From Alkalicaulis satelles (lineage in GTDB: Bacteria > Pseudomonadota > Alphaproteobacteria > Caulobacterales > Maricaulaceae), in the NCBI RefSeq assembly GCF_008630495.1, contig NZ_VWOJ01000002.1, positions 573,001 to 637,000 of the forward strand: 64,000 bases of DNA. The letters run 5' to 3'. The notes under the pieces were generated by a model. That model was given only the letters and a program-made list of their open reading frames with translations, did not search any database and had not been told where the DNA came from. Positions 1 to 64,000 of this stretch are shown here, in pieces. The position numbers and the translations under genes were made by a program. Position 1 is the first letter of the stretch; each line of letters starts with the position of its first letter.

Positions 1-1356
1 CGCGTCCATGCCATGCCCGCCGGAAGCGCCCTCCTGCACGTAGGAGAGCAGCATGGTGTCGTCATAGGGCGCGGGGTGGATGTCATGGCGGGCGAACACC
101 GCCAGATCATATTTGAAATTCTGGCCCAGCTTCAGGATCGCCGGGTCTTCCAAGAGCGGCTTGAGACGGCCCAACGCACTGGCCATATCGATCTGCTCGG
201 GCCGCCCGCCCCCGTCGGCCAGATCGCCGCCCGAATGGCCCAGCGGGATATAGCAGGCCTCGCCCGGGCGCACCGCCAGCGATACGCCCACCAGGCGCGC
301 CGCACTCGCCGACAGGGCGTCCGTCTCCACGTCCACCGCCACGACGCGCGCTGCTCGGGCGCGCGCGATCCAGGCGTCCAGCGCCTCCAGGGTCTGAACG
401 GTCTTGTAGGCGGAGCGATCGATGGGCGCGGTGGCGTCGCCGGTCTCGTCCGCAGGGCCGGCGCCCAGCGCCTCCTCGATCCGGCGCGTCAGGGTGCGAA
501 ATTCCATGGCCCTGAGGAAGCCCACCAGCCGCTCGCCATCGGGATCGGCGGCGCCAAAACTCTCCAGCGGCGCAGGCGTGGGCGTATCGGCCTTCAAGGT
601 CACCAGCTGGCGCGACAGCCGGGCGTTCTCAGCGTGTTCGATCAGACTTTCGCGGCGTTTGGGCTGTTTGATCTCTTCGGCGCGCGCCAACAGCGTATCG
701 AGATCGCCATATTCGGTGATCAGCTGGGCGGCGGTCTTGATCCCGATGCCCGGCACGCCGGGCACATTGTCCACGCTGTCGCCGGCCAGGGCCTGCACAT
801 CGATGACCTTTTCGGGCGGCACGCCGAATTTCTCGATCACCTCCTCGCGCCCGATGCGGCGTACTTTCATGGGATCGAGCAGGGTCACCTGGTCATTGAC
901 CAGCTGCATGAGGTCCTTGTCGGAAGACGCAATGGAGACGCGCGCCCCGGCCTCGGCGGCCTGGCGCGCATAGGCGGCGATCAGATCATCGGCCTCATAG
1001 CCCTCCAGCTCGATGCAGGGCAGGTCAAAGGCCCCGGTGGCGTCCCGGATCAGCGCAAATTGCGGCACCAGGTCTTCGGGCGGCTCGGGCCTGTTGGCCT
1101 TGTAGCCGTCATAGAGCGCGTTGCGGAAGGTGACGCCGGAATGGTCGAAAATCACCGCCAGATGGGTCGGCGCATCCTCGCCCTTGAGGTCTTTCAACAG
1201 CTTCCAGACCATGGCGCAAAAGCCCTGCACCGCGCCCACCGGCGCGCCGTCGGAGCGGGTCAGGGCCGGCAGGGCGTGATAGGCGCGGAAGATGAAGCCC
1301 GACCCGTCCACCAGATAGACATGGGACTGGGCGTCAACGGGGCGGGTTACGGCCAT
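1..1356 (-). CDS. polA: DNA polymerase I, N-terminal part (cut by window edge)
   Basis: This is the first 452 residues of DNA polymerase I, which fills gaps during Okazaki fragment maturation and excision repair. Residues 1-290 form the 5'-3' exonuclease: VYLVDGSG (13-20), AVIFDHSG (67-74), the acidic EGYEADDL (118-125), ASSDKDL (143-149) and the helix-hairpin-helix around GDSVDNVPG (192-200). From about residue 320 a 3'-5' exonuclease domain begins. It keeps VDVETDAL (341-348) and NFKYD (413-417), so proofreading is probably active. The polymerase domain lies beyond position 1. The start is the first ATG of the frame. The SOS-boxed small gene lies 84 bp upstream on the same strand and could be co-transcribed with it. 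Confidence 0.96.
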   Translation of the reverse strand, partial: MAVTRPVDAQSHVYLVDGSGFIFRAYHALPALTRSDGAPVGAVQGFCAMVWKLLKDLKGEDAPTHLAVIFDHSGVTFRNALYDGYKANRPEPPEDLVPQFALIRDATGAFDLPCIELEGYEADDLIAAYARQAAEAGARVSIASSDKDLMQLVNDQVTLLDPMKVRRIGREEVIEKFGVPPEKVIDVQALAGDSVDNVPGVPGIGIKTAAQLITEYGDLDTLLARAEEIKQPKRRESLIEHAENARLSRQLVTLKADTPTPAPLESFGAADPDGERLVGFLRAMEFRTLTRRIEEALGAGPADETGDATAPIDRSAYKTVQTLEALDAWIARARAARVVAVDVETDALSASAARLVGVSLAVRPGEACYIPLGHSGGDLADGGGRPEQIDMASALGRLKPLLEDPAILKLGQNFKYDLAVFARHDIHPAPYDDTMLLSYVQEGASGGHGMDA

Positions 1357-1365
1357 GGGAGGGCT

Positions 1366-1412
1366 CCGGCTGGCGAACAGGGCAGGGACGCCAAGCTAGG
1401 CCCGCCAGCCGG
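1366..1412 (-). terminator. Inverted repeat between the SOS-boxed gene and polA
   Basis: CCGGCTGGCG (1366-1375) and CGCCAGCCGG (1403-1412) are a perfect 10 bp inverted repeat with a 27-base loop. There is no T-run. It may be a weak or Rho-dependent terminator, or an attenuator that limits read-through from the upstream gene into polA. It could also be a chance repeat in GC-rich DNA. Confidence 0.35.
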
Positions 1413-1440
1413 GAGGGGCAATCTGTGCGAGGCAGGCGCG

Positions 1441-1749
1441 TCAGGCGTGAGCGAACAGATCGCCCTGGGGGGCGCGCGCAGGCGCCATGGCCGGCGCAAT
1501 ATCCCGGCGCGGGGTGCGCGACAGGGTGCGCGACGGCGCAGGCGCGATCACCGGCTCGGCGTTCGACAGGGTCAGGCCCAGCTCGCCCGCCTTGGCGCGG
1601 ATGGCGCTGTCGGGCCGGCCCAGGCGCAGGCTGATCAGGCGCACCGGGGCGCCCTTGCGCGCCAGAGCCCGCAATTGCGCCAGATCCTCGCCACGCCAGC
1701 GCTTGCCGGCATTGCGCGCATATCCACCATTCGAAGCGCTGTAAGCCAT
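1441..1749 (-). CDS. Small SOS-controlled HTH-like protein of unknown function
   Basis: The product has 102 residues. The ATG at 1749 is chosen because a GGAAGGAG ribosome site precedes it and a good promoter fits just upstream; a longer reading would start inside the LexA boxes. Residues 18-58 resemble a short SANT/Myb-like helix-turn-helix (WRGEDLAQL, LISLRLGRP, AIRAKAGELG), a family common but uncharacterised in alphaproteobacteria. The middle is rich in Pro, Ala and Arg. The extreme C-terminus contains QGDLF (95-99), which fits the QxxLF beta-clamp-binding pattern. Two LexA boxes cover the promoter, so damage induction is expected. polA follows in the same direction. Function is unknown; DNA binding and clamp contact are inference. 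Confidence 0.75.
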   Translation of the reverse strand: MAYSASNGGYARNAGKRWRGEDLAQLRALARKGAPVRLISLRLGRPDSAIRAKAGELGLTLSNAEPVIAPAPSRTLSRTPRRDIAPAMAPARAPQGDLFAHA

Positions 1750-1770
1750 GAGTCTGCTCCTTCCAGAACA

Positions 1771-1819
1771 GAACATAGGCGGAACACGCGGCGCTGTCAA
1801 GGATGTTCGGTTAATGTTC
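1771..1819 (-). promoter_or_regulatory. Promoter with two LexA (SOS) boxes
   Basis: Two exact alphaproteobacterial LexA boxes are present. One reads GAACATAGGCGGAAC (1771-1785, GTTC-N7-GTTC on the minus strand). The other reads GTTCGGTTAATGTTC (1805-1819). On the minus strand TTGACA (1800-1795), 17 bases and TATGTT (1777-1772) form a near-consensus sigma70 promoter. The proximal box overlaps the -10 element and the distal box lies just upstream of the -35 element, a layout that suits tight LexA repression of the small gene at 1441-1749. Confidence 0.85.
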
Positions 1820-1833
1820 CGTTTGCGCGGACT

Positions 1834-2301
1834 CTACCAGCTGCCGGTATTGTCCATGCTGGCCCAGGGCTCGGCGGGCGCCAGATGCTCGCCGCGCTGC
1901 AAAAGCTCGATGGAGATTCCATCCGGGCTGCGCACAAACGCCATATGCCCGTCGCGCGGCGGGCGGTGGATCACATAGCCCAGGGCCTGCAGCCGGGCGC
2001 ACAGGGCGTAGATATCGGCCACCCGGAAGGCCAGATGGCCGAAATTGCGCGCCCCGCCATAGTCTTCCGGGTCCCAGTTATGGGTCAGCTCGATCATGGG
2101 CAGACCCGCAGGCAGCGGGCCTTCGTCCAGCGCCTCGATCCCCGCCCGGCGCAGATCGTCCGGCGCGGCCAGGAAAATCAGCGTGAAGCGGCCCTTTTCG
2201 CTGGACTTGCGCCGCACCTCTTTCAGGCCCAGCCCCTCGCAGAAAAAGCGCAGCGAGGCGTCCACATCGCTGATGCGCACCATGGCGTGCAGATATTCCA
2301 T
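1834..2301 (-). CDS. gloA: Lactoylglutathione lyase (glyoxalase I), VOC fold
   Basis: This 155-residue protein has the size and two beta-alpha-beta-beta-beta modules of bacterial glyoxalase I, which isomerises the methylglyoxal-glutathione hemithioacetal to lactoylglutathione in the cytoplasm. Likely metal ligands are His5, Glu71, His89 and Glu132, placed as in the E. coli enzyme. NFGHLAF (87-93) and SPDGISIELL (125-134) are typical family motifs. The start is the only reasonable ATG. The next gene upstream on this strand is a membrane protein 11 bp away, so the two may be co-transcribed. Some VOC relatives have other activities, but the ligand set fits glyoxalase well. Confidence 0.88.
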   Translation of the reverse strand: MEYLHAMVRISDVDASLRFFCEGLGLKEVRRKSSEKGRFTLIFLAAPDDLRRAGIEALDEGPLPAGLPMIELTHNWDPEDYGGARNFGHLAFRVADIYALCARLQALGYVIHRPPRDGHMAFVRSPDGISIELLQRGEHLAPAEPWASMDNTGSW

Positions 2302-2312
2302 TAATCAGGTCC

Positions 2313-2870
2313 TCAGCTGTCTGCGTCCGGTTCGGGATCGGGGCGCACCCGCCTTGCCCATTTGGGCCGGCGGCGCCAAGTGGACTCCTCGGGGATGGGC
2401 TCGCCCCGGGCGCGCGCCAGCGCATGGGTCCAGGGCTCGGGCGCGCGCAGCCAGTAAAAGCGCGCCACCACGCCTGCGACCAGGGCCCACAGGGCGATCA
2501 TGCCGAAAAACTGGCTGAACAGAAACACATAGCCGATACGCCCGCCCCATTCGGGCGCTCCGCCCAGCGTCCACAGGACATGATAGACCGCCCCGGCGAT
2601 GACGATCATCAGCGGCGCCAGCACCAGGGTGAGCCCGGTGGCCAGCGCCGCATACAGCGCCCAGCGCGGCTGAAAGCTTTGCACATAGAGGCGGATGAAT
2701 GCGTCCTCGCTGACACCCTTGACGCTGGCCGGCTTGTCGCGGGCGCGCCCGGCGTATTCATCCGCAGCATCGGCGCGCAGGGCGCGCACCGCCAGCGCCC
2801 AGCGCACAAGGCAGGCCAGGGAAAACGCCACGAGGGCGGCGGCGAAAACAATCAGTCCGGCATCGATCAT
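2313..2870 (-). CDS. Conserved membrane protein of unknown function
   Basis: The 185-residue product is not recognised. Residues 1-30 form an N-terminal membrane segment (LIVFAAALVAFSLACLVRW). Two more hydrophobic spans follow, at about 72-104 (LATGLTLVLAPLMIVIAG) and 113-142 (YVFLFSQFFGMIALWALVAG). The C-terminal 40 residues are rich in Arg, Pro and Glu and probably cytoplasmic. It lies 11 bp before gloA and 10 bp after the Ada-like gene, all on one strand, which suggests a shared transcript. No catalytic motif is visible. Confidence 0.7.
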   Translation of the reverse strand: MIDAGLIVFAAALVAFSLACLVRWALAVRALRADAADEYAGRARDKPASVKGVSEDAFIRLYVQSFQPRWALYAALATGLTLVLAPLMIVIAGAVYHVLWTLGGAPEWGGRIGYVFLFSQFFGMIALWALVAGVVARFYWLRAPEPWTHALARARGEPIPEESTWRRRPKWARRVRPDPEPDADS

Positions 2871-2880
2871 GGGGAGCTAT

Positions 2881-3741
2881 TTAGCGCCTTGCAGCCTCAT
2901 ATGCGAGCATGGCGCGCTTGCGTTCCAGCCCCCAGTGATAGCCGGTCAGGCGCCCGTCGCCCGCCAGCACGCGGTGACAGGGGATCAGCCAGCTGACCGG
3001 ATTGGCGCCCACCGCCGCGCCCACCGCACGGCTGGCGCGCTGAGAACAGACCGTGCGGGCGATATCGCCATAGCTGACCGTGCAGCCGGGCGGAATGCGC
3101 AGCAGCGCGCGCCAGACCTGACGGCGCCAGGGCGTGCCATAGAGCGCCAGCGGCAGGGCCGCCTCACCGGCGCGCGCGTCGAAAATCCGCTCCGCCCACT
3201 GGCGCGCCAGCCCATCCTCGCGGTGGAAGGCCGCGCCGGGAAAGCGCGCAGCGAGATCGGCCAGGGCCGCGTCCTCGCCGTCTGCGCCCGCAAACGCCAG
3301 CGCCGACAAGCCGCGCGGCGCGATCAGGAACACGCCGGTCCCGAACGGTGTCGGCGCACAGCCCCAGCGCAACGCCAGCCCGGCCCCGCCCGCCTTGGCC
3401 TCTCCCGGCGTCACGGCTTCTTCGGCGATGAACACGTCATGCAGGCGCGAAGGGCCGGACAGACCGGTCTCCAGCGCCGCATCCAGCACGCTGGCTCCGT
3501 CCACCAGCAGCTTGCGCGCGCTGGCGTGGGTCAGGGCCTGGACATACCGCTTGGGGCTGGCCCCGGTCCAGCGGGTGAAGACGCGCTGGAAATGCGCCGG
3601 CGACAGGCCTGCCGCCTTCGCCGCGGCGGCCAGATCAGGCTGATCGCGCCAGTTTTCGTGCAGAAAATCCAGGGCGGCGGTGATGCGCGGATAGTCGCGC
3701 GCGCGCTCGTCCAGCGGGGCGGGGGATGTAATCGGGTTCAT
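2881..3741 (-). CDS. Ada-like AraC/methylated-DNA--cysteine methyltransferase fusion
   Basis: The 286-residue protein joins an AraC-type helix-turn-helix (about 20-105; LAAAAKAAGLSPAHFQRVF) to an O6-alkylguanine methyltransferase domain (about 120-283). The methyl-acceptor motif IPCHRV is intact, with PVSWL before it and GTPWRRQVW upstream, so suicidal DNA repair is expected. It lacks the N-terminal zinc-binding phosphotriester domain of E. coli Ada, so the usual switch to an activator through N-terminal methylation cannot operate as in E. coli. Many alphaproteobacteria carry this short form. It is followed by two genes on the same strand. Confidence 0.88.
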   Translation of the reverse strand: MNPITSPAPLDERARDYPRITAALDFLHENWRDQPDLAAAAKAAGLSPAHFQRVFTRWTGASPKRYVQALTHASARKLLVDGASVLDAALETGLSGPSRLHDVFIAEEAVTPGEAKAGGAGLALRWGCAPTPFGTGVFLIAPRGLSALAFAGADGEDAALADLAARFPGAAFHREDGLARQWAERIFDARAGEAALPLALYGTPWRRQVWRALLRIPPGCTVSYGDIARTVCSQRASRAVGAAVGANPVSWLIPCHRVLAGDGRLTGYHWGLERKRAMLAYEAARR

Positions 3742-3759
3742 GGGTGCGACCCTGCCCTG

Positions 3760-4323
3760 TCATACAGGGGCGCCGCCACCTGATTCTTGCGCAAGCGGCG
3801 CCTGCCCCGCCGCCTCGATGGCCTCGCGCACGGCTGCGGCCAGGCTCTCGCGCTCGGGGCCGGACAGCATGGAGCCGATGATCAGGCTCTTGCCCTTGGC
3901 GGTCAGGCGCGCCTGCACATCCGGCTCGCCCTCACCGGCGATCTCCACCCTTGTCCAGGCCCGCGGCAGGCGGAACCAGGTCTGGTGGCCGGTGGGATAG
4001 CGCCGCCCCACCCGGATCTCGTGCTTCGTGATCTGAATGGTCTCCAGCCGCCGCCCGTCCCGGTAGGACAGGCGGAAGGCCAGCCAGATCAGCGCTACGT
4101 CCAGCCCGAAAAAGCCCAGCACCGGCCAGGCGCCGATGAGCATGAAGGCGATCCCTGCGGTGAAGCTGACCAGGGCGATGGCCGCCATCAGGGCGTAAAA
4201 GCCCCAATTGGGCAGGGAGCGGTTGGGGCGCACCTGCGCATCGAGATACAGCCGCTCACCCGCCGCCAGCGGTTCCGGCGGGGCTTCAGAGGGCCAGGTT
4301 TCATAGATGCGGCGGCGCTCCAT
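3760..4323 (-). CDS. DUF2244 family membrane protein
   Basis: The product is 187 residues if the ATG at 4323 is used; the in-frame extension further upstream reads as non-coding low-complexity sequence. After a short N-terminal part, RPNRSLPNWGFYAL leads into two close membrane segments (LMAAIALVSFTAGIAFMLIG and AWPVLGFFGLDVALIWLAF), followed by LSYRDGRR and a C-terminal soluble domain of about 100 residues. This order is typical of DUF2244, a family common near cytochrome oxidase genes and of unknown role. It ends 18 bp before the Ada-like gene and may share its promoter. Confidence 0.8.
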   Translation of the reverse strand: MERRRIYETWPSEAPPEPLAAGERLYLDAQVRPNRSLPNWGFYALMAAIALVSFTAGIAFMLIGAWPVLGFFGLDVALIWLAFRLSYRDGRRLETIQITKHEIRVGRRYPTGHQTWFRLPRAWTRVEIAGEGEPDVQARLTAKGKSLIIGSMLSGPERESLAAAVREAIEAAGQAPLAQESGGGAPV

Positions 4324-4504
4324 GACGGCCAATATAGCGCGCCATCCCCCGCCCGCCCAAGGGCGCGGGGGCCGTGACGCAACTGCATCCTGCAGGCTGG
4401 ATGAACGCGCACGCCTTTCTCGCGTCAAAATCAGTCACTAAGGTCGGTTTCATGACGCCCGGGCGCCCCGCCCGCGCCACAATTGACAGAGCCCAGAACC
4501 GGTC

Positions 4505-5272
4505 ATGACCCTGTCCGCGCTTCTTTACGCCTCCGCCCTTTCCGCCGCCGCCGCGCTGGCGGCGCCCAGCGCAATAGACGCCAGCGCCGACGCGCCGCTG
4601 ATGGCGAGCGCGTCCTTTGTCTATATGGCCGAGCCCGATCCGGATCCGGACGCCATCGTGCCCCTGCCCTCCGGCGACAACGCGACGGGCGAGGCCGAGC
4701 GGCGTCTGGGCGTGGCCCGGGCCGAAGCCTGGTTTGAAGGCGTGACCACGCTGCGCGCGCGTTTCGAGCAGATCGCGCCAGACGGTTCGTTGACCACCGG
4801 CGATCTGGCGCTGAGCCGGCCGGGCCGGGCGCGCTTCGCCTATGATGCGCCCACGCCGGTGCTGATGGTGGCCGATGGCAGCACGGTGGCCATCGCCGAT
4901 TTCGATCTGGAGACCATTGACCGCGCCCCCATCGCCTCCACCCCGCTGCGCCATGTGCTGGGCGCCGGTCCCACCCTGTCCGAGAGCGGTGCGGTGACCG
5001 ATGCCGGCCATGCGCGCGGCCGGCTCTATGTGACGCTGGCTGATCCCGATGGCGAGGAGGGCGGCCGGCTGACCCTGGTGTTCGAGGATCCTGATCCGGC
5101 CCTGCCCGCCGAGACGCTGCAACTGGCCGGCTGGTACGCGGTGGACGCCATGGGCGGGCTGACCGAGGTGCTGCTCAGCAATGTGGAGACCGGCATGCGC
5201 CTGGAGCCGCGCCTGTTCATCCTGGACGATGAGGACGTGATCTCCGAGCGCCGCCGCAGCCGCCGGCGCTAA
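4505..5272 (+). CDS. lolA: LolA-like outer-membrane lipoprotein carrier
   Basis: The 255-residue protein starts with an Ala-rich signal peptide (LSALLYASALSAAAALAAPS). After an acidic stretch comes a LolA fold from about residue 66: a helix with TTLRARFEQI, then TTGDLALSRPGRARFAYD and TPVLMVADGSTV, the classical LolA strand pattern. LolA shuttles lipoproteins through the periplasm from LolCDE to LolB. The N-terminal insert between signal and fold is longer than in the E. coli protein. The stop overlaps by 4 bp the stop of the convergent acyltransferase gene. Assignment to the family is firm; equivalence to the essential LolA is likely but not proven. Confidence 0.8.
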   Translation: MTLSALLYASALSAAAALAAPSAIDASADAPLMASASFVYMAEPDPDPDAIVPLPSGDNATGEAERRLGVARAEAWFEGVTTLRARFEQIAPDGSLTTGDLALSRPGRARFAYDAPTPVLMVADGSTVAIADFDLETIDRAPIASTPLRHVLGAGPTLSESGAVTDAGHARGRLYVTLADPDGEEGGRLTLVFEDPDPALPAETLQLAGWYAVDAMGGLTEVLLSNVETGMRLEPRLFILDDEDVISERRRSRRR

Positions 5273-6408
5273 AGCCGGGGCTTGAGCCCGAACCAGATCC
5301 GCAAGGGCCCGGTGCGTTCGGCCGCCATCGCAAAGGCGATGGCGCCGGCAATCGTCAGGCCCGCCACCAGGGCGAATTCGGTCACCGCGCCCAGCCGCCA
5401 GCCCGCCGCCGTGATCAGATAGATCGCCATCACCGTGATCGTCTGGTGGATGAGATAGACCGGAAAGACCAGCGCGCTGGCGCGCTTCAGCGTCGGCCCG
5501 CTGCGGCGTATCAACCGGCGCGCCACCCATAGAAGGGCCAGGATCACCCACCAGGCATAGGCCAGCCTCAGGGCGCGCCAGAGCGCCGCCTGCCAGGGCT
5601 GGGCGGCAAGGGCGTCCCAGGTCTGCCAGGCCATGACCAGGCCTGCGCCCGCCAGCAGGCACAGGCCAAGAGCGGCCGGCCCGCACCGGTCCACAGCCCG
5701 CCATGCGGCCTGCGACCGCGCGGCCGCCACGCCATAAAGCACGAAAGTCAGGCTGAAGGCGTGGGTGGCCCAGTCGCTCACCAGATCATGGGTGACCGGG
5801 AAGGTTTCCCCCAGCGTGAAACGGATGGCCAGCAGCGGAATCACCGGCGCCACAAGCAATATGAGCCCGGCGCGCGGCCCGGACAGCCACGCATCAAGAC
5901 CCCTTGCGCCCGCCCGGCTGAGCCCGGCCATGACCGGGGCGAGAAGCACCGCGTACACCAGCAGATAGGCCACGAACCACATATGGTTCCAGGTCGGGGT
6001 GATGATGGAGAACCCGCCCTGGAAGGAGAGATATCGCGCCCAGAAGGCCAGATATCCCGCCTCGATCTCGCCTGACTGGCGCAGCTCGCCATAGGCTTGC
6101 GGAACCACGATCACGGTCATGGCCAGGATCAGCGGCGCCATCAGGCGCACCATACGGTCGCGCGCGAAACCGGCCGCGCCCAGCCGGGCGTGCAGCATCG
6201 CCATGGCCGCGCCGGAGATGAAAAACAAAAGCGGCAGGCGCCACGGACTCGCCAGCGCCATCAGCGGCTCCAGCACCGGCCCGGCATAGACGCTCTTCAC
6301 ATGCCAGCCCCACGTCACATAGCCCATGCCGGTGTGATAAAAAATCAGCACGGCGAAGGCGAAAATTCGCAAGGCGTCGAGATCCGGGCGGCGGTCAGGC
6401 AGCGTCAT
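5269..6408 (-). CDS. Acyltransferase 3 family membrane protein
   Basis: With the ATG at 6408 the protein has 379 residues and about ten membrane segments, as in the acyltransferase 3 (OafA/NodX-like) family that O-acylates cell-surface glycans or exported metabolites. The N-terminal motif RPDLDALRIFAFAVLIFYHTG holds the conserved Arg-Asp and the catalytic-type His after LIFY. The upstream in-frame extension is not a plausible membrane N-terminus. The gene is divergent from a membrane LytTR regulator, a pairing that suggests local control. The acyl donor and acceptor cannot be inferred. Confidence 0.85.
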   Translation of the reverse strand: MTLPDRRPDLDALRIFAFAVLIFYHTGMGYVTWGWHVKSVYAGPVLEPLMALASPWRLPLLFFISGAAMAMLHARLGAAGFARDRMVRLMAPLILAMTVIVVPQAYGELRQSGEIEAGYLAFWARYLSFQGGFSIITPTWNHMWFVAYLLVYAVLLAPVMAGLSRAGARGLDAWLSGPRAGLILLVAPVIPLLAIRFTLGETFPVTHDLVSDWATHAFSLTFVLYGVAAARSQAAWRAVDRCGPAALGLCLLAGAGLVMAWQTWDALAAQPWQAALWRALRLAYAWWVILALLWVARRLIRRSGPTLKRASALVFPVYLIHQTITVMAIYLITAAGWRLGAVTEFALVAGLTIAGAIAFAMAAERTGPLRIWFGLKPRL

Positions 6409-6594
6409 CAGGCTCTCCGGGAAGCTGAGGCCGTAATAACTGAACCACGATGACGCTCCGGTCTTGCGGATCGTGACCGGCGCCGGCCAGGCGGGACGAA
6501 CGGGCTGTATTGAGGTCTCTACGGGGATGAATGACGCGCCTGCAGGGCCGAACGGCGCTGGCCCTGGCGTGCGGCGCACGGCACACTCATCGCC

Positions 6595-7455
6595 ATGACA
6601 GGCGCCGCCTTGACCCTCCAGGACCGCGACCGGGACCGCGCCGCCGACCGGCGCGCTTTTGTCATGGCGGGCCTTGCATGTTCTGCGGGCGTCGCCGCGG
6701 TGGTGACCATCAATGCGCTGTCGCTGGCCGACGAGATAACCCGCTCAGGCGCTGCGCCGGGGCTGTATCCCTATATTCTGGAAGGCGCGAGCGGGGCGGC
6801 GACCCTGATGCTCCTGCCCGCCGTGCTGGCGCTGGGCGCCGCCTTTCCGCTGGAGACCGGACGCTGGCGCATCAGCCTGGCGGTGCACCTGGCCGGGCTG
6901 GCCGCCTTTGCGGCGCTCCATACCGGCCTGATGACCGGATTTCGCAGCATGTTGTGGCCGCTCCTGCTGGAACGGCCCTATCAGGGCTTCGGGTCACCGC
7001 TGGAGACCTTCATCTACGAGCTGCGCAAGGATGCGCTGACCTATATCAGCTTCCAGGCGGTGCTGATGCTGCTGCGCGCCCTGACCCGCGCGCGCATGAC
7101 CATCACCGCCCTGCGCCGGGAGGCGCGCGAGGGCGGGATGATCGCCCTGCGCTGCGGGGGACGGGAGATCCGCCTGCCCGCCAGCGAGATCGTGTCGGCC
7201 AGCGCGGCGGGCAATTACGCCGAAATCCGAACGCAGACCGGATCGCATCTCGCCCGCATTCCCCTGTCGGAACTGGAAACCATGCTGGCCGGCGCCGGCG
7301 TTCGTCCGGTGCGACTGCACCGCTCACATCTGGCCGTGCACGCGGCCATACGCGAGATCATTCCCGGACCTGACGGCGGCGCGCAGGTGCGTCTGGCGGA
7401 TGGCGGGAGCCTGCCGGTCAGCCGGCGCTACCGGGCAGGCCTCAAAACGGTCTAG
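6595..7455 (+). CDS. Membrane-anchored LytTR DNA-binding regulator
   Basis: This 286-residue protein has four predicted membrane spans in residues 20-165 (for example VMAGLACSAGVAAVVTINAL and LMLLPAVLALGAAFPL), then a linker and a C-terminal LytTR domain (about 180-283) with IALRCGGREIRLPASEIV, a Gly-Asn-Tyr motif and VRLHRSHLA. There is no receiver domain, so the input is probably sensed in the membrane directly. It is divergent from the acyltransferase across 186 bp, where its binding site would be expected. Its stop overlaps the convergent uppP stop by 4 bp. The signal and targets are unknown. Confidence 0.85.
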   Translation: MTGAALTLQDRDRDRAADRRAFVMAGLACSAGVAAVVTINALSLADEITRSGAAPGLYPYILEGASGAATLMLLPAVLALGAAFPLETGRWRISLAVHLAGLAAFAALHTGLMTGFRSMLWPLLLERPYQGFGSPLETFIYELRKDALTYISFQAVLMLLRALTRARMTITALRREAREGGMIALRCGGREIRLPASEIVSASAAGNYAEIRTQTGSHLARIPLSELETMLAGAGVRPVRLHRSHLAVHAAIREIIPGPDGGAQVRLADGGSLPVSRRYRAGLKTV

Positions 7456-8252
7456 ACCAGCCAGATCAGGATCGCTGCGCCCAGGGCGAAACGGTAGATC
7501 ACGAAGGGCAGGAAGCCGATTTTCGCCACGAAGCGCATCAGGAAGGCGATGGCCGCATAGGCGGCTGCGAACGACAAGACCGCAATGATCAGCCCGTCCA
7601 TGAGGCTGGCGCCGGTGTCGGCGCCGCGGGCCAGCTCGATGACGGCGACAAGGCCGAAAGCGGCGATCACCGGCACCGACATCAGCATGGAAAAGCGCGC
7701 CGCTTCGGGACGCTCCATGCCCACCGCGCGCGCCGCTGTCATGGTCACGCCCGAGCGGCTGGCGCCGGGGACCAGCGCCAAAGCCTGGGCCAGGCCGATC
7801 AGCACGGCGGAGCGGAAGCCCAGGGTCTCGGTGGTGACGATCCTGCGCCCGAAATGATCGGCCGCCCAGAGCGGGACAGCGAAGGCGATCATCATCCAGG
7901 CGATCAGTTCCGGCGAGCGCATGGCCTCGGCCAGGCCCGCAAAATAAAGAATGCCGCCAAAGATCAGCACGGGCGGGGTGGCTGCGGCGATGAGCAAGGC
8001 CAGGCGGCCCCCGGGCGTTATCTGACCGCGCAGAAGCGCGAACTTGCCGGTCGCCACCGCGCCCACATCACGCCGGAAATAGATCAGAACCGCGGCCAAA
8101 GAGCCCACATGGGCCATGAGGTCGATGAGCACGCCCTGATCATCAAAGCCAGCCGCTTCCGGCGCCAGGATCAGATGGCCCGATGACGAGACCGGCAGAA
8201 ACTCGGTCAGCCCTTGCACCACAGCCAGCAGGATCAGGGTGAACACGGTCAT
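7452..8252 (-). CDS. uppP: Undecaprenyl-diphosphatase
   Basis: The 266-residue integral membrane enzyme removes a phosphate from undecaprenyl pyrophosphate so that the lipid carrier can be reused for peptidoglycan and glycan export. Diagnostic motifs are QGLTEFLPVSSSGHLIL at the N-terminus and PGASRSGVTMTAA in the second half, together holding the catalytic Glu, Ser and Arg residues. About eight membrane spans are visible. The ATG at 8252 is used because the family begins just before the QGLTEFLP motif; the in-frame residues further upstream have no homologous character. Confidence 0.95.
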   Translation of the reverse strand: MTVFTLILLAVVQGLTEFLPVSSSGHLILAPEAAGFDDQGVLIDLMAHVGSLAAVLIYFRRDVGAVATGKFALLRGQITPGGRLALLIAAATPPVLIFGGILYFAGLAEAMRSPELIAWMMIAFAVPLWAADHFGRRIVTTETLGFRSAVLIGLAQALALVPGASRSGVTMTAARAVGMERPEAARFSMLMSVPVIAAFGLVAVIELARGADTGASLMDGLIIAVLSFAAAYAAIAFLMRFVAKIGFLPFVIYRFALGAAILIWLV

Positions 8253-8344
8253 GACAGGGCTCCGGGACTGCGGGAAACCGTGAGGCATGCACTATTCGCG
8301 CCCGCGCGCCAAGCCCGGATCGGACCGGCCTGCACCTGCGCTCC

Positions 8345-8412
8345 TTTTTGAGAATGATACGCATTGACATCATGGTGGCGCCCGTTATGCACTTGCGCAT
8401 CATTCTCAAAAA
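8345..8412 (+). promoter_or_regulatory. Fur-box inverted repeats and promoter of the receptor gene
   Basis: TTTTTGAGAATGAT (8345-8358) and its exact reverse complement ATCATTCTCAAAAA (8399-8412) flank the promoter. The left arm lies in GAGAATGATACGCATTGAC (8350-8368), which matches 14 of 19 positions of the E. coli Fur consensus. TTGACA (8364-8369), 16 bases and TATGCA (8386-8391) form a plausible sigma70 promoter, so the left box overlaps the -35 element and the right box the likely transcription start. Iron-dependent repression by Fur, or Irr/Mur in some alphaproteobacteria, is the natural reading. Confidence 0.75.
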
Positions 8413-8422
8413 GGGGACCATC

Positions 8423-10450
8423 ATGTTCATCCGCACTGCATTGGCCGCCATGCTCGGCGCGGCGTCCGCACTCCCGTTCACGGCCCACGCCCAATCGCCA
8501 GGCAGTGAGGCTGAAGATGCTGAAACAGCTGAACAATCCACGCCGGATATCGTTATCGTGATCGGCCGGGCCAGCCCGGTCTCCACCCTCGACCGGGCGC
8601 TGGAATTTCAGGCGCGCCAGGTGCGCGATATCTTCGACACCGAGCCCGGCATTGATATCGCGGGCGGCACGCGCAATGGCCAGCGCCTGTTTTTGCGCGG
8701 GGTCGAAGGCTCCAATCTGAACATCACCGTGGACGGGGCAAGACAGGGGCGCAATCTCTATAACCACCGGGGCGGATTACTGAATATCGATCCTGAAATC
8801 CTCAAGCGTGTGGATATCCAGCCCGGTCCCGCCGGCGCCGATCAGGGCTTTGGCGCGCTGGGCGGCGCGATCCGGTTTGAAACCATCGACGCCCAGGACC
8901 AGCTGGCGCCAGGTCAGACCCTGGGCGGATTTATCCGCGCCGCCTATGCCAGTGCGAGTGAGGCGGAGCGGGTGGCGGCAGGCGCCTCGCTGCGGCTGTC
9001 GGACCAGGTGGCGGTGCTGGCTTACGCCACCGGGACGCGCTTCAGCGATCTGAGAACGGGCGGCGGCGAGCGGGTTCCCTTTTCGGGCGGCGAGGACCGC
9101 ACCTATCTGATCAAGCTCAGCGCGCTGGATATGGGCGATCATGCCTTGCGCGCGGCCTATGAGCGCAATGACGCCAGCGGGCTGAACTTCATGCAGCGCG
9201 GCGATTATCCGTGGCAGCTTCAGCCCGAGGATGTCCGGGCCCGTCCGCCTCAGGATCAGTCCCTGGTGCGCGACACCTATACCCTGCGCTATGCGTACTC
9301 ACCGGCCACATCCTGGCTGGACGTGGGCATGTCAGCCTATTCCAGCCGCAATGATTTCTTCGCCCCCGCCAGCAATGGCGAGCGCTTCATCAGCCAGGTG
9401 ACCGGCGGCGATATCCGCAACACCGCCCGGTTCGATCTGGGCGGCGCACAGCTCGAAACCACGGTCGGCGCTGATTATTTCGATGACGGCGGAACCGCCT
9501 CGCGCACTGACCAGGGCACGCATTACACCACCAACCGCAATCGCGGCCTCTATGTCCAGAACCGGTTCTACGCCGGCATCTGGCGGCTTTACGCCGGGGT
9601 GCGCCATGATGAGTTCAGCGCCGATTACGGCCCGCGCTCGGCCAGCGGCGATGCGATTTCCTTCAATGCCGGCGGCGAAGCCGCCTTCCATCCCGGCTTC
9701 ACCGTGTTCGCCGGCTATGGCGAGAGCGCGCGCGGTTTTGGCAATCTGCCCATCCATTTCGCCCGCAACGCCACGGCGGATCTGACATTCAACGGCGCCG
9801 CAGACGGCCAACTAGAGTCCGAGCGCGGGCGCCAGTGGGAGGCCGGCGCACGCGGGCGCGCCCTGCCCCTGGGTCCCGGCCTGCTGGGTTATCAGGGCGT
9901 TGTTTTCCGCACAGACATCTCGAAAGCGGTGCTGTTTGACCAGCCCGGCTCGGGCGGTCTTGGCGGACGCCCGCTGACCAATCTGCGCAATCACGGCCAG
10001 ACCATCCGCATCGAGGGCTGGGAGGCGGGCCTGGATTACACCCTGGACCGGATCCTCACCTCGCTGCGCTACAGCACCAGCGATATCAGCAACTTGCCGC
10101 CCGAGCCCCAGTTCATCGCCCGGCTGGGCGCGCCGCGCGGGGACCAGCTGGTCTGGGACACGCGCGTCAGCCTGACGCCTGAAATCTCGGCGGGCTATAC
10201 CTTGCGCCACACCCGGGCGCTCAGCGACGTGCCCGAGGGCCAGATCGTCTACACCCCCAAGCCGGGCTATACCCTGCATGACCTCCAGCTGAGCTGGGCG
10301 CCCCGGCGCTGGCAGGGGGTCGGCATGGAGCTGTCAGTGACCAATCTGACCGACGAGCTCTATATCGCCCACTCCACCCTGACCCAGGACGGCCTGGCCA
10401 CAGCCGAGGCCGGGCGCGATGTGCGCGTGTCCTTGAGTTATCGCTTCTAG
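8423..10450 (+). CDS. TonB-dependent receptor, heme/hemoglobin-type
   Basis: The ATG at 8423 follows an AAGGGGACC ribosome site and gives 675 residues; the in-frame codons before it lie inside the operator. A signal peptide ends near FTAHAQ (about 18-24). The plug domain covers about residues 50-170, with LFLRGVEGSNLNITVDGARQ, NHRGGLLNIDPEILKRV and GALGGAIRFET, the pattern of heme and hemoglobin receptors. The 22-strand barrel ends with SLSYRF and its terminal Phe. The protein would import an iron compound across the outer membrane with TonB-ExbBD energy. The Fur-like boxes support iron acquisition; the exact ligand is inferred from family resemblance only. Confidence 0.88.
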   Translation: MFIRTALAAMLGAASALPFTAHAQSPGSEAEDAETAEQSTPDIVIVIGRASPVSTLDRALEFQARQVRDIFDTEPGIDIAGGTRNGQRLFLRGVEGSNLNITVDGARQGRNLYNHRGGLLNIDPEILKRVDIQPGPAGADQGFGALGGAIRFETIDAQDQLAPGQTLGGFIRAAYASASEAERVAAGASLRLSDQVAVLAYATGTRFSDLRTGGGERVPFSGGEDRTYLIKLSALDMGDHALRAAYERNDASGLNFMQRGDYPWQLQPEDVRARPPQDQSLVRDTYTLRYAYSPATSWLDVGMSAYSSRNDFFAPASNGERFISQVTGGDIRNTARFDLGGAQLETTVGADYFDDGGTASRTDQGTHYTTNRNRGLYVQNRFYAGIWRLYAGVRHDEFSADYGPRSASGDAISFNAGGEAAFHPGFTVFAGYGESARGFGNLPIHFARNATADLTFNGAADGQLESERGRQWEAGARGRALPLGPGLLGYQGVVFRTDISKAVLFDQPGSGGLGGRPLTNLRNHGQTIRIEGWEAGLDYTLDRILTSLRYSTSDISNLPPEPQFIARLGAPRGDQLVWDTRVSLTPEISAGYTLRHTRALSDVPEGQIVYTPKPGYTLHDLQLSWAPRRWQGVGMELSVTNLTDELYIAHSTLTQDGLATAEAGRDVRVSLSYRF

Positions 10451-10461
10451 GGCCGGGCCAG

Positions 10462-10493
10462 GGACCGGCCGGGAGAGGGTCCCCGGCCGGTCC
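10462..10493 (+). terminator. GC-rich hairpin after the receptor gene
   Basis: GGACCGGCCGGG (10462-10473) pairs perfectly with CCCGGCCGGTCC (10482-10493) across an 8-base loop, 12 bp after the receptor stop codon. No T-tract follows, so it is either a weak intrinsic terminator or an RNA-stabilising 3' hairpin. Confidence 0.55.
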
Positions 10494-10585
10494 TGCACCC
10501 CTGATGACAAGGCGCGCCGCGGCTGATAGGCCAAACGTTCTACCGGGCGGCCATCCGCCCTGACCATCAGCGCGGGACAGATCCC

Positions 10586-11587
10586 ATGGCGCATGACGCC
10601 GCGCCCGGCGGTCCGGGCAAGCTTTCGCCACTGGAGGCGCGCGCCATCACCACGCGCATCACGCGCCTGTCCGTGCTCACCGCCTGCGCGCTAGTGATCC
10701 TGAAACTGATCGCGTTTCTCCTGTCCGGCTCGGTGGCCATGCTGGCCTCGCTGGCGGACAGCGCGCTGGATCTGGCCGCCTCGCTGATCACGTTTTTCGC
10801 TGTGCGCTACGCGGCCAGCCCGGCGGACGCCGCCCACCGCTTCGGCCATGGCAAGGCCGAGGCGCTGGCGGGCCTGTTCCAGGCGGTGCTGGTGGCTTTT
10901 TCCGCTGCGCTGCTGCTGCGCGAGGCGGGCTTGCGATTTCTTGATCCCCAGCCGGTGGCGGCGGGCGGTGTTGCGGTGAGCGTGATGGTCATCTCCATCA
11001 TCGCCACTGTGCTGCTGGTGCGCGCCCAGACCCGGGCGATTGCGCGCACCGGATCGCTGGCGGTCAGCGGCGACCGGGCGCACTATCTGTCTGATCTGGG
11101 AGCGAATCTGGCTGTCATCGCCGCCATCGTGCTGGCCATGACCGGGGTGGAGCGGGCCGATCCGCTGATCGCCGCCGGGGTGGCGTTCTGGCTGGTGTGG
11201 ACGGCGCTCTCCATCGCCCGCAAGGCGATCGAAAACCTCATGGACCGCGAACTGCCTGACGCGGCGCGCGCCGAGATCCGCACGCTGGCCGGTGATGATC
11301 GGCGCGTGCGCGGGATCACCCAGCTGCGCACCCGCGCCTCCGGTCCCTTCATCCATGTGCAAATGCACATGCAGCTTGAGGATTCGCTGTCCCTGGCCGA
11401 GGCCCATGACGTGCTCTCGGCCGCCGAGGCGCGCATCGCTGCGGCCTGGCCGGCGGCCGATGTGATCATCCATCCCGAGCCGGAAAGCGCAGGCGCGTTT
11501 CACGGCCATCCCTGGTTCAAGGGCGCCGCAGACAGGGAGGCCGGGGACAAGGCGGGGAGAGCTGATCGGCCCGGCGCAGAGCGATAG
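10586..11587 (+). CDS. Cation diffusion facilitator, FieF-like
   Basis: The 333-residue protein is a CDF-family metal/proton antiporter. Six membrane spans occupy residues 25-215. The metal-site motifs are DSALDLAAS (span II), HRFGHGKAEA after it, and DRAHYLSDLGANL (span V), where the two Asp/His pairs of the transport site sit as in E. coli FieF. A cytoplasmic ferredoxin-like domain fills about 225-300, with IHVQMHMQLE and DVIIHPEP. The tail after residue 310 is hydrophilic. It lies just after an iron-regulated receptor, which hints at Fe(II) efflux, but zinc or cadmium export is equally possible from sequence alone. Confidence 0.88.
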   Translation: MAHDAAPGGPGKLSPLEARAITTRITRLSVLTACALVILKLIAFLLSGSVAMLASLADSALDLAASLITFFAVRYAASPADAAHRFGHGKAEALAGLFQAVLVAFSAALLLREAGLRFLDPQPVAAGGVAVSVMVISIIATVLLVRAQTRAIARTGSLAVSGDRAHYLSDLGANLAVIAAIVLAMTGVERADPLIAAGVAFWLVWTALSIARKAIENLMDRELPDAARAEIRTLAGDDRRVRGITQLRTRASGPFIHVQMHMQLEDSLSLAEAHDVLSAAEARIAAAWPAADVIIHPEPESAGAFHGHPWFKGAADREAGDKAGRADRPGAER

Positions 11588-11719
11588 GGGATAAGGCCTG
11601 GCAGCACTCTTGTAGGAGCGCTGCTAGCGTATTGATTTCATTCATGTTTGGGCGCGCATCCTCTTGATGGAGACGCTGGACGATGTCAAGCTCCTGCGTC
11701 TGGCACATGGAGGGAAAGC

Positions 11720-11992
11720 ATGCGCACAGATCCTGATTTTGAACGCGCGCTGAAGGGCGCGCGCCTGACCACCGCCTCGGTGCTCTATCACATGCCCGAC
11801 CATCCCGGCCTGCTGCAAAGCTTTCTGTGGCAGACCTATGACCGCGCGCCGGACTATCCCAGGCTCATGACTTTCCTGGAGTTCTGGCGGCGCGAGATCG
11901 AGGCGGTGATCCACACCGTGGAGGTCGCCCATGCCGGGCTGATCAAGCCCATGGCCTGGCGGCGCGCCGATCTGGAGCTGCGCCTGCAATAG
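11720..11992 (+). CDS. usg: Usg-like family protein
   Basis: The ATG at 11720 follows a GGAGGGAAAG ribosome site and gives 90 residues. The sequence matches the alphaproteobacterial Usg family, named for a gene upstream of trpF in Caulobacter: ARLTTASVLYHMPDHPGLLQ, SFLWQTYDRAPDYPRL and FLEFWRREIEA. The family is small, soluble and of unknown biochemical function; a link to tryptophan synthesis has been suggested from gene order only. Here no trp gene is adjacent, so that context is lost. Confidence 0.85.
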   Translation: MRTDPDFERALKGARLTTASVLYHMPDHPGLLQSFLWQTYDRAPDYPRLMTFLEFWRREIEAVIHTVEVAHAGLIKPMAWRRADLELRLQ

Positions 11993-12050
11993 GGGCGGAG
12001 CGCCAAACGGGACGTGAAAAGAACGGGGGACAGGCCCCCGCCCGGCCCGG

Positions 12051-12695
12051 TCAGGGCGTCAGACCCGTCCCGCAGCGCTGGCCGGCCTCCACATGCACCC
12101 CGACGAGCGCCGCCGAGACTGCGGGCAAGGCGCCCGGCGCCAGGCCTGAGCGGGTCAGGCGCGCGGCGGGCTCGCCGGGCTCTTCGGCCAGAGAGAGAAA
12201 CTCGAACTCGGCCTCGTTCAGGCGCGCGCGCGCCACCCGCACCAGGCAGCGGCAGGCCCAGGAGCGCCCGCCCCGGTCCCGGCAATCGGCCTCGACCCGC
12301 TCGGAGGGTGTGGCGCGGGGCAGCTCGCGCGGCGGTTCGGGAACAAAAGGCGCGCCGCCGGACGGTCGCCACCAGGGCTCCGGCTCGTCAGGTGCAGGCG
12401 TCCCGGCGAAACGCGGCGGGCCGTCCAGCGCCGAGCCGTCCGCCCGCCCGGCCTGGCCCTGGCCCACGGTGATACGGATCTCGTCATCTCCGGCTTGCCC
12501 GCGCGTCTGGCCCGGGTCGCCGAACTCGTCATACAAGGAGCCTTCGATGCGCTCGTAATCACCGCGCACAAAGGGATCATCGTCCAGCGCGTCCCGGTCC
12601 GGGCCGCCGCCCAGAAACCACCAGCCTGCCAGCGCCGCCGCCGCGATCACGGCCAGCACGCCCGCCAGCAGGAAGCTGCGCATCGCCATGTCCAC
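12051..12695 (-). CDS. Single-span membrane protein of unknown function
   Basis: The 214-residue product has one N-terminal membrane segment (SFLLAGVLAVIAAAALAGWWFLG) followed by a periplasmic part. Residues 35-130 are Pro-, Gly- and Asp-rich and look disordered. From about 133 a compact region with four Cys (VEADCRDRGG, SWACRCLVRVA, and GQRCGTG near the end) could be disulphide-bonded. It is not recognised. Codon use is like its neighbours, and the frame keeps typical third-position GC. Start may be the first or third Met (within MDMAMRS); the difference is trivial. Confidence 0.6.
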   Translation of the reverse strand: MDMAMRSFLLAGVLAVIAAAALAGWWFLGGGPDRDALDDDPFVRGDYERIEGSLYDEFGDPGQTRGQAGDDEIRITVGQGQAGRADGSALDGPPRFAGTPAPDEPEPWWRPSGGAPFVPEPPRELPRATPSERVEADCRDRGGRSWACRCLVRVARARLNEAEFEFLSLAEEPGEPAARLTRSGLAPGALPAVSAALVGVHVEAGQRCGTGLTP

Positions 12696-12796
12696 CGCGC
12701 CGGCCCTCCCCGATTTAAGACCGCCAAGGCTTTCCAGCCGGGGCCTTGTTGACCATACTAGACGTGCGGGGGGCGAACGAGAAGGACCAGACGGCC

Positions 12797-13315
12797 ATGC
12801 TGAGAGTGTTTGGGATCATCGTGCTGGTCGGGGCGCTGGCGGCCTGCGCCACTCCGACCCCCTATCAACAGGCCGAAAGCGGCGGCTTCGGCTATAATCA
12901 ACGCCAGATCGAGGACAACCGGTTTGCGGTCAGCTTCCGGGGCAATACCCTGACCGACCGCGAGACCGTGGAGACCTTCCTGCTGCTGCGCGCCGCCGAG
13001 CTGACCCTGGAGCGCGGAGCGGACCATTTCATCCTGGTGCGCCGCGACACCGACACCGACCGGCGCTTTGTCGGCACGGGCGATCGGTTCCGCTCGCGCT
13101 ATGGCTTCGGCTACCGGTATTACCATCCCCGCTTCGGCTGGCATGGCTGGCGCGATCCGTTCTGGGACGATGTCCATGTGCGCGAGGTGACCCGCTTCGA
13201 AGCCATGGCTGAAATCATGCTGGTCTCAGGCGAATCGCCCGGCGGCCCCGATGCGTTCGATGCACGCCAGGTGGTGAGTAACCTCGGCCCCGTGGCGCGC
13301 GCGCCCGGCGCCTGA
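12797..13315 (+). CDS. CC0125/CC1285-type lipoprotein
   Basis: The protein has 172 residues from the ATG at 12797, where a signal peptide with lipobox ALAAC starts directly. The mature part contains GGFGYNQRQIEDNRFAVSF, LTDRETVETFLLLRAAELT and GADHFILVRRDTD, the core pattern of a lipoprotein family first noted in Caulobacter as CC0125/CC1285. The family folds as a small alpha/beta domain and is of unknown function. The His/Tyr/Trp-rich stretch near 110-130 (YRYYHPRFGWHGW) is specific to this member. A location on the periplasmic face of a membrane is expected. Confidence 0.8.
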   Translation: MLRVFGIIVLVGALAACATPTPYQQAESGGFGYNQRQIEDNRFAVSFRGNTLTDRETVETFLLLRAAELTLERGADHFILVRRDTDTDRRFVGTGDRFRSRYGFGYRYYHPRFGWHGWRDPFWDDVHVREVTRFEAMAEIMLVSGESPGGPDAFDARQVVSNLGPVARAPGA

Positions 13316-13408
13316 GCCCGGACGCAAACCGGCTGGAGGCCTGATCCATGAGCGATGACGCCTCCGGCCGGGCGGCGCCCGTGTCCCGCCGGACGGTCGG
13401 TGCGCCGC

Positions 13409-13897
13409 TTACCGCGCCGCCAGATGGGCGAAGCCCTTGGCCACGATTTCGTAGACCGGGCGCTTCCAGGGGATCATCAGGGGCGGCGCTTCGGCCAGAT
13501 GCGCCCAGCGGAAGGTCTCGAACTCCTGGGGCGGCACGGCTTTCAGGTCAAACGCCACGTCCGTGCCGTGGAAGCGGTAGGCGAACCAGCGCTGTTTCTG
13601 GCCTTTCCAGTTATTGCGCCGGCGCTGGGCGAGGATGTCGGGCGGAAAGTCATAGGCGAGCCAGCCTGGAATTTCGCCAATCTTCTCAACCAGATCATCG
13701 GTGACGCCGGTTTCCTCGTACAGCTCGCGCAGGGCGCCGGTCTCCGGGTCTTCACCGGCGTCCAGCCCGCCTTGCGGAAATTGCCAGGCCCAGGGCCCGT
13801 GATGGGCGTAGCGCTTGCCCAGCCAGACCAGGCCGCGCCGGTCGAACAGGACAATGCCGGCATTGGGGCGGTGTTCGGGATACGGGTCCTGGCTCAT
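13409..13897 (-). CDS. rppH: RNA pyrophosphohydrolase (Nudix)
   Basis: The 162-residue enzyme converts 5'-triphosphate RNA ends to monophosphates, which starts RNase E-dependent decay, and hydrolyses dinucleoside polyphosphates. The Nudix box runs from GGLDAGEDPETGALREL to YEETGV, with all Glu and Arg residues present. The N-terminal RPNAGIVLFDRRGLVWLGKR and the later RWFAYRFHG are typical of RppH. It overlaps the upstream deacetylase gene by 4 bp (ATGA), a translational coupling common in alphaproteobacteria. Confidence 0.94.
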   Translation of the reverse strand: MSQDPYPEHRPNAGIVLFDRRGLVWLGKRYAHHGPWAWQFPQGGLDAGEDPETGALRELYEETGVTDDLVEKIGEIPGWLAYDFPPDILAQRRRNNWKGQKQRWFAYRFHGTDVAFDLKAVPPQEFETFRWAHLAEAPPLMIPWKRPVYEIVAKGFAHLAAR

Positions 13898-15012
13898 GTC
13901 TCTCGGGTCTGGGCGTGGCGCAGTTTGGCCACGTGGCTGGCGGGCGCCAGGACATAGCCGCGCCGCGACAGACCCTCGGCCCAGGCGCGTGCGGCCTCGA
14001 CCGTGACAGGATAGGCGAAACCCGAGCCCAGGGCCGCGCCATTTTGCAGCGCCAGGGCTTCCAGCTCCAGAAGGCGTTGCTCCACCGCATCGCGGCCGGG
14101 ATCGGAATCGATCACACGGTCGGCCAGCACCAGCCGCGCGCCCGCCTCGCGGCCTGCCGCCTCGATCACCGGCCTGCGGCCCGCCCCGTCATGGAACACC
14201 GTCAGGCCGCGCGCCTCCAGCCGGGCCAGCACCCGGGCCAGCGGCGCCTGGGACGCGCCCAGGCGCGCGCCCTGATAATTGATCACGCCGGTATAGCCCG
14301 CCGCCCGCGACAACAGCCAGGTCAGGCGCCGTTCATTCTCCGCCGCGCCCGCCTCGGCCAGCAGGGTGTGGGGGCCGGGATCATTATTGGGATAATCGAA
14401 CGGCTCCATGGGCAGTTCGATCAGCACTTCATGGCCCGCGGCGCGCGCCCGGTCGATCCAGCCCTGCAGATCGCGCGCATAGGGCGCAAAGCTCAAGGTG
14501 ACTTCGGGGGGCAGGGTCTCGATGGCCTCCAGCGTCAGGCGCTCGGACATGCCCAGCCCGCCCACGATCAGGGCCACCACCGGGCCGGTGCGCTGGCTGT
14601 GGGCGCGGGCATAGGCCGCGTCAGGACGCTGCCCGTCGGCGCCAATCACCGGCAGCGGCCCGCCCGGACCGTCCTCATAAAGCCCCGGCAGGGGCGCACG
14701 CGGCGCGGCGGGGCGCTCGGGCGCAGGCGGCGCGGTCAGCGCGGCTTCGGTATCGGCCACGCCCGGCAGGGTGACATCCTCAACCGGCCCGTCATCAAAC
14801 GGGGCGGCTGGCGCATCCACCTCTGGCTCAGCCTCGGCCAGGATCACCGGATCAGGGCGCGCGGCGATGTCGGCGGCCGCACCCGCTGGCGCGGGCTCGC
14901 CCCCGGCGAACACCGACAGGGCGCCGGCCAGCACGATGAAGGCGCACGCCGCGCCCAGCCCGGCCAGCAAGGGGCCGCGCAGAGGCGAAGGTTCGGACCG
15001 GGGCGCAGGCAT
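13894..15012 (-). CDS. Divergent polysaccharide deacetylase family protein
   Basis: This 372-residue protein has an N-terminal membrane anchor (about 15-37), a Pro/Ala/Glu-rich linker to about residue 120, and a YibQ-like divergent polysaccharide deacetylase domain (about 140-365). Motifs include VVALIVGGLGMS, VTLSFAPYARDLQGW, VLIELPMEPFDYPNNDPGP and GVINYQGARLG. The family keeps the NodB-like barrel but not all metal ligands, so activity is uncertain. In alphaproteobacteria it commonly lies between a carboxy-terminal protease gene and rppH; here only the rppH link is kept. A periplasmic cell-wall role is inferred. Confidence 0.85.
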   Translation of the reverse strand: MPAPRSEPSPLRGPLLAGLGAACAFIVLAGALSVFAGGEPAPAGAAADIAARPDPVILAEAEPEVDAPAAPFDDGPVEDVTLPGVADTEAALTAPPAPERPAAPRAPLPGLYEDGPGGPLPVIGADGQRPDAAYARAHSQRTGPVVALIVGGLGMSERLTLEAIETLPPEVTLSFAPYARDLQGWIDRARAAGHEVLIELPMEPFDYPNNDPGPHTLLAEAGAAENERRLTWLLSRAAGYTGVINYQGARLGASQAPLARVLARLEARGLTVFHDGAGRRPVIEAAGREAGARLVLADRVIDSDPGRDAVEQRLLELEALALQNGAALGSGFAYPVTVEAARAWAEGLSRRGYVLAPASHVAKLRHAQTRET

Positions 15013-15081
15013 GGCGGGGCGGCTTTCCTGACAGACGCGCTGATTCGCGCCCAGCCTGCCTGCCCGCCGGGTAAAGAAGCG

Positions 15082-15492
15082 TTAACGAAGGGGGGTGCGG
15101 GCGCCGTCCGGATCTAGCGCGCAAGCCTCCAGCGCCGCCAGCCGGTCGCGTTCAAAGTCGCGCCGCCAGCGCGCGCGCAGACCCGGCGACAGGCGCACCT
15201 CGATCGCGCTGCCTCCGGCAGTCCCGGGCGTGAAGGCGATTTCCTCGAACGTGGTTCCAAAGCCGCGCAGGCGGTACAGCCAGACGCCGGCCGCCTCATC
15301 GGACAGGAAGCGCGCGCCGGGCAGGAAATCGCCCTGGGCCTCGAAACAGGCGCTGATGGCCTCAGGCCCGTGGGCGCTGATGAGGTGCGCGGTCTCGGCC
15401 ATGGCCGCAAAGGCGTCAGCCGGGGCGCGCTGGGGCGTACCGGCGCAGGCGGTGAGCGCCAGGCAAGCGAAGGCGAGAAGGATCGGTTTCAT
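15082..15492 (-). CDS. Small lipoprotein of unknown function
   Basis: With the ATG at 15492 the product is 136 residues and begins with a lipoprotein signal peptide, KPILLAFACLALTACAG, whose lipobox is LTAC. The mature part has no family I recognise; two Cys residues (in ISACFEAQG and LEACALDPDG) could form a disulphide. It lies 31 bp after the DUF4386 gene on the same strand and is likely co-expressed with it, which would put it under the TetR regulator encoded divergently. Confidence 0.65.
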   Translation of the reverse strand: MKPILLAFACLALTACAGTPQRAPADAFAAMAETAHLISAHGPEAISACFEAQGDFLPGARFLSDEAAGVWLYRLRGFGTTFEEIAFTPGTAGGSAIEVRLSPGLRARWRRDFERDRLAALEACALDPDGARTPLR

Positions 15493-15523
15493 GGGGAGGG
15501 TCCTTGTTGTTGTGATTTGAGAA

Positions 15524-16246
15524 TCAGGCGGCAGGCGGTACACGCGGCCCGGTCAGGGCGCGCAGCCCTGCACCGGCGAGCCAGAAGGAGAAGCCGGCAA
15601 AGCCGGCGATGGTGGCCAAGCTGAAGCCCGGATCGGCAAGGCCCAGCGCCAGCGACAGGCTCTCGCCCGTCCCCAGCGCAATCAGCGCTGCAGACAGTGC
15701 GGCCAGAACCGCCAGGACCCGGGCGCGCGCGCCGGCCTGCAGCGCGGCGCACTGGACCAGAAACAGCGCGGTCAGGAGCTGGCCCATATGCTCGCCCAGC
15801 CCGGCGCCGGCATAGTGATTGAGCAGATCGAAGGCGAAAGCCGCCTGAAGCGGGTCCGCATCCGCCCCCGTCATGGGCGGCAGGGCGAACACCCAGCGCC
15901 ACAGCGCCGCAGCCTGCACCGCCCCGGCCAACGCGCCGGTGATGGCCGCGCTCACCGCCAGACCCGGCTGGCGAACGAGATGGCCGCGCTCCAGCGAAAT
16001 GGCGCACGCCGCCGGGATCAGCAAGAAGGCGCTGAGCGCAAAGGCGTGCCAGAGCGCCGTCAGGCCGGCCCCGCCCTGCGCATAAAGCGCCAGCGCCTCG
16101 GCCGCCGGACGGCGCAGGATCGCCGGATACTCGTAAGCCCAGACCAGCCCCGCATAGGCGAGATTGAACCCGGCTGCGAGCGCGATCAGTCCGGTCCCGA
16201 TGAGGGGGCGGGAGGCGGCGCGGGTTTCAGTCGGTGATTCGGTCAT
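15524..16246 (-). CDS. DUF4386-like multi-span membrane protein
   Basis: The ATG at 16246 gives 240 residues; longer starts would run through the operator palindromes. Six membrane segments are visible, beginning with LIALAAGFNLAYAGLVWAY, and the loop HAFALSAFLLIPAACAI resembles DUF4386 proteins. The role of the family is unknown. It is divergent from a TetR gene, with three palindromes between the two starts, so it is the most likely regulated target, together with the lipoprotein gene that follows. Confidence 0.7.
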   Translation of the reverse strand: MTESPTETRAASRPLIGTGLIALAAGFNLAYAGLVWAYEYPAILRRPAAEALALYAQGGAGLTALWHAFALSAFLLIPAACAISLERGHLVRQPGLAVSAAITGALAGAVQAAALWRWVFALPPMTGADADPLQAAFAFDLLNHYAGAGLGEHMGQLLTALFLVQCAALQAGARARVLAVLAALSAALIALGTGESLSLALGLADPGFSLATIAGFAGFSFWLAGAGLRALTGPRVPPAA

Positions 16247-16260
16247 GGCCGCCTCATATG

Positions 16261-16339
16261 TCACTGAACGGTGACTTTTATTATCACCGGGTGGTGACAT
16301 GTGCAAGCCCCCTTGTCACGGCGCGTCACCGGGTGGTGA
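16261..16339. promoter_or_regulatory. Three palindromic operators between DUF4386 and TetR genes
   Basis: Two identical 14-mers TCACCGGGTGGTGA sit at 16284-16297 and 16326-16339. A degenerate third, TCACTGAACGGTGA, sits at 16261-16274. All share TCAC-N6-GTGA. Centre-to-centre distances of 23 and 42 bp are about two and four helical turns, so bound dimers would lie on one face of the DNA. They are the best candidates for binding sites of the adjacent TetR-family protein, controlling both directions. Confidence 0.75.
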
Positions 16340-16349
16340 TGTGAGCGCC

Positions 16350-17006
16350 ATGGAGATCGCTCAGCCTGACCCCGCCCAAGACGCCAGCACCGGCGGCGCG
16401 CCCGCCCGCGACCGGGCGGCCACCGAGGCGCGTCTGATCGAGGCGGCGCGGGCCGTGCTGATCGAGAAGGGATTTCAGGGGCTGGGCGTGAACGCTGTGG
16501 CGCGCGCAGCGGGCTGCGACAAGCAATTGATCTATCGCTATTTCGGCGGGCTGGACGGGCTGGGCCGCGCACTGGGCGAAGCGTTTTCAGCCAGCCTCAC
16601 CGCCGCGCTGGACGCGCGCGCGCCGGACGGCGCGGCGCAAAGCTATGGCGCACTGATCGAAGCGCTGGTGCTGGCCTATCTGGACGTATTCGCCGCTGAC
16701 CGCGAAGCCCAGCGCCTGGTGCTATGGGAATTGTCAGAGCCCGGACCGGCCCTGCAGGGGCTGGCGAAAGCGCGCGCCCGGGCGCTGGCCGGCTGGATCG
16801 CCAGGCGGCGCGGGCGGCTGGAACCGCCTGACGGCGTGGATGCGCCCGCAGTCAATGCGCTGCTGATCGCGGCGGTGCATCAGATCGTGCTGGCGCGCGC
16901 CGCCTCGGGCGCGCTGGCGGGCGTGCAGCTGGACGATGATGAAGGCTGGCGGCGCGCGCGGGCGGCTTTGGGCGCCCTGGCCCGCATGGCGCTGTCAGCG
17001 CCGTAG
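16350..17006 (+). CDS. TetR-family transcriptional regulator
   Basis: The protein has 218 residues from the ATG at 16350, 11 bp past the last operator; an in-frame GTG at 16341 is an alternative. The DNA-binding domain spans about 23-72: ATEARLIEAARAVLIEKGF, then helix-turn-helix GVNAVARAAGCDKQLIYRYF. The rest is the all-helical ligand-binding and dimer domain. Divergence from the DUF4386 gene and the intervening palindromes suggest autoregulation and repression of that gene. The ligand is unknown. The 3' end overlaps the convergent smr gene by 12 bp. Confidence 0.88.
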   Translation: MEIAQPDPAQDASTGGAPARDRAATEARLIEAARAVLIEKGFQGLGVNAVARAAGCDKQLIYRYFGGLDGLGRALGEAFSASLTAALDARAPDGAAQSYGALIEALVLAYLDVFAADREAQRLVLWELSEPGPALQGLAKARARALAGWIARRRGRLEPPDGVDAPAVNALLIAAVHQIVLARAASGALAGVQLDDDEGWRRARAALGALARMALSAP

Positions 17007-17582
17007 GATCACATAGAAGGCCCCATCGCCGCCATGACGGGCATGGGCGGGGCTGTAGCCGGCGCACAGCGCGGCCAGATCCGGCTCGCGCATCCAGCCC
17101 TCGAACGCCCGGCGCAGCACGCCCGGCAAGGGCCGGGCATCCAGACTCCAGGGCTCGAACCGGCTGTCGTCCAGCGCCCGGCCCCGCGCACCCTTGCCGG
17201 TAATCACCAGAACGGTGTGAAAGCCGCGCCGGTGAGCGCGGGCGAGAAACGCCAGCAATTCACCGCGCGCCGCCTGGGCCGTCAGGCCATGGAGATCGAG
17301 CCGCGCGTCAATCTCCACCCGGCCCCGGCGCAGGCGCTTGTCTGACGAACGATCGGTTGGCCTGCGCATTCCGGACGGCGGTGGCGCAGCGCGCGGCGCT
17401 TCCGGCATGGGCAAGGGCCGCTGATCCATGGCGCGGGCGGGTGAGGACGGGGGCGCCGAAGGCGGTTCGGGCGCCTCCAGCGCCTTGAGCCGGTCGGGGT
17501 CCAGCGGTTTGACGCCTGATGCGAAGCGCCGCCACAGCTCCCGCTCGTCGGCGCGCAGGGGCCGGGGCGGGCGACGGGTCAT
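16995..17582 (-). CDS. Smr-domain protein
   Basis: The product is 195 residues from the ATG at 17582, whose A is also the last base of the mltA stop codon. After a Pro-rich N-terminal half, the Smr domain covers about 105-195: RLDLHGLTAQAARGELLAFL, the glycine loop VITGKGARG and the closing HGGDGAFYVILRR. Stand-alone Smr proteins often have endonuclease or RNA-binding activity; the DLHG and TGKG motifs expected for this are intact. The mltA-smr coupling is a common alphaproteobacterial arrangement. Confidence 0.88.
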   Translation of the reverse strand: MTRRPPRPLRADERELWRRFASGVKPLDPDRLKALEAPEPPSAPPSSPARAMDQRPLPMPEAPRAAPPPSGMRRPTDRSSDKRLRRGRVEIDARLDLHGLTAQAARGELLAFLARAHRRGFHTVLVITGKGARGRALDDSRFEPWSLDARPLPGVLRRAFEGWMREPDLAALCAGYSPAHARHGGDGAFYVILRR

Positions 17583-18838
17583 CAGCTGGTCAGCCGGCGG
17601 GCCAGGGCGCGCGGCGCCAGAATCGTCCATCGCGCCGCCGGATCATTCTGGCGTCCAGCGCGCGCGCCCGCCTCATCGCCCCAGCCAAAGAACAGATCGC
17701 CGCGCGCCGGGCCGGTAATGGCGCCGCCGGCATCCTGGGCGATCACAAGACCTGACCAGTGAGGCGCGCCCGGCAGGGCCGCCTCGACAAATACCGGCAC
17801 ACCCCAGGCATGGTATTGCGGGTCCACCGCCATGGAGGCCATGGGGGTCAAAGGCGCGCCCTGGGCGCCCAGCGGGCCTTCATCGGGATCGCTGAGCACA
17901 TCCAGCGAGAAGAACACATAGCGCGGGTTTTCGTTGAACAGCGCCGTCCAGGCATCCGGCCCGCGCCGCATCAGCCAGCGCTCGATGTCCTGCTTGGAGG
18001 CGGCGTGGGGCGCCAGCTCGCCCCGGTCGATGAGAATGCGCCCGATGGACACGTATGGCAGGCCGTTATGAGCGGCAAAACGCACCCGCGCCTGCCCGCC
18101 ATCGCGGTAGACAAGCCGCCCGGAGCCCTGAATCTGCAGGAAGAACACATCGATGGGCCGGCCCCAGGCCAGCGGCACGCCCAGATTCATCGCCTCGATC
18201 TCGGCGCGCGGGCGGTAGGGCTCGAAACTCTGGTCGGCTGCGCGCCCCATGATGCGCTGGCCTTCAAGACCGGCGATGAACTGGCCCAGATCTCCGGTGA
18301 GCAGATCCCCGGGCCGGCCCCTTATCGCCATTGAGAATTCGGTATCGGGCGCCTCGCGCACCTGCACATAGGGCTCGTAATAGCCAGTGAGGCGGCCCCG
18401 ATCGCCCAGGCGCAGCGGCGTGAACTGGCGCTCGAAAAACGCCCGCGCCCCCCGCGCATCAGCCGTCCCGGCCAGCATGGCCGCTTCCAGGCAGGCTTCA
18501 CGCCAGTCGCCGGCGGTTCCGGCATAGGGGGCGTTGGGATTCATGGGCGCGCTATCGGCGCGCGGCTCGATCCGGCGGCAGCTTTCCACGAAGGCCGAAA
18601 GCGCGCCGCGCATGTCCGCTTCGCCCCAGCCCGGAAGAGCGGAAAAACTCACCGGGCTCAGCTCCGGCGCACGCACGGCGGCAGGCGGCGCAGGCGGACG
18701 GGCGTCGGGCCGGGTTGGAGCGGGTCCGGGCGCAGGCGTTGAGGCGCACGCGGCCAGCGTCAGCGCCATCGCGGCGATCAGGCTAGGCGGCGCGCACGCC
18801 CGCCAGGCGCCAGTTCGGATTGCGGCTGGTGACATCAC
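17582..18838 (-). CDS. mltA: Membrane-bound lytic murein transglycosylase A
   Basis: MltA cleaves the glycan strands of peptidoglycan in the periplasm to give 1,6-anhydromuropeptides. The 418-residue protein has a long signal peptide ending in lipobox TLAAC (residues 27-31). The MltA domain begins around 130 (FTPLRLGDRGRLTGYYEPYV) and a 3D domain lies near the C-terminus (GLVIAQDAGGAITGPARGD, FFGWGDEAG). The upstream start at 18838 overlaps timA by 56 bp but is needed for the positively charged n-region of the signal peptide; a later Met would leave no usable signal. Confidence 0.9.
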   Translation of the reverse strand: MMSPAAIRTGAWRACAPPSLIAAMALTLAACASTPAPGPAPTRPDARPPAPPAAVRAPELSPVSFSALPGWGEADMRGALSAFVESCRRIEPRADSAPMNPNAPYAGTAGDWREACLEAAMLAGTADARGARAFFERQFTPLRLGDRGRLTGYYEPYVQVREAPDTEFSMAIRGRPGDLLTGDLGQFIAGLEGQRIMGRAADQSFEPYRPRAEIEAMNLGVPLAWGRPIDVFFLQIQGSGRLVYRDGGQARVRFAAHNGLPYVSIGRILIDRGELAPHAASKQDIERWLMRRGPDAWTALFNENPRYVFFSLDVLSDPDEGPLGAQGAPLTPMASMAVDPQYHAWGVPVFVEAALPGAPHWSGLVIAQDAGGAITGPARGDLFFGWGDEAGARAGRQNDPAARWTILAPRALARRLTS

Positions 18839-19454
18839 GCTCGAAGCTCCAGACTTCTTCCACCGTCTTCAGCGTGTTGATATCGCCCTCGATCACGGCA
18901 CCGTCGGCGTCCCGGGTCTCGCTGGCGATTTCGGCGCTGAACGCAACCTTCACCCTGGCCCGGTTATCGTTAAGAGAGGCTTCCACGATCTCGGCCTTTT
19001 TCAGCCGCTCGATCTCGGTGACCAGGGTCTGGCCGGCTTCAGCGCGCGCATCGATGGAGGCGCCCCAGGCTTTCATCACCTTTTCGCTGAGAAGCGTCTC
19101 CAGCGCCTCCTTGTCGCCTGCGGCATAGGCCTGGACGATCATGTCATAGGCCTGGCGCGCGCCTTTGGCGAACATGTCCGGATCAAAGGACGGGTCCTGG
19201 CCGGCGATGGCGGTCAGGCCCGCCGCCGCCGGGCCGGAGAAAGCCGGGCCGGCGGGCGCGGCGGCCGGAGCCGGTTCGGCGTGCGGATCGGCGGGCCGGG
19301 GTTCACGCCCGGCGGCCCTGGCGCGCTCACGCTCCTCGCGCATGTGCTCTTCATGGGTCCGCCCGCTGGGCTTGCCCAGAAGCATGTAGAGGCGCACGCC
19401 CAGGAAAACCGCCAGGCCGGCGAAGAAGAGAAGCTGTAAAACGTCCATATCCAT
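18783..19454 (-). CDS. timA: Tim44/TimA family membrane-anchored protein
   Basis: This 223-residue protein has one N-terminal membrane segment (LQLLFFAGLAVFLGVRLYMLLG), a charged linker rich in Arg and Glu, an Ala/Pro-rich spacer and a Tim44-like domain (about 80-220; FAKGARQAYDMIVQAYAAGD, LETLLSEKVM, VEEVWSFERD). In Caulobacter TimA has been studied as a relative of the mitochondrial import motor anchor; its bacterial client is unclear. It is divergent from secB across 187 bp, which fits a role close to protein export, though this is inference. Confidence 0.88.
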   Translation of the reverse strand: MDMDVLQLLFFAGLAVFLGVRLYMLLGKPSGRTHEEHMREERERARAAGREPRPADPHAEPAPAAAPAGPAFSGPAAAGLTAIAGQDPSFDPDMFAKGARQAYDMIVQAYAAGDKEALETLLSEKVMKAWGASIDARAEAGQTLVTEIERLKKAEIVEASLNDNRARVKVAFSAEIASETRDADGAVIEGDINTLKTVEEVWSFERDVTSRNPNWRLAGVRAA

Positions 19455-19641
19455 GGCGCGAAAGGCCCGTCATCTGTGCGCCCGTGCGGCGCGTCTCCTG
19501 ACTGATATAGACATTGAAGGCGCGCGCGTCACGCCGGGGCTGCGCTTGCCGATGCAGCGCGGGCATGCTACCGGCCCCCGGCCCTCCTGAATTTGCGCTT
19601 ATCCGCCGGGCGCGCCCGGCCCGACCTGAAAGAGACAGCCC

Positions 19642-20130
19642 ATGACTGACGCTCCCGCTCCCCAGCCCGGCGGCGATTCTGGCGCCGCCCCGATGATCCG
19701 CGTGCTTGGCCAGTATGTGAAGGATCTCTCCTTCGAAAACCCCAATGCGCCTGACAGCCTGCGCGGCCAGGGCCAGCCGGAGATTGATCTGTCCGTGGAC
19801 GTGAACGCGCGCGCCCTGGACGACGAAACCTTCGAAGTGGTGCTGGTGCTCAGCGCCAACGCCAAGGCCGAAACCGGCCCGCTTTTCATCGCCGAACTGA
19901 CCTATGCGGGCCTGTTCGCCATCCGCAATCTTGATGAGCGCGCACGCGAGCCCTTCCTGCTGATCGAGTGCCCGCGCCTGATCTTCCCCTTCGCCCGGCG
20001 CATCCTGGCCGACGCCACGCGCGATGGCGGCTTCCCGCCGCTGATGCTCGAGCCGGTGGACTTCGCCGCCCTCTATCGCCAGCAGCTCGCCCAGCAACAA
20101 TCGGGCGGCGCCCCGCAGGGAACGGCCTGA
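19642..20130 (+). CDS. secB: Protein-export chaperone SecB
   Basis: The 162-residue protein is the cytosolic tetrameric chaperone that holds preproteins unfolded for SecA. Motifs are VLGQYVKDLSFENPNAP, EIDLSVDVNARAL, FIAELTYAGLFAI, CPRLIFPFARRILADATRDGG and PPLMLEPVDFAALY, the normal order across the whole length. The start follows an AAAGAGACAGCCC leader. A strong intrinsic terminator begins about 30 bp after the stop. In many alphaproteobacteria secB adjoins dnaQ; here dnaQ lies beyond the origin, so the block has moved. Confidence 0.95.
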   Translation: MTDAPAPQPGGDSGAAPMIRVLGQYVKDLSFENPNAPDSLRGQGQPEIDLSVDVNARALDDETFEVVLVLSANAKAETGPLFIAELTYAGLFAIRNLDERAREPFLLIECPRLIFPFARRILADATRDGGFPPLMLEPVDFAALYRQQLAQQQSGGAPQGTA

Positions 20131-20140
20131 CGGCTCGCGC

Positions 20141-20195
20141 GCCGGCGCCAGGTCTGAAACGCCAAACGCCCCCTCCGCGTGGAGGGGGCGTTTTT
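20141..20195 (+). repeat. Terminator repeat, copy 1 (after secB)
   Basis: This 55 bp stretch contains a textbook intrinsic terminator: AACGCCCCCTCC, loop GCGT, GGAGGGGGCGTT with a T-run. It recurs at 20961-21015 with only two mismatches, exactly 820 bp away. The two stop codons before the repeats (secB TGA at 20128, toxin TGA at 20948) are also 820 bp apart and both are followed by CGGC, so the duplicated tract begins at the stop codon. The hairpin also reads as a terminator from the other strand only weakly. Confidence 0.9.
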
Positions 20196-20230
20196 GTTTG
20201 CACGGCAGCCTCTGAGCGGCTTATGCGCAT

Positions 20231-20269
20231 TTGACACAATTTGATGATTTTGTACAATATGATCATATT
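20231..20269 (+). promoter_or_regulatory. Promoter and palindromic operator of the toxin-antitoxin pair
   Basis: TTGACA (20231-20236), 16 bases and TACAAT (20253-20258) form a good promoter in an unusually AT-rich patch. The perfect palindrome AATATGATCATATT (20256-20269) overlaps the -10 element and suits binding by the antitoxin for autoregulation, as in other Phd/YefM systems. The first codon of the antitoxin lies 25 bp downstream. Confidence 0.7.
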
Positions 20270-20294
20270 CGAGCATCGGAATGCTAGGACTGCC

Positions 20295-20579
20295 ATGTCA
20301 CAAGGACTTACGAGCCAGGTTGAAACCCGTCCGGTCTATTCGGCCACGGATGCGCGCCGGGACTTCGCCACTTTGATGGATGAGGCCGTCCACAAAGGGC
20401 CGGTCTTCGTGCGCCGCCGTCAACAGGAGGCCGTCCTGATCTCGCGGGAATCCTATGACCGCCTGGTGGCGCTTGAAGCGCGCCTGGACGAGCAGGATGC
20501 CGCCCGCGCACTCGAGGACTACCGGCAAAAGGGCGGGGTCAGGATGGACGATCTGATGAAAGAGCTCGGGATTGATTAG
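20295..20579 (+). CDS. Phd/YefM-type antitoxin
   Basis: The 94-residue protein carries the Phd/YefM fold in residues 10-60: YSATDARRDFATLMDEAVHKG, then PVFVRRRQQEAVLISRESYDRL, the usual DNA-binding and dimer part. The C-terminal third (EQDAARALEDYRQKGGVRMDDLMKEL) is the helix expected to wrap the toxin. The ATG at 20295 is chosen over an in-frame upstream ATG that falls inside the operator. The RelE-like toxin follows 26 bp later. The cassette lies between two copies of a terminator, which suggests insertion or duplication. Confidence 0.85.
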   Translation: MSQGLTSQVETRPVYSATDARRDFATLMDEAVHKGPVFVRRRQQEAVLISRESYDRLVALEARLDEQDAARALEDYRQKGGVRMDDLMKELGID

Positions 20580-20605
20580 GCTCTGACGGGGCCAGGGAGG
20601 CGAGC

Positions 20606-20950
20606 GTGGCGCTCGATATCGAGTTCGCCCGGTCAGCGTCGAAAGAAATCCGGCAACTGGATCGAAAGAGCCAGGAGCGCATCTTCCACGCCCTCAAGGC
20701 CCTGCAGCAGGACCCGCGCCCGAACGGGGCGGAAAAGCTGAAGGGCTATCCGGACTTCCTGCGTCTTCGCGTCGGCAATTTCCGCGTTATTTATCACATA
20801 TATAATGAAGTTTTGATCGTCGTTCTGCTGGTGCGCGACAGAAAGGACGCCTACGAGGCCCACGCGCTTAAGGCGCTTGAGCAAAAGCTGGAAACGGCGC
20901 TGGCGAATAATGTGGTCAGACTGAAACGCTCGCCAAGCAAACCCGATTGA
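20606..20950 (+). CDS. RelE/ParE-superfamily toxin
   Basis: The 114-residue protein starts at a GTG preceded by AGGGAGGCGAGC. It has the RelE fold: LDIEFARSASKEIRQLDRKS, IFHALKALQQDPRPNGAEKLKGY, LRLRVGNFRVIYHIYNEVLIVVL. The conserved Arg/Tyr pair in RVGNFRVIYHI is as in mRNA-cleaving RelE toxins. The C-terminal tail after residue 88 is about 20 residues longer than usual. The gene ends 10 bp before the second terminator copy. Ribosome-dependent RNase activity is likely but RelE and ParE functions cannot be fully separated from sequence. Confidence 0.83.
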   Translation: MALDIEFARSASKEIRQLDRKSQERIFHALKALQQDPRPNGAEKLKGYPDFLRLRVGNFRVIYHIYNEVLIVVLLVRDRKDAYEAHALKALEQKLETALANNVVRLKRSPSKPD

Positions 20951-20960
20951 CGGCGCTTTT

Positions 20961-21015
20961 GCCGGCGCTAGGTCTGAAACGCCAAACGCCCCCTCCGCAT
21001 GGAGGGGGCGTTTTT
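20961..21015 (+). repeat. Terminator repeat, copy 2 (after the toxin gene)
   Basis: 53 of 55 bases are identical to 20141-20195. The hairpin AACGCCCCCTCC, loop GCAT, GGAGGGGGCGTT and T-run is intact. It ends the toxin-antitoxin transcript and lies 26 bp before the stop of the convergent rho gene. With copy 1 it forms direct repeats bracketing the toxin-antitoxin cassette. Confidence 0.9.
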
Positions 21016-21041
21016 CTTGCGGCCTCGATCCCGAGCGCGCT

Positions 21042-22391
21042 TTACGCGTTCATGGAGTCGAAGAAGTCGGAATTGGTCTTGGTTTCCTTCAGCTTGGACA
21101 GAAGGAAATCGATGGCGTCCTGGGTGCCCATCGGGTTGAGGATGCGGCGCAGGACATAGGTTTTCTGCAGGTCCGCGCGCGGCACCAGCAGCTCTTCTTT
21201 CCGTGTGCCGGACTTGAGGATGTCGATGGCCGGGAAGACGCGCTTGTCGGCCACCTTGCGGTCCAGCACGATCTCGGAATTGCCCGTACCCTTGAACTCC
21301 TCGAAGATCACCTCGTCCATGCGCGAGCCGGTGTCGATCAGCGCAGTGGCGATGATGGTCAGCGAGCCGCCCTCCTCGATATTGCGCGCCGCGCCGAAAA
21401 AGCGCTTGGGCCGCTGCAGCGCGTTGGCGTCCACGCCACCGGTGAGCACCTTGCCCGAGCTGGGCACCACGGTGTTGTAGGCGCGGCCCAGGCGGGTGAT
21501 GGAATCCAGCAAGATCACCACATCCCGCTTGTGCTCAACCAGGCGCTTGGCCTTTTCGATCACCATTTCAGCGACCTGGACGTGGCGCGTGGCCGGCTCG
21601 TCGAAAGTGGAGGCCACCACCTCGCCCTTCACCGTGCGCTGCATGTCGGTGACTTCCTCGGGCCGCTCGTCGATGAGCAGCACCATCAGATACACCTCGG
21701 GGTGATTGGTCTCGATGGCGTGGGCGATGTTTTGCAGCACCATGGTCTTGCCGGTGCGCGGCGGCGCCACGATCAGGGCGCGCTGGCCCTTGCCGATGGG
21801 CGCCACGATATCGATCACCCGGCCGGTGCGGTCCTTGCGGGTGGGGTCCGGGTTCTCGATCTGGAAGCGCTGATCGGGATAGAGCGGCGTCAGATTGTCG
21901 AAATGGACCTTGTGGCGCGCCTTGTCCGGCTCCTCGAAATTGATGCTGGAGACCTTTAGAAGCGCGAAATAGCGCTCATTGTCGCGCGGCGAGCGGATCT
22001 CGCCCTCCACCGTATCGCCGGTGCGCAGGCCGAAGCGGCGGATCTGGCTGGGCGAGACATAGATATCGTCCGGACCGGGCAGATAATTGGACTCCGGCGC
22101 GCGCAGGAAACCGAACCCGTCCTGGAGCACTTCCAGCGTGCCGCCGCCGGAGATGGACGCGCCCTCCTCGGCCAGCGCCTTGAGGATGGCGAACATCATG
22201 CCCTGCTTGCGCAGATTGGCGGCGTTCTCGATATCGAGCTGTTCGGCCAGAGCCACCAGCTCGGCGGGGCTCTTTTCCTTCAGCTCCTGGAGCGACATGC
22301 GCTCGCCGGCGCGGCTTTGTCCCGAAGAGCCGGACTCTTCGTCGCCCGCCTCGTCATCCAGATCGTCATCATAACGGTTATCGTCGGTCAT
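21042..22391 (-). CDS. rho: Transcription termination factor Rho
   Basis: The 449-residue protein is the hexameric RNA helicase that ends transcription at untranslated sites. After an acidic N-terminal extension of about 30 residues, the RNA-binding domain covers about 32-160 ([26 protein letters not shown]). The ATPase has Walker A APPRTGKT, the hexamer motif [12 protein letters not shown], Walker [16 protein letters not shown] and the Q/R loops ([13 protein letters not shown]). The acidic extension is not in E. coli Rho. hemJ lies about 230 bp upstream on the same strand, and no gene was seen in that gap. Confidence 0.97.
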
Positions 22392-22621
22392 CTTGGTCTC
22401 TAGGGCTGATGCAGGCGGGCGTGCGGGCGGTCATCCAGGCGTGAGGCGGGCCGGACAGCGCCGGGAAGGCGGTCCGCGATGGGGGGTCTGGCTGGCGCAC
22501 CCGGGCGTGCGCGCTATCAAGCACTGCTGCCGCCGCAGGCGAAGGGGAAGGATCCTGATGTCAGGACTTGGTTTCAGCCCTGACACACGCGGGCGCGCTC
22601 GTCAAGCGCAAGCCGCCGTTT

Positions 22622-23077
22622 TCAGAACGGTTTCCAGACCGCGATCACAGCGATGATCAGCGCGCCGATGGCCGGGACTTCATTCATGATCCGCCAGAAT
22701 TTTTCCGTGCGCGGGCGCTGCGCGTTGGCGAATTTGCGCGCGCTGGCGGCGTAAAATCCATGCACCCCGCTCAGCGCCAGCACCAAGACCAGCTTGGCGT
22801 GCATCCAGCCTTGCGAGAGCAGGGCCGGATTGGCGGCCAGCATGATGATCGCCAGGAGCCAGACCGCGACCAGGGCCGGGTTCATGATGATTTTCAGGAG
22901 ATTGTGCTGCTGCTTGAGCAGCGCAGTCTCCAGCTCGCCGCCCCGCGCCGCCGTGTGGTGATACACAAACAGGCGCGGCAGATAGAGCATGCCGGCCATC
23001 CAGAAGATCACCGCAGCGATATGCAGCCCCTTGATCACCTCATAGGCGCCGCCGCCGGGGGCGAGAAAGTCCAGCAT
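22622..23077 (-). CDS. hemJ: Protoporphyrinogen oxidase HemJ
   Basis: This 151-residue membrane protein has four spans and the HemJ signature: KGLHIAAVIFWMAGMLYLPR with the conserved His near the N-terminus, LFVYHHTA, and WMHAKLVLVLALSGVHG. HemJ oxidises protoporphyrinogen IX to protoporphyrin IX. Its ATG shares one base with the hemH stop codon (TGATG), so translation is coupled. hemE-hemH-hemJ-rho is a familiar alphaproteobacterial order at the origin. Confidence 0.92.
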   Translation of the reverse strand: MLDFLAPGGGAYEVIKGLHIAAVIFWMAGMLYLPRLFVYHHTAARGGELETALLKQQHNLLKIIMNPALVAVWLLAIIMLAANPALLSQGWMHAKLVLVLALSGVHGFYAASARKFANAQRPRTEKFWRIMNEVPAIGALIIAVIAVWKPF

Positions 23078-24144
23078 CACGCAGCCTCCTGCTCACCGGT
23101 CAAGACTGCGCCGGCCTGACGGCAGGGGCAACGGCCAAATTGAGCCGGACACAAGGCCGCGCCGCCCGGCGGGGGTTTGAGCCCGGGCTCGCCATCCAGC
23201 GCCGACATGGTCAGGCCCGCCAAAGCGGCCATGAAATCGGGATGATCGCCCAGGGCGGGCACGCGGGTATAGCCCGGCGCGCCATATTCATGGGCCAGCT
23301 CGGCATATTCCTCGTCCAGCTCGATCAGCGTCTCGATATGCTCGGATACAAAGGCGATGGGCGACAGGATGATGTGGCGCTTATCTTCGCTGGCGCGTTC
23401 GATGGCCTCTTCGGTGGACGGCCCGATCCATTTGAGCGGGCCCACGCGCGACTGATAGCAGACCATGTGATCGCGCAGGGCTTGCGGCAGGCGCGCGGCC
23501 ACGGCGGCCACGGTCTGCTCGACCTGCCACTGATAGCTGTCGCCACGCTCCACCACCACTTCGGGCAGGCCATGAGCTGAGAACAGGACGCGCGGGTTTT
23601 CCGGTGATCCGGCCTTGATCCAGCTCTCTTCGATCAGCTTGGCGTGGGCGGCGATGAAATCGGCCTCTTGCGGGTAGCAACACACAATCCGCGCCGGCCC
23701 GCCGCCCGCATCGCGCCAGGCTTTCAGCGAGGAGCCGGTGGTGGTTGTGGAGAACTGGGGATAAAGCGGCAGCAGAACCGTTTCGTCAGGCTGAAAGGCT
23801 CTGAGCGCTTTGACCGCATCGGCCACGAACGGTTTCCAGTAGCGCATGGCCAGCACCACCTTGACCTCATCGCCGGGCAGGGCCTGCTCAAGGCGGGCTT
23901 TGAGGGCTTCGGCCTGTTTGAGGGTTTCAGGCACGATGGGCGAGCCGCCGCCCATCTTGGCGTATTCCTTGGCCACTTTAGGTCCGCGCGTATTGGAGAT
24001 CAGCCAGGCCAGCATCTGGCGCAGGGGCGGCGGGGCGTAGATGATCGCCGGATCATTGAACAGATTGCGCAGGAACGGCTTGACGCTGTCCTGGCCGTCC
24101 GGCCCGCCCAGATTGAATAACACCACTGCGATGCGCCGGCCCAT
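23077..24144 (-). CDS. hemH: Ferrochelatase
   Basis: The 355-residue enzyme inserts Fe(II) into protoporphyrin IX. Family motifs are VVLFNLGGPDGQ, LFNDPAI, PLYPQFSTTTTGSS, VLFSAHGLPEVV with the metal-handling His, and LSPIAFVSEHIETLIELD with the catalytic His/Glu. The C-terminal tail has three Cys in ALCPAQFGRCPCRQ, resembling the ligands of the [2Fe-2S] cluster known in the Caulobacter ferrochelatase; a further ligand is expected from the core. The gene follows hemE by 15 bp. Confidence 0.95.
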   Translation of the reverse strand: MGRRIAVVLFNLGGPDGQDSVKPFLRNLFNDPAIIYAPPPLRQMLAWLISNTRGPKVAKEYAKMGGGSPIVPETLKQAEALKARLEQALPGDEVKVVLAMRYWKPFVADAVKALRAFQPDETVLLPLYPQFSTTTTGSSLKAWRDAGGGPARIVCCYPQEADFIAAHAKLIEESWIKAGSPENPRVLFSAHGLPEVVVERGDSYQWQVEQTVAAVAARLPQALRDHMVCYQSRVGPLKWIGPSTEEAIERASEDKRHIILSPIAFVSEHIETLIELDEEYAELAHEYGAPGYTRVPALGDHPDFMAALAGLTMSALDGEPGLKPPPGGAALCPAQFGRCPCRQAGAVLTGEQEAA

Positions 24145-24159
24145 AAGCGTGTCCTGACC

Positions 24160-25185
24160 TCAGCCGCCGCGCACGCGGGCGATGAGCTGCTCCACGTGTT
24201 CAGGGGGCGTTTCGAGATTGATTCCGTGTCCGAGGTTGAACACATAGGGCCGGCCCGCCCATGCGGAAAGCAGGCGGCTGATTTCATCATCCAGCGCCGC
24301 GCCGCCGGCTTTCAGAACCGACGGGTCCAGCTGGCCCTGCACCGGCAGGGTTTCAGGCAGGTTGGCGCGCGCCCAGTGGCTATCCATGCCGTGATCAAGG
24401 GCCAGCGCCGTCACACCAGTCTGACGCGCATAGCGTACCGCCTGCGGCCCGGCGCCGCGGGGAAAGCCGATGACGGGAGCTGTGATCCCTTGCGCGCGCA
24501 AGCCTTCAATAATGCGCTTGGTGGGGCGGATCACCACCCGGTCAAACAGGGGATCGGGCAGACTGTCGGCCCAGGAATCAAACAGTTTTAGCGTATCGGC
24601 GCCCGCCTCCACCTGGTCAGCGAGATAGGCGATGCTGGCGTCGGCGATGAGATCGAGCAGGCCGTCGAAGCCTTCGGGATCGCTCCAGGCCAGGGCGCGG
24701 GCCGCGAAACGGTCCTTGGAGCCGCCACCCTCGATCATATAGGTGGCCACCGTCCAGGGCGAGCCGGCGAAACCGATCAGCGAGGTGGAGGCGGGCAGTC
24801 CAGCGCGCACCAGGCGGATGGTCTCGCTCACCGGCGCCAGCACCTCACGGGCGCGCGCAACAGAGAGATGGGCGATGTCAGCGGGCGTCACCGGCTCCAG
24901 GCGAGGGCCTTCACCGGGCGTGAACCACACCTTCTGACCCAGTCCGAAGGGGATGAGCAGGATGTCGGCGAACACGATGGAGGCGTCAAAGCCATAACGC
25001 CGGATTGGCTGCAGGGTCACCTCGGCGGCCGCTTCAGGGTTCAGGCAAAAGGCGATGAAGTCTTTTTGCTGGGCGCGCACTGCGCGGTATTCGGGCAGGT
25101 AGCGCCCGGCCTGACGCATGAGCCAGATGGGAGGCGGCGAGACGGTTTCTCCGCCCAGGACTTTCAGGAACGGCTTGTCAGTCAT
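24160..25185 (-). CDS. hemE: Uroporphyrinogen decarboxylase
   Basis: The ATG at 25185 gives 341 residues, the normal length. HemE removes four carboxyl groups from uroporphyrinogen III to make coproporphyrinogen III. Motifs are PPIWLMRQAGRYLPEYR with the substrate-binding Arg, IVFADILLIPFGLGQ with the catalytic Asp, GFAGSPWTVATYMIEGGGS and the C-terminal NLGHGINLETPPEHV. It is the first gene left of the probable origin and is transcribed away from it, as in Caulobacter. Confidence 0.96.
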   Translation of the reverse strand: MTDKPFLKVLGGETVSPPPIWLMRQAGRYLPEYRAVRAQQKDFIAFCLNPEAAAEVTLQPIRRYGFDASIVFADILLIPFGLGQKVWFTPGEGPRLEPVTPADIAHLSVARAREVLAPVSETIRLVRAGLPASTSLIGFAGSPWTVATYMIEGGGSKDRFAARALAWSDPEGFDGLLDLIADASIAYLADQVEAGADTLKLFDSWADSLPDPLFDRVVIRPTKRIIEGLRAQGITAPVIGFPRGAGPQAVRYARQTGVTALALDHGMDSHWARANLPETLPVQGQLDPSVLKAGGAALDDEISRLLSAWAGRPYVFNLGHGINLETPPEHVEQLIARVRGG

Positions 25186-25718
25186 CGCGTCAGCGCCTCT
25201 GTGATCGTGCAAGGGATATCGAAGAATGGGCGTTATCCCCGAACGGGGCCATCCCCTCATATCCTTTTTTTCTCAAATGAGAAAAGAGAGGGATCAGTAG
25301 CAAGGCCGGGCGCCAGTGGGGATAAATGCGCCCTCCACACCGGCGCCGCTGATCCACAAGGATGTGGACACTGGTTTTGCCCTGGGGCGGATCATCCGCA
25401 TGGCGGACATTAACCCTTTCTTCACCCTGATTGACAAAGTGTTAACCCGATTTGCCGGGGGCCATGCGCGATCGTGTTCAACACCCTTGGGCAGGACTCT
25501 CAACAAGCGGGCGTCTTCCACAGCCTGTCGGCAAGTTTCGCCAGGCCCGGGCGCCGCCGGGAGGAATGGAGGCAAAGCGGGTCCATCTTGGCTCGCGCCT
25601 GTGCGTAACCGGGCGCTTGTGCACGCCTGGCCACAGGAGATGTTCACAGGCGCGGCGGGCTGGTTTAACGGTTAGGGCTCACCGCCTGCCCGTCCGGCGG
25701 GCGTTCAAGGGACAGGCC
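25186..25718. other. Probable chromosomal origin of replication (oriC)
   Basis: This gene-free 533 bp interval lies between divergent hemE and ppsR, the flanks of the Caulobacter origin. It holds DnaA-box-like 9-mers TTATCCCCG (25233, plus), TTATCCCCA (25317-25325, minus), TGATCCACA (25350-25358, plus, identical to the Caulobacter G-box as I recall it), GTGTCCACA (25363-25371, minus) and the weaker TCTTCCACA (25514). An AT-rich tract lies at 25255-25290. One GANTC (CcrM) site is at 25495. TTAACCC occurs at 25410 and 25442, but no perfect CtrA site TTAA-N7-TTAA was found. Confidence 0.8.
25255..25290. other. AT-rich tract with 18 bp palindrome, candidate unwinding element
   Basis: In a GC-rich region this stretch is strikingly AT-rich. 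It holds a run of seven T and the perfect palindrome TTTTCTCAAATGAGAAAA (25268-25285). It could be the DNA unwinding element of the origin, part of the hemE promoter, or both. DnaA-box-like sequences flank it on both sides. Confidence 0.5.
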
Positions 25719-26585
25719 ATGCCACGCTCCGACCCCCCAGCGGGACTTGTCGACGCCGCAGCGGACGGGCTGCATTTCCATGTCCACATGGTGTCGGATT
25801 CCACCGGCGAGACCCTGATGGGGGTGATGCGCGCCTCGGTGGCCCAGTTCCCCGGCGTGCATCCGATCGAGCATTTGTTCGCCCTGGTGCGCTCACCGCG
25901 ACAGATGGAGCGGGTGCTCTCCCATATCGAGGCCCATCCCGGGGTGGTGATGTACACCCTGGTCAATCAGGACCTGCGGCGCACGCTGGAAGACCGCTGT
26001 GCGGCCCTGTCCGTGCCGGCCGTCGCCGTACTCGATCCCATCGAGGCGACATTATCGGCTTTTCTGGGCGCCCCGGCCCAGGGCAAGGCCGGCGCCCAGC
26101 GCGTGCTGGACGCCGATTATTACCGGCGCATCGAGGCGATGAATTATTCCATGGCCCATGATGACGGCCAGGGCGATGATCTGGCCAGCGCCGATGTGAT
26201 CCTTCTGGGCATCAGCCGCACGTCCAAAACCCCCACCAGCGTGTATCTGGGCAATCGCGGCATCCGCACCGCCAATATCCCGCTCGTGCCTGGCGCGGCC
26301 CTGCCTGAAGGGCTGGAGCGGCTGAAAAAACCGCTCATTGTGGGCCTCACCGCCAGCCCCGAGCGGATCGTGCAGATCCGGCGCAACCGGCTGGTCAATC
26401 TGGGCGAAGAGGCGCCCACCAGCTATGTGGACGCCGAGGCGGTCAAGGATGAGCTCATCCATGCCCGGCGCCTGTTCACCCGCCATGGCTGGCCGTCCAT
26501 TGACGTGACCCGGCGCTCCATCGAGGAGACGGCGGCCAAGGTGATCAATCTGCTCACCGAACATCGCGCGACACTGAAATCATGA
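25719..26585 (+). CDS. ppsR: Pyruvate,water dikinase regulatory protein family (DUF299)
   Basis: The ATG at 25719 after AAGGGACAGGCC gives 288 residues; upstream in-frame sequence lies in the origin. The family acts as an ADP-dependent kinase and Pi-dependent pyrophosphorylase that switches PEP synthase or pyruvate phosphate dikinase off and on. Motifs: FHVHMVSDSTGETL, the P-loop-like GISRTSKTPTSVYL, LGNRGIRTANIPLVPG and the closing IDVTRRSIEETAAKV. This gene lies right of the origin in Caulobacter and Rickettsia too. It overlaps maf by 4 bp (ATGA) and heads the ppsR-maf-aroE-coaE-dnaQ operon. Confidence 0.92.
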   Translation: MPRSDPPAGLVDAAADGLHFHVHMVSDSTGETLMGVMRASVAQFPGVHPIEHLFALVRSPRQMERVLSHIEAHPGVVMYTLVNQDLRRTLEDRCAALSVPAVAVLDPIEATLSAFLGAPAQGKAGAQRVLDADYYRRIEAMNYSMAHDDGQGDDLASADVILLGISRTSKTPTSVYLGNRGIRTANIPLVPGAALPEGLERLKKPLIVGLTASPERIVQIRRNRLVNLGEEAPTSYVDAEAVKDELIHARRLFTRHGWPSIDVTRRSIEETAAKVINLLTEHRATLKS

Positions 26586-27163
26586 CGCTCATTCTGGCAT
26601 CCGGCTCCGCTTCGCGCCGGGCCATTCTCTCTGGCGCGGGGGTGGATTTCGAGGTGCAGGCCTCGGGTGTGGACGAGGATGCACTGAAACGCGGTTTCAC
26701 CGGAACTCCCGGGGCGCTGGCCCAGGCGCTGGCGGACGCCAAGGCGCTGGCTGTCTCAGCGCAAAGGCCGGGCCTGGTGATCGGCGCCGATCAGGTGCTG
26801 GAGTTTGACGGCCGCGCCTATGACAAGGCGCGCGATGATGATGAAGCGCTTGCCCGGCTGAAACTCTGGCGTGGGCGCACCCACTATCTGGCGGGCGGTC
26901 TGACCGCCGCGCGCGAGGGCCAGATTCTCTGGCGTCATGCCAGCCGCTGCGCCCTGACCATGAGACCATGCTCGGACGCGTTTCTGGATTATTATGGCCG
27001 CCAGGCCGGCGAGATCCTGACCAGCACGGTGGGTGGTTACGCCTTCGAGGGCCTGGGGGCGCAATTGTTCGAGGCTGTGGAGGGCGATTATTTCGCCATT
27101 CTGGGCCTGCCGCTTCTGCCTCTCCTGTCATTCCTGCGCACAGAAGGGCTGATCGCCACATGA
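26582..27163 (+). CDS. maf: Maf-family nucleotide pyrophosphatase
   Basis: The 193-residue protein is a Maf/Ham1-fold house-cleaning enzyme that hydrolyses modified or non-canonical nucleoside triphosphates. LILASGSASRRAIL at the N-terminus binds phosphate; GADQVLEFDGRAYDKARD and TSTVGGYAFEGLG carry the acidic and specificity residues. The YceF-like branch, which prefers 7-methyl-GTP, seems closest, but I cannot fix the substrate by eye. It overlaps ppsR and aroE by 4 bp each. Confidence 0.9.
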   Translation: MTLILASGSASRRAILSGAGVDFEVQASGVDEDALKRGFTGTPGALAQALADAKALAVSAQRPGLVIGADQVLEFDGRAYDKARDDDEALARLKLWRGRTHYLAGGLTAAREGQILWRHASRCALTMRPCSDAFLDYYGRQAGEILTSTVGGYAFEGLGAQLFEAVEGDYFAILGLPLLPLLSFLRTEGLIAT

Positions 27164-27984
27164 GCGGGGCGGGTCCACGCGCAGGCGTATGCGGGTGGCC
27201 GGTGGACCATTCGCTGTCGCCCCTGATGATGAGTGCCTGGCTGAAGGCGGCGCGATTGCCCGGAAGTTATGACAAGCTGCCCGTCGCAGCGCATGAATTC
27301 GAGGCGCGGGTGCGGGGCCTGGCCGCCGAGGGCTATGCCGGGCTCAATGTCACCATTCCCCACAAGGAACAGGCATTGGCCCTGGCGGACGAGGCGAGCG
27401 CGGCGGCGATCGCTGTCGGCGCGGCTAATCTTCTGGTGTTCCGGGGCGGGCGGGTTCTCGCCGGCAATACTGATATCGACGGACTGGACGCGGCCCTGGC
27501 CGGAGATGACGGGACGGGACCGGCGGTGCTGATCGGGGCGGGGGGCGCGGCGCGCGCGGCCCTGTGGCGTCTGTCCCGCCAGGATCGGGACATCCGCATT
27601 GTGAACCGAACGATCGTGCGTGCGCGGGCTCTGGCCGAGGCGTTTGGTTTGGACGTTGATATATATGACAAACCTGCCGCGACCGTGCTCAAGGATGCGC
27701 GTCTGATCATCAACGCCACCTCGATGGGCATGAGCGGCCAACCACAGCTGGAGGCGGCGCTGGAGGCGGTTGCGCCTGACGCGCTGGTGTTCGACATGGT
27801 CTATACGCCGCTGGAGACCGGATTGCTGAGACAGGCCAAAGCGCTGGGTCTGCGCACCTCAGACGGACTTGCCATGCTCATCGGCCAGGCCCGGCCGAGT
27901 TTCGAGGCTTTCTTCGGCGCGCCGCCGCCCGACGATGACAGCGTGCGCGCCCTGCTGGAAGCGGCGCTGGAGGCGCGCGCATGA
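27160..27984 (+). CDS. aroE: Shikimate dehydrogenase
   Basis: The 274-residue enzyme reduces 3-dehydroshikimate to shikimate with NADPH in aromatic amino acid synthesis. Motifs: [12 protein letters not shown] (substrate), [11 protein letters not shown] with the catalytic Lys, GNTDIDGL with the catalytic Asp, the nucleotide loop [18 protein letters not shown], and [12 protein letters not shown]. The ATG at 27160 overlaps the maf stop by 4 bp; upstream in-frame residues belong to another frame of maf. Confidence 0.95.
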
Positions 27985-28580
27985 TCATTGTCGGCCTCAC
28001 CGGCTCTATCGGCATGGGCAAGTCCACCACGGCGAAACTCTTCGCCGAGGAAGGCGCCGCCGTGTTTGACGCCGATGCCGCCGTGGCCGCGCTATACGCC
28101 CCCGGCGGCGCGGCTGTTCAGGGGGTTGCGGACGCTTTTCCCGGCTGCGCCAGCGTGGAGACGGGGGTGGACCGCGCCGCGCTGTCCGCCGCTTTGCAGG
28201 CCGATCCGTCCGGGTTCGCCCGGCTGGAGGCCATCGTCCACCCGCTGGTGGAGGCTGAACGCCAGGCGTTTTTCGCCCGCGCGCGGGCCGAGGGCCGGAC
28301 GGTGGTGGTGCTGGACGTGCCGCTATTGTTCGAGACCGGGCAAGAAGACCGGGTCCACACCGTGGTGGTGGTCAGCGCTCCACACGATGTGCAGCGTGAG
28401 CGCGTGCTGTCGCGGCAGGGTATGAGCGAGGCCAAGCTGAAGGCCATACTGGCGCGCCAGATGGATGATTCGCTCAAGCGCGGCCGGGCTGATTTCGTGA
28501 TCGACACCAGCCAGGGGCTCGACGCGGCCCGCCTTCAGGTGCGCGCCGTGATGAATGCGCTGACAGGAGACCAGTCATGA
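27981..28580 (+). CDS. coaE: Dephospho-CoA kinase
   Basis: The 199-residue enzyme phosphorylates dephospho-CoA at the ribose 3' position, the last step of CoA synthesis. The P-loop [17 protein letters not shown] is at the N-terminus, followed by [30 protein letters not shown] and [20 protein letters not shown] (lid). Length and motif order are normal. It overlaps aroE and dnaQ by 4 bp each, continuing the translationally coupled series. Confidence 0.95.
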
Positions 28581-29278
28581 GCCAGCGTCAGGTCGTATTC
28601 GATACCGAGACCACCGGCCTCTATCATGATCAGGGCGACAGGATCACCGAGATCGGTTGTGTGGAGCTGATCGGCATGACCCCCACGGGCCGGGATCTGC
28701 GCCTTCTGGTCAATCCTGAGCGCGATGTGGACGCCGAGGCGGTGCGCATCACCGGCCTGACCAACGAGATGCTCAAAGACCAGCCGGTCTTCGCGCAGAT
28801 AGCCGACCAGGTCATTGATTTTTTTGAAGATAGCGAGATCATCGCCCATAATGCGGGCTTCGATATGGGTTTTATCAATATGGAGCTGGAGCGCTGCGGG
28901 CGCGAACCCATTGCGCCTTCTCGCTTTATCGACAGCGCGGCGCTGGCGCGGGAGAAATTCCCCGGCGCGCCGGCCAGCCTGGATGCGCTGTGCAAGCGGT
29001 TTGATATCTCGCTGGAGAGCCGCACCAAGCACGGCGCCCTGATCGACGCCTATCTGCTGGCCGAGGTCTGGCTGGAGCTGCATGGCGGGCGTGAACAGGC
29101 GCTGGGCCTGCTGGGCGAGGACCGGGCCGCCACTTCGGTCAGCTTCCCCGCACGTCCGCCGCGTCCCACCCCCCTGGAAACCCGGATCAGCCCAGCCGAG
29201 GCCGAAGCCCACGCCGCTTTCATCGCCGGGCTGGATGACAGCATCTGGGCGAAACTCGATGGCCGGACAGGGGGTTAG
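28577..29278 (+). CDS. dnaQ: DNA polymerase III epsilon subunit (proofreading exonuclease)
   Basis: The 233-residue protein is the 3'-5' exonuclease of the replicase. Exo[10 protein letters not shown], Exo[14 protein letters not shown] and Exo[16 protein letters not shown] with catalytic Asp/Glu/His are complete. The C-terminal 50 residues are Pro-rich and would contact the alpha subunit. It closes the five-gene operon; its stop overlaps by 4 bp the stop of the convergent TPR gene. secB, its usual neighbour in many alphaproteobacteria, is left of the origin in this genome. Confidence 0.95.
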
Positions 29279-29943
29279 TTGCGCTCCGGGATCTGGCCGG
29301 TGCGCCGGGCTTCATTGAGCCGGCCGCGCAGCACCAGAAGCTCGATATTCTCCGGATCGGCGCTGAGCGCCGTGGCGATATCATCGGCGGCGGCATCAAA
29401 CGCGCCCTGCTCCAGACGCGCCGCCGCGCGCACGCCCAGCGCGCCCGGTTCGCCCGGATTGATATCCAGCGCGGCGTCAGCCGCGGCCACGGCCCCGTCA
29501 AGATCGCCGCGCGCATAGGCGGCGTCGGCGAGCCCGCGGGCCAGGCCCGCATCTGAAGGGGCGAAATCCAGCCCGCGCGCAAATGCGCCGGCGGCTTCAT
29601 CGAACTGACGCGCATATAAAAAGGCGTCTCCGGCCTGGCCGAACATGATGGCCCGGCTCATATCACTGGCCTGGGTCGCGCCTTCGGCATTGGCGCGCAG
29701 GCGCGCGGCGCCGGTGGCGGACCAGCCTTGCGCGATCTGGGCCAGGCTGGCGCAGTGCTCGGCCGGCCAGCCTCCGCCCTGGGCGCGCCAGATCATGGCG
29801 TCCTCATAGGCCTCCTCCGCATTGGCGGAGACCTGGTCGAGGCAGGCGCGGTAACGCTCCTGGGTCATATCAGCGTGCGCCGCGCCGGCGAGCGCTGTTG
29901 TCAGGGCGCAGGACAGGACGAGGGCGGTAGCGGTGCGCGCCAT
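29275..29943 (-). CDS. Exported tetratricopeptide-repeat protein
   Basis: The ATG at 29943 gives 222 residues with a clear signal peptide (LVLSCALTTALAGAAHADMT). The mature protein has two Cys residues and TPR-like helices from about residue 95, seen as AIMFGQAGDAFLYARQFDEA, AGLARGLADAAYARGDLDGA and GALGVRAAARLEQGAFDAA. It is probably a periplasmic protein-protein interaction module; no partner is obvious. It is divergent from the epimerase-like gene and convergent with dnaQ. Confidence 0.75.
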   Translation of the reverse strand: MARTATALVLSCALTTALAGAAHADMTQERYRACLDQVSANAEEAYEDAMIWRAQGGGWPAEHCASLAQIAQGWSATGAARLRANAEGATQASDMSRAIMFGQAGDAFLYARQFDEAAGAFARGLDFAPSDAGLARGLADAAYARGDLDGAVAAADAALDINPGEPGALGVRAAARLEQGAFDAAADDIATALSADPENIELLVLRGRLNEARRTGQIPERN

Positions 29944-30003
29944 GGCGGGCTCCTCAAGGCTGTGGCTTGATTTTAAGGCTAACCGCAAACAGAAGGATTA
30001 GCC

Positions 30004-30867
30004 ATGACATCTGCCCGATCATGCCTGCTCATCGGTTATGGCTATGTCGCGCGCGCCACAGCCCGGCGCCTGCGTGAAGCGGGCTGGCAGGTGAGCGCCA
30101 CCGTGCGCTCCCAGACATCGGAAGCTGCGGTGAGGGCCGATGACGTGGCGGTGGTGCGCGCTGATTTGGCCACGATGGAGGGCGCAGCAGCGCTGCGCGC
30201 GGCGGTGTCAGCCCATGACGCGGCCATCTCCAGCGTGCCGCCGGGGATGAGCGGCGATCCGGTGCTCAAGGCGCTGGAGGACATGGATACGGGCCAGACC
30301 TGGCTCGGCTATCTCTCCACCACTGGCGTCTATGGCGACCGCCAGGGCGGATGGTCGTTCGAGTGGGACGCGCTCAATCCCGGCCCGGCGCGATCGCGCG
30401 CAAGGGCTGAGGCGGATCTGGCCTGGCAGGCGCGGGGCGCGCGCGTTTTCCGGCTGGGCGGAATTTACGGACCGGGCCGCAGCGCGATTGACCGCATCCG
30501 GGAAGGCGGGGCCATCGCCTGGATCAAGCCCGGTCAGGTGTTCGGGCGCATCCATGTGGACGATATCGCCTCGGCCCTGGTGCTGGCGATGGACCGGCCG
30601 TCGGCGCACGGCGTGTTCAACCTGGTCGATGACTGGCCGTCGGATCAGGCGGAGGTGTTGTGGGGCGCCGCCGATATGCTGGGCGCGGCGCCGCCTCAGG
30701 AACGCACGTTCGATCCCGGCGAGGCGAGCCCCATGCTCGCCAGCTTTTTCAGTGAGTGCCGGCGGGTCTCCAACGCCCGAGCCAAGGCGGCTTTGGGCTG
30801 GCGCCCGGCCTATCCGCACTGGCGGGACGGTTTGAAGGCGATTTTGGTCTCAGAAAATATCAATTAA
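30004..30867 (+). CDS. NAD(P)-dependent epimerase/dehydratase-like protein (YeeZ-like)
   Basis: The 287-residue protein has an N-terminal Rossmann fold with GYGYVARATARRLREAGW as dinucleotide loop. The YxxxK region is altered: LSTTGVYGDRQGGW supplies a Tyr, but the usual Lys three residues later is not present, as in the YeeZ-type branch of the extended SDR family. FRLGGIYGPGRSAIDRI and HVDDIASALVLAM are typical. Substrate is unknown. It is transcribed toward parB. Confidence 0.8.
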   Translation: MTSARSCLLIGYGYVARATARRLREAGWQVSATVRSQTSEAAVRADDVAVVRADLATMEGAAALRAAVSAHDAAISSVPPGMSGDPVLKALEDMDTGQTWLGYLSTTGVYGDRQGGWSFEWDALNPGPARSRARAEADLAWQARGARVFRLGGIYGPGRSAIDRIREGGAIAWIKPGQVFGRIHVDDIASALVLAMDRPSAHGVFNLVDDWPSDQAEVLWGAADMLGAAPPQERTFDPGEASPMLASFFSECRRVSNARAKAALGWRPAYPHWRDGLKAILVSENIN

Positions 30868-30976
30868 ATCAAACACCTGAACGAGCGTTTTAAAAAATTG
30901 CGATTTTCAGCGCCCAGGGCGTATCTGGGTAGGGCCAATGCAATTTCAGCGCCTCTGAGAGCCGCAACTCTTGGGC

Positions 30977-31915
30977 TCAGTAAGCTCCTGACATCGCGCT
31001 TGAGGTGAGCCGGCGGCAAACCTCGTCCAGCTGTTCGAGGGAGGAGAAGCTGATGCGGACCTCGCCGCTCTCTCCGTCATGGCGGATGGCCACTGAAAGG
31101 CCCAGCCGTTCGGAGAGGTCGGCTTCCAGCGCCCTTGTGTCGGGATCGCTCTGTTGCGATTTGCGCTCGGGTGCGGACCGGCCTGCGCCGGTCTTCCCCG
31201 CAGCCTGGCGCGCCAGCTGTTCCGCCGCGCGCACTGACAGGCCCCCATCCACGATCTGGCGGGCGAGGGCTTCGGGATCATCGCTGGCGGCCACGGCCCG
31301 GGCGTGCCCGGCGGTCAGGGCGCCGCTCTCCAGCATGGAGAGCACGCCTGAAGGCAGGGCGAGGAGCCTGAGCATATTGGCCACATGGGCGCGCGACTTG
31401 CCGATGGCCTTGGCCACATCTTCCTGGGTATGGCCGAAGCGCTCCACCAGCTGGCTCAAGGCCCGTGCTTCTTCTACGGGATTGAGATCGGCGCGCTGGA
31501 CGTTCTCGACAATGGCGATTTCCATTGTCTCGCGGTCGGTTAGCTCGCGAATGACAACCGGCACATCATGCAGGCCGGCCCGTTGCGCCGCGCGCCAGCG
31601 CCGCTCGCCAGCCACGATCTGGTAGCGCTCTGGATCCCCGGGCAGGGGCCGCACCAGAATGGGCTGTAACAGGCCCTGGCCGGAAATGCTCTGGGCCAGC
31701 GCGTCCAGCTCGGCCTCGTCAAAGCGCTTGCGCGGCTGGTCGGGATTGGGGCTCAACACCGCCACGGGCAGGGTGCGCGCGCCGCCTGTTCCGGTGCGGG
31801 CAGGGGCGTCAGGCGCATCGGAGCGCAGGGCTTCAGCCTCTTCGCCCTCGCCCAGCAAGGCGGACAGGCCCCGGCCGAGGCCGCGGCTGCGCGGGCGGTC
31901 TTCAGCCCCGCTCAT
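30977..31915 (-). CDS. parB: Chromosome-partitioning protein ParB
   Basis: The 312-residue protein is a parS-binding CTPase that loads onto DNA as a sliding clamp for origin segregation. The CTP-binding N-terminal domain has PNPDQPRKRF, GLLQPILVRP and GERRWRAAQRAGL; the helix-turn-helix is QEDVAKAIGKSRAHVANML; the C-terminal dimer domain begins near DTRALEADLSERLGL. It overlaps parA by 4 bp. Three perfect parS sites lie 1.4-3.9 kb upstream in the same operon. Confidence 0.96.
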   Translation of the reverse strand: MSGAEDRPRSRGLGRGLSALLGEGEEAEALRSDAPDAPARTGTGGARTLPVAVLSPNPDQPRKRFDEAELDALAQSISGQGLLQPILVRPLPGDPERYQIVAGERRWRAAQRAGLHDVPVVIRELTDRETMEIAIVENVQRADLNPVEEARALSQLVERFGHTQEDVAKAIGKSRAHVANMLRLLALPSGVLSMLESGALTAGHARAVAASDDPEALARQIVDGGLSVRAAEQLARQAAGKTGAGRSAPERKSQQSDPDTRALEADLSERLGLSVAIRHDGESGEVRISFSSLEQLDEVCRRLTSSAMSGAY

Positions 31916-32745
31916 GCCGGCGCCAGCGCGTCAGCGGCGCGCCGCTCCTGACGGACCAGTTCCTTGGCCAGGCCCAGATAGGCCTTGGAGCCCGAGCATT
32001 CGAGATCATAGAGCAAGACCGGCTTGCCAAAGCTCGGCGCCTCGGAGACCCGCACATTGCGCGGTATGACCGTGTCATAGACCTTGTCGCCGAAGTGATC
32101 GCGCACATCGGCGGCCACCTGGGCGGAGAGGTTATTGCGCTTGTCATACATGGTCAGGACAACACCTTGAATATCAAGGGTTTTGTTGAGATTGCCCCGG
32201 ACCAGTTCGATGGTGCGCATGAGCTGGGTCAGACCCTCCAGCGCAAAGAACTCGCATTGCAGCGGCACCAGCACCGAATCCGAGGCGGTCATGGCGTTGA
32301 CGGTCAGGAGATTGAGCGAGGGCGGGCAGTCGATGAGCACATAATCGCAGCGCTGGCCCTTGGCCGACAGCGCCCGGCGGAAGCGGTCAATCGCATGGCG
32401 CAGGCGGTAGGACCGCCGCGGCGCATTGGACAGCTCGATCTCGGCGCCGGACAGATCGGCGTCCGACGGGATCAGGGCCAGGCCCGGTACACTGGTGTCG
32501 ATCAGCGCCTCTTCCATGGGCTGCTCGGCGACGATCACGTCATAGGACGTGGCCCGGCGCTGGGCGCGCGAGACGCCGAGCCCGGTGGAGGCATTGCCCT
32601 GGGGGTCGAGATCGAGCACCACCACGCGCTGGCCGATGGCGGCGAGCGCGGTGGCCAGATTGATGGCGGTGGTGGTCTTGCCCACGCCCCCCTTCTGGTT
32701 GGCGATGGCTATGACTTTCGGCGGCGCGGCGCGGTCATCTGACAA
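31912..32745 (-). CDS. parA: Chromosome-partitioning ATPase ParA
   Basis: The 277-residue Walker-type ATPase forms the DNA-bound gradient that pulls ParB-parS complexes. The deviant Walker A is ANQKGGVGKTTTAINLA, followed by VVLDLDPQGNASTGLG, DYVLIDCPPSLNLLTVNAM and LTMYDKRNNLSAQV. The start overlaps the end of rsmG by 37 bp; the next downstream Met lies past the P-loop, so this start must be used. The gene order rsmG-parA-parB is widely conserved. Confidence 0.96.
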   Translation of the reverse strand: MSDDRAAPPKVIAIANQKGGVGKTTTAINLATALAAIGQRVVVLDLDPQGNASTGLGVSRAQRRATSYDVIVAEQPMEEALIDTSVPGLALIPSDADLSGAEIELSNAPRRSYRLRHAIDRFRRALSAKGQRCDYVLIDCPPSLNLLTVNAMTASDSVLVPLQCEFFALEGLTQLMRTIELVRGNLNKTLDIQGVVLTMYDKRNNLSAQVAADVRDHFGDKVYDTVIPRNVRVSEAPSFGKPVLLYDLECSGSKAYLGLAKELVRQERRAADALAPA

Positions 32746-33374
32746 GGGACGAGCTCCGTGATGGACAGGATGGCGGCCTCCGGAGACGTACGGCTCGGTA
32801 TGACCTCGGCCTCAAAGGTCCAGCTTTTCCGCGCCCGGGTCAATTCCTCACGATAGCGGGCGCCCTTGGGAAGCAGGGCGCGCGCCCCCTTTTCCACAAA
32901 AGGATGCACATATCCCAGCAAAACCTCCAAAGGCGCCATGGCGCGGGCGGTCACAATGTCGACTTCAGGCACAGGATGAAGTGTTTCCACCCGCTGGGCC
33001 AGGACAGTGACCGGCGCGCCGGTGGCGGCAGCGACGGCCTTGAGGAATTGGGCTTTCTTCTGGATGGATTCCACCAGCCAGACATGGGCGCCGGGCAGGC
33101 CGGACTGCATCAGGGCGTAAGCAATGGCCAGGCCCGGAAATCCTGCCCCCGCGCCCAGATCGGCCCAGCGCGCGGCCCGGGGGGCCAGGGCATGGATCTG
33201 CCAGCTGTCCAGCGCATGACGGAACCAGAAATCCTCCAGCGTGGACCGGCCCACCAGATTGGTGTGAGCATTGGTCTCTTCCAGCATATCACGCCAACGC
33301 TCGAACCGGGCGAGTGTTTCACGTGAAACACCGGTCTCGGTCTGGAAGGCCGCCGCGTCAAACCCGTCACTCAT
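32709..33374 (-). CDS. rsmG: 16S rRNA (guanine-N7) methyltransferase RsmG
   Basis: The 221-residue enzyme methylates G527 of 16S rRNA (E. coli numbering). The SAM-binding motif WADLGAGAGFPGLAIAY and the following HVWLVESIQKKAQFL are typical; ARAMAPLEVLLGY is also conserved. Residues 16-20 (VSRET) are encoded by a perfect parS site. The C-terminus overlaps parA by 37 bp. mnmG lies 3 bp upstream. Confidence 0.94.
   Translation of the reverse strand: MSDGFDAAAFQTETGVSRETLARFERWRDMLEETNAHTNLVGRSTLEDFWFRHALDSWQIHALAPRAARWADLGAGAGFPGLAIAYALMQSGLPGAHVWLVESIQKKAQFLKAVAAATGAPVTVLAQRVETLHPVPEVDIVTARAMAPLEVLLGYVHPFVEKGARALLPKGARYREELTRARKSWTFEAEVIPSRTSPEAAILSITELVPCQMTAPRRRKS
33315..33330. other. parS site 1 (inside rsmG)
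   Basis: TGTTTCACGTGAAACA is a perfect 16 bp palindrome identical to the conserved parS core. It is read in rsmG as Val-Ser-Arg-Glu-Thr with codons GTT TCA CGT GAA ACA, unusual in this GC-rich genome. It lies about 7.9 kb from the probable origin. Confidence 0.95.
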
Positions 33375-33377
33375 GGC

Positions 33378-35264
33378 TCAGCCCGCCCGCCGGTCAGCGC
33401 GTTTGAGATGGGCCAGCAGGGCGGTCAGCGCGCCGGGCGTGACGCCCTCGATGCGCGCGGCCTGGCCCAGCGTGGCCGGCGCGGCGGCGATCAGCTTCTC
33501 ACGCACCTCGTTGGAGAGCCCGCTCACGCCGGCATAATCAAACCCGGCGGGAATGCGCACGCCCTCATCACGGCGGAAGGCGAGAATGTCGGCCTCCTGC
33601 CGGTCGAGATAGCCGTGATAGACCGCATCGATCTCGATCTGCTCGGCGACGGGCGCGGACAGATCGGCCAGCTGCGGCCAGACCCGCATCATGTCCGCCC
33701 ACTGGATTGACGGATAGGAAAGCAGCTCCAGCACATTGCGGCGCTTGCCGTCCTGATTGACCTGCAGCCCGGCGCGGGACGCCTCGGCGGGGGTGAGGCT
33801 CAGCTCACGGGCCAGGGCGCGTGCATCGGCCAGCGCCGCCGCCTTGGCGCGCCAGGATGTTTCACGTGAAACACTCGCCGCCCCGAGGGCGATGGCCTTG
33901 TCCGTCAGGCGCTGATCGGCATTGTCGGCGCGCAGGGTCAGCCGGTATTCGGCGCGCGAGGTGAACATGCGATAGGGCTCGGTGACGCCGCGCGTGATGA
34001 GATCGTCGATGAGCACGCCGATATAGGCTTCGGAGCGGTCGAGAATGAAGGGCGCGGCGCCCGATACGGCCAGGGCCGCATTGAGCCCGGCCATCAGGCC
34101 TTGCGCGGCGGCCTCTTCATACCCCGTGGTGCCGTTGATCTGGCCGGCGAGCCAGAGCCGGGGCAGGCGACGGGCCTCCAGCGTGGCGCTGAGCTCGCGC
34201 GGGTCCACATAATCATACTCGATGGCGTAGCCATAGCGGCGCACTTTCGCCTGCTCCAGCCCAGGAATGGTCTTCAGGAAGGCGTCCTGGACGTCTGCCG
34301 GCAGGGAGGTGGAAATGCCATTGGGATAGACCGTGTCATCGTCCAGCCCCTCGGGCTCGAGAAACACCTGGTGGCTGGTGCGGTCGGCAAAGCGCACCAC
34401 CTTGTCCTCGATGGAGGGGCAATAGCGCGGGCCGCGCCCGGAGATCGCCCCGCCATAGACCGCAGAGTGCTGCAGATTGGCGCCGATCAGGGCGTGGGTG
34501 GCTTCCGTGGTCCGCGTGATGCCGCAGGCGATCTGGGGCACGGTGATTGTGTCTGTGAGGAAGGAGAAGGGGACGGGTTCGGCGTCCGCTTCCTGCATCT
34601 CCAGCGCCGCCCAGTCGATGGTCGATCCGTCCAGGCGCGCCGGCGTGCCGGTTTTGAGGCGGCCCATGGCCAGGCCCAGCCCGTAGAGCCGGTCCGACAG
34701 GCCGATGGCGGGCTGTTCCCCGTGACGCCCGGCGGGAATGCGCTCGGCGCCGCGATGGATCACGCCTTTCAGGAACGTCCCCGTGGTCAGCACCACGGCG
34801 CCGGAACGATAGGCGCGGCCTTGCGCGTCCATCACCCCGGCGCATACGCCGTCCGCGAGGATAAGATCCTCCACCGCCGCTTCCAGGATGGAGAGGTTGT
34901 CGGTGGCGGCGAGTTCGGCCTGCATGGCCTGGCGATACAGCTTGCGGTCGGACTGGGTGCGCGGCCCGCGCACGGCGGGGCCCTTGGAGCGGTTCAGCAG
35001 GCGAAACTGGATGCCGGACGCGTCCGCGATGCGGCCCATGAGGCCGTCCAACGCATCCACCTCGCGCACCAGATGGCCCTTGCCCAGCCCGCCAATGGCC
35101 GGATTGCAGCTCATCTCGCCGATGGTGGCGGCCTTGTGGGTGATGAGAAGAGTCGCCGCGCCGGCGCGCGCGGACGCCGCCGCGGCTTCACATCCGGCGT
35201 GTCCGCCGCCGATGACGATAACGTCCCAGACGCGCGCCTGGGCGAGGGCAGGATCAAGGGTCAT
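33378..35264 (-). CDS. mnmG: tRNA uridine 5-carboxymethylaminomethyl modification enzyme, FAD subunit
   Basis: With the ATG at 35264 the protein has 628 residues, the family norm. With MnmE it makes the cmnm5 modification at U34 of tRNAs. The FAD motif [19 protein letters not shown] is near the N-terminus, followed by [14 protein letters not shown] with a catalytic Cys, [14 protein letters not shown] and [14 protein letters not shown]. The C-terminal helical domain binds MnmE. Residues of about 464-468 (VSRET) are encoded by a parS site, in a region that varies between species. Confidence 0.96.
33858..33873. other. parS site 2 (inside mnmG)
   Basis: A second perfect TGTTTCACGTGAAACA. It is read in the same frame as site 1 and again gives Val-Ser-Arg-Glu-Thr in MnmG. 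It lies 543 bp from site 1 and about 8.4 kb from the origin. Confidence 0.95.
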
Positions 35265-35374
35265 GAGTGTCAGCTCTGGCGCGCCCGTCCGCATGGGGCG
35301 CTCTTGGCGGCATGCTCTAGCGAAGGATCACGGCGGAGTCGAGGCAGAGCATGGTCCAGGGCGCTCTGCAAACG

Positions 35375-36706
35375 CTATTTGCCGATGCAGAACTGGCTGA
35401 ACACCGCGTCCAGCACATCCTCCACATCCACCCGTCCGGTGAGGCCCTCCAGCGCGCGGATGGCCAGATGGGTCTCCAGCGCCGCCAGTTCCGGCCCGCG
35501 CGCCAGCGCTTCTCGGGCAGCGGTCAGATGATCCAGCGCCCGGGTGACGCCCTGGCGGTGGCGGGCGCGCGACAGGGCCGGCGCCTCACGGGCCGACAGG
35601 CGCTGGCGCACGGCCGTCTCCAGCCAGGCTTCCAGCGCCGCGACGCCCTCGCCGGTGGTCGCAGAGAGGGGGAAGGCCGTGACGCCCTCAGGCGAAGCGA
35701 AGTCCGGGGCCCCAGCCAGATCGGTCTTGTTGAGAATCAGCGCATCCCCGGGGCGCAGGCGCTCGTGAAGCGCGTCCAGGGATGTTTCACGTGAAACATC
35801 GCTCACGCCCAAGCGCAGATCGGCGTCTTCGGCCCGGGCCAGCGCCCGGCGTACGCCCTCGGCCTCCACCCGATCGGCGGCTTCGCGCAAACCCGCTGTG
35901 TCGGCGAGGATGACCGGGAAGCCGGCCAGGACCAGGCGCACCTCCACCACATCGCGGGTGGTGCCGGGAATGTCGGTGACGATGGCCGCCTCGCGCCGGG
36001 CCAGCGCATTGAGGAGGGAGGATTTGCCGGCATTGGGCGCACCGATCAGGGCGATGGCGAAGCCCTCGCGCACCCGCTCGCCGCGTCTGGCGTCATCCAG
36101 ATGGGCGGCGAGGGCTTTGATCAGCGCGTCCAGCGGCTCCGTAGCGGCTTCGGAGAGATGATCGGGGACGTCGTCCTCGTCGGGAAAATCGATCTCGCCT
36201 TCCAGGGCGGCGAGGATGGAGATCAGCTGCGTGCGCCAGCCTTCATAGAGGGCGCGCAGGGCGCCGGTCATCTGGGCCAGGGCCTGGGCGCGCTGGCCTT
36301 CGGTTTCGGCGTCGATCAGGTCCGCCAGGCCTTCAGCCTCGGTGAGGTCCAGCTTGCCATGTTCAAAGGCGCGGCGGGTGAATTCGCCCGGTCCTGCAGC
36401 GCGCAAGTCTAGCGCTTCAAGGGCGCGCGCCAGCGCCTCGATGACGGCGGGGCCGCCATGCACCTGCAACTCGGCGCAATCCTCGCCGGTGAAGCTGGCC
36501 GGGGCCGGAAACCACAGCGCCAGGCCGGAATCGATCACCGCGCCGCTGTCATCATGGAAACGCCGCAGGGCGGCGGCGCGCGGCGCGGGACGGGGGCGCT
36601 GTGTGAGGGCGTCGAGGGCGGGGCCGGCCAGCGGCCCGCTCAGGCGGATCACCGCCACCCCGGCCCGGCCGGGCGCGCTCGCCAGGGCGAAAATCGTGTC
36701 CGTCAT
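35375..36706 (-). CDS. mnmE: tRNA modification GTPase MnmE
   Basis: The ATG at 36706 gives 443 residues. The N-terminal formyl-THF-binding domain starts TIFALASAPGRAGVAVIRLSG. The GTPase domain holds GAPNAGKSSLLNAL (P-loop), VTDIPGTTRD (G2), DTAGLREA (G3) and NKTDL (G4). The protein ends in FCIGK, the catalytic Cys motif of MnmE. Residues of about 303-307 (VSRET), between G3 and G4, are encoded by a parS site. The mnmG start is 111 bp downstream. Confidence 0.96.
   Translation of the reverse strand: MTDTIFALASAPGRAGVAVIRLSGPLAGPALDALTQRPRPAPRAAALRRFHDDSGAVIDSGLALWFPAPASFTGEDCAELQVHGGPAVIEALARALEALDLRAAGPGEFTRRAFEHGKLDLTEAEGLADLIDAETEGQRAQALAQMTGALRALYEGWRTQLISILAALEGEIDFPDEDDVPDHLSEAATEPLDALIKALAAHLDDARRGERVREGFAIALIGAPNAGKSSLLNALARREAAIVTDIPGTTRDVVEVRLVLAGFPVILADTAGLREAADRVEAEGVRRALARAEDADLRLGVSDVSRETSLDALHERLRPGDALILNKTDLAGAPDFASPEGVTAFPLSATTGEGVAALEAWLETAVRQRLSAREAPALSRARHRQGVTRALDHLTAAREALARGPELAALETHLAIRALEGLTGRVDVEDVLDAVFSQFCIGK
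35783..35798. other. parS site 3 (inside mnmE)
   Basis: A third perfect TGTTTCACGTGAAACA, also read as Val-Ser-Arg-Glu-Thr. It lies 1925 bp from site 2 and about 10.3 kb from the origin. All three sites share orientation of reading and codon choice. Confidence 0.95.
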
Positions 36707-36714
36707 GAAGGCGC

Positions 36715-36951
36715 TCAGCGCGAGGGGCCGCCGGCGGCCTTGCCCATCAGGTCCATGAACTGTTTCTGCCACTCGCCGCCGAACGTCATCCAGCTGCGCA
36801 TCAGGGCTTCGGGCTCCATGGCGCTCATATTGGCCGAGAGGCGTTCGCTCATTTCGGCGACCAGTTTCTCGTTGAGCGGGGTCACATCGGGCAGGCCGAA
36901 AAAGGCGCGCGCCTCCTGGGGGGTGCAGTCGATTTCAATATTGACCTTCAT
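36715..36951 (-). CDS. DUF6489 family small protein
   Basis: The 78-residue protein fits the DUF6489 family: KVNIEIDCTPQEARAFFGLP, DVTPLNEKLVAEMSERL and a C-terminal helix with WMTFGGEWQKQFMDLM. It is soluble, acidic in the first half and of unknown role. It precedes mnmE by 8 bp on the same strand, so it probably opens the mnmE-mnmG-rsmG-parA-parB transcript. A CTTCATGA-rich leader follows toward the divergent hydrolase gene. Confidence 0.8.
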   Translation of the reverse strand: MKVNIEIDCTPQEARAFFGLPDVTPLNEKLVAEMSERLSANMSAMEPEALMRSWMTFGGEWQKQFMDLMGKAAGGPSR

Positions 36952-37042
36952 GACGGCCTCGCTTCACTGTCCGGCCCGCAGCCCTATCATAGCCAGCCCG
37001 CCCCTCAAAGCGGGCAGACGCGATACGAAGGAGGCATAATCC

Positions 37043-37723
37043 ATGTCCGGAACCAAGATCACAATCGCCGGCCCCGACGGGCCGTTTTCCGCCTACGCCG
37101 CCGGATCAGGCCCGGCCATCGTGGTGCTGCAGGAGATTTTCGGCGTCAATCATGTGATGCGCGAGATCTGCGATGATCTGGCCGGCCAGGGCTGGCTGGC
37201 GGTCTGTCCGGACCTGTTCTGGCGCATCGAGCCGGGCATTGAGATCACCGACAAGACCGAGGCCGAATGGAAGCAAGCTTTTGATCTATTTGGTAAATTC
37301 GATATCGGGACGGGCCTGAAGGATATCGCCGCCACGGTCGATTACGCGCGCCGGGCCGGGACAGGCAAGGTGGGGGCTGTGGGCTACTGCCTGGGCGGCC
37401 AGCTGGCTTATCTGACCGCCTGCCGCACCGATTGCGATGCGAGCGTGGGCTATTACGGGGTCAATATCCAGAACCGGCTGGATGAGGCGGACAAGATCGC
37501 TCGCCCGCTCATGCTCCATATCGCCGAACAGGACGAGTTCGTGCCGCCCGAGGCCCAGGCGCAGATCAAGGCCGGTCTGAAGGATCATCCCCATGTCACA
37601 CTGCACAGCTATGCAGGGCGCGACCACGCCTTCGCCCGGGTGGGCGGGGCGCACTATCACGCTGAAGACGCAGATCTCGCCAATACCCGCACCCGCGCCT
37701 TCTTCCAGACCCATCTGAAGTGA
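37043..37723 (+). CDS. Dienelactone hydrolase family protein
   Basis: The 226-residue alpha/beta-hydrolase has the Cys-Asp-His triad of dienelactone hydrolases: GYCLGGQLAY with nucleophilic Cys, EQDEFVPPEA with Asp and GRDHAFARVGG with His. VVLQEIFGVNHVMREICDD near the N-terminus is also characteristic. A GAAGGAGG ribosome site precedes the ATG. No aromatic degradation genes are nearby, so its substrate may be a different ester or lactone. The phosphodiesterase follows 5 bp later and is probably co-transcribed. Confidence 0.88.
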   Translation: MSGTKITIAGPDGPFSAYAAGSGPAIVVLQEIFGVNHVMREICDDLAGQGWLAVCPDLFWRIEPGIEITDKTEAEWKQAFDLFGKFDIGTGLKDIAATVDYARRAGTGKVGAVGYCLGGQLAYLTACRTDCDASVGYYGVNIQNRLDEADKIARPLMLHIAEQDEFVPPEAQAQIKAGLKDHPHVTLHSYAGRDHAFARVGGAHYHAEDADLANTRTRAFFQTHLK

Positions 37724-37728
37724 GATCC

Positions 37729-38724
37729 ATGACCGATTTCCTCGCCCGCGCCTCGCTCCTGCCCGTCTTTGCCCTGCTGGCCGCGTGTGATCCGGCGCCC
37801 GCGCCCGAAGCGCCGCCGCCCCCGCCTGCGCTGGAACAGCTGCAGGACGAGGCCCAGGAGGAGACCCGTGCGGCCGCGCAGGAGGCCGGGCGCTGGCTCG
37901 ACGGCGTGGACATGGGCGCCTATCTCGACTGCGCCCGTGAGCAGGGGGTGACGTTTCTGAGCGCCCACCGCGCCGGCCCGCGCCCGGGCTTTGCCGAGAA
38001 CGACCATCTCGCCATGCTGGAATCGGTCGCCGACGGGGCGGTGTTCATCGAGTTCGATATCGGGCTCACCGCCGATGACCGTCTGGTGCTGATGCATGAC
38101 CGCACCATTGACCGCACCACCACCGGCACGGGCCGGGTGGAGGAGATGAGTTTCGACGAGATCGCCGCTTTTCGCCTGGTGGATAATGACGGCCAGGTGC
38201 TGGACGGGCGCGCCGACGAATTTCACGAATTCATGGCGGCGGCGGACGGCATCGCCTTCGCCCAGCTGGACCTGAAAGGTTCGCTCACCCATGAGCGGCT
38301 GCTGGACGAGGTGCGCGCGCTGGATGCGCTGGACCGGGTGTTCGTCATCACCTACCGGCTGGACCAGGCCATCGCGGTCCATGAGATGGCCCCTGAAGTG
38401 ATGATTTCGGCGGGCATTCGCTCCATGGACGATGTGGAGACGCTGGAAGCCGCCGGGGTGGATCTGACGCGCATTGTGGCCTGGCTGGGGCTGGGTGATG
38501 GCGATGCGGCGCTGTCGGCCGAGCTCGCCGCGCGCGGGATCGAGACCAATTTCGGAAATTTCCGCGCCGAGCGCGAGGGGACCGCCGATTACGCCGCCTG
38601 GGCTGAAGCCGGCGCCCAGATCATCGCCGTGGACGATGTGCCCGCGGCGGCTGCGGCGATTGACGCCCGCGCCCGCGCCCGGGCGCTGCTGGAGGCCTGC
38701 CCCGCCGCCCGGGGCGGGCTGTAA
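37729..38724 (+). CDS. Glycerophosphodiester phosphodiesterase-like lipoprotein
   Basis: The ATG at 37729 gives 331 residues with a lipoprotein signal (LLPVFALLAACD, lipobox LLAAC). After a Pro/Glu-rich and possibly coiled stretch to about residue 65, a GDPD TIM barrel follows: AHRAGPRPGFAEND, FIEFDIGLTADDRLVLMHD with the metal-binding Glu/Asp and catalytic His, and FAQLDLKG. The first catalytic motif reads HRAG instead of HRG. It would hydrolyse glycerophosphodiesters in the periplasm. Confidence 0.85.
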   Translation: MTDFLARASLLPVFALLAACDPAPAPEAPPPPPALEQLQDEAQEETRAAAQEAGRWLDGVDMGAYLDCAREQGVTFLSAHRAGPRPGFAENDHLAMLESVADGAVFIEFDIGLTADDRLVLMHDRTIDRTTTGTGRVEEMSFDEIAAFRLVDNDGQVLDGRADEFHEFMAAADGIAFAQLDLKGSLTHERLLDEVRALDALDRVFVITYRLDQAIAVHEMAPEVMISAGIRSMDDVETLEAAGVDLTRIVAWLGLGDGDAALSAELAARGIETNFGNFRAEREGTADYAAWAEAGAQIIAVDDVPAAAAAIDARARARALLEACPAARGGL

Positions 38725-38811
38725 ACGGGCTGGAACCGGATGCTTTGGGGTGGACTCTGGCCCCCGGGGCGCCAGATTACAGGCCCATCAGCCATAACAG
38801 GAGACTCCCCC

Positions 38812-39603
38812 ATGACCTGTCAGACTTCCCTGCGCGCGATTCTGGCCGCCCTGGCCGGCGCCGGCCTCATCACGGCGGCCGCCTGCGGCGAGACCGGAAC
38901 TGAGGGTGCGGCCAACGCTGCTGGCGCGGCCAATACTGAGGGCGCGGCGGCGGCCCATGCCGATGAGCACGCGGCGGACTGGCGCTTTGAACTGGCGCCG
39001 CTGCCCTATGCGGCCGATTTCCTGGAACCGGTGATCGACGCCGAAACCATGGAGATCCATCACGGCCTGCATCACCAGGCCTATGTGAACGGGCTCAACG
39101 CGGCGCTGGAAGACCGCCCCGATCTGCAGGGCGTGGCGCTCGAGGACCTGCTGGCCCAGGTTTCCGGCCTGCCTGTGGCCTTCCGCAATCATGGCGGCGG
39201 GCACTGGAACCATGACTTCTTCTGGAATTCCATGACCGCGCCGGGCACGGGCGGCGCGCCGTCCGCAGACTTCGCCGCGGCCATCGATGACGCTTTCGGC
39301 TCGCTGGACGCCATGAAGGACGCCTTCAACCGCGCCGGCGGCGGCCAGTTCGGGTCCGGCTGGGCCTGGCTGATCGTCAATGAGGCCGGCGCGCTGGAGA
39401 TCACCGCCACCCCCAATCAGGACAACCCGCTGATGGATGTGGCGGCCGTGCGCGGCACGCCCATTCTGGGCAATGATGTGTGGGAGCACGCCTATTATCT
39501 GAACTACCGCAACCGGCGCGGCGAGTATCTGGCCGCCTGGTGGGATGTGGTGGACTGGTCGGTGGCCAGCGAGCGCTTCGAAGCGGCTGCTTCGGCCGAT
39601 TAA
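38812..39603 (+). CDS. Exported superoxide dismutase (Fe/Mn family) with lipoprotein signal
   Basis: The ATG at 38812 follows ACAGGAGACTCCCC and gives 263 residues. A signal peptide ends in lipobox ITAAAC (Cys25) and an Ala/Gly-rich spacer runs to about residue 55. The SOD fold follows: EIHHGLHHQAYVNGLN, GGHWNHDFFW, GSGWAWL and DVWEHAYYLNYRNRRGEYL. Predicted ligands are His83, His134, Asp222 and His226. Gln203 in PNQDNPLM and Gly in the GGH motif point to the Mn or cambialistic type. Membrane-tethered Fe/Mn SODs are uncommon; most are cytosolic. Confidence 0.9.
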   Translation: MTCQTSLRAILAALAGAGLITAAACGETGTEGAANAAGAANTEGAAAAHADEHAADWRFELAPLPYAADFLEPVIDAETMEIHHGLHHQAYVNGLNAALEDRPDLQGVALEDLLAQVSGLPVAFRNHGGGHWNHDFFWNSMTAPGTGGAPSADFAAAIDDAFGSLDAMKDAFNRAGGGQFGSGWAWLIVNEAGALEITATPNQDNPLMDVAAVRGTPILGNDVWEHAYYLNYRNRRGEYLAAWWDVVDWSVASERFEAAASAD

Positions 39604-40655
39604 TCGCGGCGGTTTGAGGCGGGCGCGGCGGCCAGGGCCAGGCGGGCGAGCAGATCGCCCACAATGGCCTCGGCCGGCGCGCCCGTGCGCTTGACTGCGC
39701 GCTCGGCTTGAAACGCGCGCTGGCGGGCCTGGTCCAGCCGGCGCCCGCGCCAGGCGCGCAAGCCTTTTTTGAACGCCTCGGCCGGCGGGCCGAAACGCGG
39801 CGCGCCCGAGCGCATCATCGCCTGGGGGTCGCCCCCGGCGGCGTGCACCTGATCGAACTGGTCGAGCCGGCGCTGCAGGGCGCGCAGCACCCCCACCGGC
39901 GATTGTCCCGACCCCAGGGCGCGCTGATAGGCCCGGTCGGCATCGGCCGGCGCGCCGCCCAGGGCCGCGTCCAGTATCTGGTCCATGGCCGCTTCGGCGC
40001 CCGCCGCAGAGATGGCGGTGATGTCGGCGCGGGTGACGGTGTCGTCGCCATCCCGGCGCTGAACCTTCAGTCCCTTGTAAAGAATAAGCTTTTCGATCTC
40101 TCCCCGGGCCAGAGCCCGGTCGCCTTCCAGATAGGGGGCCAGGGCTGCGCGCGCGTCCGGCTCCAGCTGCAGCCCCTCTTCGCCCAGCATGGCTTCGGCG
40201 ATGGCGATGAGATCGCGGGTCTCGTCACTATAGCAGGCGATGGCCGCACAGGTTTTGGCGGCTTCCGCCGTCTTGCGCAGCTTGGCGGTTTTTTTCAGAT
40301 CGCCCGCCTCGATGATCAGGCGGGCCTCGGCCGGCGCGCCGCCATCGTCCAGCTCGGCGAGATAGGCGCCCAGCGGCGCCGAATCACCTGAAACGCGCAC
40401 CCGCACCAGCCGCTCCCCGCCGGTCAGCGACATGGCGGCCATGGCGTCGGCCAGCGCCGCAGGATCGGATTTGAGATCGTCCTCGCTGAGCCGGCTGACA
40501 TTGAACGGATCGTCGGGATCGCCAGTGAGCGTCTTGGCCAGCCGGGCGGCGCGTTCGCGCACCAGCCCGGTATCGGGTCCGTAGATGAGAAAGGCCCGCA
40601 CAGACCGGTCCGGGCGGTCAATGACGCGTTCGGCCTCGCGCGGGCTGATCTTCAC
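39600..40655 (-). CDS. holA: DNA polymerase III delta subunit
   Basis: The 351-residue protein is the clamp-loader subunit that opens the beta clamp. It has the divergent AAA+ fold: VRAFLIYGPDTGLVRERAAR, DPFNVSRLSEDDLKSDPAAL, RLVRVRVSGD, and the collar domain after residue 210 (GGAPADADRAYQRALGSGQSPVG). Length is normal. It is coupled to lptE by a 4 bp overlap, the usual alphaproteobacterial arrangement. Its stop overlaps that of the convergent SOD gene by 4 bp. Confidence 0.9.
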   Translation of the reverse strand: MKISPREAERVIDRPDRSVRAFLIYGPDTGLVRERAARLAKTLTGDPDDPFNVSRLSEDDLKSDPAALADAMAAMSLTGGERLVRVRVSGDSAPLGAYLAELDDGGAPAEARLIIEAGDLKKTAKLRKTAEAAKTCAAIACYSDETRDLIAIAEAMLGEEGLQLEPDARAALAPYLEGDRALARGEIEKLILYKGLKVQRRDGDDTVTRADITAISAAGAEAAMDQILDAALGGAPADADRAYQRALGSGQSPVGVLRALQRRLDQFDQVHAAGGDPQAMMRSGAPRFGPPAEAFKKGLRAWRGRRLDQARQRAFQAERAVKRTGAPAEAIVGDLLARLALAAAPASNRRD

Positions 40656-41152
40656 GGCGAGCCGGGCGGCGGCAGGCGGCGCAGATCGGCCGCCAGGGCG
40701 AAGGCCAGGCGCTCGGCGATCTGACGCGCGGCGCGTTCTTCGGCGTCACTGCGCGCGGCGATCACGGCGGCCGGATCGGCAGGCGCGTCGAATTGCACGG
40801 TGTCGCTCACCATGCCGCGCACTGGGCTCCGGTCCCCTGAGGGATGGAGCACATAGCGGGTCTGGGCTGTGAGCGAATAGCGCCGGGCCACGCCGCTGGC
40901 GGAAATGCCGATAGCGCGGTCGCGCACGCGCGTGGTCAGCTCCAGACGGTGCGCGCTGTCGCCCTGCCCCAGATGCCGGCGCAGGGCGGCGTCGACGAGA
41001 TAATCAAAGCGGTCCTCGCCTGACTGGATGGCCAGGCCCGGCAGGGTGTCAAACCCGCCCCCGCCGGCATAGAGCGGCTGGAAGCCGCAACCGGCGGCCG
41101 AGAACAGCGCCATGCCGGCCATCAGGGCGGCGAGGCGAACCGGACGCTTCAT
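40652..41152 (-). CDS. lptE: LPS-assembly lipoprotein LptE
   Basis: The 166-residue protein begins with a signal peptide and lipobox SAAGC, followed by GFQPLYAGGGG, the hallmark start of alphaproteobacterial LptE. The rest forms a small alpha/beta domain with RLELTTRVRDRAIGI and ARRYSLTAQTRYVL, ending in the helix DAEERAARQIAERLAFAL. LptE plugs the LptD barrel in the outer membrane. It overlaps holA and follows the DUF3576 gene by 26 bp; leuS, often nearby in relatives, is absent here. Confidence 0.88.
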   Translation of the reverse strand: MKRPVRLAALMAGMALFSAAGCGFQPLYAGGGGFDTLPGLAIQSGEDRFDYLVDAALRRHLGQGDSAHRLELTTRVRDRAIGISASGVARRYSLTAQTRYVLHPSGDRSPVRGMVSDTVQFDAPADPAAVIAARSDAEERAARQIAERLAFALAADLRRLPPPGSP

Positions 41153-41178
41153 GGGCGGCTCCCTGACTGATCCCGGAC

Positions 41179-41682
41179 CTAGCCCGGAATGCGCTGGATC
41201 CGCAGCTGGCGGGCGCGGGTGAGGATGGCGTTCTCCACCTGCAGCTGGGTCGCCGGATCGATATTGGCTTCAACCCATTCGCCGGTCTCGCCGCGGACCT
41301 GCTTGAACAGCTGCACCGTCAGCGCATCGGCGCGCAGACGGGTGTCGAGAATATAGACCGTGGCGCGGAAGCGTTCGGACGGCGCTTCGGGGATGGCGTA
41401 CCAGTCGGTAATGATCACCCCGCCGAACGGATCGACTTCGGCCATGGGCATGAAGTGGAGCACTTCCAGGCTGGCGCGCCACAGCAGGCTGTTGACGCCG
41501 ATTCCGGCTTCGGACCCGTCATCCACGCGCGGGGCGCCGCGATTGAACACGCCGCCCAGAAAGCCGCGGTCACCAGCGGAGGCGGAGGCGTCGCTGGGGC
41601 GCTCGCGGGTGCCGCAGGCGGACAGGGCCACGGCGCAGCCAAGTGCGGCGGCGGTCAGGAAAGTCAGGCGTTTCAGGGTCAT
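41179..41682 (-). CDS. DUF3576 lipoprotein
   Basis: The 167-residue protein has a lipoprotein signal (LTAAALGCAVALSACGT, lipobox LSAC). From about residue 60 it matches DUF3576: IGVNSLLWRASLEVLHFMP, DPFGGVIITDWYAIPEAPSER, RATVYILDTRLRADALTVQ and the C-terminal LQVENAILTRARQLRI. The family is found near lptE in alphaproteobacteria and is of unknown function, perhaps in envelope assembly. Confidence 0.87.
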   Translation of the reverse strand: MTLKRLTFLTAAALGCAVALSACGTRERPSDASASAGDRGFLGGVFNRGAPRVDDGSEAGIGVNSLLWRASLEVLHFMPMAEVDPFGGVIITDWYAIPEAPSERFRATVYILDTRLRADALTVQLFKQVRGETGEWVEANIDPATQLQVENAILTRARQLRIQRIPG

Positions 41683-42056
41683 GCGGTCGCGTCTCCGGTG
41701 CGGTCAGGCGAGAGGGTTATACCATGCAGCGCGGCGCTGGCCAGCACCGCGAACGGCGCCGGTTTCAGTGCCCGATCGTGGCCTCAACGCCACATATGCG
41801 CTGCGAGAGCGTCTCGGGGCGATGACCGGGCTTGACCCCTGCATGGATTAGTTTGCACAAGTATGTCCGCACGTCCGGGGGGACGGGGCTGAGCGGCGCG
41901 GGCCGCACGTCAAGCCAATCCCGATCCTGGGATGCGGCGCTTGCGTACGGCCCGCTCGCTATTTTTCCTGATCTTTCATTGCGCTTGATGCCGGCAGCGG
42001 CCTTGCCGCCTGCGCCCGCGCGCGCCATCCTCGCGCCATCGCAAGCTCCGGACCGC
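41683..42056. other. Intergenic region between DUF3576 and the barrel protein gene
   Basis: No convincing gene is seen in these 374 bp. Open frames here lack family resemblance and are continuations of noise. An AT-richer patch (41961-41980, TATTTTTCCTGATCTTTCAT) may mark the promoter of the rightward barrel-protein gene. A second, minus-strand promoter for DUF3576-lptE-holA must also lie here but I could not place it with confidence. Confidence 0.5.
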
Positions 42057-43244
42057 ATGATGACCCGTTTGACCCTGATGGCCGCCTGCAGTCTTGCGGC
42101 GCTGGCCGCCGCCGCCTCCGGCGCACAGGCCCGGACCGCCCAGCTAGGCTGGCTGGATGGCGTGCGGGTCAGGGCCTCGGCTGATTTTGATCTGGTGACG
42201 GCGGCGCGCGCGGATGCGCAGCGCACCGCGCCCTGGGGCGCAGCGGCGCTGTACTGGCAGGCCGATGGCGTGCGGGATTCGGGCCTGCGCTGGGGCATTG
42301 ATATCACCGGTAAAGCGATAACCGGCGATGGCCGCCGGGGCCTGGCCCGGCCCCTGGAGGGCCCCTGTCCTTGTCCGCTGGACGCCGGCGGCCGTCCGCT
42401 GGCCGGGCTGATGACCGGATTGTCCGGCGCGTCCGGCGATGCGGCCTCCGGGCGCGCGGCGCTGGAGGAGGCCTCGGTCTGGGCGCAGGGCGGCTGGCTG
42501 CGGGTCCGGGCGGGGGTGGCTCAGGGCGCTGCGGCCCAGGAGCGCCCGGATCTGCCCGGCGCCCTGCGCACGGTGCGCGCCGATGGCGCCCTGTTCGATC
42601 CCACGGGTCTGGCGCTGGTGGATACGTCCCTGCCGCTGGCCGGACCGGCGCCGGGCGTTTCGGTCCAGACCCGCCGGATCATCGGCCTGCGCGCCACCGC
42701 CTCCTATACGCCCGATGCCCAGTGGCGCAGCGTGCGCCGGGCCTGGCCCGCCAGCGATGAGGCGGTGCGCGCTGACATCCGCGATGTGTGGTCGCTGGGC
42801 GCCTCGTTTGACCGGCGCAGTCCGGCCAGCGGCGTGCGCTGGCAGGCCCAGGCGGGATGGGAGGCGGGGCGCGCGGCCGGCCCCCATGCGGGCGCGTTCC
42901 GGGACCCTTGGGCGGGTTCGGCGCGGCTGGTGCGCCAGTCCGGTGATCTGACGCTGGCGGCGTCCTGGCTGCGCGGCAATGACGGGCTGGCGGATGCGCG
43001 CTATGAGGCGGTGAGCGCGGCGGCGGCGTATGAATACGGCGACTGGCTGTTCAGCCTGGAGGCGGGCGCGGCGTCGGCGGGCCTGGCGCAGCGCAACGGG
43101 CGCAGCGTTCAGGCGGGCGCCTCGCGCCTGATCGGGGAGCGGGCCGTGATCGGGCTGTCGGTATCGCTGGCCGGGGAAAACCGCCCGGGCGCGCCGGACC
43201 GGCGCCGGGTGCGCGCGGCGCTGGAGACCGGGTTGCGTTTTTGA
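42057..43244 (+). CDS. Outer-membrane beta-barrel (porin-like) protein
   Basis: The ATG at 42057 starts a signal peptide (LTLMAACSLAALAAAASGAQA) and gives 395 residues. The mature protein is made of alternating amphipathic strands and ends in ALETGLRF, with the C-terminal Phe expected by the BAM machinery. Periplasmic-turn and strand patterns such as ASASWLRGNDGLADARYEAV-like segments resemble alphaproteobacterial porins of 16 strands. No substrate is suggested. A pair of Cys in GPCPCPLD near residue 100 is odd for a porin and could form a small loop disulphide. Confidence 0.7.
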   Translation: MMTRLTLMAACSLAALAAAASGAQARTAQLGWLDGVRVRASADFDLVTAARADAQRTAPWGAAALYWQADGVRDSGLRWGIDITGKAITGDGRRGLARPLEGPCPCPLDAGGRPLAGLMTGLSGASGDAASGRAALEEASVWAQGGWLRVRAGVAQGAAAQERPDLPGALRTVRADGALFDPTGLALVDTSLPLAGPAPGVSVQTRRIIGLRATASYTPDAQWRSVRRAWPASDEAVRADIRDVWSLGASFDRRSPASGVRWQAQAGWEAGRAAGPHAGAFRDPWAGSARLVRQSGDLTLAASWLRGNDGLADARYEAVSAAAAYEYGDWLFSLEAGAASAGLAQRNGRSVQAGASRLIGERAVIGLSVSLAGENRPGAPDRRRVRAALETGLRF

Positions 43245-43371
43245 CACGCCCGGCTGATTCCGGCGCCGGTTCGCACGCAGGTCGCTTACATCCTGTCAGG
43301 GTTTGCGGTATAGAGTGGGATTGTGGCGGCTTGCGCCGCACGATGACAGTCTTGACCGGAGCCGGTTCGTC

Positions 43372-44007
43372 ATGTTGACGCGGGCGACATTTCTGGGCAT
43401 CAGCGCCGCCGCTCTGGCGTTTGCGGCGCCGGCCGCCTATGGCCTGGACGAGCAGGGCGGCGTGCGCCTGACCCTGCCGGGCCTGTCACCCTCATCCCAG
43501 CTGCGCCTGGCGCCGGAGCTGTCTGCGCCCGCCGGTCTGGACCCGGAGCTGCAACGCCGTCTTGAGGCCGCTGCAGGCGAGCCCGGCCTTGACGCCGACA
43601 CTCTTCAGAGCCTGCGCGAGGGCGCGTCCGGCGCGGACTCCTATTCCAGCGCCATGACCCCCGCCACCGGCCTGCAGGACACCGGATCGGCCTCGGCCCT
43701 GCCCTGGTATGAGCGTTTCACCCTGGCGCCGGCCGAGACCCGCTCGGTCTGGGGCACCCGCACCGTGCAGGAATTCCAGATCCAGGCCGGTCAGCGCTGG
43801 GCGGTGACGCTGGGCTATGCCGACAGCGACCGGCGCGAACAGAGTTTCGGCCTGCAGGATTTCTCCGCCGGCGCGTTTTTCAGCGTCAATGAGCGCTTCC
43901 GCTTTGGCGGCCAGCTGCGCTTCACCTCGCCCGAGGACGAAATGTTCGGCGAGGAAGGCGAAGAGCGCACGCCCGAGATTCGCTTCGAATCCGCTTTCCG
44001 CTTCTAG
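43372..44007 (+). CDS. Exported protein with NtrZ-like C-terminal domain
   Basis: The ATG at 43372 gives 211 residues with a signal peptide ending at AAYGLDE. The middle is Ala/Gly/Ser-rich. The last 75 residues (GQRWAVTLGYADSDRREQ, FSAGAFFSVNERFRFGGQLR, RFESAFRF) resemble the NtrZ family of small periplasmic proteins, which in Caulobacter act on the NtrYX two-component system. The resemblance is by eye and moderate. An alternative is a short outer-membrane barrel fragment, given the terminal Phe. Confidence 0.65.
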   Translation: MLTRATFLGISAAALAFAAPAAYGLDEQGGVRLTLPGLSPSSQLRLAPELSAPAGLDPELQRRLEAAAGEPGLDADTLQSLREGASGADSYSSAMTPATGLQDTGSASALPWYERFTLAPAETRSVWGTRTVQEFQIQAGQRWAVTLGYADSDRREQSFGLQDFSAGAFFSVNERFRFGGQLRFTSPEDEMFGEEGEERTPEIRFESAFRF

Positions 44008-44042
44008 CGAGCGGCCTTCTGACATCACGGACACGACCCCTT

Positions 44043-44063
44043 CACGCAGCGCCTGCCTGCGTG
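44043..44063 (+). terminator. Short hairpin after the NtrZ-like gene
   Basis: CACGCAG (44043-44049) pairs with CTGCGTG (44057-44063) across a 7-base loop and is followed by TTTA. It is a weak candidate terminator between the convergent NtrZ-like and MoeB/ThiF genes. Confidence 0.4.
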
Positions 44064-44128
44064 TTTATGCGTCTGATCCGGGCGCGGTCTGATCGGGGAG
44101 AATGCGGCTGAGCCCCATTTGCCGCCAT

Positions 44129-44908
44129 TTATTGCGCCCGATTGCCGCAGGCCGGGCAGTGGGGATCGCGGGGCACGCGCACGGTGCGCGCCCGGCCTGA
44201 CAATCCGTCATGGATGAACAGCCGTCCGGTCAGGGGATCGCCGGCCCCGGTGATCAGCTTGATCGCCTCCAACGCCATCACCGAGCCGATAATCCCGGTC
44301 AGCGCGCCGACAATGCCGGTCACCGAGCAGGGCTCGGCGCCGGGCGGTTCGGCGGGCGTCCAGCACTGATAGCAGGGCAGGCTTTCGCCCAGATGCGGCG
44401 CGAACACGCCCGCCTGCCCCTCCCAGCGCCCCACTGCGCCCGAGACCAGCGCGATGCGCGCGGCGAGGGCGGCCTGGTTGACGACGAAGCGGGTGGAAAA
44501 ATCGTCACAGCCATCCAGCACCAGATCCATGCTCTCGAGCAAACCCGGCAGGGTGTTGGCATCCGCCCGCACGGGCCGGGCGTCGATCTCCACCGCCGGA
44601 TCCAGGGCGTTGAGCGCGGCCTTGGCGCGCTCGGTCTTGGGGTGGCCCACATCCTTGGTGCGGTAGAGAATCTGGCGCTGGAGATTATCCAGGCTGACAT
44701 CATCAGGATCGATCAGGCGGATGGTCCCGATCCCGGCGGCGGCCAGATACAGCGCGGCCGGCGCGCCAAGCCCGCCCGCGCCAATAATGGCCACACGCGC
44801 GCGCGCCAGGCGCTGCTGGCCGGGGCCGCCGATTTCCTTGAGCAGGATATGGCGGGCATGGCGGGCGGGATCGGCAGGCAATCGAGCTCTCCGGGCGCGG
44901 GCAGTCAT
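44129..44908 (-). CDS. moeB: MoeB/ThiF-family adenylyltransferase
   Basis: The ATG at 44908 gives 259 residues; a much longer open frame upstream is antisense to the helicase gene. E1-like enzymes adenylate the C-terminal Gly of MoaD or ThiS. The nucleotide loop is IIGAGGLGAPAALYLAAAG; RLIDPDDVSLDNLQRQILY and DLVLDGCDDFSTRFVVNQA follow. Two Cys pairs, CYQC and CPAC, would bind zinc. There is no C-terminal rhodanese domain. Whether it serves molybdopterin or thiamine synthesis cannot be decided here, as neither pathway is adjacent. Confidence 0.87.
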   Translation of the reverse strand: MTARARRARLPADPARHARHILLKEIGGPGQQRLARARVAIIGAGGLGAPAALYLAAAGIGTIRLIDPDDVSLDNLQRQILYRTKDVGHPKTERAKAALNALDPAVEIDARPVRADANTLPGLLESMDLVLDGCDDFSTRFVVNQAALAARIALVSGAVGRWEGQAGVFAPHLGESLPCYQCWTPAEPPGAEPCSVTGIVGALTGIIGSVMALEAIKLITGAGDPLTGRLFIHDGLSGRARTVRVPRDPHCPACGNRAQ

Positions 44909-44977
44909 GCGGCGTTCAGCCTTGCCCGCTAGGCTGAAGACAGAGATAACACATGGCACGGTCTTCAGGAGGGTTCC

Positions 44978-45400
44978 ATGCGTCATGCACTGATCATCAC
45001 CGCAGCGGCGATGGCGCTGGCCGCCTGCGCCACGTCCGAAGGCTATCGCCAGCAAACCGAGCAGTTTCTGGGCGCCCATGCCGACACGCTGATCGTGGAG
45101 TTCGGCTCGCCCATGTCCCGCGACCGCCTCTCGGACGGCTCGGAGGTGTGGACCTATCAGTCGCGCGAGCGGCGTTTCCAGCCGGGCGGCTACCGCTCGG
45201 TGCCGCGCGAACGCCGCATCACCTATCGCGACAGCGAGGGCCGTAGGCGCGAGCGCACCGAGCAATACACCGACACGGTCTATGAGCCCCCGCGCGAATG
45301 GACGGTGGAGTGCGAGACGCGCTTCATCCTCTCCCCCGACCGGCGGGTGACCGATTTCCGCTTCCAGGGCGAGGGCTGCGTGGCGCCGGAGATTTACTAG
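44978..45400 (+). CDS. Small lipoprotein of unknown function
   Basis: The 140-residue protein has a lipoprotein signal (HALIITAAAMALAACAT). The mature part starts like SmpA/BamE-type proteins (ADTLIVEFGSPMSRDRLSDGSEVWTYQ), then is Arg-rich and ends with CETRFILSPDRRVTDFRFQGEGC, where two Cys probably pair. The resemblance to BamE-like folds is limited to the helix-strand beginning. The start follows CAGGAGGGTTCC. It is divergent from the MoeB/ThiF gene. Confidence 0.75.
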   Translation: MRHALIITAAAMALAACATSEGYRQQTEQFLGAHADTLIVEFGSPMSRDRLSDGSEVWTYQSRERRFQPGGYRSVPRERRITYRDSEGRRRERTEQYTDTVYEPPREWTVECETRFILSPDRRVTDFRFQGEGCVAPEIY

Positions 45401-45473
45401 CCCCGCGCGCTGGCGCGGGCCGCCAAAGCGCGGCAGGGTGGGGAAGTCCTGATCCTCTCCCTTCACGAGCCGC

Positions 45474-46781
45474 ATGACCCCTGCCGCGCCCGACACCGTG
45501 CTCTCTTCCGAGCAGCAAGCCGCCTTTGACCTGGCCGTGCGCGGGGGCGCGCATCTGTTCCTGACCGGGCGGGCGGGCACAGGCAAGACCACGGTCACCC
45601 GCGCCATATTGCGCGCCCTGGGATCGCGCGCGGCGGTGCTGGCGCCCACCGGCGTGGCGGCCATGACGGCGGGCGGGCAGACGCTGCATTCCTTTTTCAA
45701 CCTGCCTCCGCGCCTGATCCTGCCCCAGGATGTGCGCCGCTCGCGCAATGGCCGGGCCATGCGCGCCCTGACCACGCTGGTGATTGACGAGATCTCCATG
45801 GTGCGCGCCGACCTGATGGCCGCCGTGGACGCCAGCTTGCGCCTCAACCGGGGCTCCAACGCGCCCTTCGGGGGCGTGCGCATGGTGGTGGCCGGCGATC
45901 TGGCCCAGCTGCCGCCGGTGATCCGCGGCGAGGAGGCCGCCCATCTCGAGGACGTGTTTGGCGGGCCGTTCTTCTTCCACGCCCCGGCCTTCCGGGAGGC
46001 GGGCTTCACCCTGGTGGAGCTCAATGAGGTGCGCCGTCAGGACGACAGCGATTTCATCGACATTCTCAACGCCGTGCGCGAGGGCGAGCTGGACCGCGAG
46101 CAGGCCGATCAGCTCAACGCCCGGGTCAGCGGGCGTTCAGGCCTCCAGGCCAGCGAAACCCATGTGGTGCTCACCGCCACCAACCAGTCCGCCAGCGCCA
46201 TCAATCAGGCCCGGCTCGACGCGCTGGTGGGCGAGCCGCGCGGTTTTGCCGGCAAGGTGGAGGGTGATTTCGACGCGCGCCTGTTTCCCACCGAGGATCC
46301 TTTGATCCTCAAGACCGGCGCGCGCGTCATGCTGATCCGCAATGATCCGGCCGGACGCTATGTCAACGGCTCCATCGGCGAGGTCACCGGCTTCGCCGAC
46401 GGGGCGGTGATCGTGCGCGTGCATGGCGAGAGCGTGCGGGTGGAGCCGGTGAGCTGGGAGCGCACGCGCTACGCCGCCGCGCCGGACACTGAAGGCGGGC
46501 TCAAGCGCGAGACCGTGGGCGCCTATGTCCAGTATCCGCTGCGCCTGGCCTGGGCGATGACCATCCATAAGGCGCAAGGCCTGACGCTGGAGCGGGTGTA
46601 TCTGGACGTGTCGCGCCGGCTGTTCGCACACGGTCAGGCCTATGTGGCGCTGTCTCGCGCCCGCTCGCTGGCGGGTCTGGAGCTGTCGGCGCCCTTGCGC
46701 GCCGCCGACATCATCACCGATCCGCGCCTGTTCGACGTGCGAAGCGTGTGCGACCCGGTTCCGTTCGCCTTGCGGGGCTGA
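45474..46781 (+). CDS. PIF1/RecD-like superfamily 1 helicase
   Basis: The 435-residue protein is an SF1B-type DNA helicase of the PIF1 group, which moves 5' to 3' on single strands. Walker A is TGRAGTGKTTVTRAIL; further motifs are VLAPTGVAAMTAGGQTLHSFF, LVIDEISMVRADLM (Walker B), VVAGDLAQLPPVI, TGARVMLIRNDP, and the C-terminal AMTIHKAQGLTLERVYLDVS and AYVALSRARSL. It is compact, without added nuclease or accessory domains. Its cellular role is not fixed; related proteins help replication past obstacles. The leader-peptide gene follows 102 bp downstream. Confidence 0.9.
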   Translation: MTPAAPDTVLSSEQQAAFDLAVRGGAHLFLTGRAGTGKTTVTRAILRALGSRAAVLAPTGVAAMTAGGQTLHSFFNLPPRLILPQDVRRSRNGRAMRALTTLVIDEISMVRADLMAAVDASLRLNRGSNAPFGGVRMVVAGDLAQLPPVIRGEEAAHLEDVFGGPFFFHAPAFREAGFTLVELNEVRRQDDSDFIDILNAVREGELDREQADQLNARVSGRSGLQASETHVVLTATNQSASAINQARLDALVGEPRGFAGKVEGDFDARLFPTEDPLILKTGARVMLIRNDPAGRYVNGSIGEVTGFADGAVIVRVHGESVRVEPVSWERTRYAAAPDTEGGLKRETVGAYVQYPLRLAWAMTIHKAQGLTLERVYLDVSRRLFAHGQAYVALSRARSLAGLELSAPLRAADIITDPRLFDVRSVCDPVPFALRG

Positions 46782-46841
46782 TGGTTGTTTGCGCCCAGGC
46801 GTCACACAAAAAGGTTGAACACATCTATCATTGTGGCAGTA

Positions 46842-46870
46842 TGATTATGCATCTTGTGGATGCATAATCA
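46842..46870 (+). promoter_or_regulatory. Inverted repeat over the promoter/leader of the GG-peptide gene
   Basis: TGATTATGCATC (46842-46853) and GATGCATAATCA (46859-46870) are perfect 12 bp arms around a 5-base loop. A TATGAT -10 element (46840-46845) overlaps the left arm; TTGAAC (46815-46820) is a possible but distant -35 (19-base spacer). The right arm abuts the GAGGAG ribosome site. It could be a repressor or activator operator, or an RNA hairpin that controls translation. Confidence 0.75.
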
Positions 46871-46883
46871 GAGGAGATAAGCC

Positions 46884-47183
46884 ATGACCCATCACCTTGT
46901 TCCTTTCGATAATGCAGCGGGCCGCCTTCTTTCCGCAGATGAAATCGATTTCGTCTGCGGTGGCGAGTCTGATGGAAGTGTGGTGAGCTGTAGTGCGGTT
47001 GTGGGCGCAGGCAGCCTCGCGGCTGGTGCGGCGCTCGGCGTGCAGGGAATGAAAACAGGGGCGAAAATTGGCGCTGCAGGCGGCGTCAAAGGCGCCATTG
47101 CAGGCGCTATCATCGGCGCGGTCAGCGGCATGGTGGTCGGCCTGGCCGGAGGTGCAGGCGCCCATGCTGTAGCCTGCAGCTAG
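46884..47183 (+). CDS. Candidate double-glycine leader peptide (bacteriocin-like)
   Basis: The 99-residue product has a leader of 27 residues ending in LLSADEIDFVCGG, a good match to GG leaders cut by C39-peptidase ABC exporters. The predicted core (28-99) is rich in Gly and Ala with GxxxG spacing (GAKIGAAGGVKGAIAGAIIG), like membrane-active class II bacteriocins, and carries Cys36 and Cys98 that could form a disulphide. Base composition is less GC-rich than neighbours. Strong inverted repeats lie before and after it, and a small membrane protein follows. No exporter is within the window. Activity is inferred. Confidence 0.7.
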   Translation: MTHHLVPFDNAAGRLLSADEIDFVCGGESDGSVVSCSAVVGAGSLAAGAALGVQGMKTGAKIGAAGGVKGAIAGAIIGAVSGMVVGLAGGAGAHAVACS

Positions 47184-47192
47184 GCGAATTAT

Positions 47193-47226
47193 TGTGCGTC
47201 AGAGCCGGTCATGGCTCTGACGCACA
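47193..47226 (+). terminator. Strong hairpin between the GG-peptide and membrane-protein genes
   Basis: TGTGCGTCAGAGCC (47193-47206) pairs perfectly with GGCTCTGACGCACA (47213-47226) over loop GGTCAT, a 14 bp stem. It starts 9 bp after the peptide stop. There is no T-run, so partial termination or protection of the peptide mRNA is possible, giving unequal expression of peptide and partner. Confidence 0.7.
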
Positions 47227-47244
47227 TAGTCCATGAGGTGCGAT

Positions 47245-47577
47245 ATGGGGATTTTCACCAACGCCATTGAGCCATCCCTCAGCGATCAGGATGTCCGGCG
47301 CAGCCGTCAGGCTGCTTTCTGGGTCACTGTGGCCGCCTGTCTGATCGCCGCCCTTCTGGCCGGCCTGGCTGGAACGCAAGAGGCTGTGGCGGACGCGCTC
47401 AGGATCGTGGTGTTGACGGTCTGCGCAGCTTCGCTGTGGGCCTTGTCAGCCTGGGGCGCGCGCCAGGCCAGCCAGCGCGTGCGCGTCTGGACCATTGGCC
47501 ACGAACTCACCGTGTTTGCGGTGCGCGCGGCGCTCGCCATAGCGCTGTTGTTTGCAGCCGGGTTTGCCTTCGCCTGA
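47245..47577 (+). CDS. Three-span membrane protein, candidate immunity protein
   Basis: The ATG at 47245 follows GAGGTG and gives 110 residues. Three hydrophobic spans are visible: about 22-45 (AAFWVTVAACLIAALLAGLAG), 52-75 (IVVLTVCAASLWALSAWG) and 88-110 (FAVRAALAIALLFAAGFAFA). It is not recognised as a known family. Its position 61 bp after a candidate bacteriocin-like peptide, on the same strand, makes an immunity role possible, but this is inference only. Confidence 0.6.
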   Translation: MGIFTNAIEPSLSDQDVRRSRQAAFWVTVAACLIAALLAGLAGTQEAVADALRIVVLTVCAASLWALSAWGARQASQRVRVWTIGHELTVFAVRAALAIALLFAAGFAFA

Positions 47578-47581
47578 TCCC

Positions 47582-48376
47582 TTACATCGGCCGGCCGTCA
47601 TTGGCGGCCATGACCTGGCGGCGCAGCTTGCGCATGCCGGCTGCCCAGCGGTCGCGCTCGGCGCCTTTCAGGGCGGCGTACTGGGCGGTGTTGGCGTGGG
47701 TGGTGATGAGGAAGCGTTTTTCGGCCATGGCTTCGAGCACTCTGGCGGCCACCTCATCGGCCTCGATATAGCCCGACAGGCCTTGCGCGCCGCCTTCCAC
47801 GCCCTCCACCAGCGGCGTGCGCACCCCTTCGGGACACAGGCAATGGACGATCAGCCCGTCATCACCATGGGTGATGGCCAGACTCTCAGCGAAGGACACC
47901 GCAGCGGCCTTGGTGGCCGAATACGCCGCGTCGCCGATCTGGGCGAGCAGGCCGGCGGCCGACGCGGTAACCAGAAAATGCCCGCCGCGCGCGGCCATCT
48001 TGCGGGCGAGATGGCGCGCGGCGTAGACGCTGGCCATTACATTGACGTCCCAGCAGGCCTGCCAGGCGGCGTTGGGCGCATCGCCCGCACCCCAGCCCGG
48101 CCCGTCGGTCACCCCGATGCCGGCATTGGAGATATAGATGTCCACCGGGCCCAGACTGCGCTCTGTCCTGTTGATGAAGCGCGTCAGGGCCGCCTCGTCG
48201 GTCACGTCCACCTGTGCGCCCAGCCCGCCCAGCGACGCGCCGGTCACTTCAGCGCCCTGTCCGTCCAGATCTATGGCGGCGATGCGCGCGCCATGGGCGT
48301 GAAGGGCGGTGGCGATGGCCTTGCCGATGCCGCTGGCGGCGCCGGTGACGATGGCGGTCTTGCCGGTGAGATCCAT
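47582..48376 (-). CDS. Short-chain dehydrogenase/reductase
   Basis: The 264-residue classical SDR has TGAASGIGKAIATALHAHG as cofactor loop, a DVTD motif, the NAG motif in ISNAGIGV, and catalytic Ser and Tyr-x-x-x-Lys in TASAAGLLAQIGDAAYSATK. The cofactor (NAD or NADP) is suggested to be NAD by Asp in IDLDGQG. The substrate is unknown. It stands between the candidate immunity gene (convergent) and a small membrane protein gene on the same strand. Confidence 0.9.
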   Translation of the reverse strand: MDLTGKTAIVTGAASGIGKAIATALHAHGARIAAIDLDGQGAEVTGASLGGLGAQVDVTDEAALTRFINRTERSLGPVDIYISNAGIGVTDGPGWGAGDAPNAAWQACWDVNVMASVYAARHLARKMAARGGHFLVTASAAGLLAQIGDAAYSATKAAAVSFAESLAITHGDDGLIVHCLCPEGVRTPLVEGVEGGAQGLSGYIEADEVAARVLEAMAEKRFLITTHANTAQYAALKGAERDRWAAGMRKLRRQVMAANDGRPM

Positions 48377-48478
48377 GGAAGAGCAGTCCTTTGAGGCGAC
48401 AGGGCGACAGGGCGAGAGGGCGGAAGGGGCGGAGCCTCACCCTGATGGGGGCGTATGGCAAGGCCCGTATGTCGTGCG

Positions 48479-48778
48479 TCAGCGCCGGAAGGCGCGCCAG
48501 ATCACGCCCCCGGCGATCAGGGCGATGATCAGAACCGCGATCAGCTCCAGCGCGCTGGCGCCAAGAAAGACCGGACGGATCAAGGGCTCCAGAGCGGACA
48601 GGCGCCCGGCGGCGGCTTCGGCCAGGCGCTCGCCCTGGAAGCCCGCCGCCACGGCCAGCGCCACCAGCACCATCGCCACCAGCACCGCCAGGCGCATGGT
48701 CGCGCCCGCGTCCGCGCCGCCATCGCGCACCCGGCGCGCTTGGCGCATGGCCTGACGCTCGTAACGCCGCCGTGTCAT
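48479..48778 (-). CDS. Small membrane protein of unknown function
   Basis: The ATG at 48778 gives 99 residues. A basic N-terminus (TRRRYERQAMRQARRVRDGG) precedes one span (RLAVLVAMVLVALAVAAGF), and a second span ends the protein (ASALELIAVLIIALIAGGVIW). It is not recognised. Longer in-frame starts are not preceded by a ribosome site. It lies about 100 bp upstream of the SDR gene on the same strand. Confidence 0.55.
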   Translation of the reverse strand: MTRRRYERQAMRQARRVRDGGADAGATMRLAVLVAMVLVALAVAAGFQGERLAEAAAGRLSALEPLIRPVFLGASALELIAVLIIALIAGGVIWRAFRR

Positions 48779-49038
48779 GTGAGGGTCTCCTTGTCCGCCG
48801 GCGCTCCCGGCAAGCCAGCATTTCGTCTGCGCTTGTGAGGCGAACGGGTTTGAGGCATAGTTTGACCTGCACGAGCGGCCTGAACAAGGCCCGGTGAAGC
48901 CTAGCGAGACGACCGGTTGCCCTTGCGCCTGAGACTTGTTCCTTCCCCGACCGACAGACCGCATGCCGCGGGCGGGACGCCGCCAGCGTTCAAACGATGC
49001 GCGGGACGCCGCGCGCCTCCGGGAAAGGACTGCCTTCC

Positions 49039-49251
49039 ATGACGACAGGCATCGTGAAGTTCTTCAACGCCGAGAAGGGCTTCGGCTTCATCACTCCGGA
49101 CGAGGGCGGCAAGGACGTCTTCGTGCACATCACCGCCGTCAAGGACGCGGGCATGGCCGATCTGAGCGACGGCCAGCGCATCGCCTTCGACACCGAGCCG
49201 GACAGCCGGGGCAAGGGCCCCAAGGCCATCAATCTGCGCGCCGCCGACTAA
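49039..49251 (+). CDS. cspA: Cold-shock protein (CspA family)
   Basis: The ATG at 49039 gives 70 residues with a single cold-shock domain: TGIVKFFNAEKGFGFITPDE (RNP1 KGFGFI) and DVFVHITAV (RNP2). Such proteins melt secondary structure in mRNA; whether this copy is cold-induced cannot be read from the sequence. The 260 bp before it hold no gene but could carry the long 5' leader typical of csp mRNAs. A direct repeat GCGGGACGCCGC occurs twice there (around 48973 and 49002). Confidence 0.93.
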   Translation: MTTGIVKFFNAEKGFGFITPDEGGKDVFVHITAVKDAGMADLSDGQRIAFDTEPDSRGKGPKAINLRAAD

Positions 49252-49339
49252 CGCCGGCTGTTCATCATACGCGCCCGCGGGCCGCGCGAAGGGTCAATCT
49301 TCGCGCGGCGCCGGGCGTTTGTTCCAGGCGATCGCCATC

Positions 49340-49771
49340 ATGCGCCCCGCCCTCATCGCCGGCCTGGTCTATGCGCTCGCCCTGCTGGCTCTGGGGGTGG
49401 TGCTGGGCGCGTTCCGCACATTCCTGATCGAGCCCTGGCTGGGCGCCTGGCCGGCGCTGCTGATTGAATTGCCGGTCATTCTCTATGGCGCCTGGCGCTT
49501 GAGCGCGCTGGCGGTGGAGGGCCGCGAGCTGGACCGGGCGGGCGGCGTTGCGGCGGGGATCGTGGCGCTGATCGTTCTGCTGATCGCCGAGGCGCTCCTG
49601 TCCCAGATTCTCAGCGGGCGCTCGCTTATCGCCCATTTCGCTCTCTATGCCGATCCCCGCCACCAGCTCGGCCTGGCCGCGCAAGTGCTGGCCGCCGGCT
49701 TTCCCCTGATGCGCGTCTGGACCGCCCCGCCGCCCCCGCCACCGCTCAAGGGTGAGGTGCTGGGGCCGTGA
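49340..49771 (+). CDS. Four-span membrane protein of unknown function
   Basis: From the ATG at 49340 the product has 143 residues and four hydrophobic segments (LIAGLVYALALLALGVVLG, PALLIELPVILYGAWRLSAL, VAAGIVALIVLLIAEALLS and a final one near 105-128). A TTG seven codons upstream is an alternative start. The C-terminus is Pro-rich (APPPPPPL). It is not recognised by name. It follows the cold-shock gene by about 90 bp. Confidence 0.6.
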   Translation: MRPALIAGLVYALALLALGVVLGAFRTFLIEPWLGAWPALLIELPVILYGAWRLSALAVEGRELDRAGGVAAGIVALIVLLIAEALLSQILSGRSLIAHFALYADPRHQLGLAAQVLAAGFPLMRVWTAPPPPPPLKGEVLGP

Positions 49772-49781
49772 GGGGCCGGGG

Positions 49782-52391
49782 CTACCAGCCCCAGCTGATC
49801 CCGGCCCGGCCGGCCACGGCGCCGGTGCGGCTGCCTGCGCCTATGCCCACATTGACGAACACATTCTCGCGCGCCCGCCCGATGGCGCCGAAACCGACGG
49901 CGCTGGAGCCGTCGAAATGGCCCAGATTGGCCGAGACCGAGAAGGTCTGGCCCGGCTGTATCACCTGCGCGCCGCCCAGCGCCAGCGACACCGCGATGCC
50001 GTCCGCCTGGGTGCGCAGGCGCCCGTCAGTGCGGCTGACACTATCTTCCAGCCCCTCGATTCGGGCGAACCAGGGTTCGATATCCATGGTCGCCAGATTG
50101 CCCATGGCGTCGGCGGTGACCATATAGGTGCGCCCGGTCTGGGCGGCGCGGCTGGCGGCCGAATTGATGCCGGCCAGGGTGTAGGTGTTCGACCCTGATC
50201 CGATGGCGACCTGGTTGTCGCGCGTGGCGGCGACGCCCTGACCGATGGCTATGGCGTTGTCGAACGCCGCTGACGCGCCCTGACCGACCGCTGTGCTGTT
50301 GGCCCCGCTGGCCGCAGCGCCCTGACCCAGCGCCGTCGCGTTGGCGCCGGAGGCCTGGCCCAGGGCCACGGAGAGATCGCCCGTGGCCTGCGCATTGCCG
50401 CCAATCGCGGTGGAGTGCTGGCCCGAGGCCTGGGCCTGGAAGCCGATGGCGGTGGACGGATCGCCCGTGGCCGATGCGCCCACGCCATAGGCGGTATCGC
50501 CATGGCCTGTGGCTTGCGACCCGTCACCGGCGGCCAGATTGGTGCTGTCGGTCACCGTCCCGCCGATGACATTGCCCTGCTGGATCGCGGCCAGCTGGTC
50601 GGATGCGGTTTGCAGCGCCCCTTGCAAAGCGGCCAGCTGGGCTTCCAGCGCCGCGATGCGCGCGTCCTGGGCCGGATCGCCGCTTCCGCCCGTCCCGCCG
50701 CCGCCGGCGCCCGTTGATTTCAGATCGGCGATATCGGCGGTGTTCTCCACCACCTGGGTGTTGAGCGCGCCGATGGCCCCGCCCACATTATCGTAGGGAT
50801 TGCCCATCACCACAAAGGACGGCCCGGTGAACAGCCCGGTTCCCGCATCAAAGGCCGCGCCGGCGCCCAGCGAGTCCGCCAGGCGCTGATTGGCCAGCTC
50901 TATGCCCGTGCTGTTACTGGAAATGGCGGCATTGGCGGCGAAAAGCTGCGCCCCTGTGACGGCTTCGTCACTGCTGGCGGACACATCGCCTTCGGCCACG
51001 CCCGAGAGCGTGCGCGCGCCGTCCGCGCCAGTGAAATCAACCGCCGCACCGCCAGTGGCGGCCGCTACGGTCACCACCGCATCGGCGCCCGCTTGCAGCA
51101 CCAGGCCGACGCTTCCGGTGGAAATCTGCCCCTGCAGGGCGGCGATCTCGCTTTCTGCTGTCGTCACCCGCCCGTCCAGCGCGCCGAGATCCGTGCCCAG
51201 AACGCCGAGCCCGTCCGTATTGGCTGTGATCCGGGCGTCGAGCGCATCGGTCAGGCCGGTCACCTGGCGCAGATTGACCGCGTCGGTGTCCTCCACCCCG
51301 TCCGCGACATGGATGAGATTGCGCTCATTGCCCAACGAGCCGATTGCGACCGTAAAGGCCCTGTCCGCCACGGCTTCAAAGCCGATGGCGGTGGCCCCTT
51401 CCGCGCTGGCGATCGAGCCGTAACCGAAGGCGCTGCTGCGATCGCCGCTGGCCTGGCTGAACGCGCCAAAGGCGCTGCCCTGAAGTCCGGAGGCGATATT
51501 GAAATACCCCACCGCGCTGCTCTGGAAGCCCTGCGCCTCATTGAAGCCGCCAAGGGCATGGCTTTCCTCGCCGCTGGCCGTGTTCGTATAGCCGACCGCG
51601 CTGCTGAAATTGGCGCCCGTGGTGTTTTCATAACCGAAAGCAACGCTGTTATCGCCACCCGCAGTGTTGAGAAATCCGAACGCGCTGGCGAAATCGCCTT
51701 CAGCCGTGCTGCCCACCCCGAAGGCGGACGAGGCTTCGCCTTCCGCGCGCACACCGGACCCGACAGCGGCTGAATAGCGGCCAAGGGCAAAGGTAAGCTC
51801 GGTTGCCGCATTGACCGCCGTGTTGCCGTTGCGGTCATACCAGCCACCGACCGCCAGCGCGCCATCTGCACCCGGATCGGTAATGCTGCGGAAGCCGAAA
51901 GCGCTGCTCTGAGCTCCGCTGGCGGTGTTGCCGGTTCCGACTGCAATGCTGGAATTGCCGCTAGCGGTGTTGCCCCACCCGAAGGCTGAAGCAAATCCAC
52001 CAGAGGCGGTGCTGTCGTTTCCGAACGCGCTACTTGTGAAGCCGCTGGCGATGTTGAGTCTACCGAACGCGCTACTGCCGCTGCCGCTGGCGATATTTGA
52101 AATGCCGAATGCGCTGCTACCGCCGCCGCTGGCGGTGTTGGACCTTCCGAAGGCACTGCTGCTGCCGCCGCTCGCCAGATTGAACTGGCCATAGGCGCTG
52201 GCGGTGGTCTGGCAGGCCGCATTTCCGGTTCCGTCCTGCTCGCCCGGCCCGGTCGTGCCATCAGGACATTCGCGAGGCGTCTGCCCGGCCGCCTCGGCCG
52301 CCAGCGCCAGCGGCAGGAGGGCTGTCGTGGTCAGCACGGCCCATTTGATCCGCCGCGCCTGGGCGCCCCGTGACTTGAAAACATTCGGCAT
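49782..52391 (-). CDS. Trimeric autotransporter adhesin (YadA-like)
   Basis: The 869-residue protein has an extended signal peptide (to about residue 36), a head made of 14-residue YadA-type repeats (SSAFG...N.ASG; about 65-350), a stalk with coiled-coil segments (about 380-560), a second head (about 630-740, VGQGA repeats) and the C-terminal membrane anchor of four strands (GIAVSLALGGAQV, ending GRAGISWGW with terminal Trp). Such proteins trimerise in the outer membrane and mediate attachment or autoaggregation. Pure Ser/Ala/Gly repeats at the start could change copy number. The AraC-type gene is divergent, 168 bp away. Confidence 0.9.
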   Translation of the reverse strand: MPNVFKSRGAQARRIKWAVLTTTALLPLALAAEAAGQTPRECPDGTTGPGEQDGTGNAACQTTASAYGQFNLASGGSSSAFGRSNTASGGGSSAFGISNIASGSGSSAFGRLNIASGFTSSAFGNDSTASGGFASAFGWGNTASGNSSIAVGTGNTASGAQSSAFGFRSITDPGADGALAVGGWYDRNGNTAVNAATELTFALGRYSAAVGSGVRAEGEASSAFGVGSTAEGDFASAFGFLNTAGGDNSVAFGYENTTGANFSSAVGYTNTASGEESHALGGFNEAQGFQSSAVGYFNIASGLQGSAFGAFSQASGDRSSAFGYGSIASAEGATAIGFEAVADRAFTVAIGSLGNERNLIHVADGVEDTDAVNLRQVTGLTDALDARITANTDGLGVLGTDLGALDGRVTTAESEIAALQGQISTGSVGLVLQAGADAVVTVAAATGGAAVDFTGADGARTLSGVAEGDVSASSDEAVTGAQLFAANAAISSNSTGIELANQRLADSLGAGAAFDAGTGLFTGPSFVVMGNPYDNVGGAIGALNTQVVENTADIADLKSTGAGGGGTGGSGDPAQDARIAALEAQLAALQGALQTASDQLAAIQQGNVIGGTVTDSTNLAAGDGSQATGHGDTAYGVGASATGDPSTAIGFQAQASGQHSTAIGGNAQATGDLSVALGQASGANATALGQGAAASGANSTAVGQGASAAFDNAIAIGQGVAATRDNQVAIGSGSNTYTLAGINSAASRAAQTGRTYMVTADAMGNLATMDIEPWFARIEGLEDSVSRTDGRLRTQADGIAVSLALGGAQVIQPGQTFSVSANLGHFDGSSAVGFGAIGRARENVFVNVGIGAGSRTGAVAGRAGISWGW
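51900..52200 (-). repeat. Tandem 42 bp repeats in the adhesin head
   Basis: At least seven consecutive copies of a roughly 42 bp unit encode the 14-residue head repeats (variations on GNTASG-x-x-SSAFG). Several copies share 70-90 percent of bases by eye, for example the units around GCTGCTGCCGCCGCCGCTGG. Such tracts can expand or contract by recombination. Confidence 0.75.
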
Positions 52392-52559
52392 GGTTCAGCT
52401 CCTGCTCGTGGCGCAGCGGACCGGCCGGGGGCCCCGCCGTTCTGGCAGACGGGCAAAGCTGCGCTGGCCGCAAAGGTGACGTTCCGCCTTTACGCTCTAT
52501 AATCAGGTCTTTGAGGCTAGCGGCTCGGGCGCATCGAGGCTTCGCCGGGAGCGACAAAC

Positions 52560-53546
52560 CTGCTTGACGCAAACGACAATCTGCCCGGCGGCTGGAGCTG
52601 GTCCAGCCAGGGTCTGGACAGCGCCGCGGCGCTGGCGGGCTGGCGCGCCACGCTGGCGCGCATGGCTCTGCCCATGCGGGTGGAGGCCGGGGCGGGGCCG
52701 TTCAGCGCCCGGCTGCGCCTGCGCCCGTTCGGCCCGATCACCCTGATTGACGTGTCCGGCTCGGCCCAGCGCCTGATCCGCGACCAGGCCCAGATCGATG
52801 CAGGCGCGCGCGGGGTGTGCTTCATCTCCACCATGACGCGCCATAGCGGCTGGCTGGAGGCCAATGGCGCGCGCCGGGGCGGCGAGACGGGCAAGGTCAC
52901 CTATGTGTCGGGCGACACGCCGTTCACGCTGGAGTTCGAGGCCGATTTCGCCTTTATCAGCGCCATGATCCCGGCTGAAGATATCGAAGCGCTCACGCCG
53001 CGCTATGCGCTGGCCCATGGCGGCGAGATCGCCCCGCCGGCCGGCCCGGCGGTGGCCGCCCTGCTCACCGCCATCAAGGCCCAGGACGGATCGGCCGCGT
53101 TGGAGAACCGGCTCTACACCCATTTCCTGGGCATGGCCGCGGCCAGTATTGATGCGGCGCTGGAGCCGCTGGCGGCGAGCCGCGCCGAGCGCGACCGGCT
53201 CTTGCTGGGGCGGATCAAGGCCGATCTGGCCTCACGCCTGGCCGATCCGGTGCGCGCCGACGGCGCGGCGCTGGCGGCGCGCTTCAACATCACCCGGCGC
53301 AAGCTGCAACGCCTGTTCCAGAGCGAGGACACCACGCTGACCGCCTGGGTGACGGAGCAGCGCCTGATACGCTGCGCGCGCGATCTGCGCGACCCGCGCT
53401 ATGGCTCGCGCTCGGTCACCGATATTGCGAGTTCATGGGGTTTTGCCGATATGGGCCATGTCTCGCGCGCCTTCAGAAAGCGCTTCGGCGTCAGCCCGAC
53501 GGTCTGGCGCCGCCAGGCCGCTCAGGAAACAAGCCCGGCGGCGTAA
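52560..53546 (+). CDS. AraC-family regulator with probable non-ATG start
   Basis: The C-terminal 110 residues carry two helix-turn-helix motifs of the AraC family (LAARFNITRRKLQRLF; VTDIASSWGFADMGHVSRAF). The N-terminal part matches the AraC-binding-like domain, whose usual start ALAGWRATLARM lies before the first in-frame ATG (52662). A CTG at 52560, eight bases after GGGAG, fits as true start; a stop at 52518 limits the frame. The gene is divergent from the adhesin and may control it. The start position is inferred. Confidence 0.75.
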   Translation: MLDANDNLPGGWSWSSQGLDSAAALAGWRATLARMALPMRVEAGAGPFSARLRLRPFGPITLIDVSGSAQRLIRDQAQIDAGARGVCFISTMTRHSGWLEANGARRGGETGKVTYVSGDTPFTLEFEADFAFISAMIPAEDIEALTPRYALAHGGEIAPPAGPAVAALLTAIKAQDGSAALENRLYTHFLGMAAASIDAALEPLAASRAERDRLLLGRIKADLASRLADPVRADGAALAARFNITRRKLQRLFQSEDTTLTAWVTEQRLIRCARDLRDPRYGSRSVTDIASSWGFADMGHVSRAFRKRFGVSPTVWRRQAAQETSPAA

Positions 53547-53561
53547 AGCGCCCGGGGCGGA

Positions 53562-54245
53562 TCACGCTCCCAGCCGCCCGTTCGCGCGGATATGCAGGCG
53601 AGGCGCGCCGGGATCTTCATTGTTCCAGACCGCATCGGCGGTTTGCGCAGGGTCCGCTTCGGCCTCATAGAGGCCGAAGGCCGGGCCATAGCGCTCGGCA
53701 TAGAGCCGATGAGCGCCATCCCCGTCGCGCGCGGCGGCGCGGGCTGCGGCGACGGCCTCGGACACGTCCACGAACACCACCGCCTCCCAGCATGGGCCAA
53801 GTTCGCGGCGCTGCAGGAAGCTGCCGTCCAGGATCAGGATCGCGCCGGGCGGCGCGGTCATCACCGGGGCGCTGACGGGGCGGTCGGCCTCCAGATCAAA
53901 GCTCTCCAGCCGGAAGCGGCCATCGCCTTGCGGCCCCAGCGGGTCGAGCAGAAGGCGGCGCAGGGCGTCCAGATCGCGCGCGTCCTCATAATAGCCCCGG
54001 GCCGAGAAGCGGCCCTGGCGGTAGCGGCGGGCGCGCGGATGGTGAAACCCGTCCAACCCGGCGCGAATCACCGGCCGGCCCAGCGCCTGGACCGCCGCGC
54101 CCAGCGCGTCCGCCAGCGTGGTCTTGCCCGCCGCCGTGCGCCCGTCCACCGCCACCCGGGCGGTATGGCCGGGCCGCAAACCCGCCAGCGCGCGGGCGAG
54201 GGCGTCAAGGGCGGGGGCTTGAGGGGTCATGGCGTCAGGGCTCAT
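53562..54245 (-). CDS. Uridine kinase-like P-loop NTPase
   Basis: The protein has about 227 residues from the ATG at 54245 (54230 is an alternative). The P-loop is VDGRTAAGKTTLADAL. GLDGFHHPRARRY holds the nucleoside-binding Asp, as in uridine kinases and related phosphoribulokinase-fold enzymes; ILILDGSFLQRREL and FVDVSEAVAAARAAARD follow. Substrate is uncertain: uridine/cytidine or a sugar. It is convergent with the AraC-type gene. Confidence 0.8.
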   Translation of the reverse strand: MSPDAMTPQAPALDALARALAGLRPGHTARVAVDGRTAAGKTTLADALGAAVQALGRPVIRAGLDGFHHPRARRYRQGRFSARGYYEDARDLDALRRLLLDPLGPQGDGRFRLESFDLEADRPVSAPVMTAPPGAILILDGSFLQRRELGPCWEAVVFVDVSEAVAAARAAARDGDGAHRLYAERYGPAFGLYEAEADPAQTADAVWNNEDPGAPRLHIRANGRLGA

Positions 54246-54367
54246 GGGGTCAGGACCGGGCGGCGGCGGGCATTCACCCGTTAATGTCAAACGAAACGCA
54301 TTTCATTTTACTCAAAGTCCGGAATGGCGCGCCGGTTTGACACAAAAGCCGGTGATCCACGCCCATG

Positions 54368-54402
54368 AAAAAACCCCGGCGGAGCGATCCGCCGGGGGTT
54401 TT
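54368..54402 (-). terminator. Intrinsic terminator of acnA
   Basis: Read on the minus strand, CCCCCGGCGGA, loop TCGC, TCCGCCGGGG and a run of six T form a strong terminator 24 bp past the acnA stop codon. The plus strand also ends in TTTT, so it may act in both directions. Confidence 0.9.
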
Positions 54403-54425
54403 GTCTGCCGGGCGGCTGAAGCGCC

Positions 54426-57104
54426 TTACGCCGCGGCGCGCTGGCGCAGGACGTAGTGCAGGATGCCGCCGTTTTTGAAGTAATCCAGCTCGTTCTCGGT
54501 ATCGATCCGCGCTTTGAGGCGTGTGGTCTTCTCCGAACCGTCCGCAAACGTGATCGAAGCGGTCACCTCGCCGCCGGGGGTCAGGGCGCCGACGCCGTCC
54601 AGCGAGACGGTCTCCGCGCCGGTCAGGCCCAGCGAGGACCAGCTCTCGCCGTTCTGGAACACCAGCGGCAGCACGCCCATGCCGATCAGGTTGGAGCGGT
54701 GGATGCGCTCGAAGCTCTCGGCGATCACGGCCTTGACGCCCAGAAGGCGCGTGCCCTTGGCCGCCCAGTCGCGTGAGGAGCCGGTGCCGTATTCCTTGCC
54801 GCCGAAAATGACCAGGTCCACGCCCTCGCCCTGATAGGCCATGGCCGCGTCATAAATGGCCATCTGGCGCCCGGAGGGCTGGTGCACGGTCACGCCGCCC
54901 TCCACGCCGGGCACCATCTGGTTCTTGATGCGGATATTGGCGAAGGTGCCGCGCATCATCACGTCGTGATTGCCCCGGCGCGCGCCGTAGGAGTTGAAGT
55001 CCAGCGGCTTGACGCCGTGCTCCTGCAGATAGAGGCCTGCCGGGCTGTCGGCCTTGATCGAGCCGGCCGGGGAGATGTGGTCGGTGGTGATGGAATCGCC
55101 GAACAGGCCGAGAATGCGCGCATTGGCGACCTCGCCCGGGGCGGTGACATCGGTGGACATCCCCTCGAAGAAGGGCGGGTTGGCCACATAGGTGCTGGAC
55201 GGCCAGTCATAGGTCAGCCCGCCGGCGGTCTCCACCGCCTGCCAGGTCTCGTCGCCCTTGAACACGTCGGCATAGCGGCTGGCGAACATCTCCGGCGTCA
55301 CGGCCTGGCGCACCACATCGGCGATCTCCGCCGAGCTCGGCCATATGTCCTTGAGATAGACCGGCTCGTTATTGCCGTCATAGCCGACCGGGTCTTGCGT
55401 CAGATTGATGTTCATGGTGCCCGCAATCGCATAGGCCACCACCAGAGGCGGGCTGGCCAGATAATTGGCGCGCACATCCGGGCTCACCCGGCCTTCGAAA
55501 TTGCGGTTGCCCGACAGCACCGAGGCCGCCACCAGATCGCCGTCCTTGACTGCTTTCGAGATCGGCTCGGGCAGCGGGCCGGAATTGCCGATGCAGGTGG
55601 TGCAGCCATAGCCCACCAGATTGAAGCCCATGGCGTCGAGATCGTCCTGCAGGCCGGCGCGGGCGAGATAATCGGTCACCACCTGGGAGCCCGGCGCCAG
55701 CGAGGTCTTCACCCACGGCTTGACGGTCAGGCCGCGCTTGCGCGCATTGCGCGCCACCAGGCCCGCGCCCAGCATCACCGACGGGTTGGAGGTGTTGGTG
55801 CACGAGGTGATCGCCGCGATCACCACATCGCCATGACCGATGGAGTAATCGCCGCCCTCGACCTTGACCCGGCGCGCGCCGTCCTCGGCCTTGCCGAACT
55901 CGCCCGCCAGCGCCGAGGCGAAGGCGTCTGACGCATCGGCCAGCGCCACCCGGTCCTGGGGCCGTTTGGGCCCGGCCAGAGAGGGGACCACGCTGGCCAG
56001 ATCGAGATGAAGGGTATCGGTATAGACCGGATCGTCCTGGCGCTCGGGCCGGAACATGCCCTGGGCCTTGGAATAGGCCTCCACCAGCGCCACCCGGCCG
56101 GCCTCGCGGCCCGTGGCGGTGAGGTATTCCAGCGTCTCGTTGTCCACGGGGAAGAAGCCGCAGGTCGCGCCATACTCAGGGGCCATGTTGGCGATGGTGG
56201 CCGCATCCTCCAGCGACAGGCTGTCGAGGCCCGCGCCGTAGAATTCCACGAACTTGCCCACCACGCCCTTCTTGCGCAGCATCTGGGTGACGGTCAGCAC
56301 CAGATCGGTGGCGGTGGCGCCTTCGGGCAGCTTGCCGGTGAGCTTGAAGCCGATCACTTCGGGGATCAGCATGGAGACCGGCTGGCCCAGCATGGCCGCT
56401 TCGGCCTCGATGCCGCCCACGCCCCAGCCCAGCACCGCCAGGCCGTTGATCATGGTGGTGTGGCTGTCAGTGCCCACCAGCGTGTCGGGGAAGGCGTAGG
56501 TGACGCCGTCCTCATCCTTGGTCCAGACCGTCTGGGCGAGATATTCCAGATTGACCTGGTGGCAGATGCCGGTGCCCGGCGGCACCACGCGGAAATTGTC
56601 GAACGCGCTGGCGCCCCATTTGAGGAATTTGTAGCGTTCGCCATTGCGCTCGTATTCGCGGTCCACATTGCGCTGGAAGCTGTCGGCGCCGCCGAAATAA
56701 TCCACCATCACCGAGTGGTCGATGACCAGATCGACCGGCACCAGCGGGTTGACGCTCTTGGGATCGCCGCCCAGGGCCGTGGTGGCGTCGCGCATGGCGG
56801 CCAGATCGACCACGGCGGGCACGCCGGTGAAGTCCTGCATCAGCACGCGTGCAGGCCGGTACTGGATTTCGTGATCGGACTTGCCGCTCTTCACCCAGGC
56901 CGCCAGCGCCTCGATATCGGCTTTGGTCACCGTGCGTCCGTCTTCAAAGCGCAGCAGGTTTTCCAGCAGCACTTTGAGCGTATAGGGCAGCTTCGAGACC
57001 CCCTGAAGCCCGTTGGCCTCGGCCTGTTTCAGGTCGAAATAGACATAGGTCTTGCCCGCAACGGTCATTTCGCGCCGGCATTTGAAGCTGTCCAGTGAAG
57101 CCAT
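54426..57104 (-). CDS. acnA: Aconitate hydratase A
   Basis: The ATG at 57104, eight bases after GAAGGA, gives 892 residues. The TCA cycle enzyme interconverts citrate and isocitrate through a [4Fe-4S] cluster. Cluster ligands are Cys in [12 protein letters not shown] and the pair in [12 protein letters not shown]. Substrate motifs include [13 protein letters not shown] and the swivel domain's [14 protein letters not shown]. It is the AcnA/IRP1 type. sucC-sucD lie about 4-8 kb away, so several TCA genes are clustered, separated by the HEPN island and ccmAB. Confidence 0.97.
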
Positions 57105-57269
57105 GGGGGTCATCCTTCGTGGTGTGGCTGCGGCGGCGCGCGGAATACCGCAGCGCAGCACGCAATGAGGGTCGCGCGCCTTTTAGCGCCCCTAGGCCCG
57201 CCCTGCAATGCGACTGGGCGTGCATCACCGCAGACGGAAGCGCGACACAGCCGCAAATAGGTCTCGATA

Positions 57270-58850
57270 TAGCCGCGTTAGGGCGCACTCATCTTATTTG
57301 CGGGTCTAGCTGGCTCTTGAATCACAATAGAATCTTTATCGTGTTGAGCGGCGTTTTGCTTTCGCTGGAATTCTTCCGTATGCATTGCCAAGCACAGAAG
57401 AATTAAAGCCTCGCGAGCTTTCACCAGCATTTGAAGAGCATACTTTTGAAGGGCATCCAAATTTATGTATGAAAGTGTTTCGTCGCCTAGCACCGTTGAT
57501 TCATCAGCCGTGACCGATAAGAATCGATGTTCGATTTGGTTTCGAATTCGGTCAAGGGTTTCCCCGTCTGGATCGGCAATGCCATTGAAATCTTTATCGA
57601 AGAGGTCTTTAGAAAGGAAAAAGAGTCCCCGGAGGGGCCAATTATTGTTTCCGTAAAATGCAGCTCTTATCGGCTTGTTTTCGTCTAATTTATCGTACCA
57701 TACTTTTCTGAAATTTACCCTCTTAATATTTGCTTCACAATTGAAATAGTCATTGATAAATACAGCAATTTTATCAAAAATTGCGTATGAATCACAGAGA
57801 GAAGATTTAAATTTCTCAATACTGTGTCCATAAATAGTATCATCAAACGGGTCAAACAAATTAACTGGTGTGTGATCAAAACCTTTATAATTAATGCCCT
57901 CATATAAATTCCGTCGCGCGTATGCATAGTCGGATTTTAATTGATTGTACATATTAACATATCGGAGTGAATTAGTGCGGATATTATACGTGTGAGGAGG
58001 CAAATGCATCCAGTCTTCCCGTTCAAAATTGTCTATGCCAAAAATATTCAATGGATCAATATGAAGCTTTTCTTTTTCGCACCAATTATAATAATTTTTA
58101 TCTGTTGATTTAAATTTTGATTTTCTTGGTTTATTTTTCTTTCCATCCAAAAAGTTACGAACTTCTTTTAGGTGCTTTACGAATATTGGGTGCGCTTCCT
58201 CTTTCTGTCCGCTGTCCCAAATAGCTTCGTCAGATATTGCTAGTGTCAAATGATGTCGGGCCAGCTCTGCTATTCGAATTTTATCTTGAATATCAGGTAA
58301 ATGCTTTGCAAGATATATGAGACCGAAACCCCGATTTCCGAGCGCCGCGGCAAACTCCGGCACCTCAGCAATCACTTCTCCCCACGCGTTGATCGCAGCG
58401 ATTGGGCGACCGAGTGTGTTCATAATATTAGCGAAGTTTGTTCGTGTTTGCTGTTGACGAGTCACAGAGAGTTCATTGAATGTCGGCGAATTTAGAATTC
58501 GCCTTAGACAAAAAACCTGGTTTACATATTCCGGCTGATGCCAGCTCCATTGTGTTTTTGATGATAGCTTCAGCCTGGCAATAGCTGACCAACAATTTGA
58601 TTCATAATAATATAGCTCGAGGGCGACTTTGTCCGGGGCGCGAAATGAAAGGGCGTTGCAGCGTCGGATTGCGCCATACAGTGCAATAAGGTTGCCGTCA
58701 CGATCGGCTGTATCGACCGCGAGTGCAATGCGTTGCAGCCATGGCTCAGTGCTCAACTTGTTAAGGCCTCATGATCTTACATAGATAACGTGAAATGATT
58801 CATCAGAAGTAGACTATCGGGCACCGAACGCACTTGGCAACAACGTGCTC
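57270..58850. other. AT-rich island between acnA and ccmA
   Basis: Within a background of about two-thirds GC, this 1.6 kb is strongly AT-rich, with long A/T runs. It holds a single gene (57278-58756). Composition changes sharply at both ends, at about 57290 and 58830. No integrase, direct repeat or tRNA gene was seen at the borders. Recent acquisition is the simplest reading. Confidence 0.75.
57278..58756 (-). CDS. LA2681-type HEPN domain protein
   Basis: The 492-residue protein, with a TTG start at 58756 (GAGG lies ten bases before), has N-terminal TPR-like helices (about 105-155, NIMNTLGRPIAAINAWGEV and RGFGLIYLAKHL) and a C-terminal HEPN domain of the LA2681 type. The HEPN signature R-x4-H is RNQIEH (405-410). 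HEPN domains of this kind are often metal-independent RNases in defence or stress systems. Codon use is AT-rich, unlike all neighbours. No partner gene (MNT antitoxin, CARF or similar) is adjacent, so it may act alone. Confidence 0.8.
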   Translation of the reverse strand: MSTEPWLQRIALAVDTADRDGNLIALYGAIRRCNALSFRAPDKVALELYYYESNCWSAIARLKLSSKTQWSWHQPEYVNQVFCLRRILNSPTFNELSVTRQQQTRTNFANIMNTLGRPIAAINAWGEVIAEVPEFAAALGNRGFGLIYLAKHLPDIQDKIRIAELARHHLTLAISDEAIWDSGQKEEAHPIFVKHLKEVRNFLDGKKNKPRKSKFKSTDKNYYNWCEKEKLHIDPLNIFGIDNFEREDWMHLPPHTYNIRTNSLRYVNMYNQLKSDYAYARRNLYEGINYKGFDHTPVNLFDPFDDTIYGHSIEKFKSSLCDSYAIFDKIAVFINDYFNCEANIKRVNFRKVWYDKLDENKPIRAAFYGNNNWPLRGLFFLSKDLFDKDFNGIADPDGETLDRIRNQIEHRFLSVTADESTVLGDETLSYINLDALQKYALQMLVKAREALILLCLAMHTEEFQRKQNAAQHDKDSIVIQEPARPANKMSAP

Positions 58851-58889
58851 TTGGACACGAGAGCCGTAGCGCATTATCGCTTCCCTGCA

Positions 58890-59492
58890 ATGACCCACTA
58901 CGATGCAGTTCTTTCATGCACAAACCTGACCCTGGAGCGCGGGGACCGGGTGCTGGTGCGCGATATCTCGCTGGCGCTGGAACCGGGGCAGGCGCTGGTG
59001 CTGACCGGGCCCAATGGCGCGGGCAAGACCACGCTCCTGCGCGCGCTGGCCGGGCTGTTGCGCCCGGCGGCCGGCGAGATTGCGCTGGAGCCCGGCCCTG
59101 CGGGCTGGCTGGGCCATGCCGAGGGGCTGAAACCGGCCGAAACCGTGCGTCAGGCGCTGGATTTCTGGGCTGCGCTGTCTGATCAGCCCCGCGACGCGGT
59201 GGAGGGTGTGATGCGCGCTCTGGCGCTGGGCCATCTGGCGCGCCGGCCCTGCGGGGCCCTGTCGGCGGGCCAGAAACGGCGCGCTGGCCTCGCCCGCCTC
59301 GCCCTGTCGGGCCGGGCGGTGTGGCTGATGGATGAGCCGTCTGCGCCGCTGGACGCCGCCGGGCGCGAGCGCCTGTCCCGGCTGGCGCAGGCCCACCGTG
59401 CGCGCGGCGGGATCATCCTGGCCGCCACCCATGCCGATCTGGGCTGGCCGGACGTGCAGCGCCTGGATCTGGGTGCGGAGGCGGCGGCGTGA
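58890..59492 (+). CDS. ccmA: Heme exporter ATP-binding protein CcmA
   Basis: The ATG at 58890 gives 200 residues. CcmA is the ATPase of the CcmABCD complex in cytochrome c maturation, used to release holo-CcmE. Walker A is LTGPNGAGKTTLL, the signature LSAGQKRRAGLARL, Walker B VWLMDEPSAPLD and the switch His in AATHADLG. It overlaps ccmB by 4 bp. The region before it belongs to the edge of the AT-rich island, so its native promoter may have been displaced. Confidence 0.93.
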   Translation: MTHYDAVLSCTNLTLERGDRVLVRDISLALEPGQALVLTGPNGAGKTTLLRALAGLLRPAAGEIALEPGPAGWLGHAEGLKPAETVRQALDFWAALSDQPRDAVEGVMRALALGHLARRPCGALSAGQKRRAGLARLALSGRAVWLMDEPSAPLDAAGRERLSRLAQAHRARGGIILAATHADLGWPDVQRLDLGAEAAA

Positions 59493-60154
59493 GCGCGCGG
59501 GGGCTGTTCATTCGCGAGGCGCGCCTGGCGTTTGCGGGCGGCGGCGGTCCGGCGGGGCCGGCGGCGTTTTATCTCGCCGCGCTGGCGCTGGCGCCGCTGG
59601 CCATCGGGCCGGATGCGGCCATTCTCGCCGCCGCCGGGCCGGGCGTGATCGTGTTCGGCGCCCTGCTGGCCAGCCTGCAGGGCGCCGAGCGCATGTTCGC
59701 CGACGACGCCTCTGACGGCACGCTGGAGCTTTACGCCCTGTCCGGACTGCCCTTGTCGGCGTGCGCCCTGATCAAGGCGCTGGCCTATACGCTGGCCGCC
59801 TTCTGGCCCGCGCCGGTGATCGCCGGGATGGGCGCTCTCGCCTACGGGCTGAGCCTGGAGGCGGCGCTGGCGCTGGCGGCGGGGATCGCGCTGGCCGCGC
59901 CGGGCCTGGTGTTCATCGCCGCCTTCGCCGGAGCGCTGGCGGCGGGCTTGCGCCGGGCCGGGCTGATCATCGCGCTGATCGCCGCGCCTTTGCAGGCGCC
60001 GCTTCTGGTGTTCGCCGCCGGTGCGGCGCGCGCGGCCATGGACGGCACGGGACTGACCGGCGCCAATCTGATGCTGGCGCTGGCCTTCTCGCTGGCCGCC
60101 ATGGTGCTGGCGCCGCTGGGCGCGGGCGCGGCCCTGCGCGCCCGCCTGGAGTAG
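59489..60154 (+). CDS. ccmB: Heme exporter protein CcmB
   Basis: The 221-residue protein has six membrane spans and the CcmB pattern: LFIREARLAFAGGGG, FGALLASLQGAERMFADDASDGTLELYALSGLPLSA and a Gly/Ala-rich second half. It forms the membrane part of the CcmA transporter. CcmC and CcmD are not in the window after it; the convergent sucD gene starts 3 bp past its stop, so any ccmC is elsewhere. Confidence 0.93.
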   Translation: MSARGLFIREARLAFAGGGGPAGPAAFYLAALALAPLAIGPDAAILAAAGPGVIVFGALLASLQGAERMFADDASDGTLELYALSGLPLSACALIKALAYTLAAFWPAPVIAGMGALAYGLSLEAALALAAGIALAAPGLVFIAAFAGALAAGLRRAGLIIALIAAPLQAPLLVFAAGAARAAMDGTGLTGANLMLALAFSLAAMVLAPLGAGAALRARLE

Positions 60155-60157
60155 AGG

Positions 60158-61063
60158 CTACTTCAGCAGATCAGCCAGCGTGGCGCCCATGCGCGCCGGG
60201 CTGTCGGCGACCACGATCCCGGCCGATTTCATCGCCTCGATCTTGCCGTCCGCGCCGCCCTTGCCGCCAGACACGATGGCGCCGGCATGGCCCATGGTGC
60301 GGCCCGGAGGCGCGGTGCGCCCGGCGATGAAGCCGACCGTTGGTTTCTTGCGGCCCTTCTTGGCTTCGTCTTTGAGGAACTGGGCGGCTTCCTCCTCGGC
60401 CGAGCCGCCGATCTCGCCGATCATGATGATGGACTGCGTCGCCTCATCAGCCAGGAACAGCTCCAGAATGTCGGTGAATTCGGTGCCCTTGACCGGGTCG
60501 CCGCCAATGCCTACCGCCGTGGTCTGGCCCAGACCCTCGCGGCTGGTCTGGAACACCGCCTCATAGGTCAGCGTGCCTGAGCGCGAGACCACGCCCACCG
60601 AGCCCTTCTTGAAGATGGAGCCGGGCATGATGCCGATCTTGCACTCTTCAGGCGTCAGCACGCCGGGGCAGTTGGGGCCCAGAAGCCGCGAGCTGGAGCG
60701 CTCCAGGCGCGCCTTGACCCGCACCATGTCCATCACCGGAATGCCTTCGGTGATGCAGGTGATGAAGCCGATCCCGGCCTCGATGGCCTCGATGATGGCG
60801 TCGGCTGCGCCCGCAGGCGGCACATAGATCACGCTGGCGTCCGCGCCGGTGGCCTCGCGCGCTTCGGCCACGGAGGCGAAGATCGGCAGGTCCGCCGCGC
60901 CGTCCATGCCGCTAGTCCAGCTCTCGCCGCCCTTCTTGGGGTGCACGCCGCCCACCATCTTGGTGCCGTAATAGGCCAGCGCCTGCTCGGTGTGGAAGGT
61001 GCCGGTCTTGCCGGTCAGGCCCTGGACGATGACCTTGGTGTCTTTGTTGACGAGAATGGACAT
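60158..61063 (-). CDS. sucD: Succinyl-CoA synthetase alpha subunit
   Basis: The 301-residue subunit binds CoA and carries the phospho-His. Motifs: [19 protein letters not shown] (CoA fold), [29 protein letters not shown], and the phosphorylated His in [17 protein letters not shown]. It lies 59 bp after sucC on the same strand, the normal order. The stop faces the ccmB stop. Confidence 0.97.
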
Positions 61064-61122
61064 GGGTTTGGGTTTCCTAAAGGCAGTTTTTCAAGGTGGG
61101 GAGCGAGGCCATGAGTACGAGC

Positions 61123-62316
61123 CTACCCCCGCACCGCCTTGACGATTTTCTGGGCGGCGTCGTCGAGATCGTCGGCGCTGGTGATGTCCAGGCCGCTCTG
61201 GTCGAGAATCTGCTTGCCCAGCTCCACATTGGTGCCTTCCAGGCGCACCACCAGCGGGACTTTCAGGCCCACCTCTTTCACCGCGGCGACCACGCCCTCG
61301 GCGATCACGTCGCAGCGCATGATGCCGCCGAAGATATTGACCAGAATGCCTTTGACGTTCTTGTCGGCGGTGATGATCTTGAAGGCGGCCGTCACCTTCT
61401 CCTTGCTGGCGCCGCCGCCCACATCGAGGAAGTTGGCCGGCTCGGCGCCATAGAGCTTGATGATGTCCATGGTCGCCATGGCCAGGCCCGCCCCGTTGAC
61501 CATGCAGCCGATCTCGCCGTCCAGGGCGATATAGGCCAGGTCATATTTGGAGGCCTCGATTTCCTTGTCGTCCTCCTCGGTCAGATCGCGCAGGGCGCGC
61601 ACATCGTCGTGGCGGAACAGGGCGTTGCCGTCAAAGCTGACCTTGGCGTCGAGCACGCGGATGCGCCCGTCCTTCATGACGATCAGCGGGTTGATCTCCA
61701 GCAAGCTCATATCGGTCTGGGTGAAGGCGCGGTAGAGCACGCCGGCCAGCGCCAGCATGTCCTCGCGCGCCGGGCCGGTGAGCTTTAGCGCATCGGCGAT
61801 GGCCGCGGCGTCAGAGCCGGTCACCCCGGTCTCGGGATTGATGTTGAGGGTGATGATCTTCTCGGGCGTGTGCTCGGCCACCTCCTCGATATCCATCCCG
61901 CCCTCGGTGGAAACCACAAAGGCCACGCGCCCGGCATCGCGGTTGACCAGCAGGGACAGATAGAGCTCGCGCTCGATATCGGCGCCGTCCTCGATATAGA
62001 GCCGGCTCACCACCCGGCCCGCCGGGCCGGTCTGGTGGGTGACCAGGGTCTTGCCCAGCATCTCCTCGGCGTGGCGCACCACGTCGTCCTTGGAGAAGGC
62101 CAGCCGCACGCCGCCCTTGGCGTCCGGCCCCAGCTCCTTGAACTTGCCCTTGCCGCGCCCGCCGGCATGGATCTGGGATTTCACCACCCAGAGCGGGCCG
62201 GGCAGCTGGTCAGCGGCCTTTCGCGCTTCCTCCACGGAAAACACGGCGACGCCGTCGGCGACCGGGGCGCCAAAGGATTTCAGCAGGGCCTTGGCCTGGT
62301 GCTCGTGGATGTTCAT
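61123..62316 (-). CDS. sucC: Succinyl-CoA synthetase beta subunit
   Basis: The 397-residue subunit has an ATP-grasp domain ([34 protein letters not shown]) and a C-terminal domain with the succinate/CoA contact region ([39 protein letters not shown]). It forms the nucleotide-binding half of the TCA-cycle enzyme that converts succinyl-CoA to succinate with ATP or GTP formation. A probable promoter lies 66-93 bp upstream. Confidence 0.97.
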
Positions 62317-62381
62317 GGGGCCGCACGCTCCTGATCAGGCGGAAAGGAAGGATGCGCCGCAGCAACGGCGCGCCGGGCCGC

Positions 62382-62409
62382 GTTATAACACCCGTCAGGG
62401 TGCTGGCAA
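62382..62409 (-). promoter_or_regulatory. Promoter of sucC-sucD
   Basis: On the minus strand TTGCCA (62409-62404), 16 bases and TATAAC (62387-62382) fit a sigma70 promoter. The spacer contains the palindrome CACCCGTCAGGGTG (62389-62402), a candidate operator between the -35 and -10 elements. Confidence 0.55.
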
Positions 62410-62441
62410 CGCAGCTGTGCGGGCAATGCAGTTGCGCAGGC

Positions 62442-62789
62442 TCATTCGCGCCGGGCGCCCGGGGCCAGGCGCGCTGAAATCGCGCCCGCCGCCCAGCCCA
62501 GCCCGCCGGCCAGACCGGCGCTCAGGGCGAGGATCACGCCGGCGGGGTCGCCCGCACAGCTCTGCGGCGTTCCCCCCGCCGCGATGCAGGCTTCGGCGGC
62601 GGTCTCCAGCATGGCGGCCAGCGCCAGCGCGGTCAGCTGGCCGGCCAGAACCGGCAGGCCCGCGCCCACCAGCGTCCAGCCCATCCAGCCGGCAAAGGTC
62701 AGTGCGCGAAGCCAGGCGCGCAGCCACAGGGCCAGTCCCGCGCATGCGGCTGCCGGCGCGGCGATGGCGAGCAGGGCGAAGAAGGTCAT
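62442..62789 (-). CDS. Small membrane protein of unknown function
   Basis: The 115-residue protein has an N-terminal span (FFALLAIAAPAAACAGLAL), a second (GWTLVGAGLPVLAGQLTALAL), and a third near the C-terminus (VILALSAGLAGGLGWAAGAI). Two Cys (EACIAAGG, QSCAGD) lie in the loop and could pair in the periplasm. Not recognised. It overlaps the MFS gene by 4 bp and so is translationally coupled to it. Confidence 0.65.
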   Translation of the reverse strand: MTFFALLAIAAPAAACAGLALWLRAWLRALTFAGWMGWTLVGAGLPVLAGQLTALALAAMLETAAEACIAAGGTPQSCAGDPAGVILALSAGLAGGLGWAAGAISARLAPGARRE

Positions 62790-64000
62790 GGTCGCGGCTC
62801 CGGCGCCGGGGCGCCTGCCGGGCTTTCATCGGCTTCATCAGCTTCATCGGCGCTGTCCTCGGGGGCTTCGATCTCGGCCAGCTCCGCCGAGGTGGCGGTG
62901 AGATAGAGGAAGGGTTCGCGCTCTTCTTGAGCGACCGGCGCGCGCACGGTGCGCCGCCACATCATGGCGGCGGCCAGGATGGCGCTGAATACCGCGGCGA
63001 ACAGGAACAGGCCGCGCGCGCCCAGCGGTCCGGCATAGGCGATGCCGGCCAGGATCGGCCCGATCACCGATCCGGCGGCCCAGACCAGCAGGGTTCCCGA
63101 AGCGATGGCCGGCAGGTCCTCGACCCGTGAGCGGTCTGCGGCGTGGGCGATGCCCACCGCGTAATAGGACAGGCTGGCCGCGCCCCACAGGCCCGCCAGC
63201 ACGGCGCCGCCAGCGAGGCCGGGATTGAGCAGGACGGCCAGCACGATGGCGAACAGCGCCGACGCCGCAGCCAGGGCTGCGATCACCAGGCGCCGGTCAA
63301 TGCGGTCGGATACCCAGCCTGCAGGCCACTGGGCCAGCATGGCCACGGCGTAGATCACCGCCATCACCAGCGCCGCCGCGCCGGCGGCGGCTTCGGGATT
63401 GAGGGTTTCGGCCCAGATGGGCACGAAAGCCAGCGTGCCTGAATTGACCACTCCGGCGATGAAGACGGCCGCAGCGGTGGCCGGCGCGATGGACAGAAGG
63501 CGCAGCGGCGAAACGGTCTCGCCGGTGGGCAGGGACGGCTCGCCGCGCCGGGTGAAGACGATGGGGATCAGGGCCAGGGACAGGAAAATGCCCGCGATCA
63601 CGAAGCTGTCGCCCAGCACCAGGCCGGGAATGGCGATCAGGAAGGGGCCCAGTATCAGCCCGGCCCGGCCCAGGATCTGATACATGGAGATCACCGTGCC
63701 GCGGCGCTCGGACGGGGTGGCGTCGGCGATCCAGCTTTCGGCCACGGCGAAAATGCCCGCCGCGCACACCCCGAAGCCGAAACGCGCCAGCAGCCACCAG
63801 GTGAAATCCGAATCCAGCGCCAGCGCCAGCGTCAGGGCCGCGCCCCCGCCGGCATAGGCGGCATAGGCGCGGATATGGCCGATGGAGCGGATGATGCGCG
63901 GCGCGGTGAAGGCGCCGGCCATGAAGCCCGCGCTATAGCCCGCCACCACCGCGCCGATGGACAGCGCTGACCAGGCGGCCGCATTCATGGCCAGCGGCAG
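62786..64000 (-). CDS. MFS transporter (YcaD-like), 5' end cut by window edge
   Basis: The visible part covers the last 405 codons or so. The frame is open to the window edge with LPLA before the first Met, and the family starts about 30 residues earlier, so the true start is probably outside. Motifs: GYSAGFMAGAFTAPRIIRSIGHIRAYA in the loop between spans 2 and 3, FAVAESWIADATPSERRGTVIS and GWVSDRIDRRLV. Twelve spans are expected. A hydrophilic acidic tail of about 50 residues (EDSADEADEADESPAG) is unusual for this group. Substrate is unknown. Confidence 0.85.
   Translation of the reverse strand: MPLAMNAAAWSALSIGAVVAGYSAGFMAGAFTAPRIIRSIGHIRAYAAYAGGGAALTLALALDSDFTWWLLARFGFGVCAAGIFAVAESWIADATPSERRGTVISMYQILGRAGLILGPFLIAIPGLVLGDSFVIAGIFLSLALIPIVFTRRGEPSLPTGETVSPLRLLSIAPATAAAVFIAGVVNSGTLAFVPIWAETLNPEAAAGAAALVMAVIYAVAMLAQWPAGWVSDRIDRRLVIAALAAASALFAIVLAVLLNPGLAGGAVLAGLWGAASLSYYAVGIAHAADRSRVEDLPAIASGTLLVWAAGSVIGPILAGIAYAGPLGARGLFLFAAVFSAILAAAMMWRRTVRAPVAQEEREPFLYLTATSAELAEIEAPEDSADEADEADESPAGAPAPEPRP

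What the first reader, a model, noticed from the sequence alone, without database searches (positions are those of the whole stretch)
1441..1819. LexA-controlled small protein with a putative beta-clamp motif directly upstream of polA
Two exact GTTC-N7-GTTC LexA boxes bracket a near-consensus promoter for a 102-residue HTH-like protein that is followed on the same strand by polA. The protein ends in QGDLF, which fits the QxxLF clamp-binding pattern found at the C-termini of many replication and repair proteins. Together this suggests a damage-induced DNA-binding factor that meets the sliding clamp, possibly co-induced with Pol I. I know of no described function for the family.
Basis: partly seen in the sequence, partly recalled or inferred. 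Interest (0 to 1): 0.72.

Follow-up and report, generated by a model that had tools for sequence, protein, structure and literature searches.

The report
Damage-induced DNA-binding clamp-ligand protein
A small protein of unknown function in a group of marine bacteria appears to be switched on by DNA damage and to carry a DNA-binding head and a tail that fits the replication clamp, which would make it a new kind of damage-time partner of the replication machinery.

Summary
The 102-aa gene (1441-1749, minus) has a near-consensus promoter, one exact LexA box over the -10 and a second upstream of the -35. The tail reads QGDLFAHA, so the motif lies three residues from the end. A search of 137 genomes of the same family found 23 full-length homologs in four genera. 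All 23 keep the box over the -10 and Q-x-[DE]-L-F near the C-terminus (QLELF 11, QGDLF 6, QMDLF 3, QPDLF 3), although the linker diverges and the Q, L and F codons vary synonymously. None of 39 examined relatives outside this group has such a tail. The HTH resembles that of the cell-cycle regulator GcrA. The polA link is not a family trait: 6 of 23, each with its own conserved promoter-like element. Best reading: a LexA-induced, DNA-binding beta-clamp ligand that occupies clamps during damage. Clamp binding and cellular role are inferred. Six members, the window's genome among them, show no DnaE2 over cut-off. New variant of a known kind.

The parts
1441..1749 (-). 102-aa protein: N-terminal arm, GcrA/Myb-like HTH, Pro/Arg-rich linker, C-terminal QGDLFAHA
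1570..1701 (-). HTH domain (residues 17-60; model helices 20-32, 36-43, 47-57)
   Evidence: hhalign to own GcrA
1468..1563 (-). variable, probably disordered linker (residues 63-94; mean pairwise identity 0.35 against 0.705 in residues 9-62)
1453..1467 (-). putative clamp-binding motif QGDLF (residues 95-99)
   Evidence: Q-x-[DE]-L-F in 23 of 23 homologs
1757..1762 (-). ribosome-binding site AAGGAG, 7 nt before the ATG
   Evidence: sequence, (read by eye)
1771..1785 (-). proximal LexA box GTTCCGCCTATGTTC, overlapping the -10
   Evidence: conserved 23 of 23
1772..1800 (-). sigma70-like promoter TTGACA-17-TATGTT
1805..1819 (+). distal LexA box GTTCGGTTAATGTTC, upstream of the -35
   Evidence: an exact distal box in 11 of 23, start-to-start spacing 34-36 bp in 11 of 11
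1393..1421 (-). polA's own promoter-like element TTGCCC-17-TAGCTT
   Evidence: conserved in all 6 polA-adjacent genomes, (read by eye; not called by the consensus scans)
1..1356 (-). polA, runs off the window
   Evidence: neighbour only, 6 of 23 genomes
1834..2301 (-). glyoxalase-like gene (gloA-like) upstream; found on the same strand upstream in 21 of 23

Best explanation
The gene encodes a DNA-damage-induced ligand of the DNA polymerase III beta sliding clamp. LexA sits on the box over the -10 (and, in the window, also on the box beside the -35) and keeps the gene off; LexA cleavage releases a strong promoter. The small protein binds DNA with its GcrA-like HTH and, through a flexible linker, puts its C-terminal Q-x-[DE]-L-F peptide into the cleft of the clamp. 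Abundant and tethered next to the ring, it would compete with the motifs of other clamp partners, displacing or slowing the replicative polymerase at damaged forks and gaps and giving time for repair. Shown by sequence comparison: conserved LexA box, promoter and tail. Predicted: HTH fold. Inferred: LexA binding and induction (about 0.95), clamp binding (about 0.8 for the family, 0.65 for the window's QGDLF variant), DNA binding (about 0.85), and the braking role (about 0.35-0.4, against recruitment).
For: 23 of 23 full-length homologs keep a GTTC-N7-GTTC box over the -10. In this genome exact boxes also precede lexA (TIGR00498 above cut-off), a Y-family polymerase, uvrA (partial, cut by the locus) and ssb (named by eye). 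GTTCN7GTTC is the published Caulobacter LexA box (PMC12700426, passages). The tail is invariant at Q, L and F with D or E at position 3, while Q uses 2 codons, L 4 and F 2, and the linker is only 35% identical. The review PMC11139829 (passages) defines the motif as Q-aliphatic-x-[L/M]-[F/L] (or with one more residue), calls the Leu/Phe pair most favourable and QLDLF the strongest peptide in several studies; QLELF (11) and QMDLF (3) fit if Met counts as aliphatic. The Y-family polymerase, whose box differs from the window's in one base, carries an internal QLDLF. None of 39 distinct related loci outside the group has a QxxLF tail. Foldseek: GcrA DNA-binding domain 5yiu, rmsd 0.9 over 44 columns, probability 0.99. 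A clamp competitor has a precedent in SocB of Caulobacter, a toxin that inhibits elongation by binding the clamp via the usual motif (PMC9690074, passages).
Against: No binding or expression data exist. Position 2 of the motif is Gly or Pro in 9 of 23, the window included, which should weaken binding. Nothing in the sequence separates a brake from a recruiter. No Foldseek match reaches E 0.001 (GcrA domain 0.32), and the GcrA sequence match in the PDB search is E 0.76. Single exact boxes are no commoner genome-wide than the reversed pattern. The group is narrow: 113 of 137 genomes of the family gave no match at E <= 1e-4, and none of 14 genomes from nine other genera has the SOS form after gloA.
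Confidence: 0.4

Rival explanations
1. Recruiter or accessory factor: LexA-induced as above, but the HTH and tail tether the clamp to damaged DNA or to a partner, helping translesion or gap-filling synthesis rather than blocking Pol III.
For: Box nearly the same as that of the Y-family polymerase with a QLDLF motif. In mycobacteria ImuB needs its clamp motif to work and to form foci (PMC10421592, passages). A DNA contact plus a clamp contact suits a tether.
Against: No catalytic or recognisable partner domain. 6 of 23 members, the window's genome among them, have no DnaE2 over the family cut-off, so it is not an obligate part of that mutasome.
Confidence: 0.28
2. Transcription factor: a LexA-induced GcrA-like DNA binder that regulates or blocks cell-cycle promoters; the tail brings it to clamps on newly replicated DNA, or is a secondary feature.
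For: HTH overlays the GcrA DNA-binding domain; hhalign to own GcrA probability 48.7, E 1.8e-4, while LexA and a DnaA-like protein give 0.2; the A2 profile also picks up proteins that look like GcrA by eye (L133, L134).
Against: No sigma-binding C-terminal domain as in GcrA (PMC7403470, passages); the recognition helix differs (RPDSAIRAKA against VTRNAVIGKV). A clamp motif is not expected of an ordinary regulator.
Confidence: 0.13
3. The tail is not a clamp ligand: a damage-induced plain HTH protein whose QxxLF tail binds something else (for example a protease adaptor or itself).
For: Position 2 is Gly or Pro in 9 of 23; a short motif can arise by chance, about 0.001 per protein.
Against: Protein-level conservation in 23 of 23 with a diverged linker and synonymous codon change; the dominant form is the textbook clamp motif.
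Confidence: 0.12

Closest known systems
SocB (Caulobacter clamp-binding toxin)
   Same: A protein that occupies the clamp cleft through a short motif (PMC9690074, passages)
   Different: SocB is the toxin of the SocAB pair and is degraded by ClpXP (abstract of PMC5422525, listing). Here no partner gene is conserved downstream and control is by LexA. SocB's sequence was not compared
ImuB / SOS-induced Y-family polymerases
   Same: LexA-controlled, carry a clamp motif
   Different: No polymerase or polymerase-like domain; 102 aa
GcrA (PF07750)
   Same: DNA-binding domain fold, then an unstructured linker
   Different: No sigma2-binding domain; ends in a clamp-type motif; under LexA
Unnamed small proteobacterial/phage HTH proteins (RNxGKxW ... 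KPTNQSPY)
   Same: Same HTH and N-terminal motif; that family's profile A3 finds the window's gene at E 7e-15. PHROG 323 matches all 11 members tested at E <= 0.1, best 6e-9
   Different: The examined ones lack the linker, the QxxLF tail and a conserved LexA box
Eukaryotic p21 (analogy only; the PCNA-binding part in passages, the rest recalled)
   Same: Damage-induced small clamp ligand
   Different: No homology; different clamp

Membership tests
LexA regulon (alphaproteobacterial GTTC-N7-GTTC type) | Exact box in the promoter | tested here: met
   23 of 23 homologs, overlapping the -10
LexA regulon (alphaproteobacterial GTTC-N7-GTTC type) | LexA with the same box in the same genome | tested here: met
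   lexA (TIGR00498 above cut-off) preceded by an exact box
LexA regulon (alphaproteobacterial GTTC-N7-GTTC type) | Induction by damage, LexA binding | not testable with these tools
   -
Beta-clamp ligands | Q, then L/M, then F/L at positions 1, 4, 5 | tested here: met
   23 of 23
Beta-clamp ligands | Aliphatic residue at position 2 | tested here: inconclusive
   Leu or Met in 14 of 23; Gly or Pro in 9 of 23, the window's QGDLF included; the review calls this position less restricted
Beta-clamp ligands | Motif in an accessible, unfolded stretch | tested here: met
   No secondary structure after residue 62; block pLDDT 48-67 from residue 71 on
Beta-clamp ligands | Physical binding to DnaN | not testable with these tools
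   single chains only could be modelled
GcrA | GcrA-type DNA-binding domain | tested here: inconclusive
   Structural overlay good, sequence weak; no Pfam GcrA hit
GcrA | C-terminal sigma-interacting domain | tested here: not met
   102 aa, disordered tail; the genome has a separate full GcrA
ImuABC mutasome | ImuA/ImuB-type sequence and DnaE2 in the genome | tested here: not met
   no family hit; no DnaE2 over cut-off in own genome and 5 other members of 23, present in 17 of 23
SocAB-type toxin-antitoxin | Adjacent partner gene | tested here: not met
   polA downstream in 6 of 23; no polA match in the other 17, where the longest downstream ORF is on the opposite strand in 16 (in G039 it is the second longest, dapB). 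Upstream gloA-like in 21 of 23
Small KPTNQSPY HTH family | Conserved C-terminal KPTNQSPY after the HTH | tested here: not met
   replaced by linker plus QxxLF

The most novel reading that the evidence does not exclude
A bacterial counterpart of p21: an SOS-controlled, non-catalytic clamp ligand that stops or slows replication after damage, made in one family of marine Alphaproteobacteria by giving a small GcrA-like HTH protein beside gloA a LexA box and a clamp-binding tail.
Probability: 0.3. Interest if true: 0.82.

Novelty: new variant of a known kind. Interest (0 to 1): 0.62.

Why it matters
SOS-induced clamp ligands that I know of are mostly polymerases or their partners (recalled). A small DNA-binding clamp ligand under LexA would be a direct, easily tested way in which a bacterium controls who holds the clamp during damage. 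It would also show how an SOS effector can be made from a common small HTH gene: a plain HTH gene without box or tail sits at the same place after gloA in another genus of the family (G532). QLELF, QMDLF, QGDLF and QPDLF homologs form a natural series for measuring how position 2 sets clamp affinity in living cells.

Tried and rejected
Co-induction with Pol I: rejected as a family trait (6 of 23; own promoter-like element in the six). Obligate ImuABC partner: rejected (6 of 23 members without DnaE2 over cut-off; two of the six, G138 and G599, are fragmented assemblies, so those two absences are soft). Membership in GcrA, and in a toxin-antitoxin pair: rejected as in the membership table. Phage origin: not supported. 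tblastn found relatives in 6 phage records; I read 3 of the 6 and those are plain KPTNQSPY-type HTHs with no tail. A pattern scan of viral contigs confirmed none of 40 candidate stretches, but such a scan misses distant relatives. Relatives in 5 plasmid records were not read. Named family: none in Pfam or NCBIfam for it or for three plain KPTNQSPY-type relatives; for the G532 plain HTH only a Pfam match below cut-off, E 0.22. Dropped before counting: L010 (49% over 57 residues with one stop, no HTH half and no exact box; chance or a relic, I cannot tell) and L011 (stop inside, probably spurious). L012 and L013 are plain HTHs without tail; L012 was not tallied and L013 is the same place as L102. 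Of 14 non-family genomes with a hit, 10 got loci and were examined, 4 (G127, G675, G738, G748) were not. Literature: none of the ten searches listed a paper that by title or abstract start is on this gene; the lists (20 of 63; 20 of 22; 10 of 23) were capped. Maricaulis with SOS response and LexA: 0 papers. Oceanicaulis with DNA damage: 5, none on this. I saw passages of PMC7403470, PMC12700426, PMC10421592, PMC3901139, PMC11139829 and PMC9690074, and listings only for the rest.

Full report
Observation. The ORF at 1441-1749 (minus) encodes 102 aa and ends QGDLFAHA. Upstream lie TTGACA-17-TATGTT (10 of 12; the only promoter-like site found in 1250-1900), an exact LexA-type box over the -10 and another next to the -35. 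The genome search found one copy. Of four related named records, three are titled Oceanicaulis and one only Alphaproteobacteria; the first, L014, lies on a contig of the same length as that of genome G138 of the window's genus. So the window is probably Oceanicaulis or very near; this is inferred.

Family. With an 11-row profile I searched 137 genomes of the same family: 24 matched at E <= 1e-4. 23 are full-length members: 14 of 15 genomes of the window's genus, 6 of genus g6, 1 of g5, 2 of g312. The fifteenth genome of the genus (G593) cannot be judged, because its gloA-like gene lies at a contig edge. The 24th (G532, genus g9) has a plain 60-aa HTH after gloA, with neither box nor tail. I examined the stretch after gloA in 14 genomes of nine other genera: only G532 has an HTH gene there (ORFs of 45 aa or more, 700 bp). 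Samples of 385 genomes of the class and 398 of the phylum gave plain or unrelated HTH-type matches besides the window. In these searches only part of each genome's first-look candidates was scored (for example 13 of 67), so misses are possible.

Regulation. All 23 members have GTTC-N7-GTTC starting 35-41 bp before the ATG, over a TA[TC]GTT -10; 22 of 23 have TTGAC as -35 (the other, G590, has TTGAT, by eye); 11 of 23 have a second exact box upstream, 34-36 bp away in all 11. The spacer is mostly CGC[CT]TAT. In the window's genome exact boxes also precede lexA, a Y-family polymerase, uvrA and ssb (ssb by eye). The published Caulobacter box is the same (PMC12700426, passages). Against this, exact boxes are as common genome-wide as the reversed control (40 against 42), so placement and conservation carry the case, not mere presence.

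Tail. Q, L and F are invariant in 23 of 23 and position 3 is always D or E. Forms: QLELF 11, QGDLF 6, QMDLF 3, QPDLF 3; 0-3 residues follow. Codons at Q, L and F vary (2, 4 and 2 codons), while mean pairwise identity is 0.705 for residues 9-62, 0.35 for the linker, 0.756 for the motif. On a tree of the 23 plus G532 the tail form needs 4 changes, the least possible; most branches are weak (3 of 21 starred) and the root is unsure. QLELF occurs in all four genera and is probably ancestral (inference). Of 39 distinct related loci outside the group (20; 23, of which 4 repeat earlier loci), none has QxxLF in the last 15-20 residues, and 2 have an exact box (L096; L022, which is also L129) in the 200-250 bp looked at. 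Several of the 39 are weak or GcrA-like matches, and the frame shown for L120 is not an HTH. The published motif definition is Q-aliphatic-x-[L/M]-[F/L] (PMC11139829, passages); 14 of 23 fit if Met is counted as aliphatic, and 9 of 23, the window among them, have Gly or Pro at position 2.

Structure. The AlphaFold model (23 rows; mean pLDDT 72.3, pTM 0.49) has three confident helices, 20-32, 36-43, 47-57 (pLDDT about 90 over 21-60), and a disordered tail. Foldseek against the PDB: 2lvs (CRISPR-repeat-binding protein) and 5yiu (Caulobacter GcrA DNA-binding domain; rmsd 0.9 over 44 columns, probability 0.99), none with E below 0.001. Sequence searches agree weakly: 2lvs E 1e-5, a DnaJ homolog (2cqq) E 0.24, GcrA 7ye1 E 0.76; hhalign to the genome's own GcrA 48.7% probability, E 1.8e-4, with two controls at 0.2%; plain BLASTP found nothing useful.

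Neighbours. gloA-like upstream in 21 of 23 (not in the held DNA of G536 and G601); polA downstream in 6 of 23 (G000, G138, G594, G595, G597, G598). In the other 17 there is no polA match; the longest downstream ORF is on the opposite strand in 16, and in G039 the second longest is (dapB). dapB matches in G039, G537 and G601. In the six, TTGCCC-17-TAGCTT before polA is conserved (read by eye), which argues that polA has its own promoter. DnaE2 over the curated cut-off is present in 17 of the 23 and absent in 6, the window's genome included (136 genomes of the family were drawn).

Mechanism. Regulation and conserved tail are the firm parts. The simplest joint reading is a damage-induced DNA-binding clamp ligand. 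Brake and recruiter are not separable by sequence. I lean to the brake because the promoter is near consensus, the protein is small and has no recognised catalytic or polymerase-like domain, the commonest tail is close to the strongest known peptide, and clamp-occupying inhibitors exist (SocB; PMC9690074, passages). The Gly/Pro forms weaken this for the window's own clade.

Noticed in passing
L027 (own genome C1:94025 region), 1526-1900: Exact LexA-type box (GTTCTTATAGTGTTC) just before a 124-aa protein resembling DnaA domain IV (NF004688 and TIGR00362, both below cut-off): a possible damage-linked DnaA-like protein.
   Followed up: partly
L044 (own genome C1:981947 region): Exact box between an mraZ-like gene (named by eye) and a divergent RES/Xre-type antitoxin gene (TIGR02293 above cut-off).
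   Followed up: partly
L020/L122, L125, L126 (genomes G429, G884, G877): Plain small HTH relatives in another family (f74) also sit tail-to-tail with a gloA-like gene, in 3 of 4 genomes of that family with a hit (not in G899, L127); the gloA/HTH neighbourhood may be older than the SOS version.
   Followed up: partly
L030, 1397-2782: LexA-boxed Y-family polymerase, below the cut-off of all ten NCBIfam models that it matches, with an internal QLDLF clamp-type motif, in a genome without DnaE2 over cut-off.
   Followed up: partly
L010 (genome G143): Weak match to residues 47-101 with one stop and no HTH half or exact box: chance or a relic of the gene in a genus that otherwise lacks it.
   Followed up: partly
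window 625-639: Third exact GTTC-N7-GTTC match, inside the polA coding region; probably chance.
   Followed up: no
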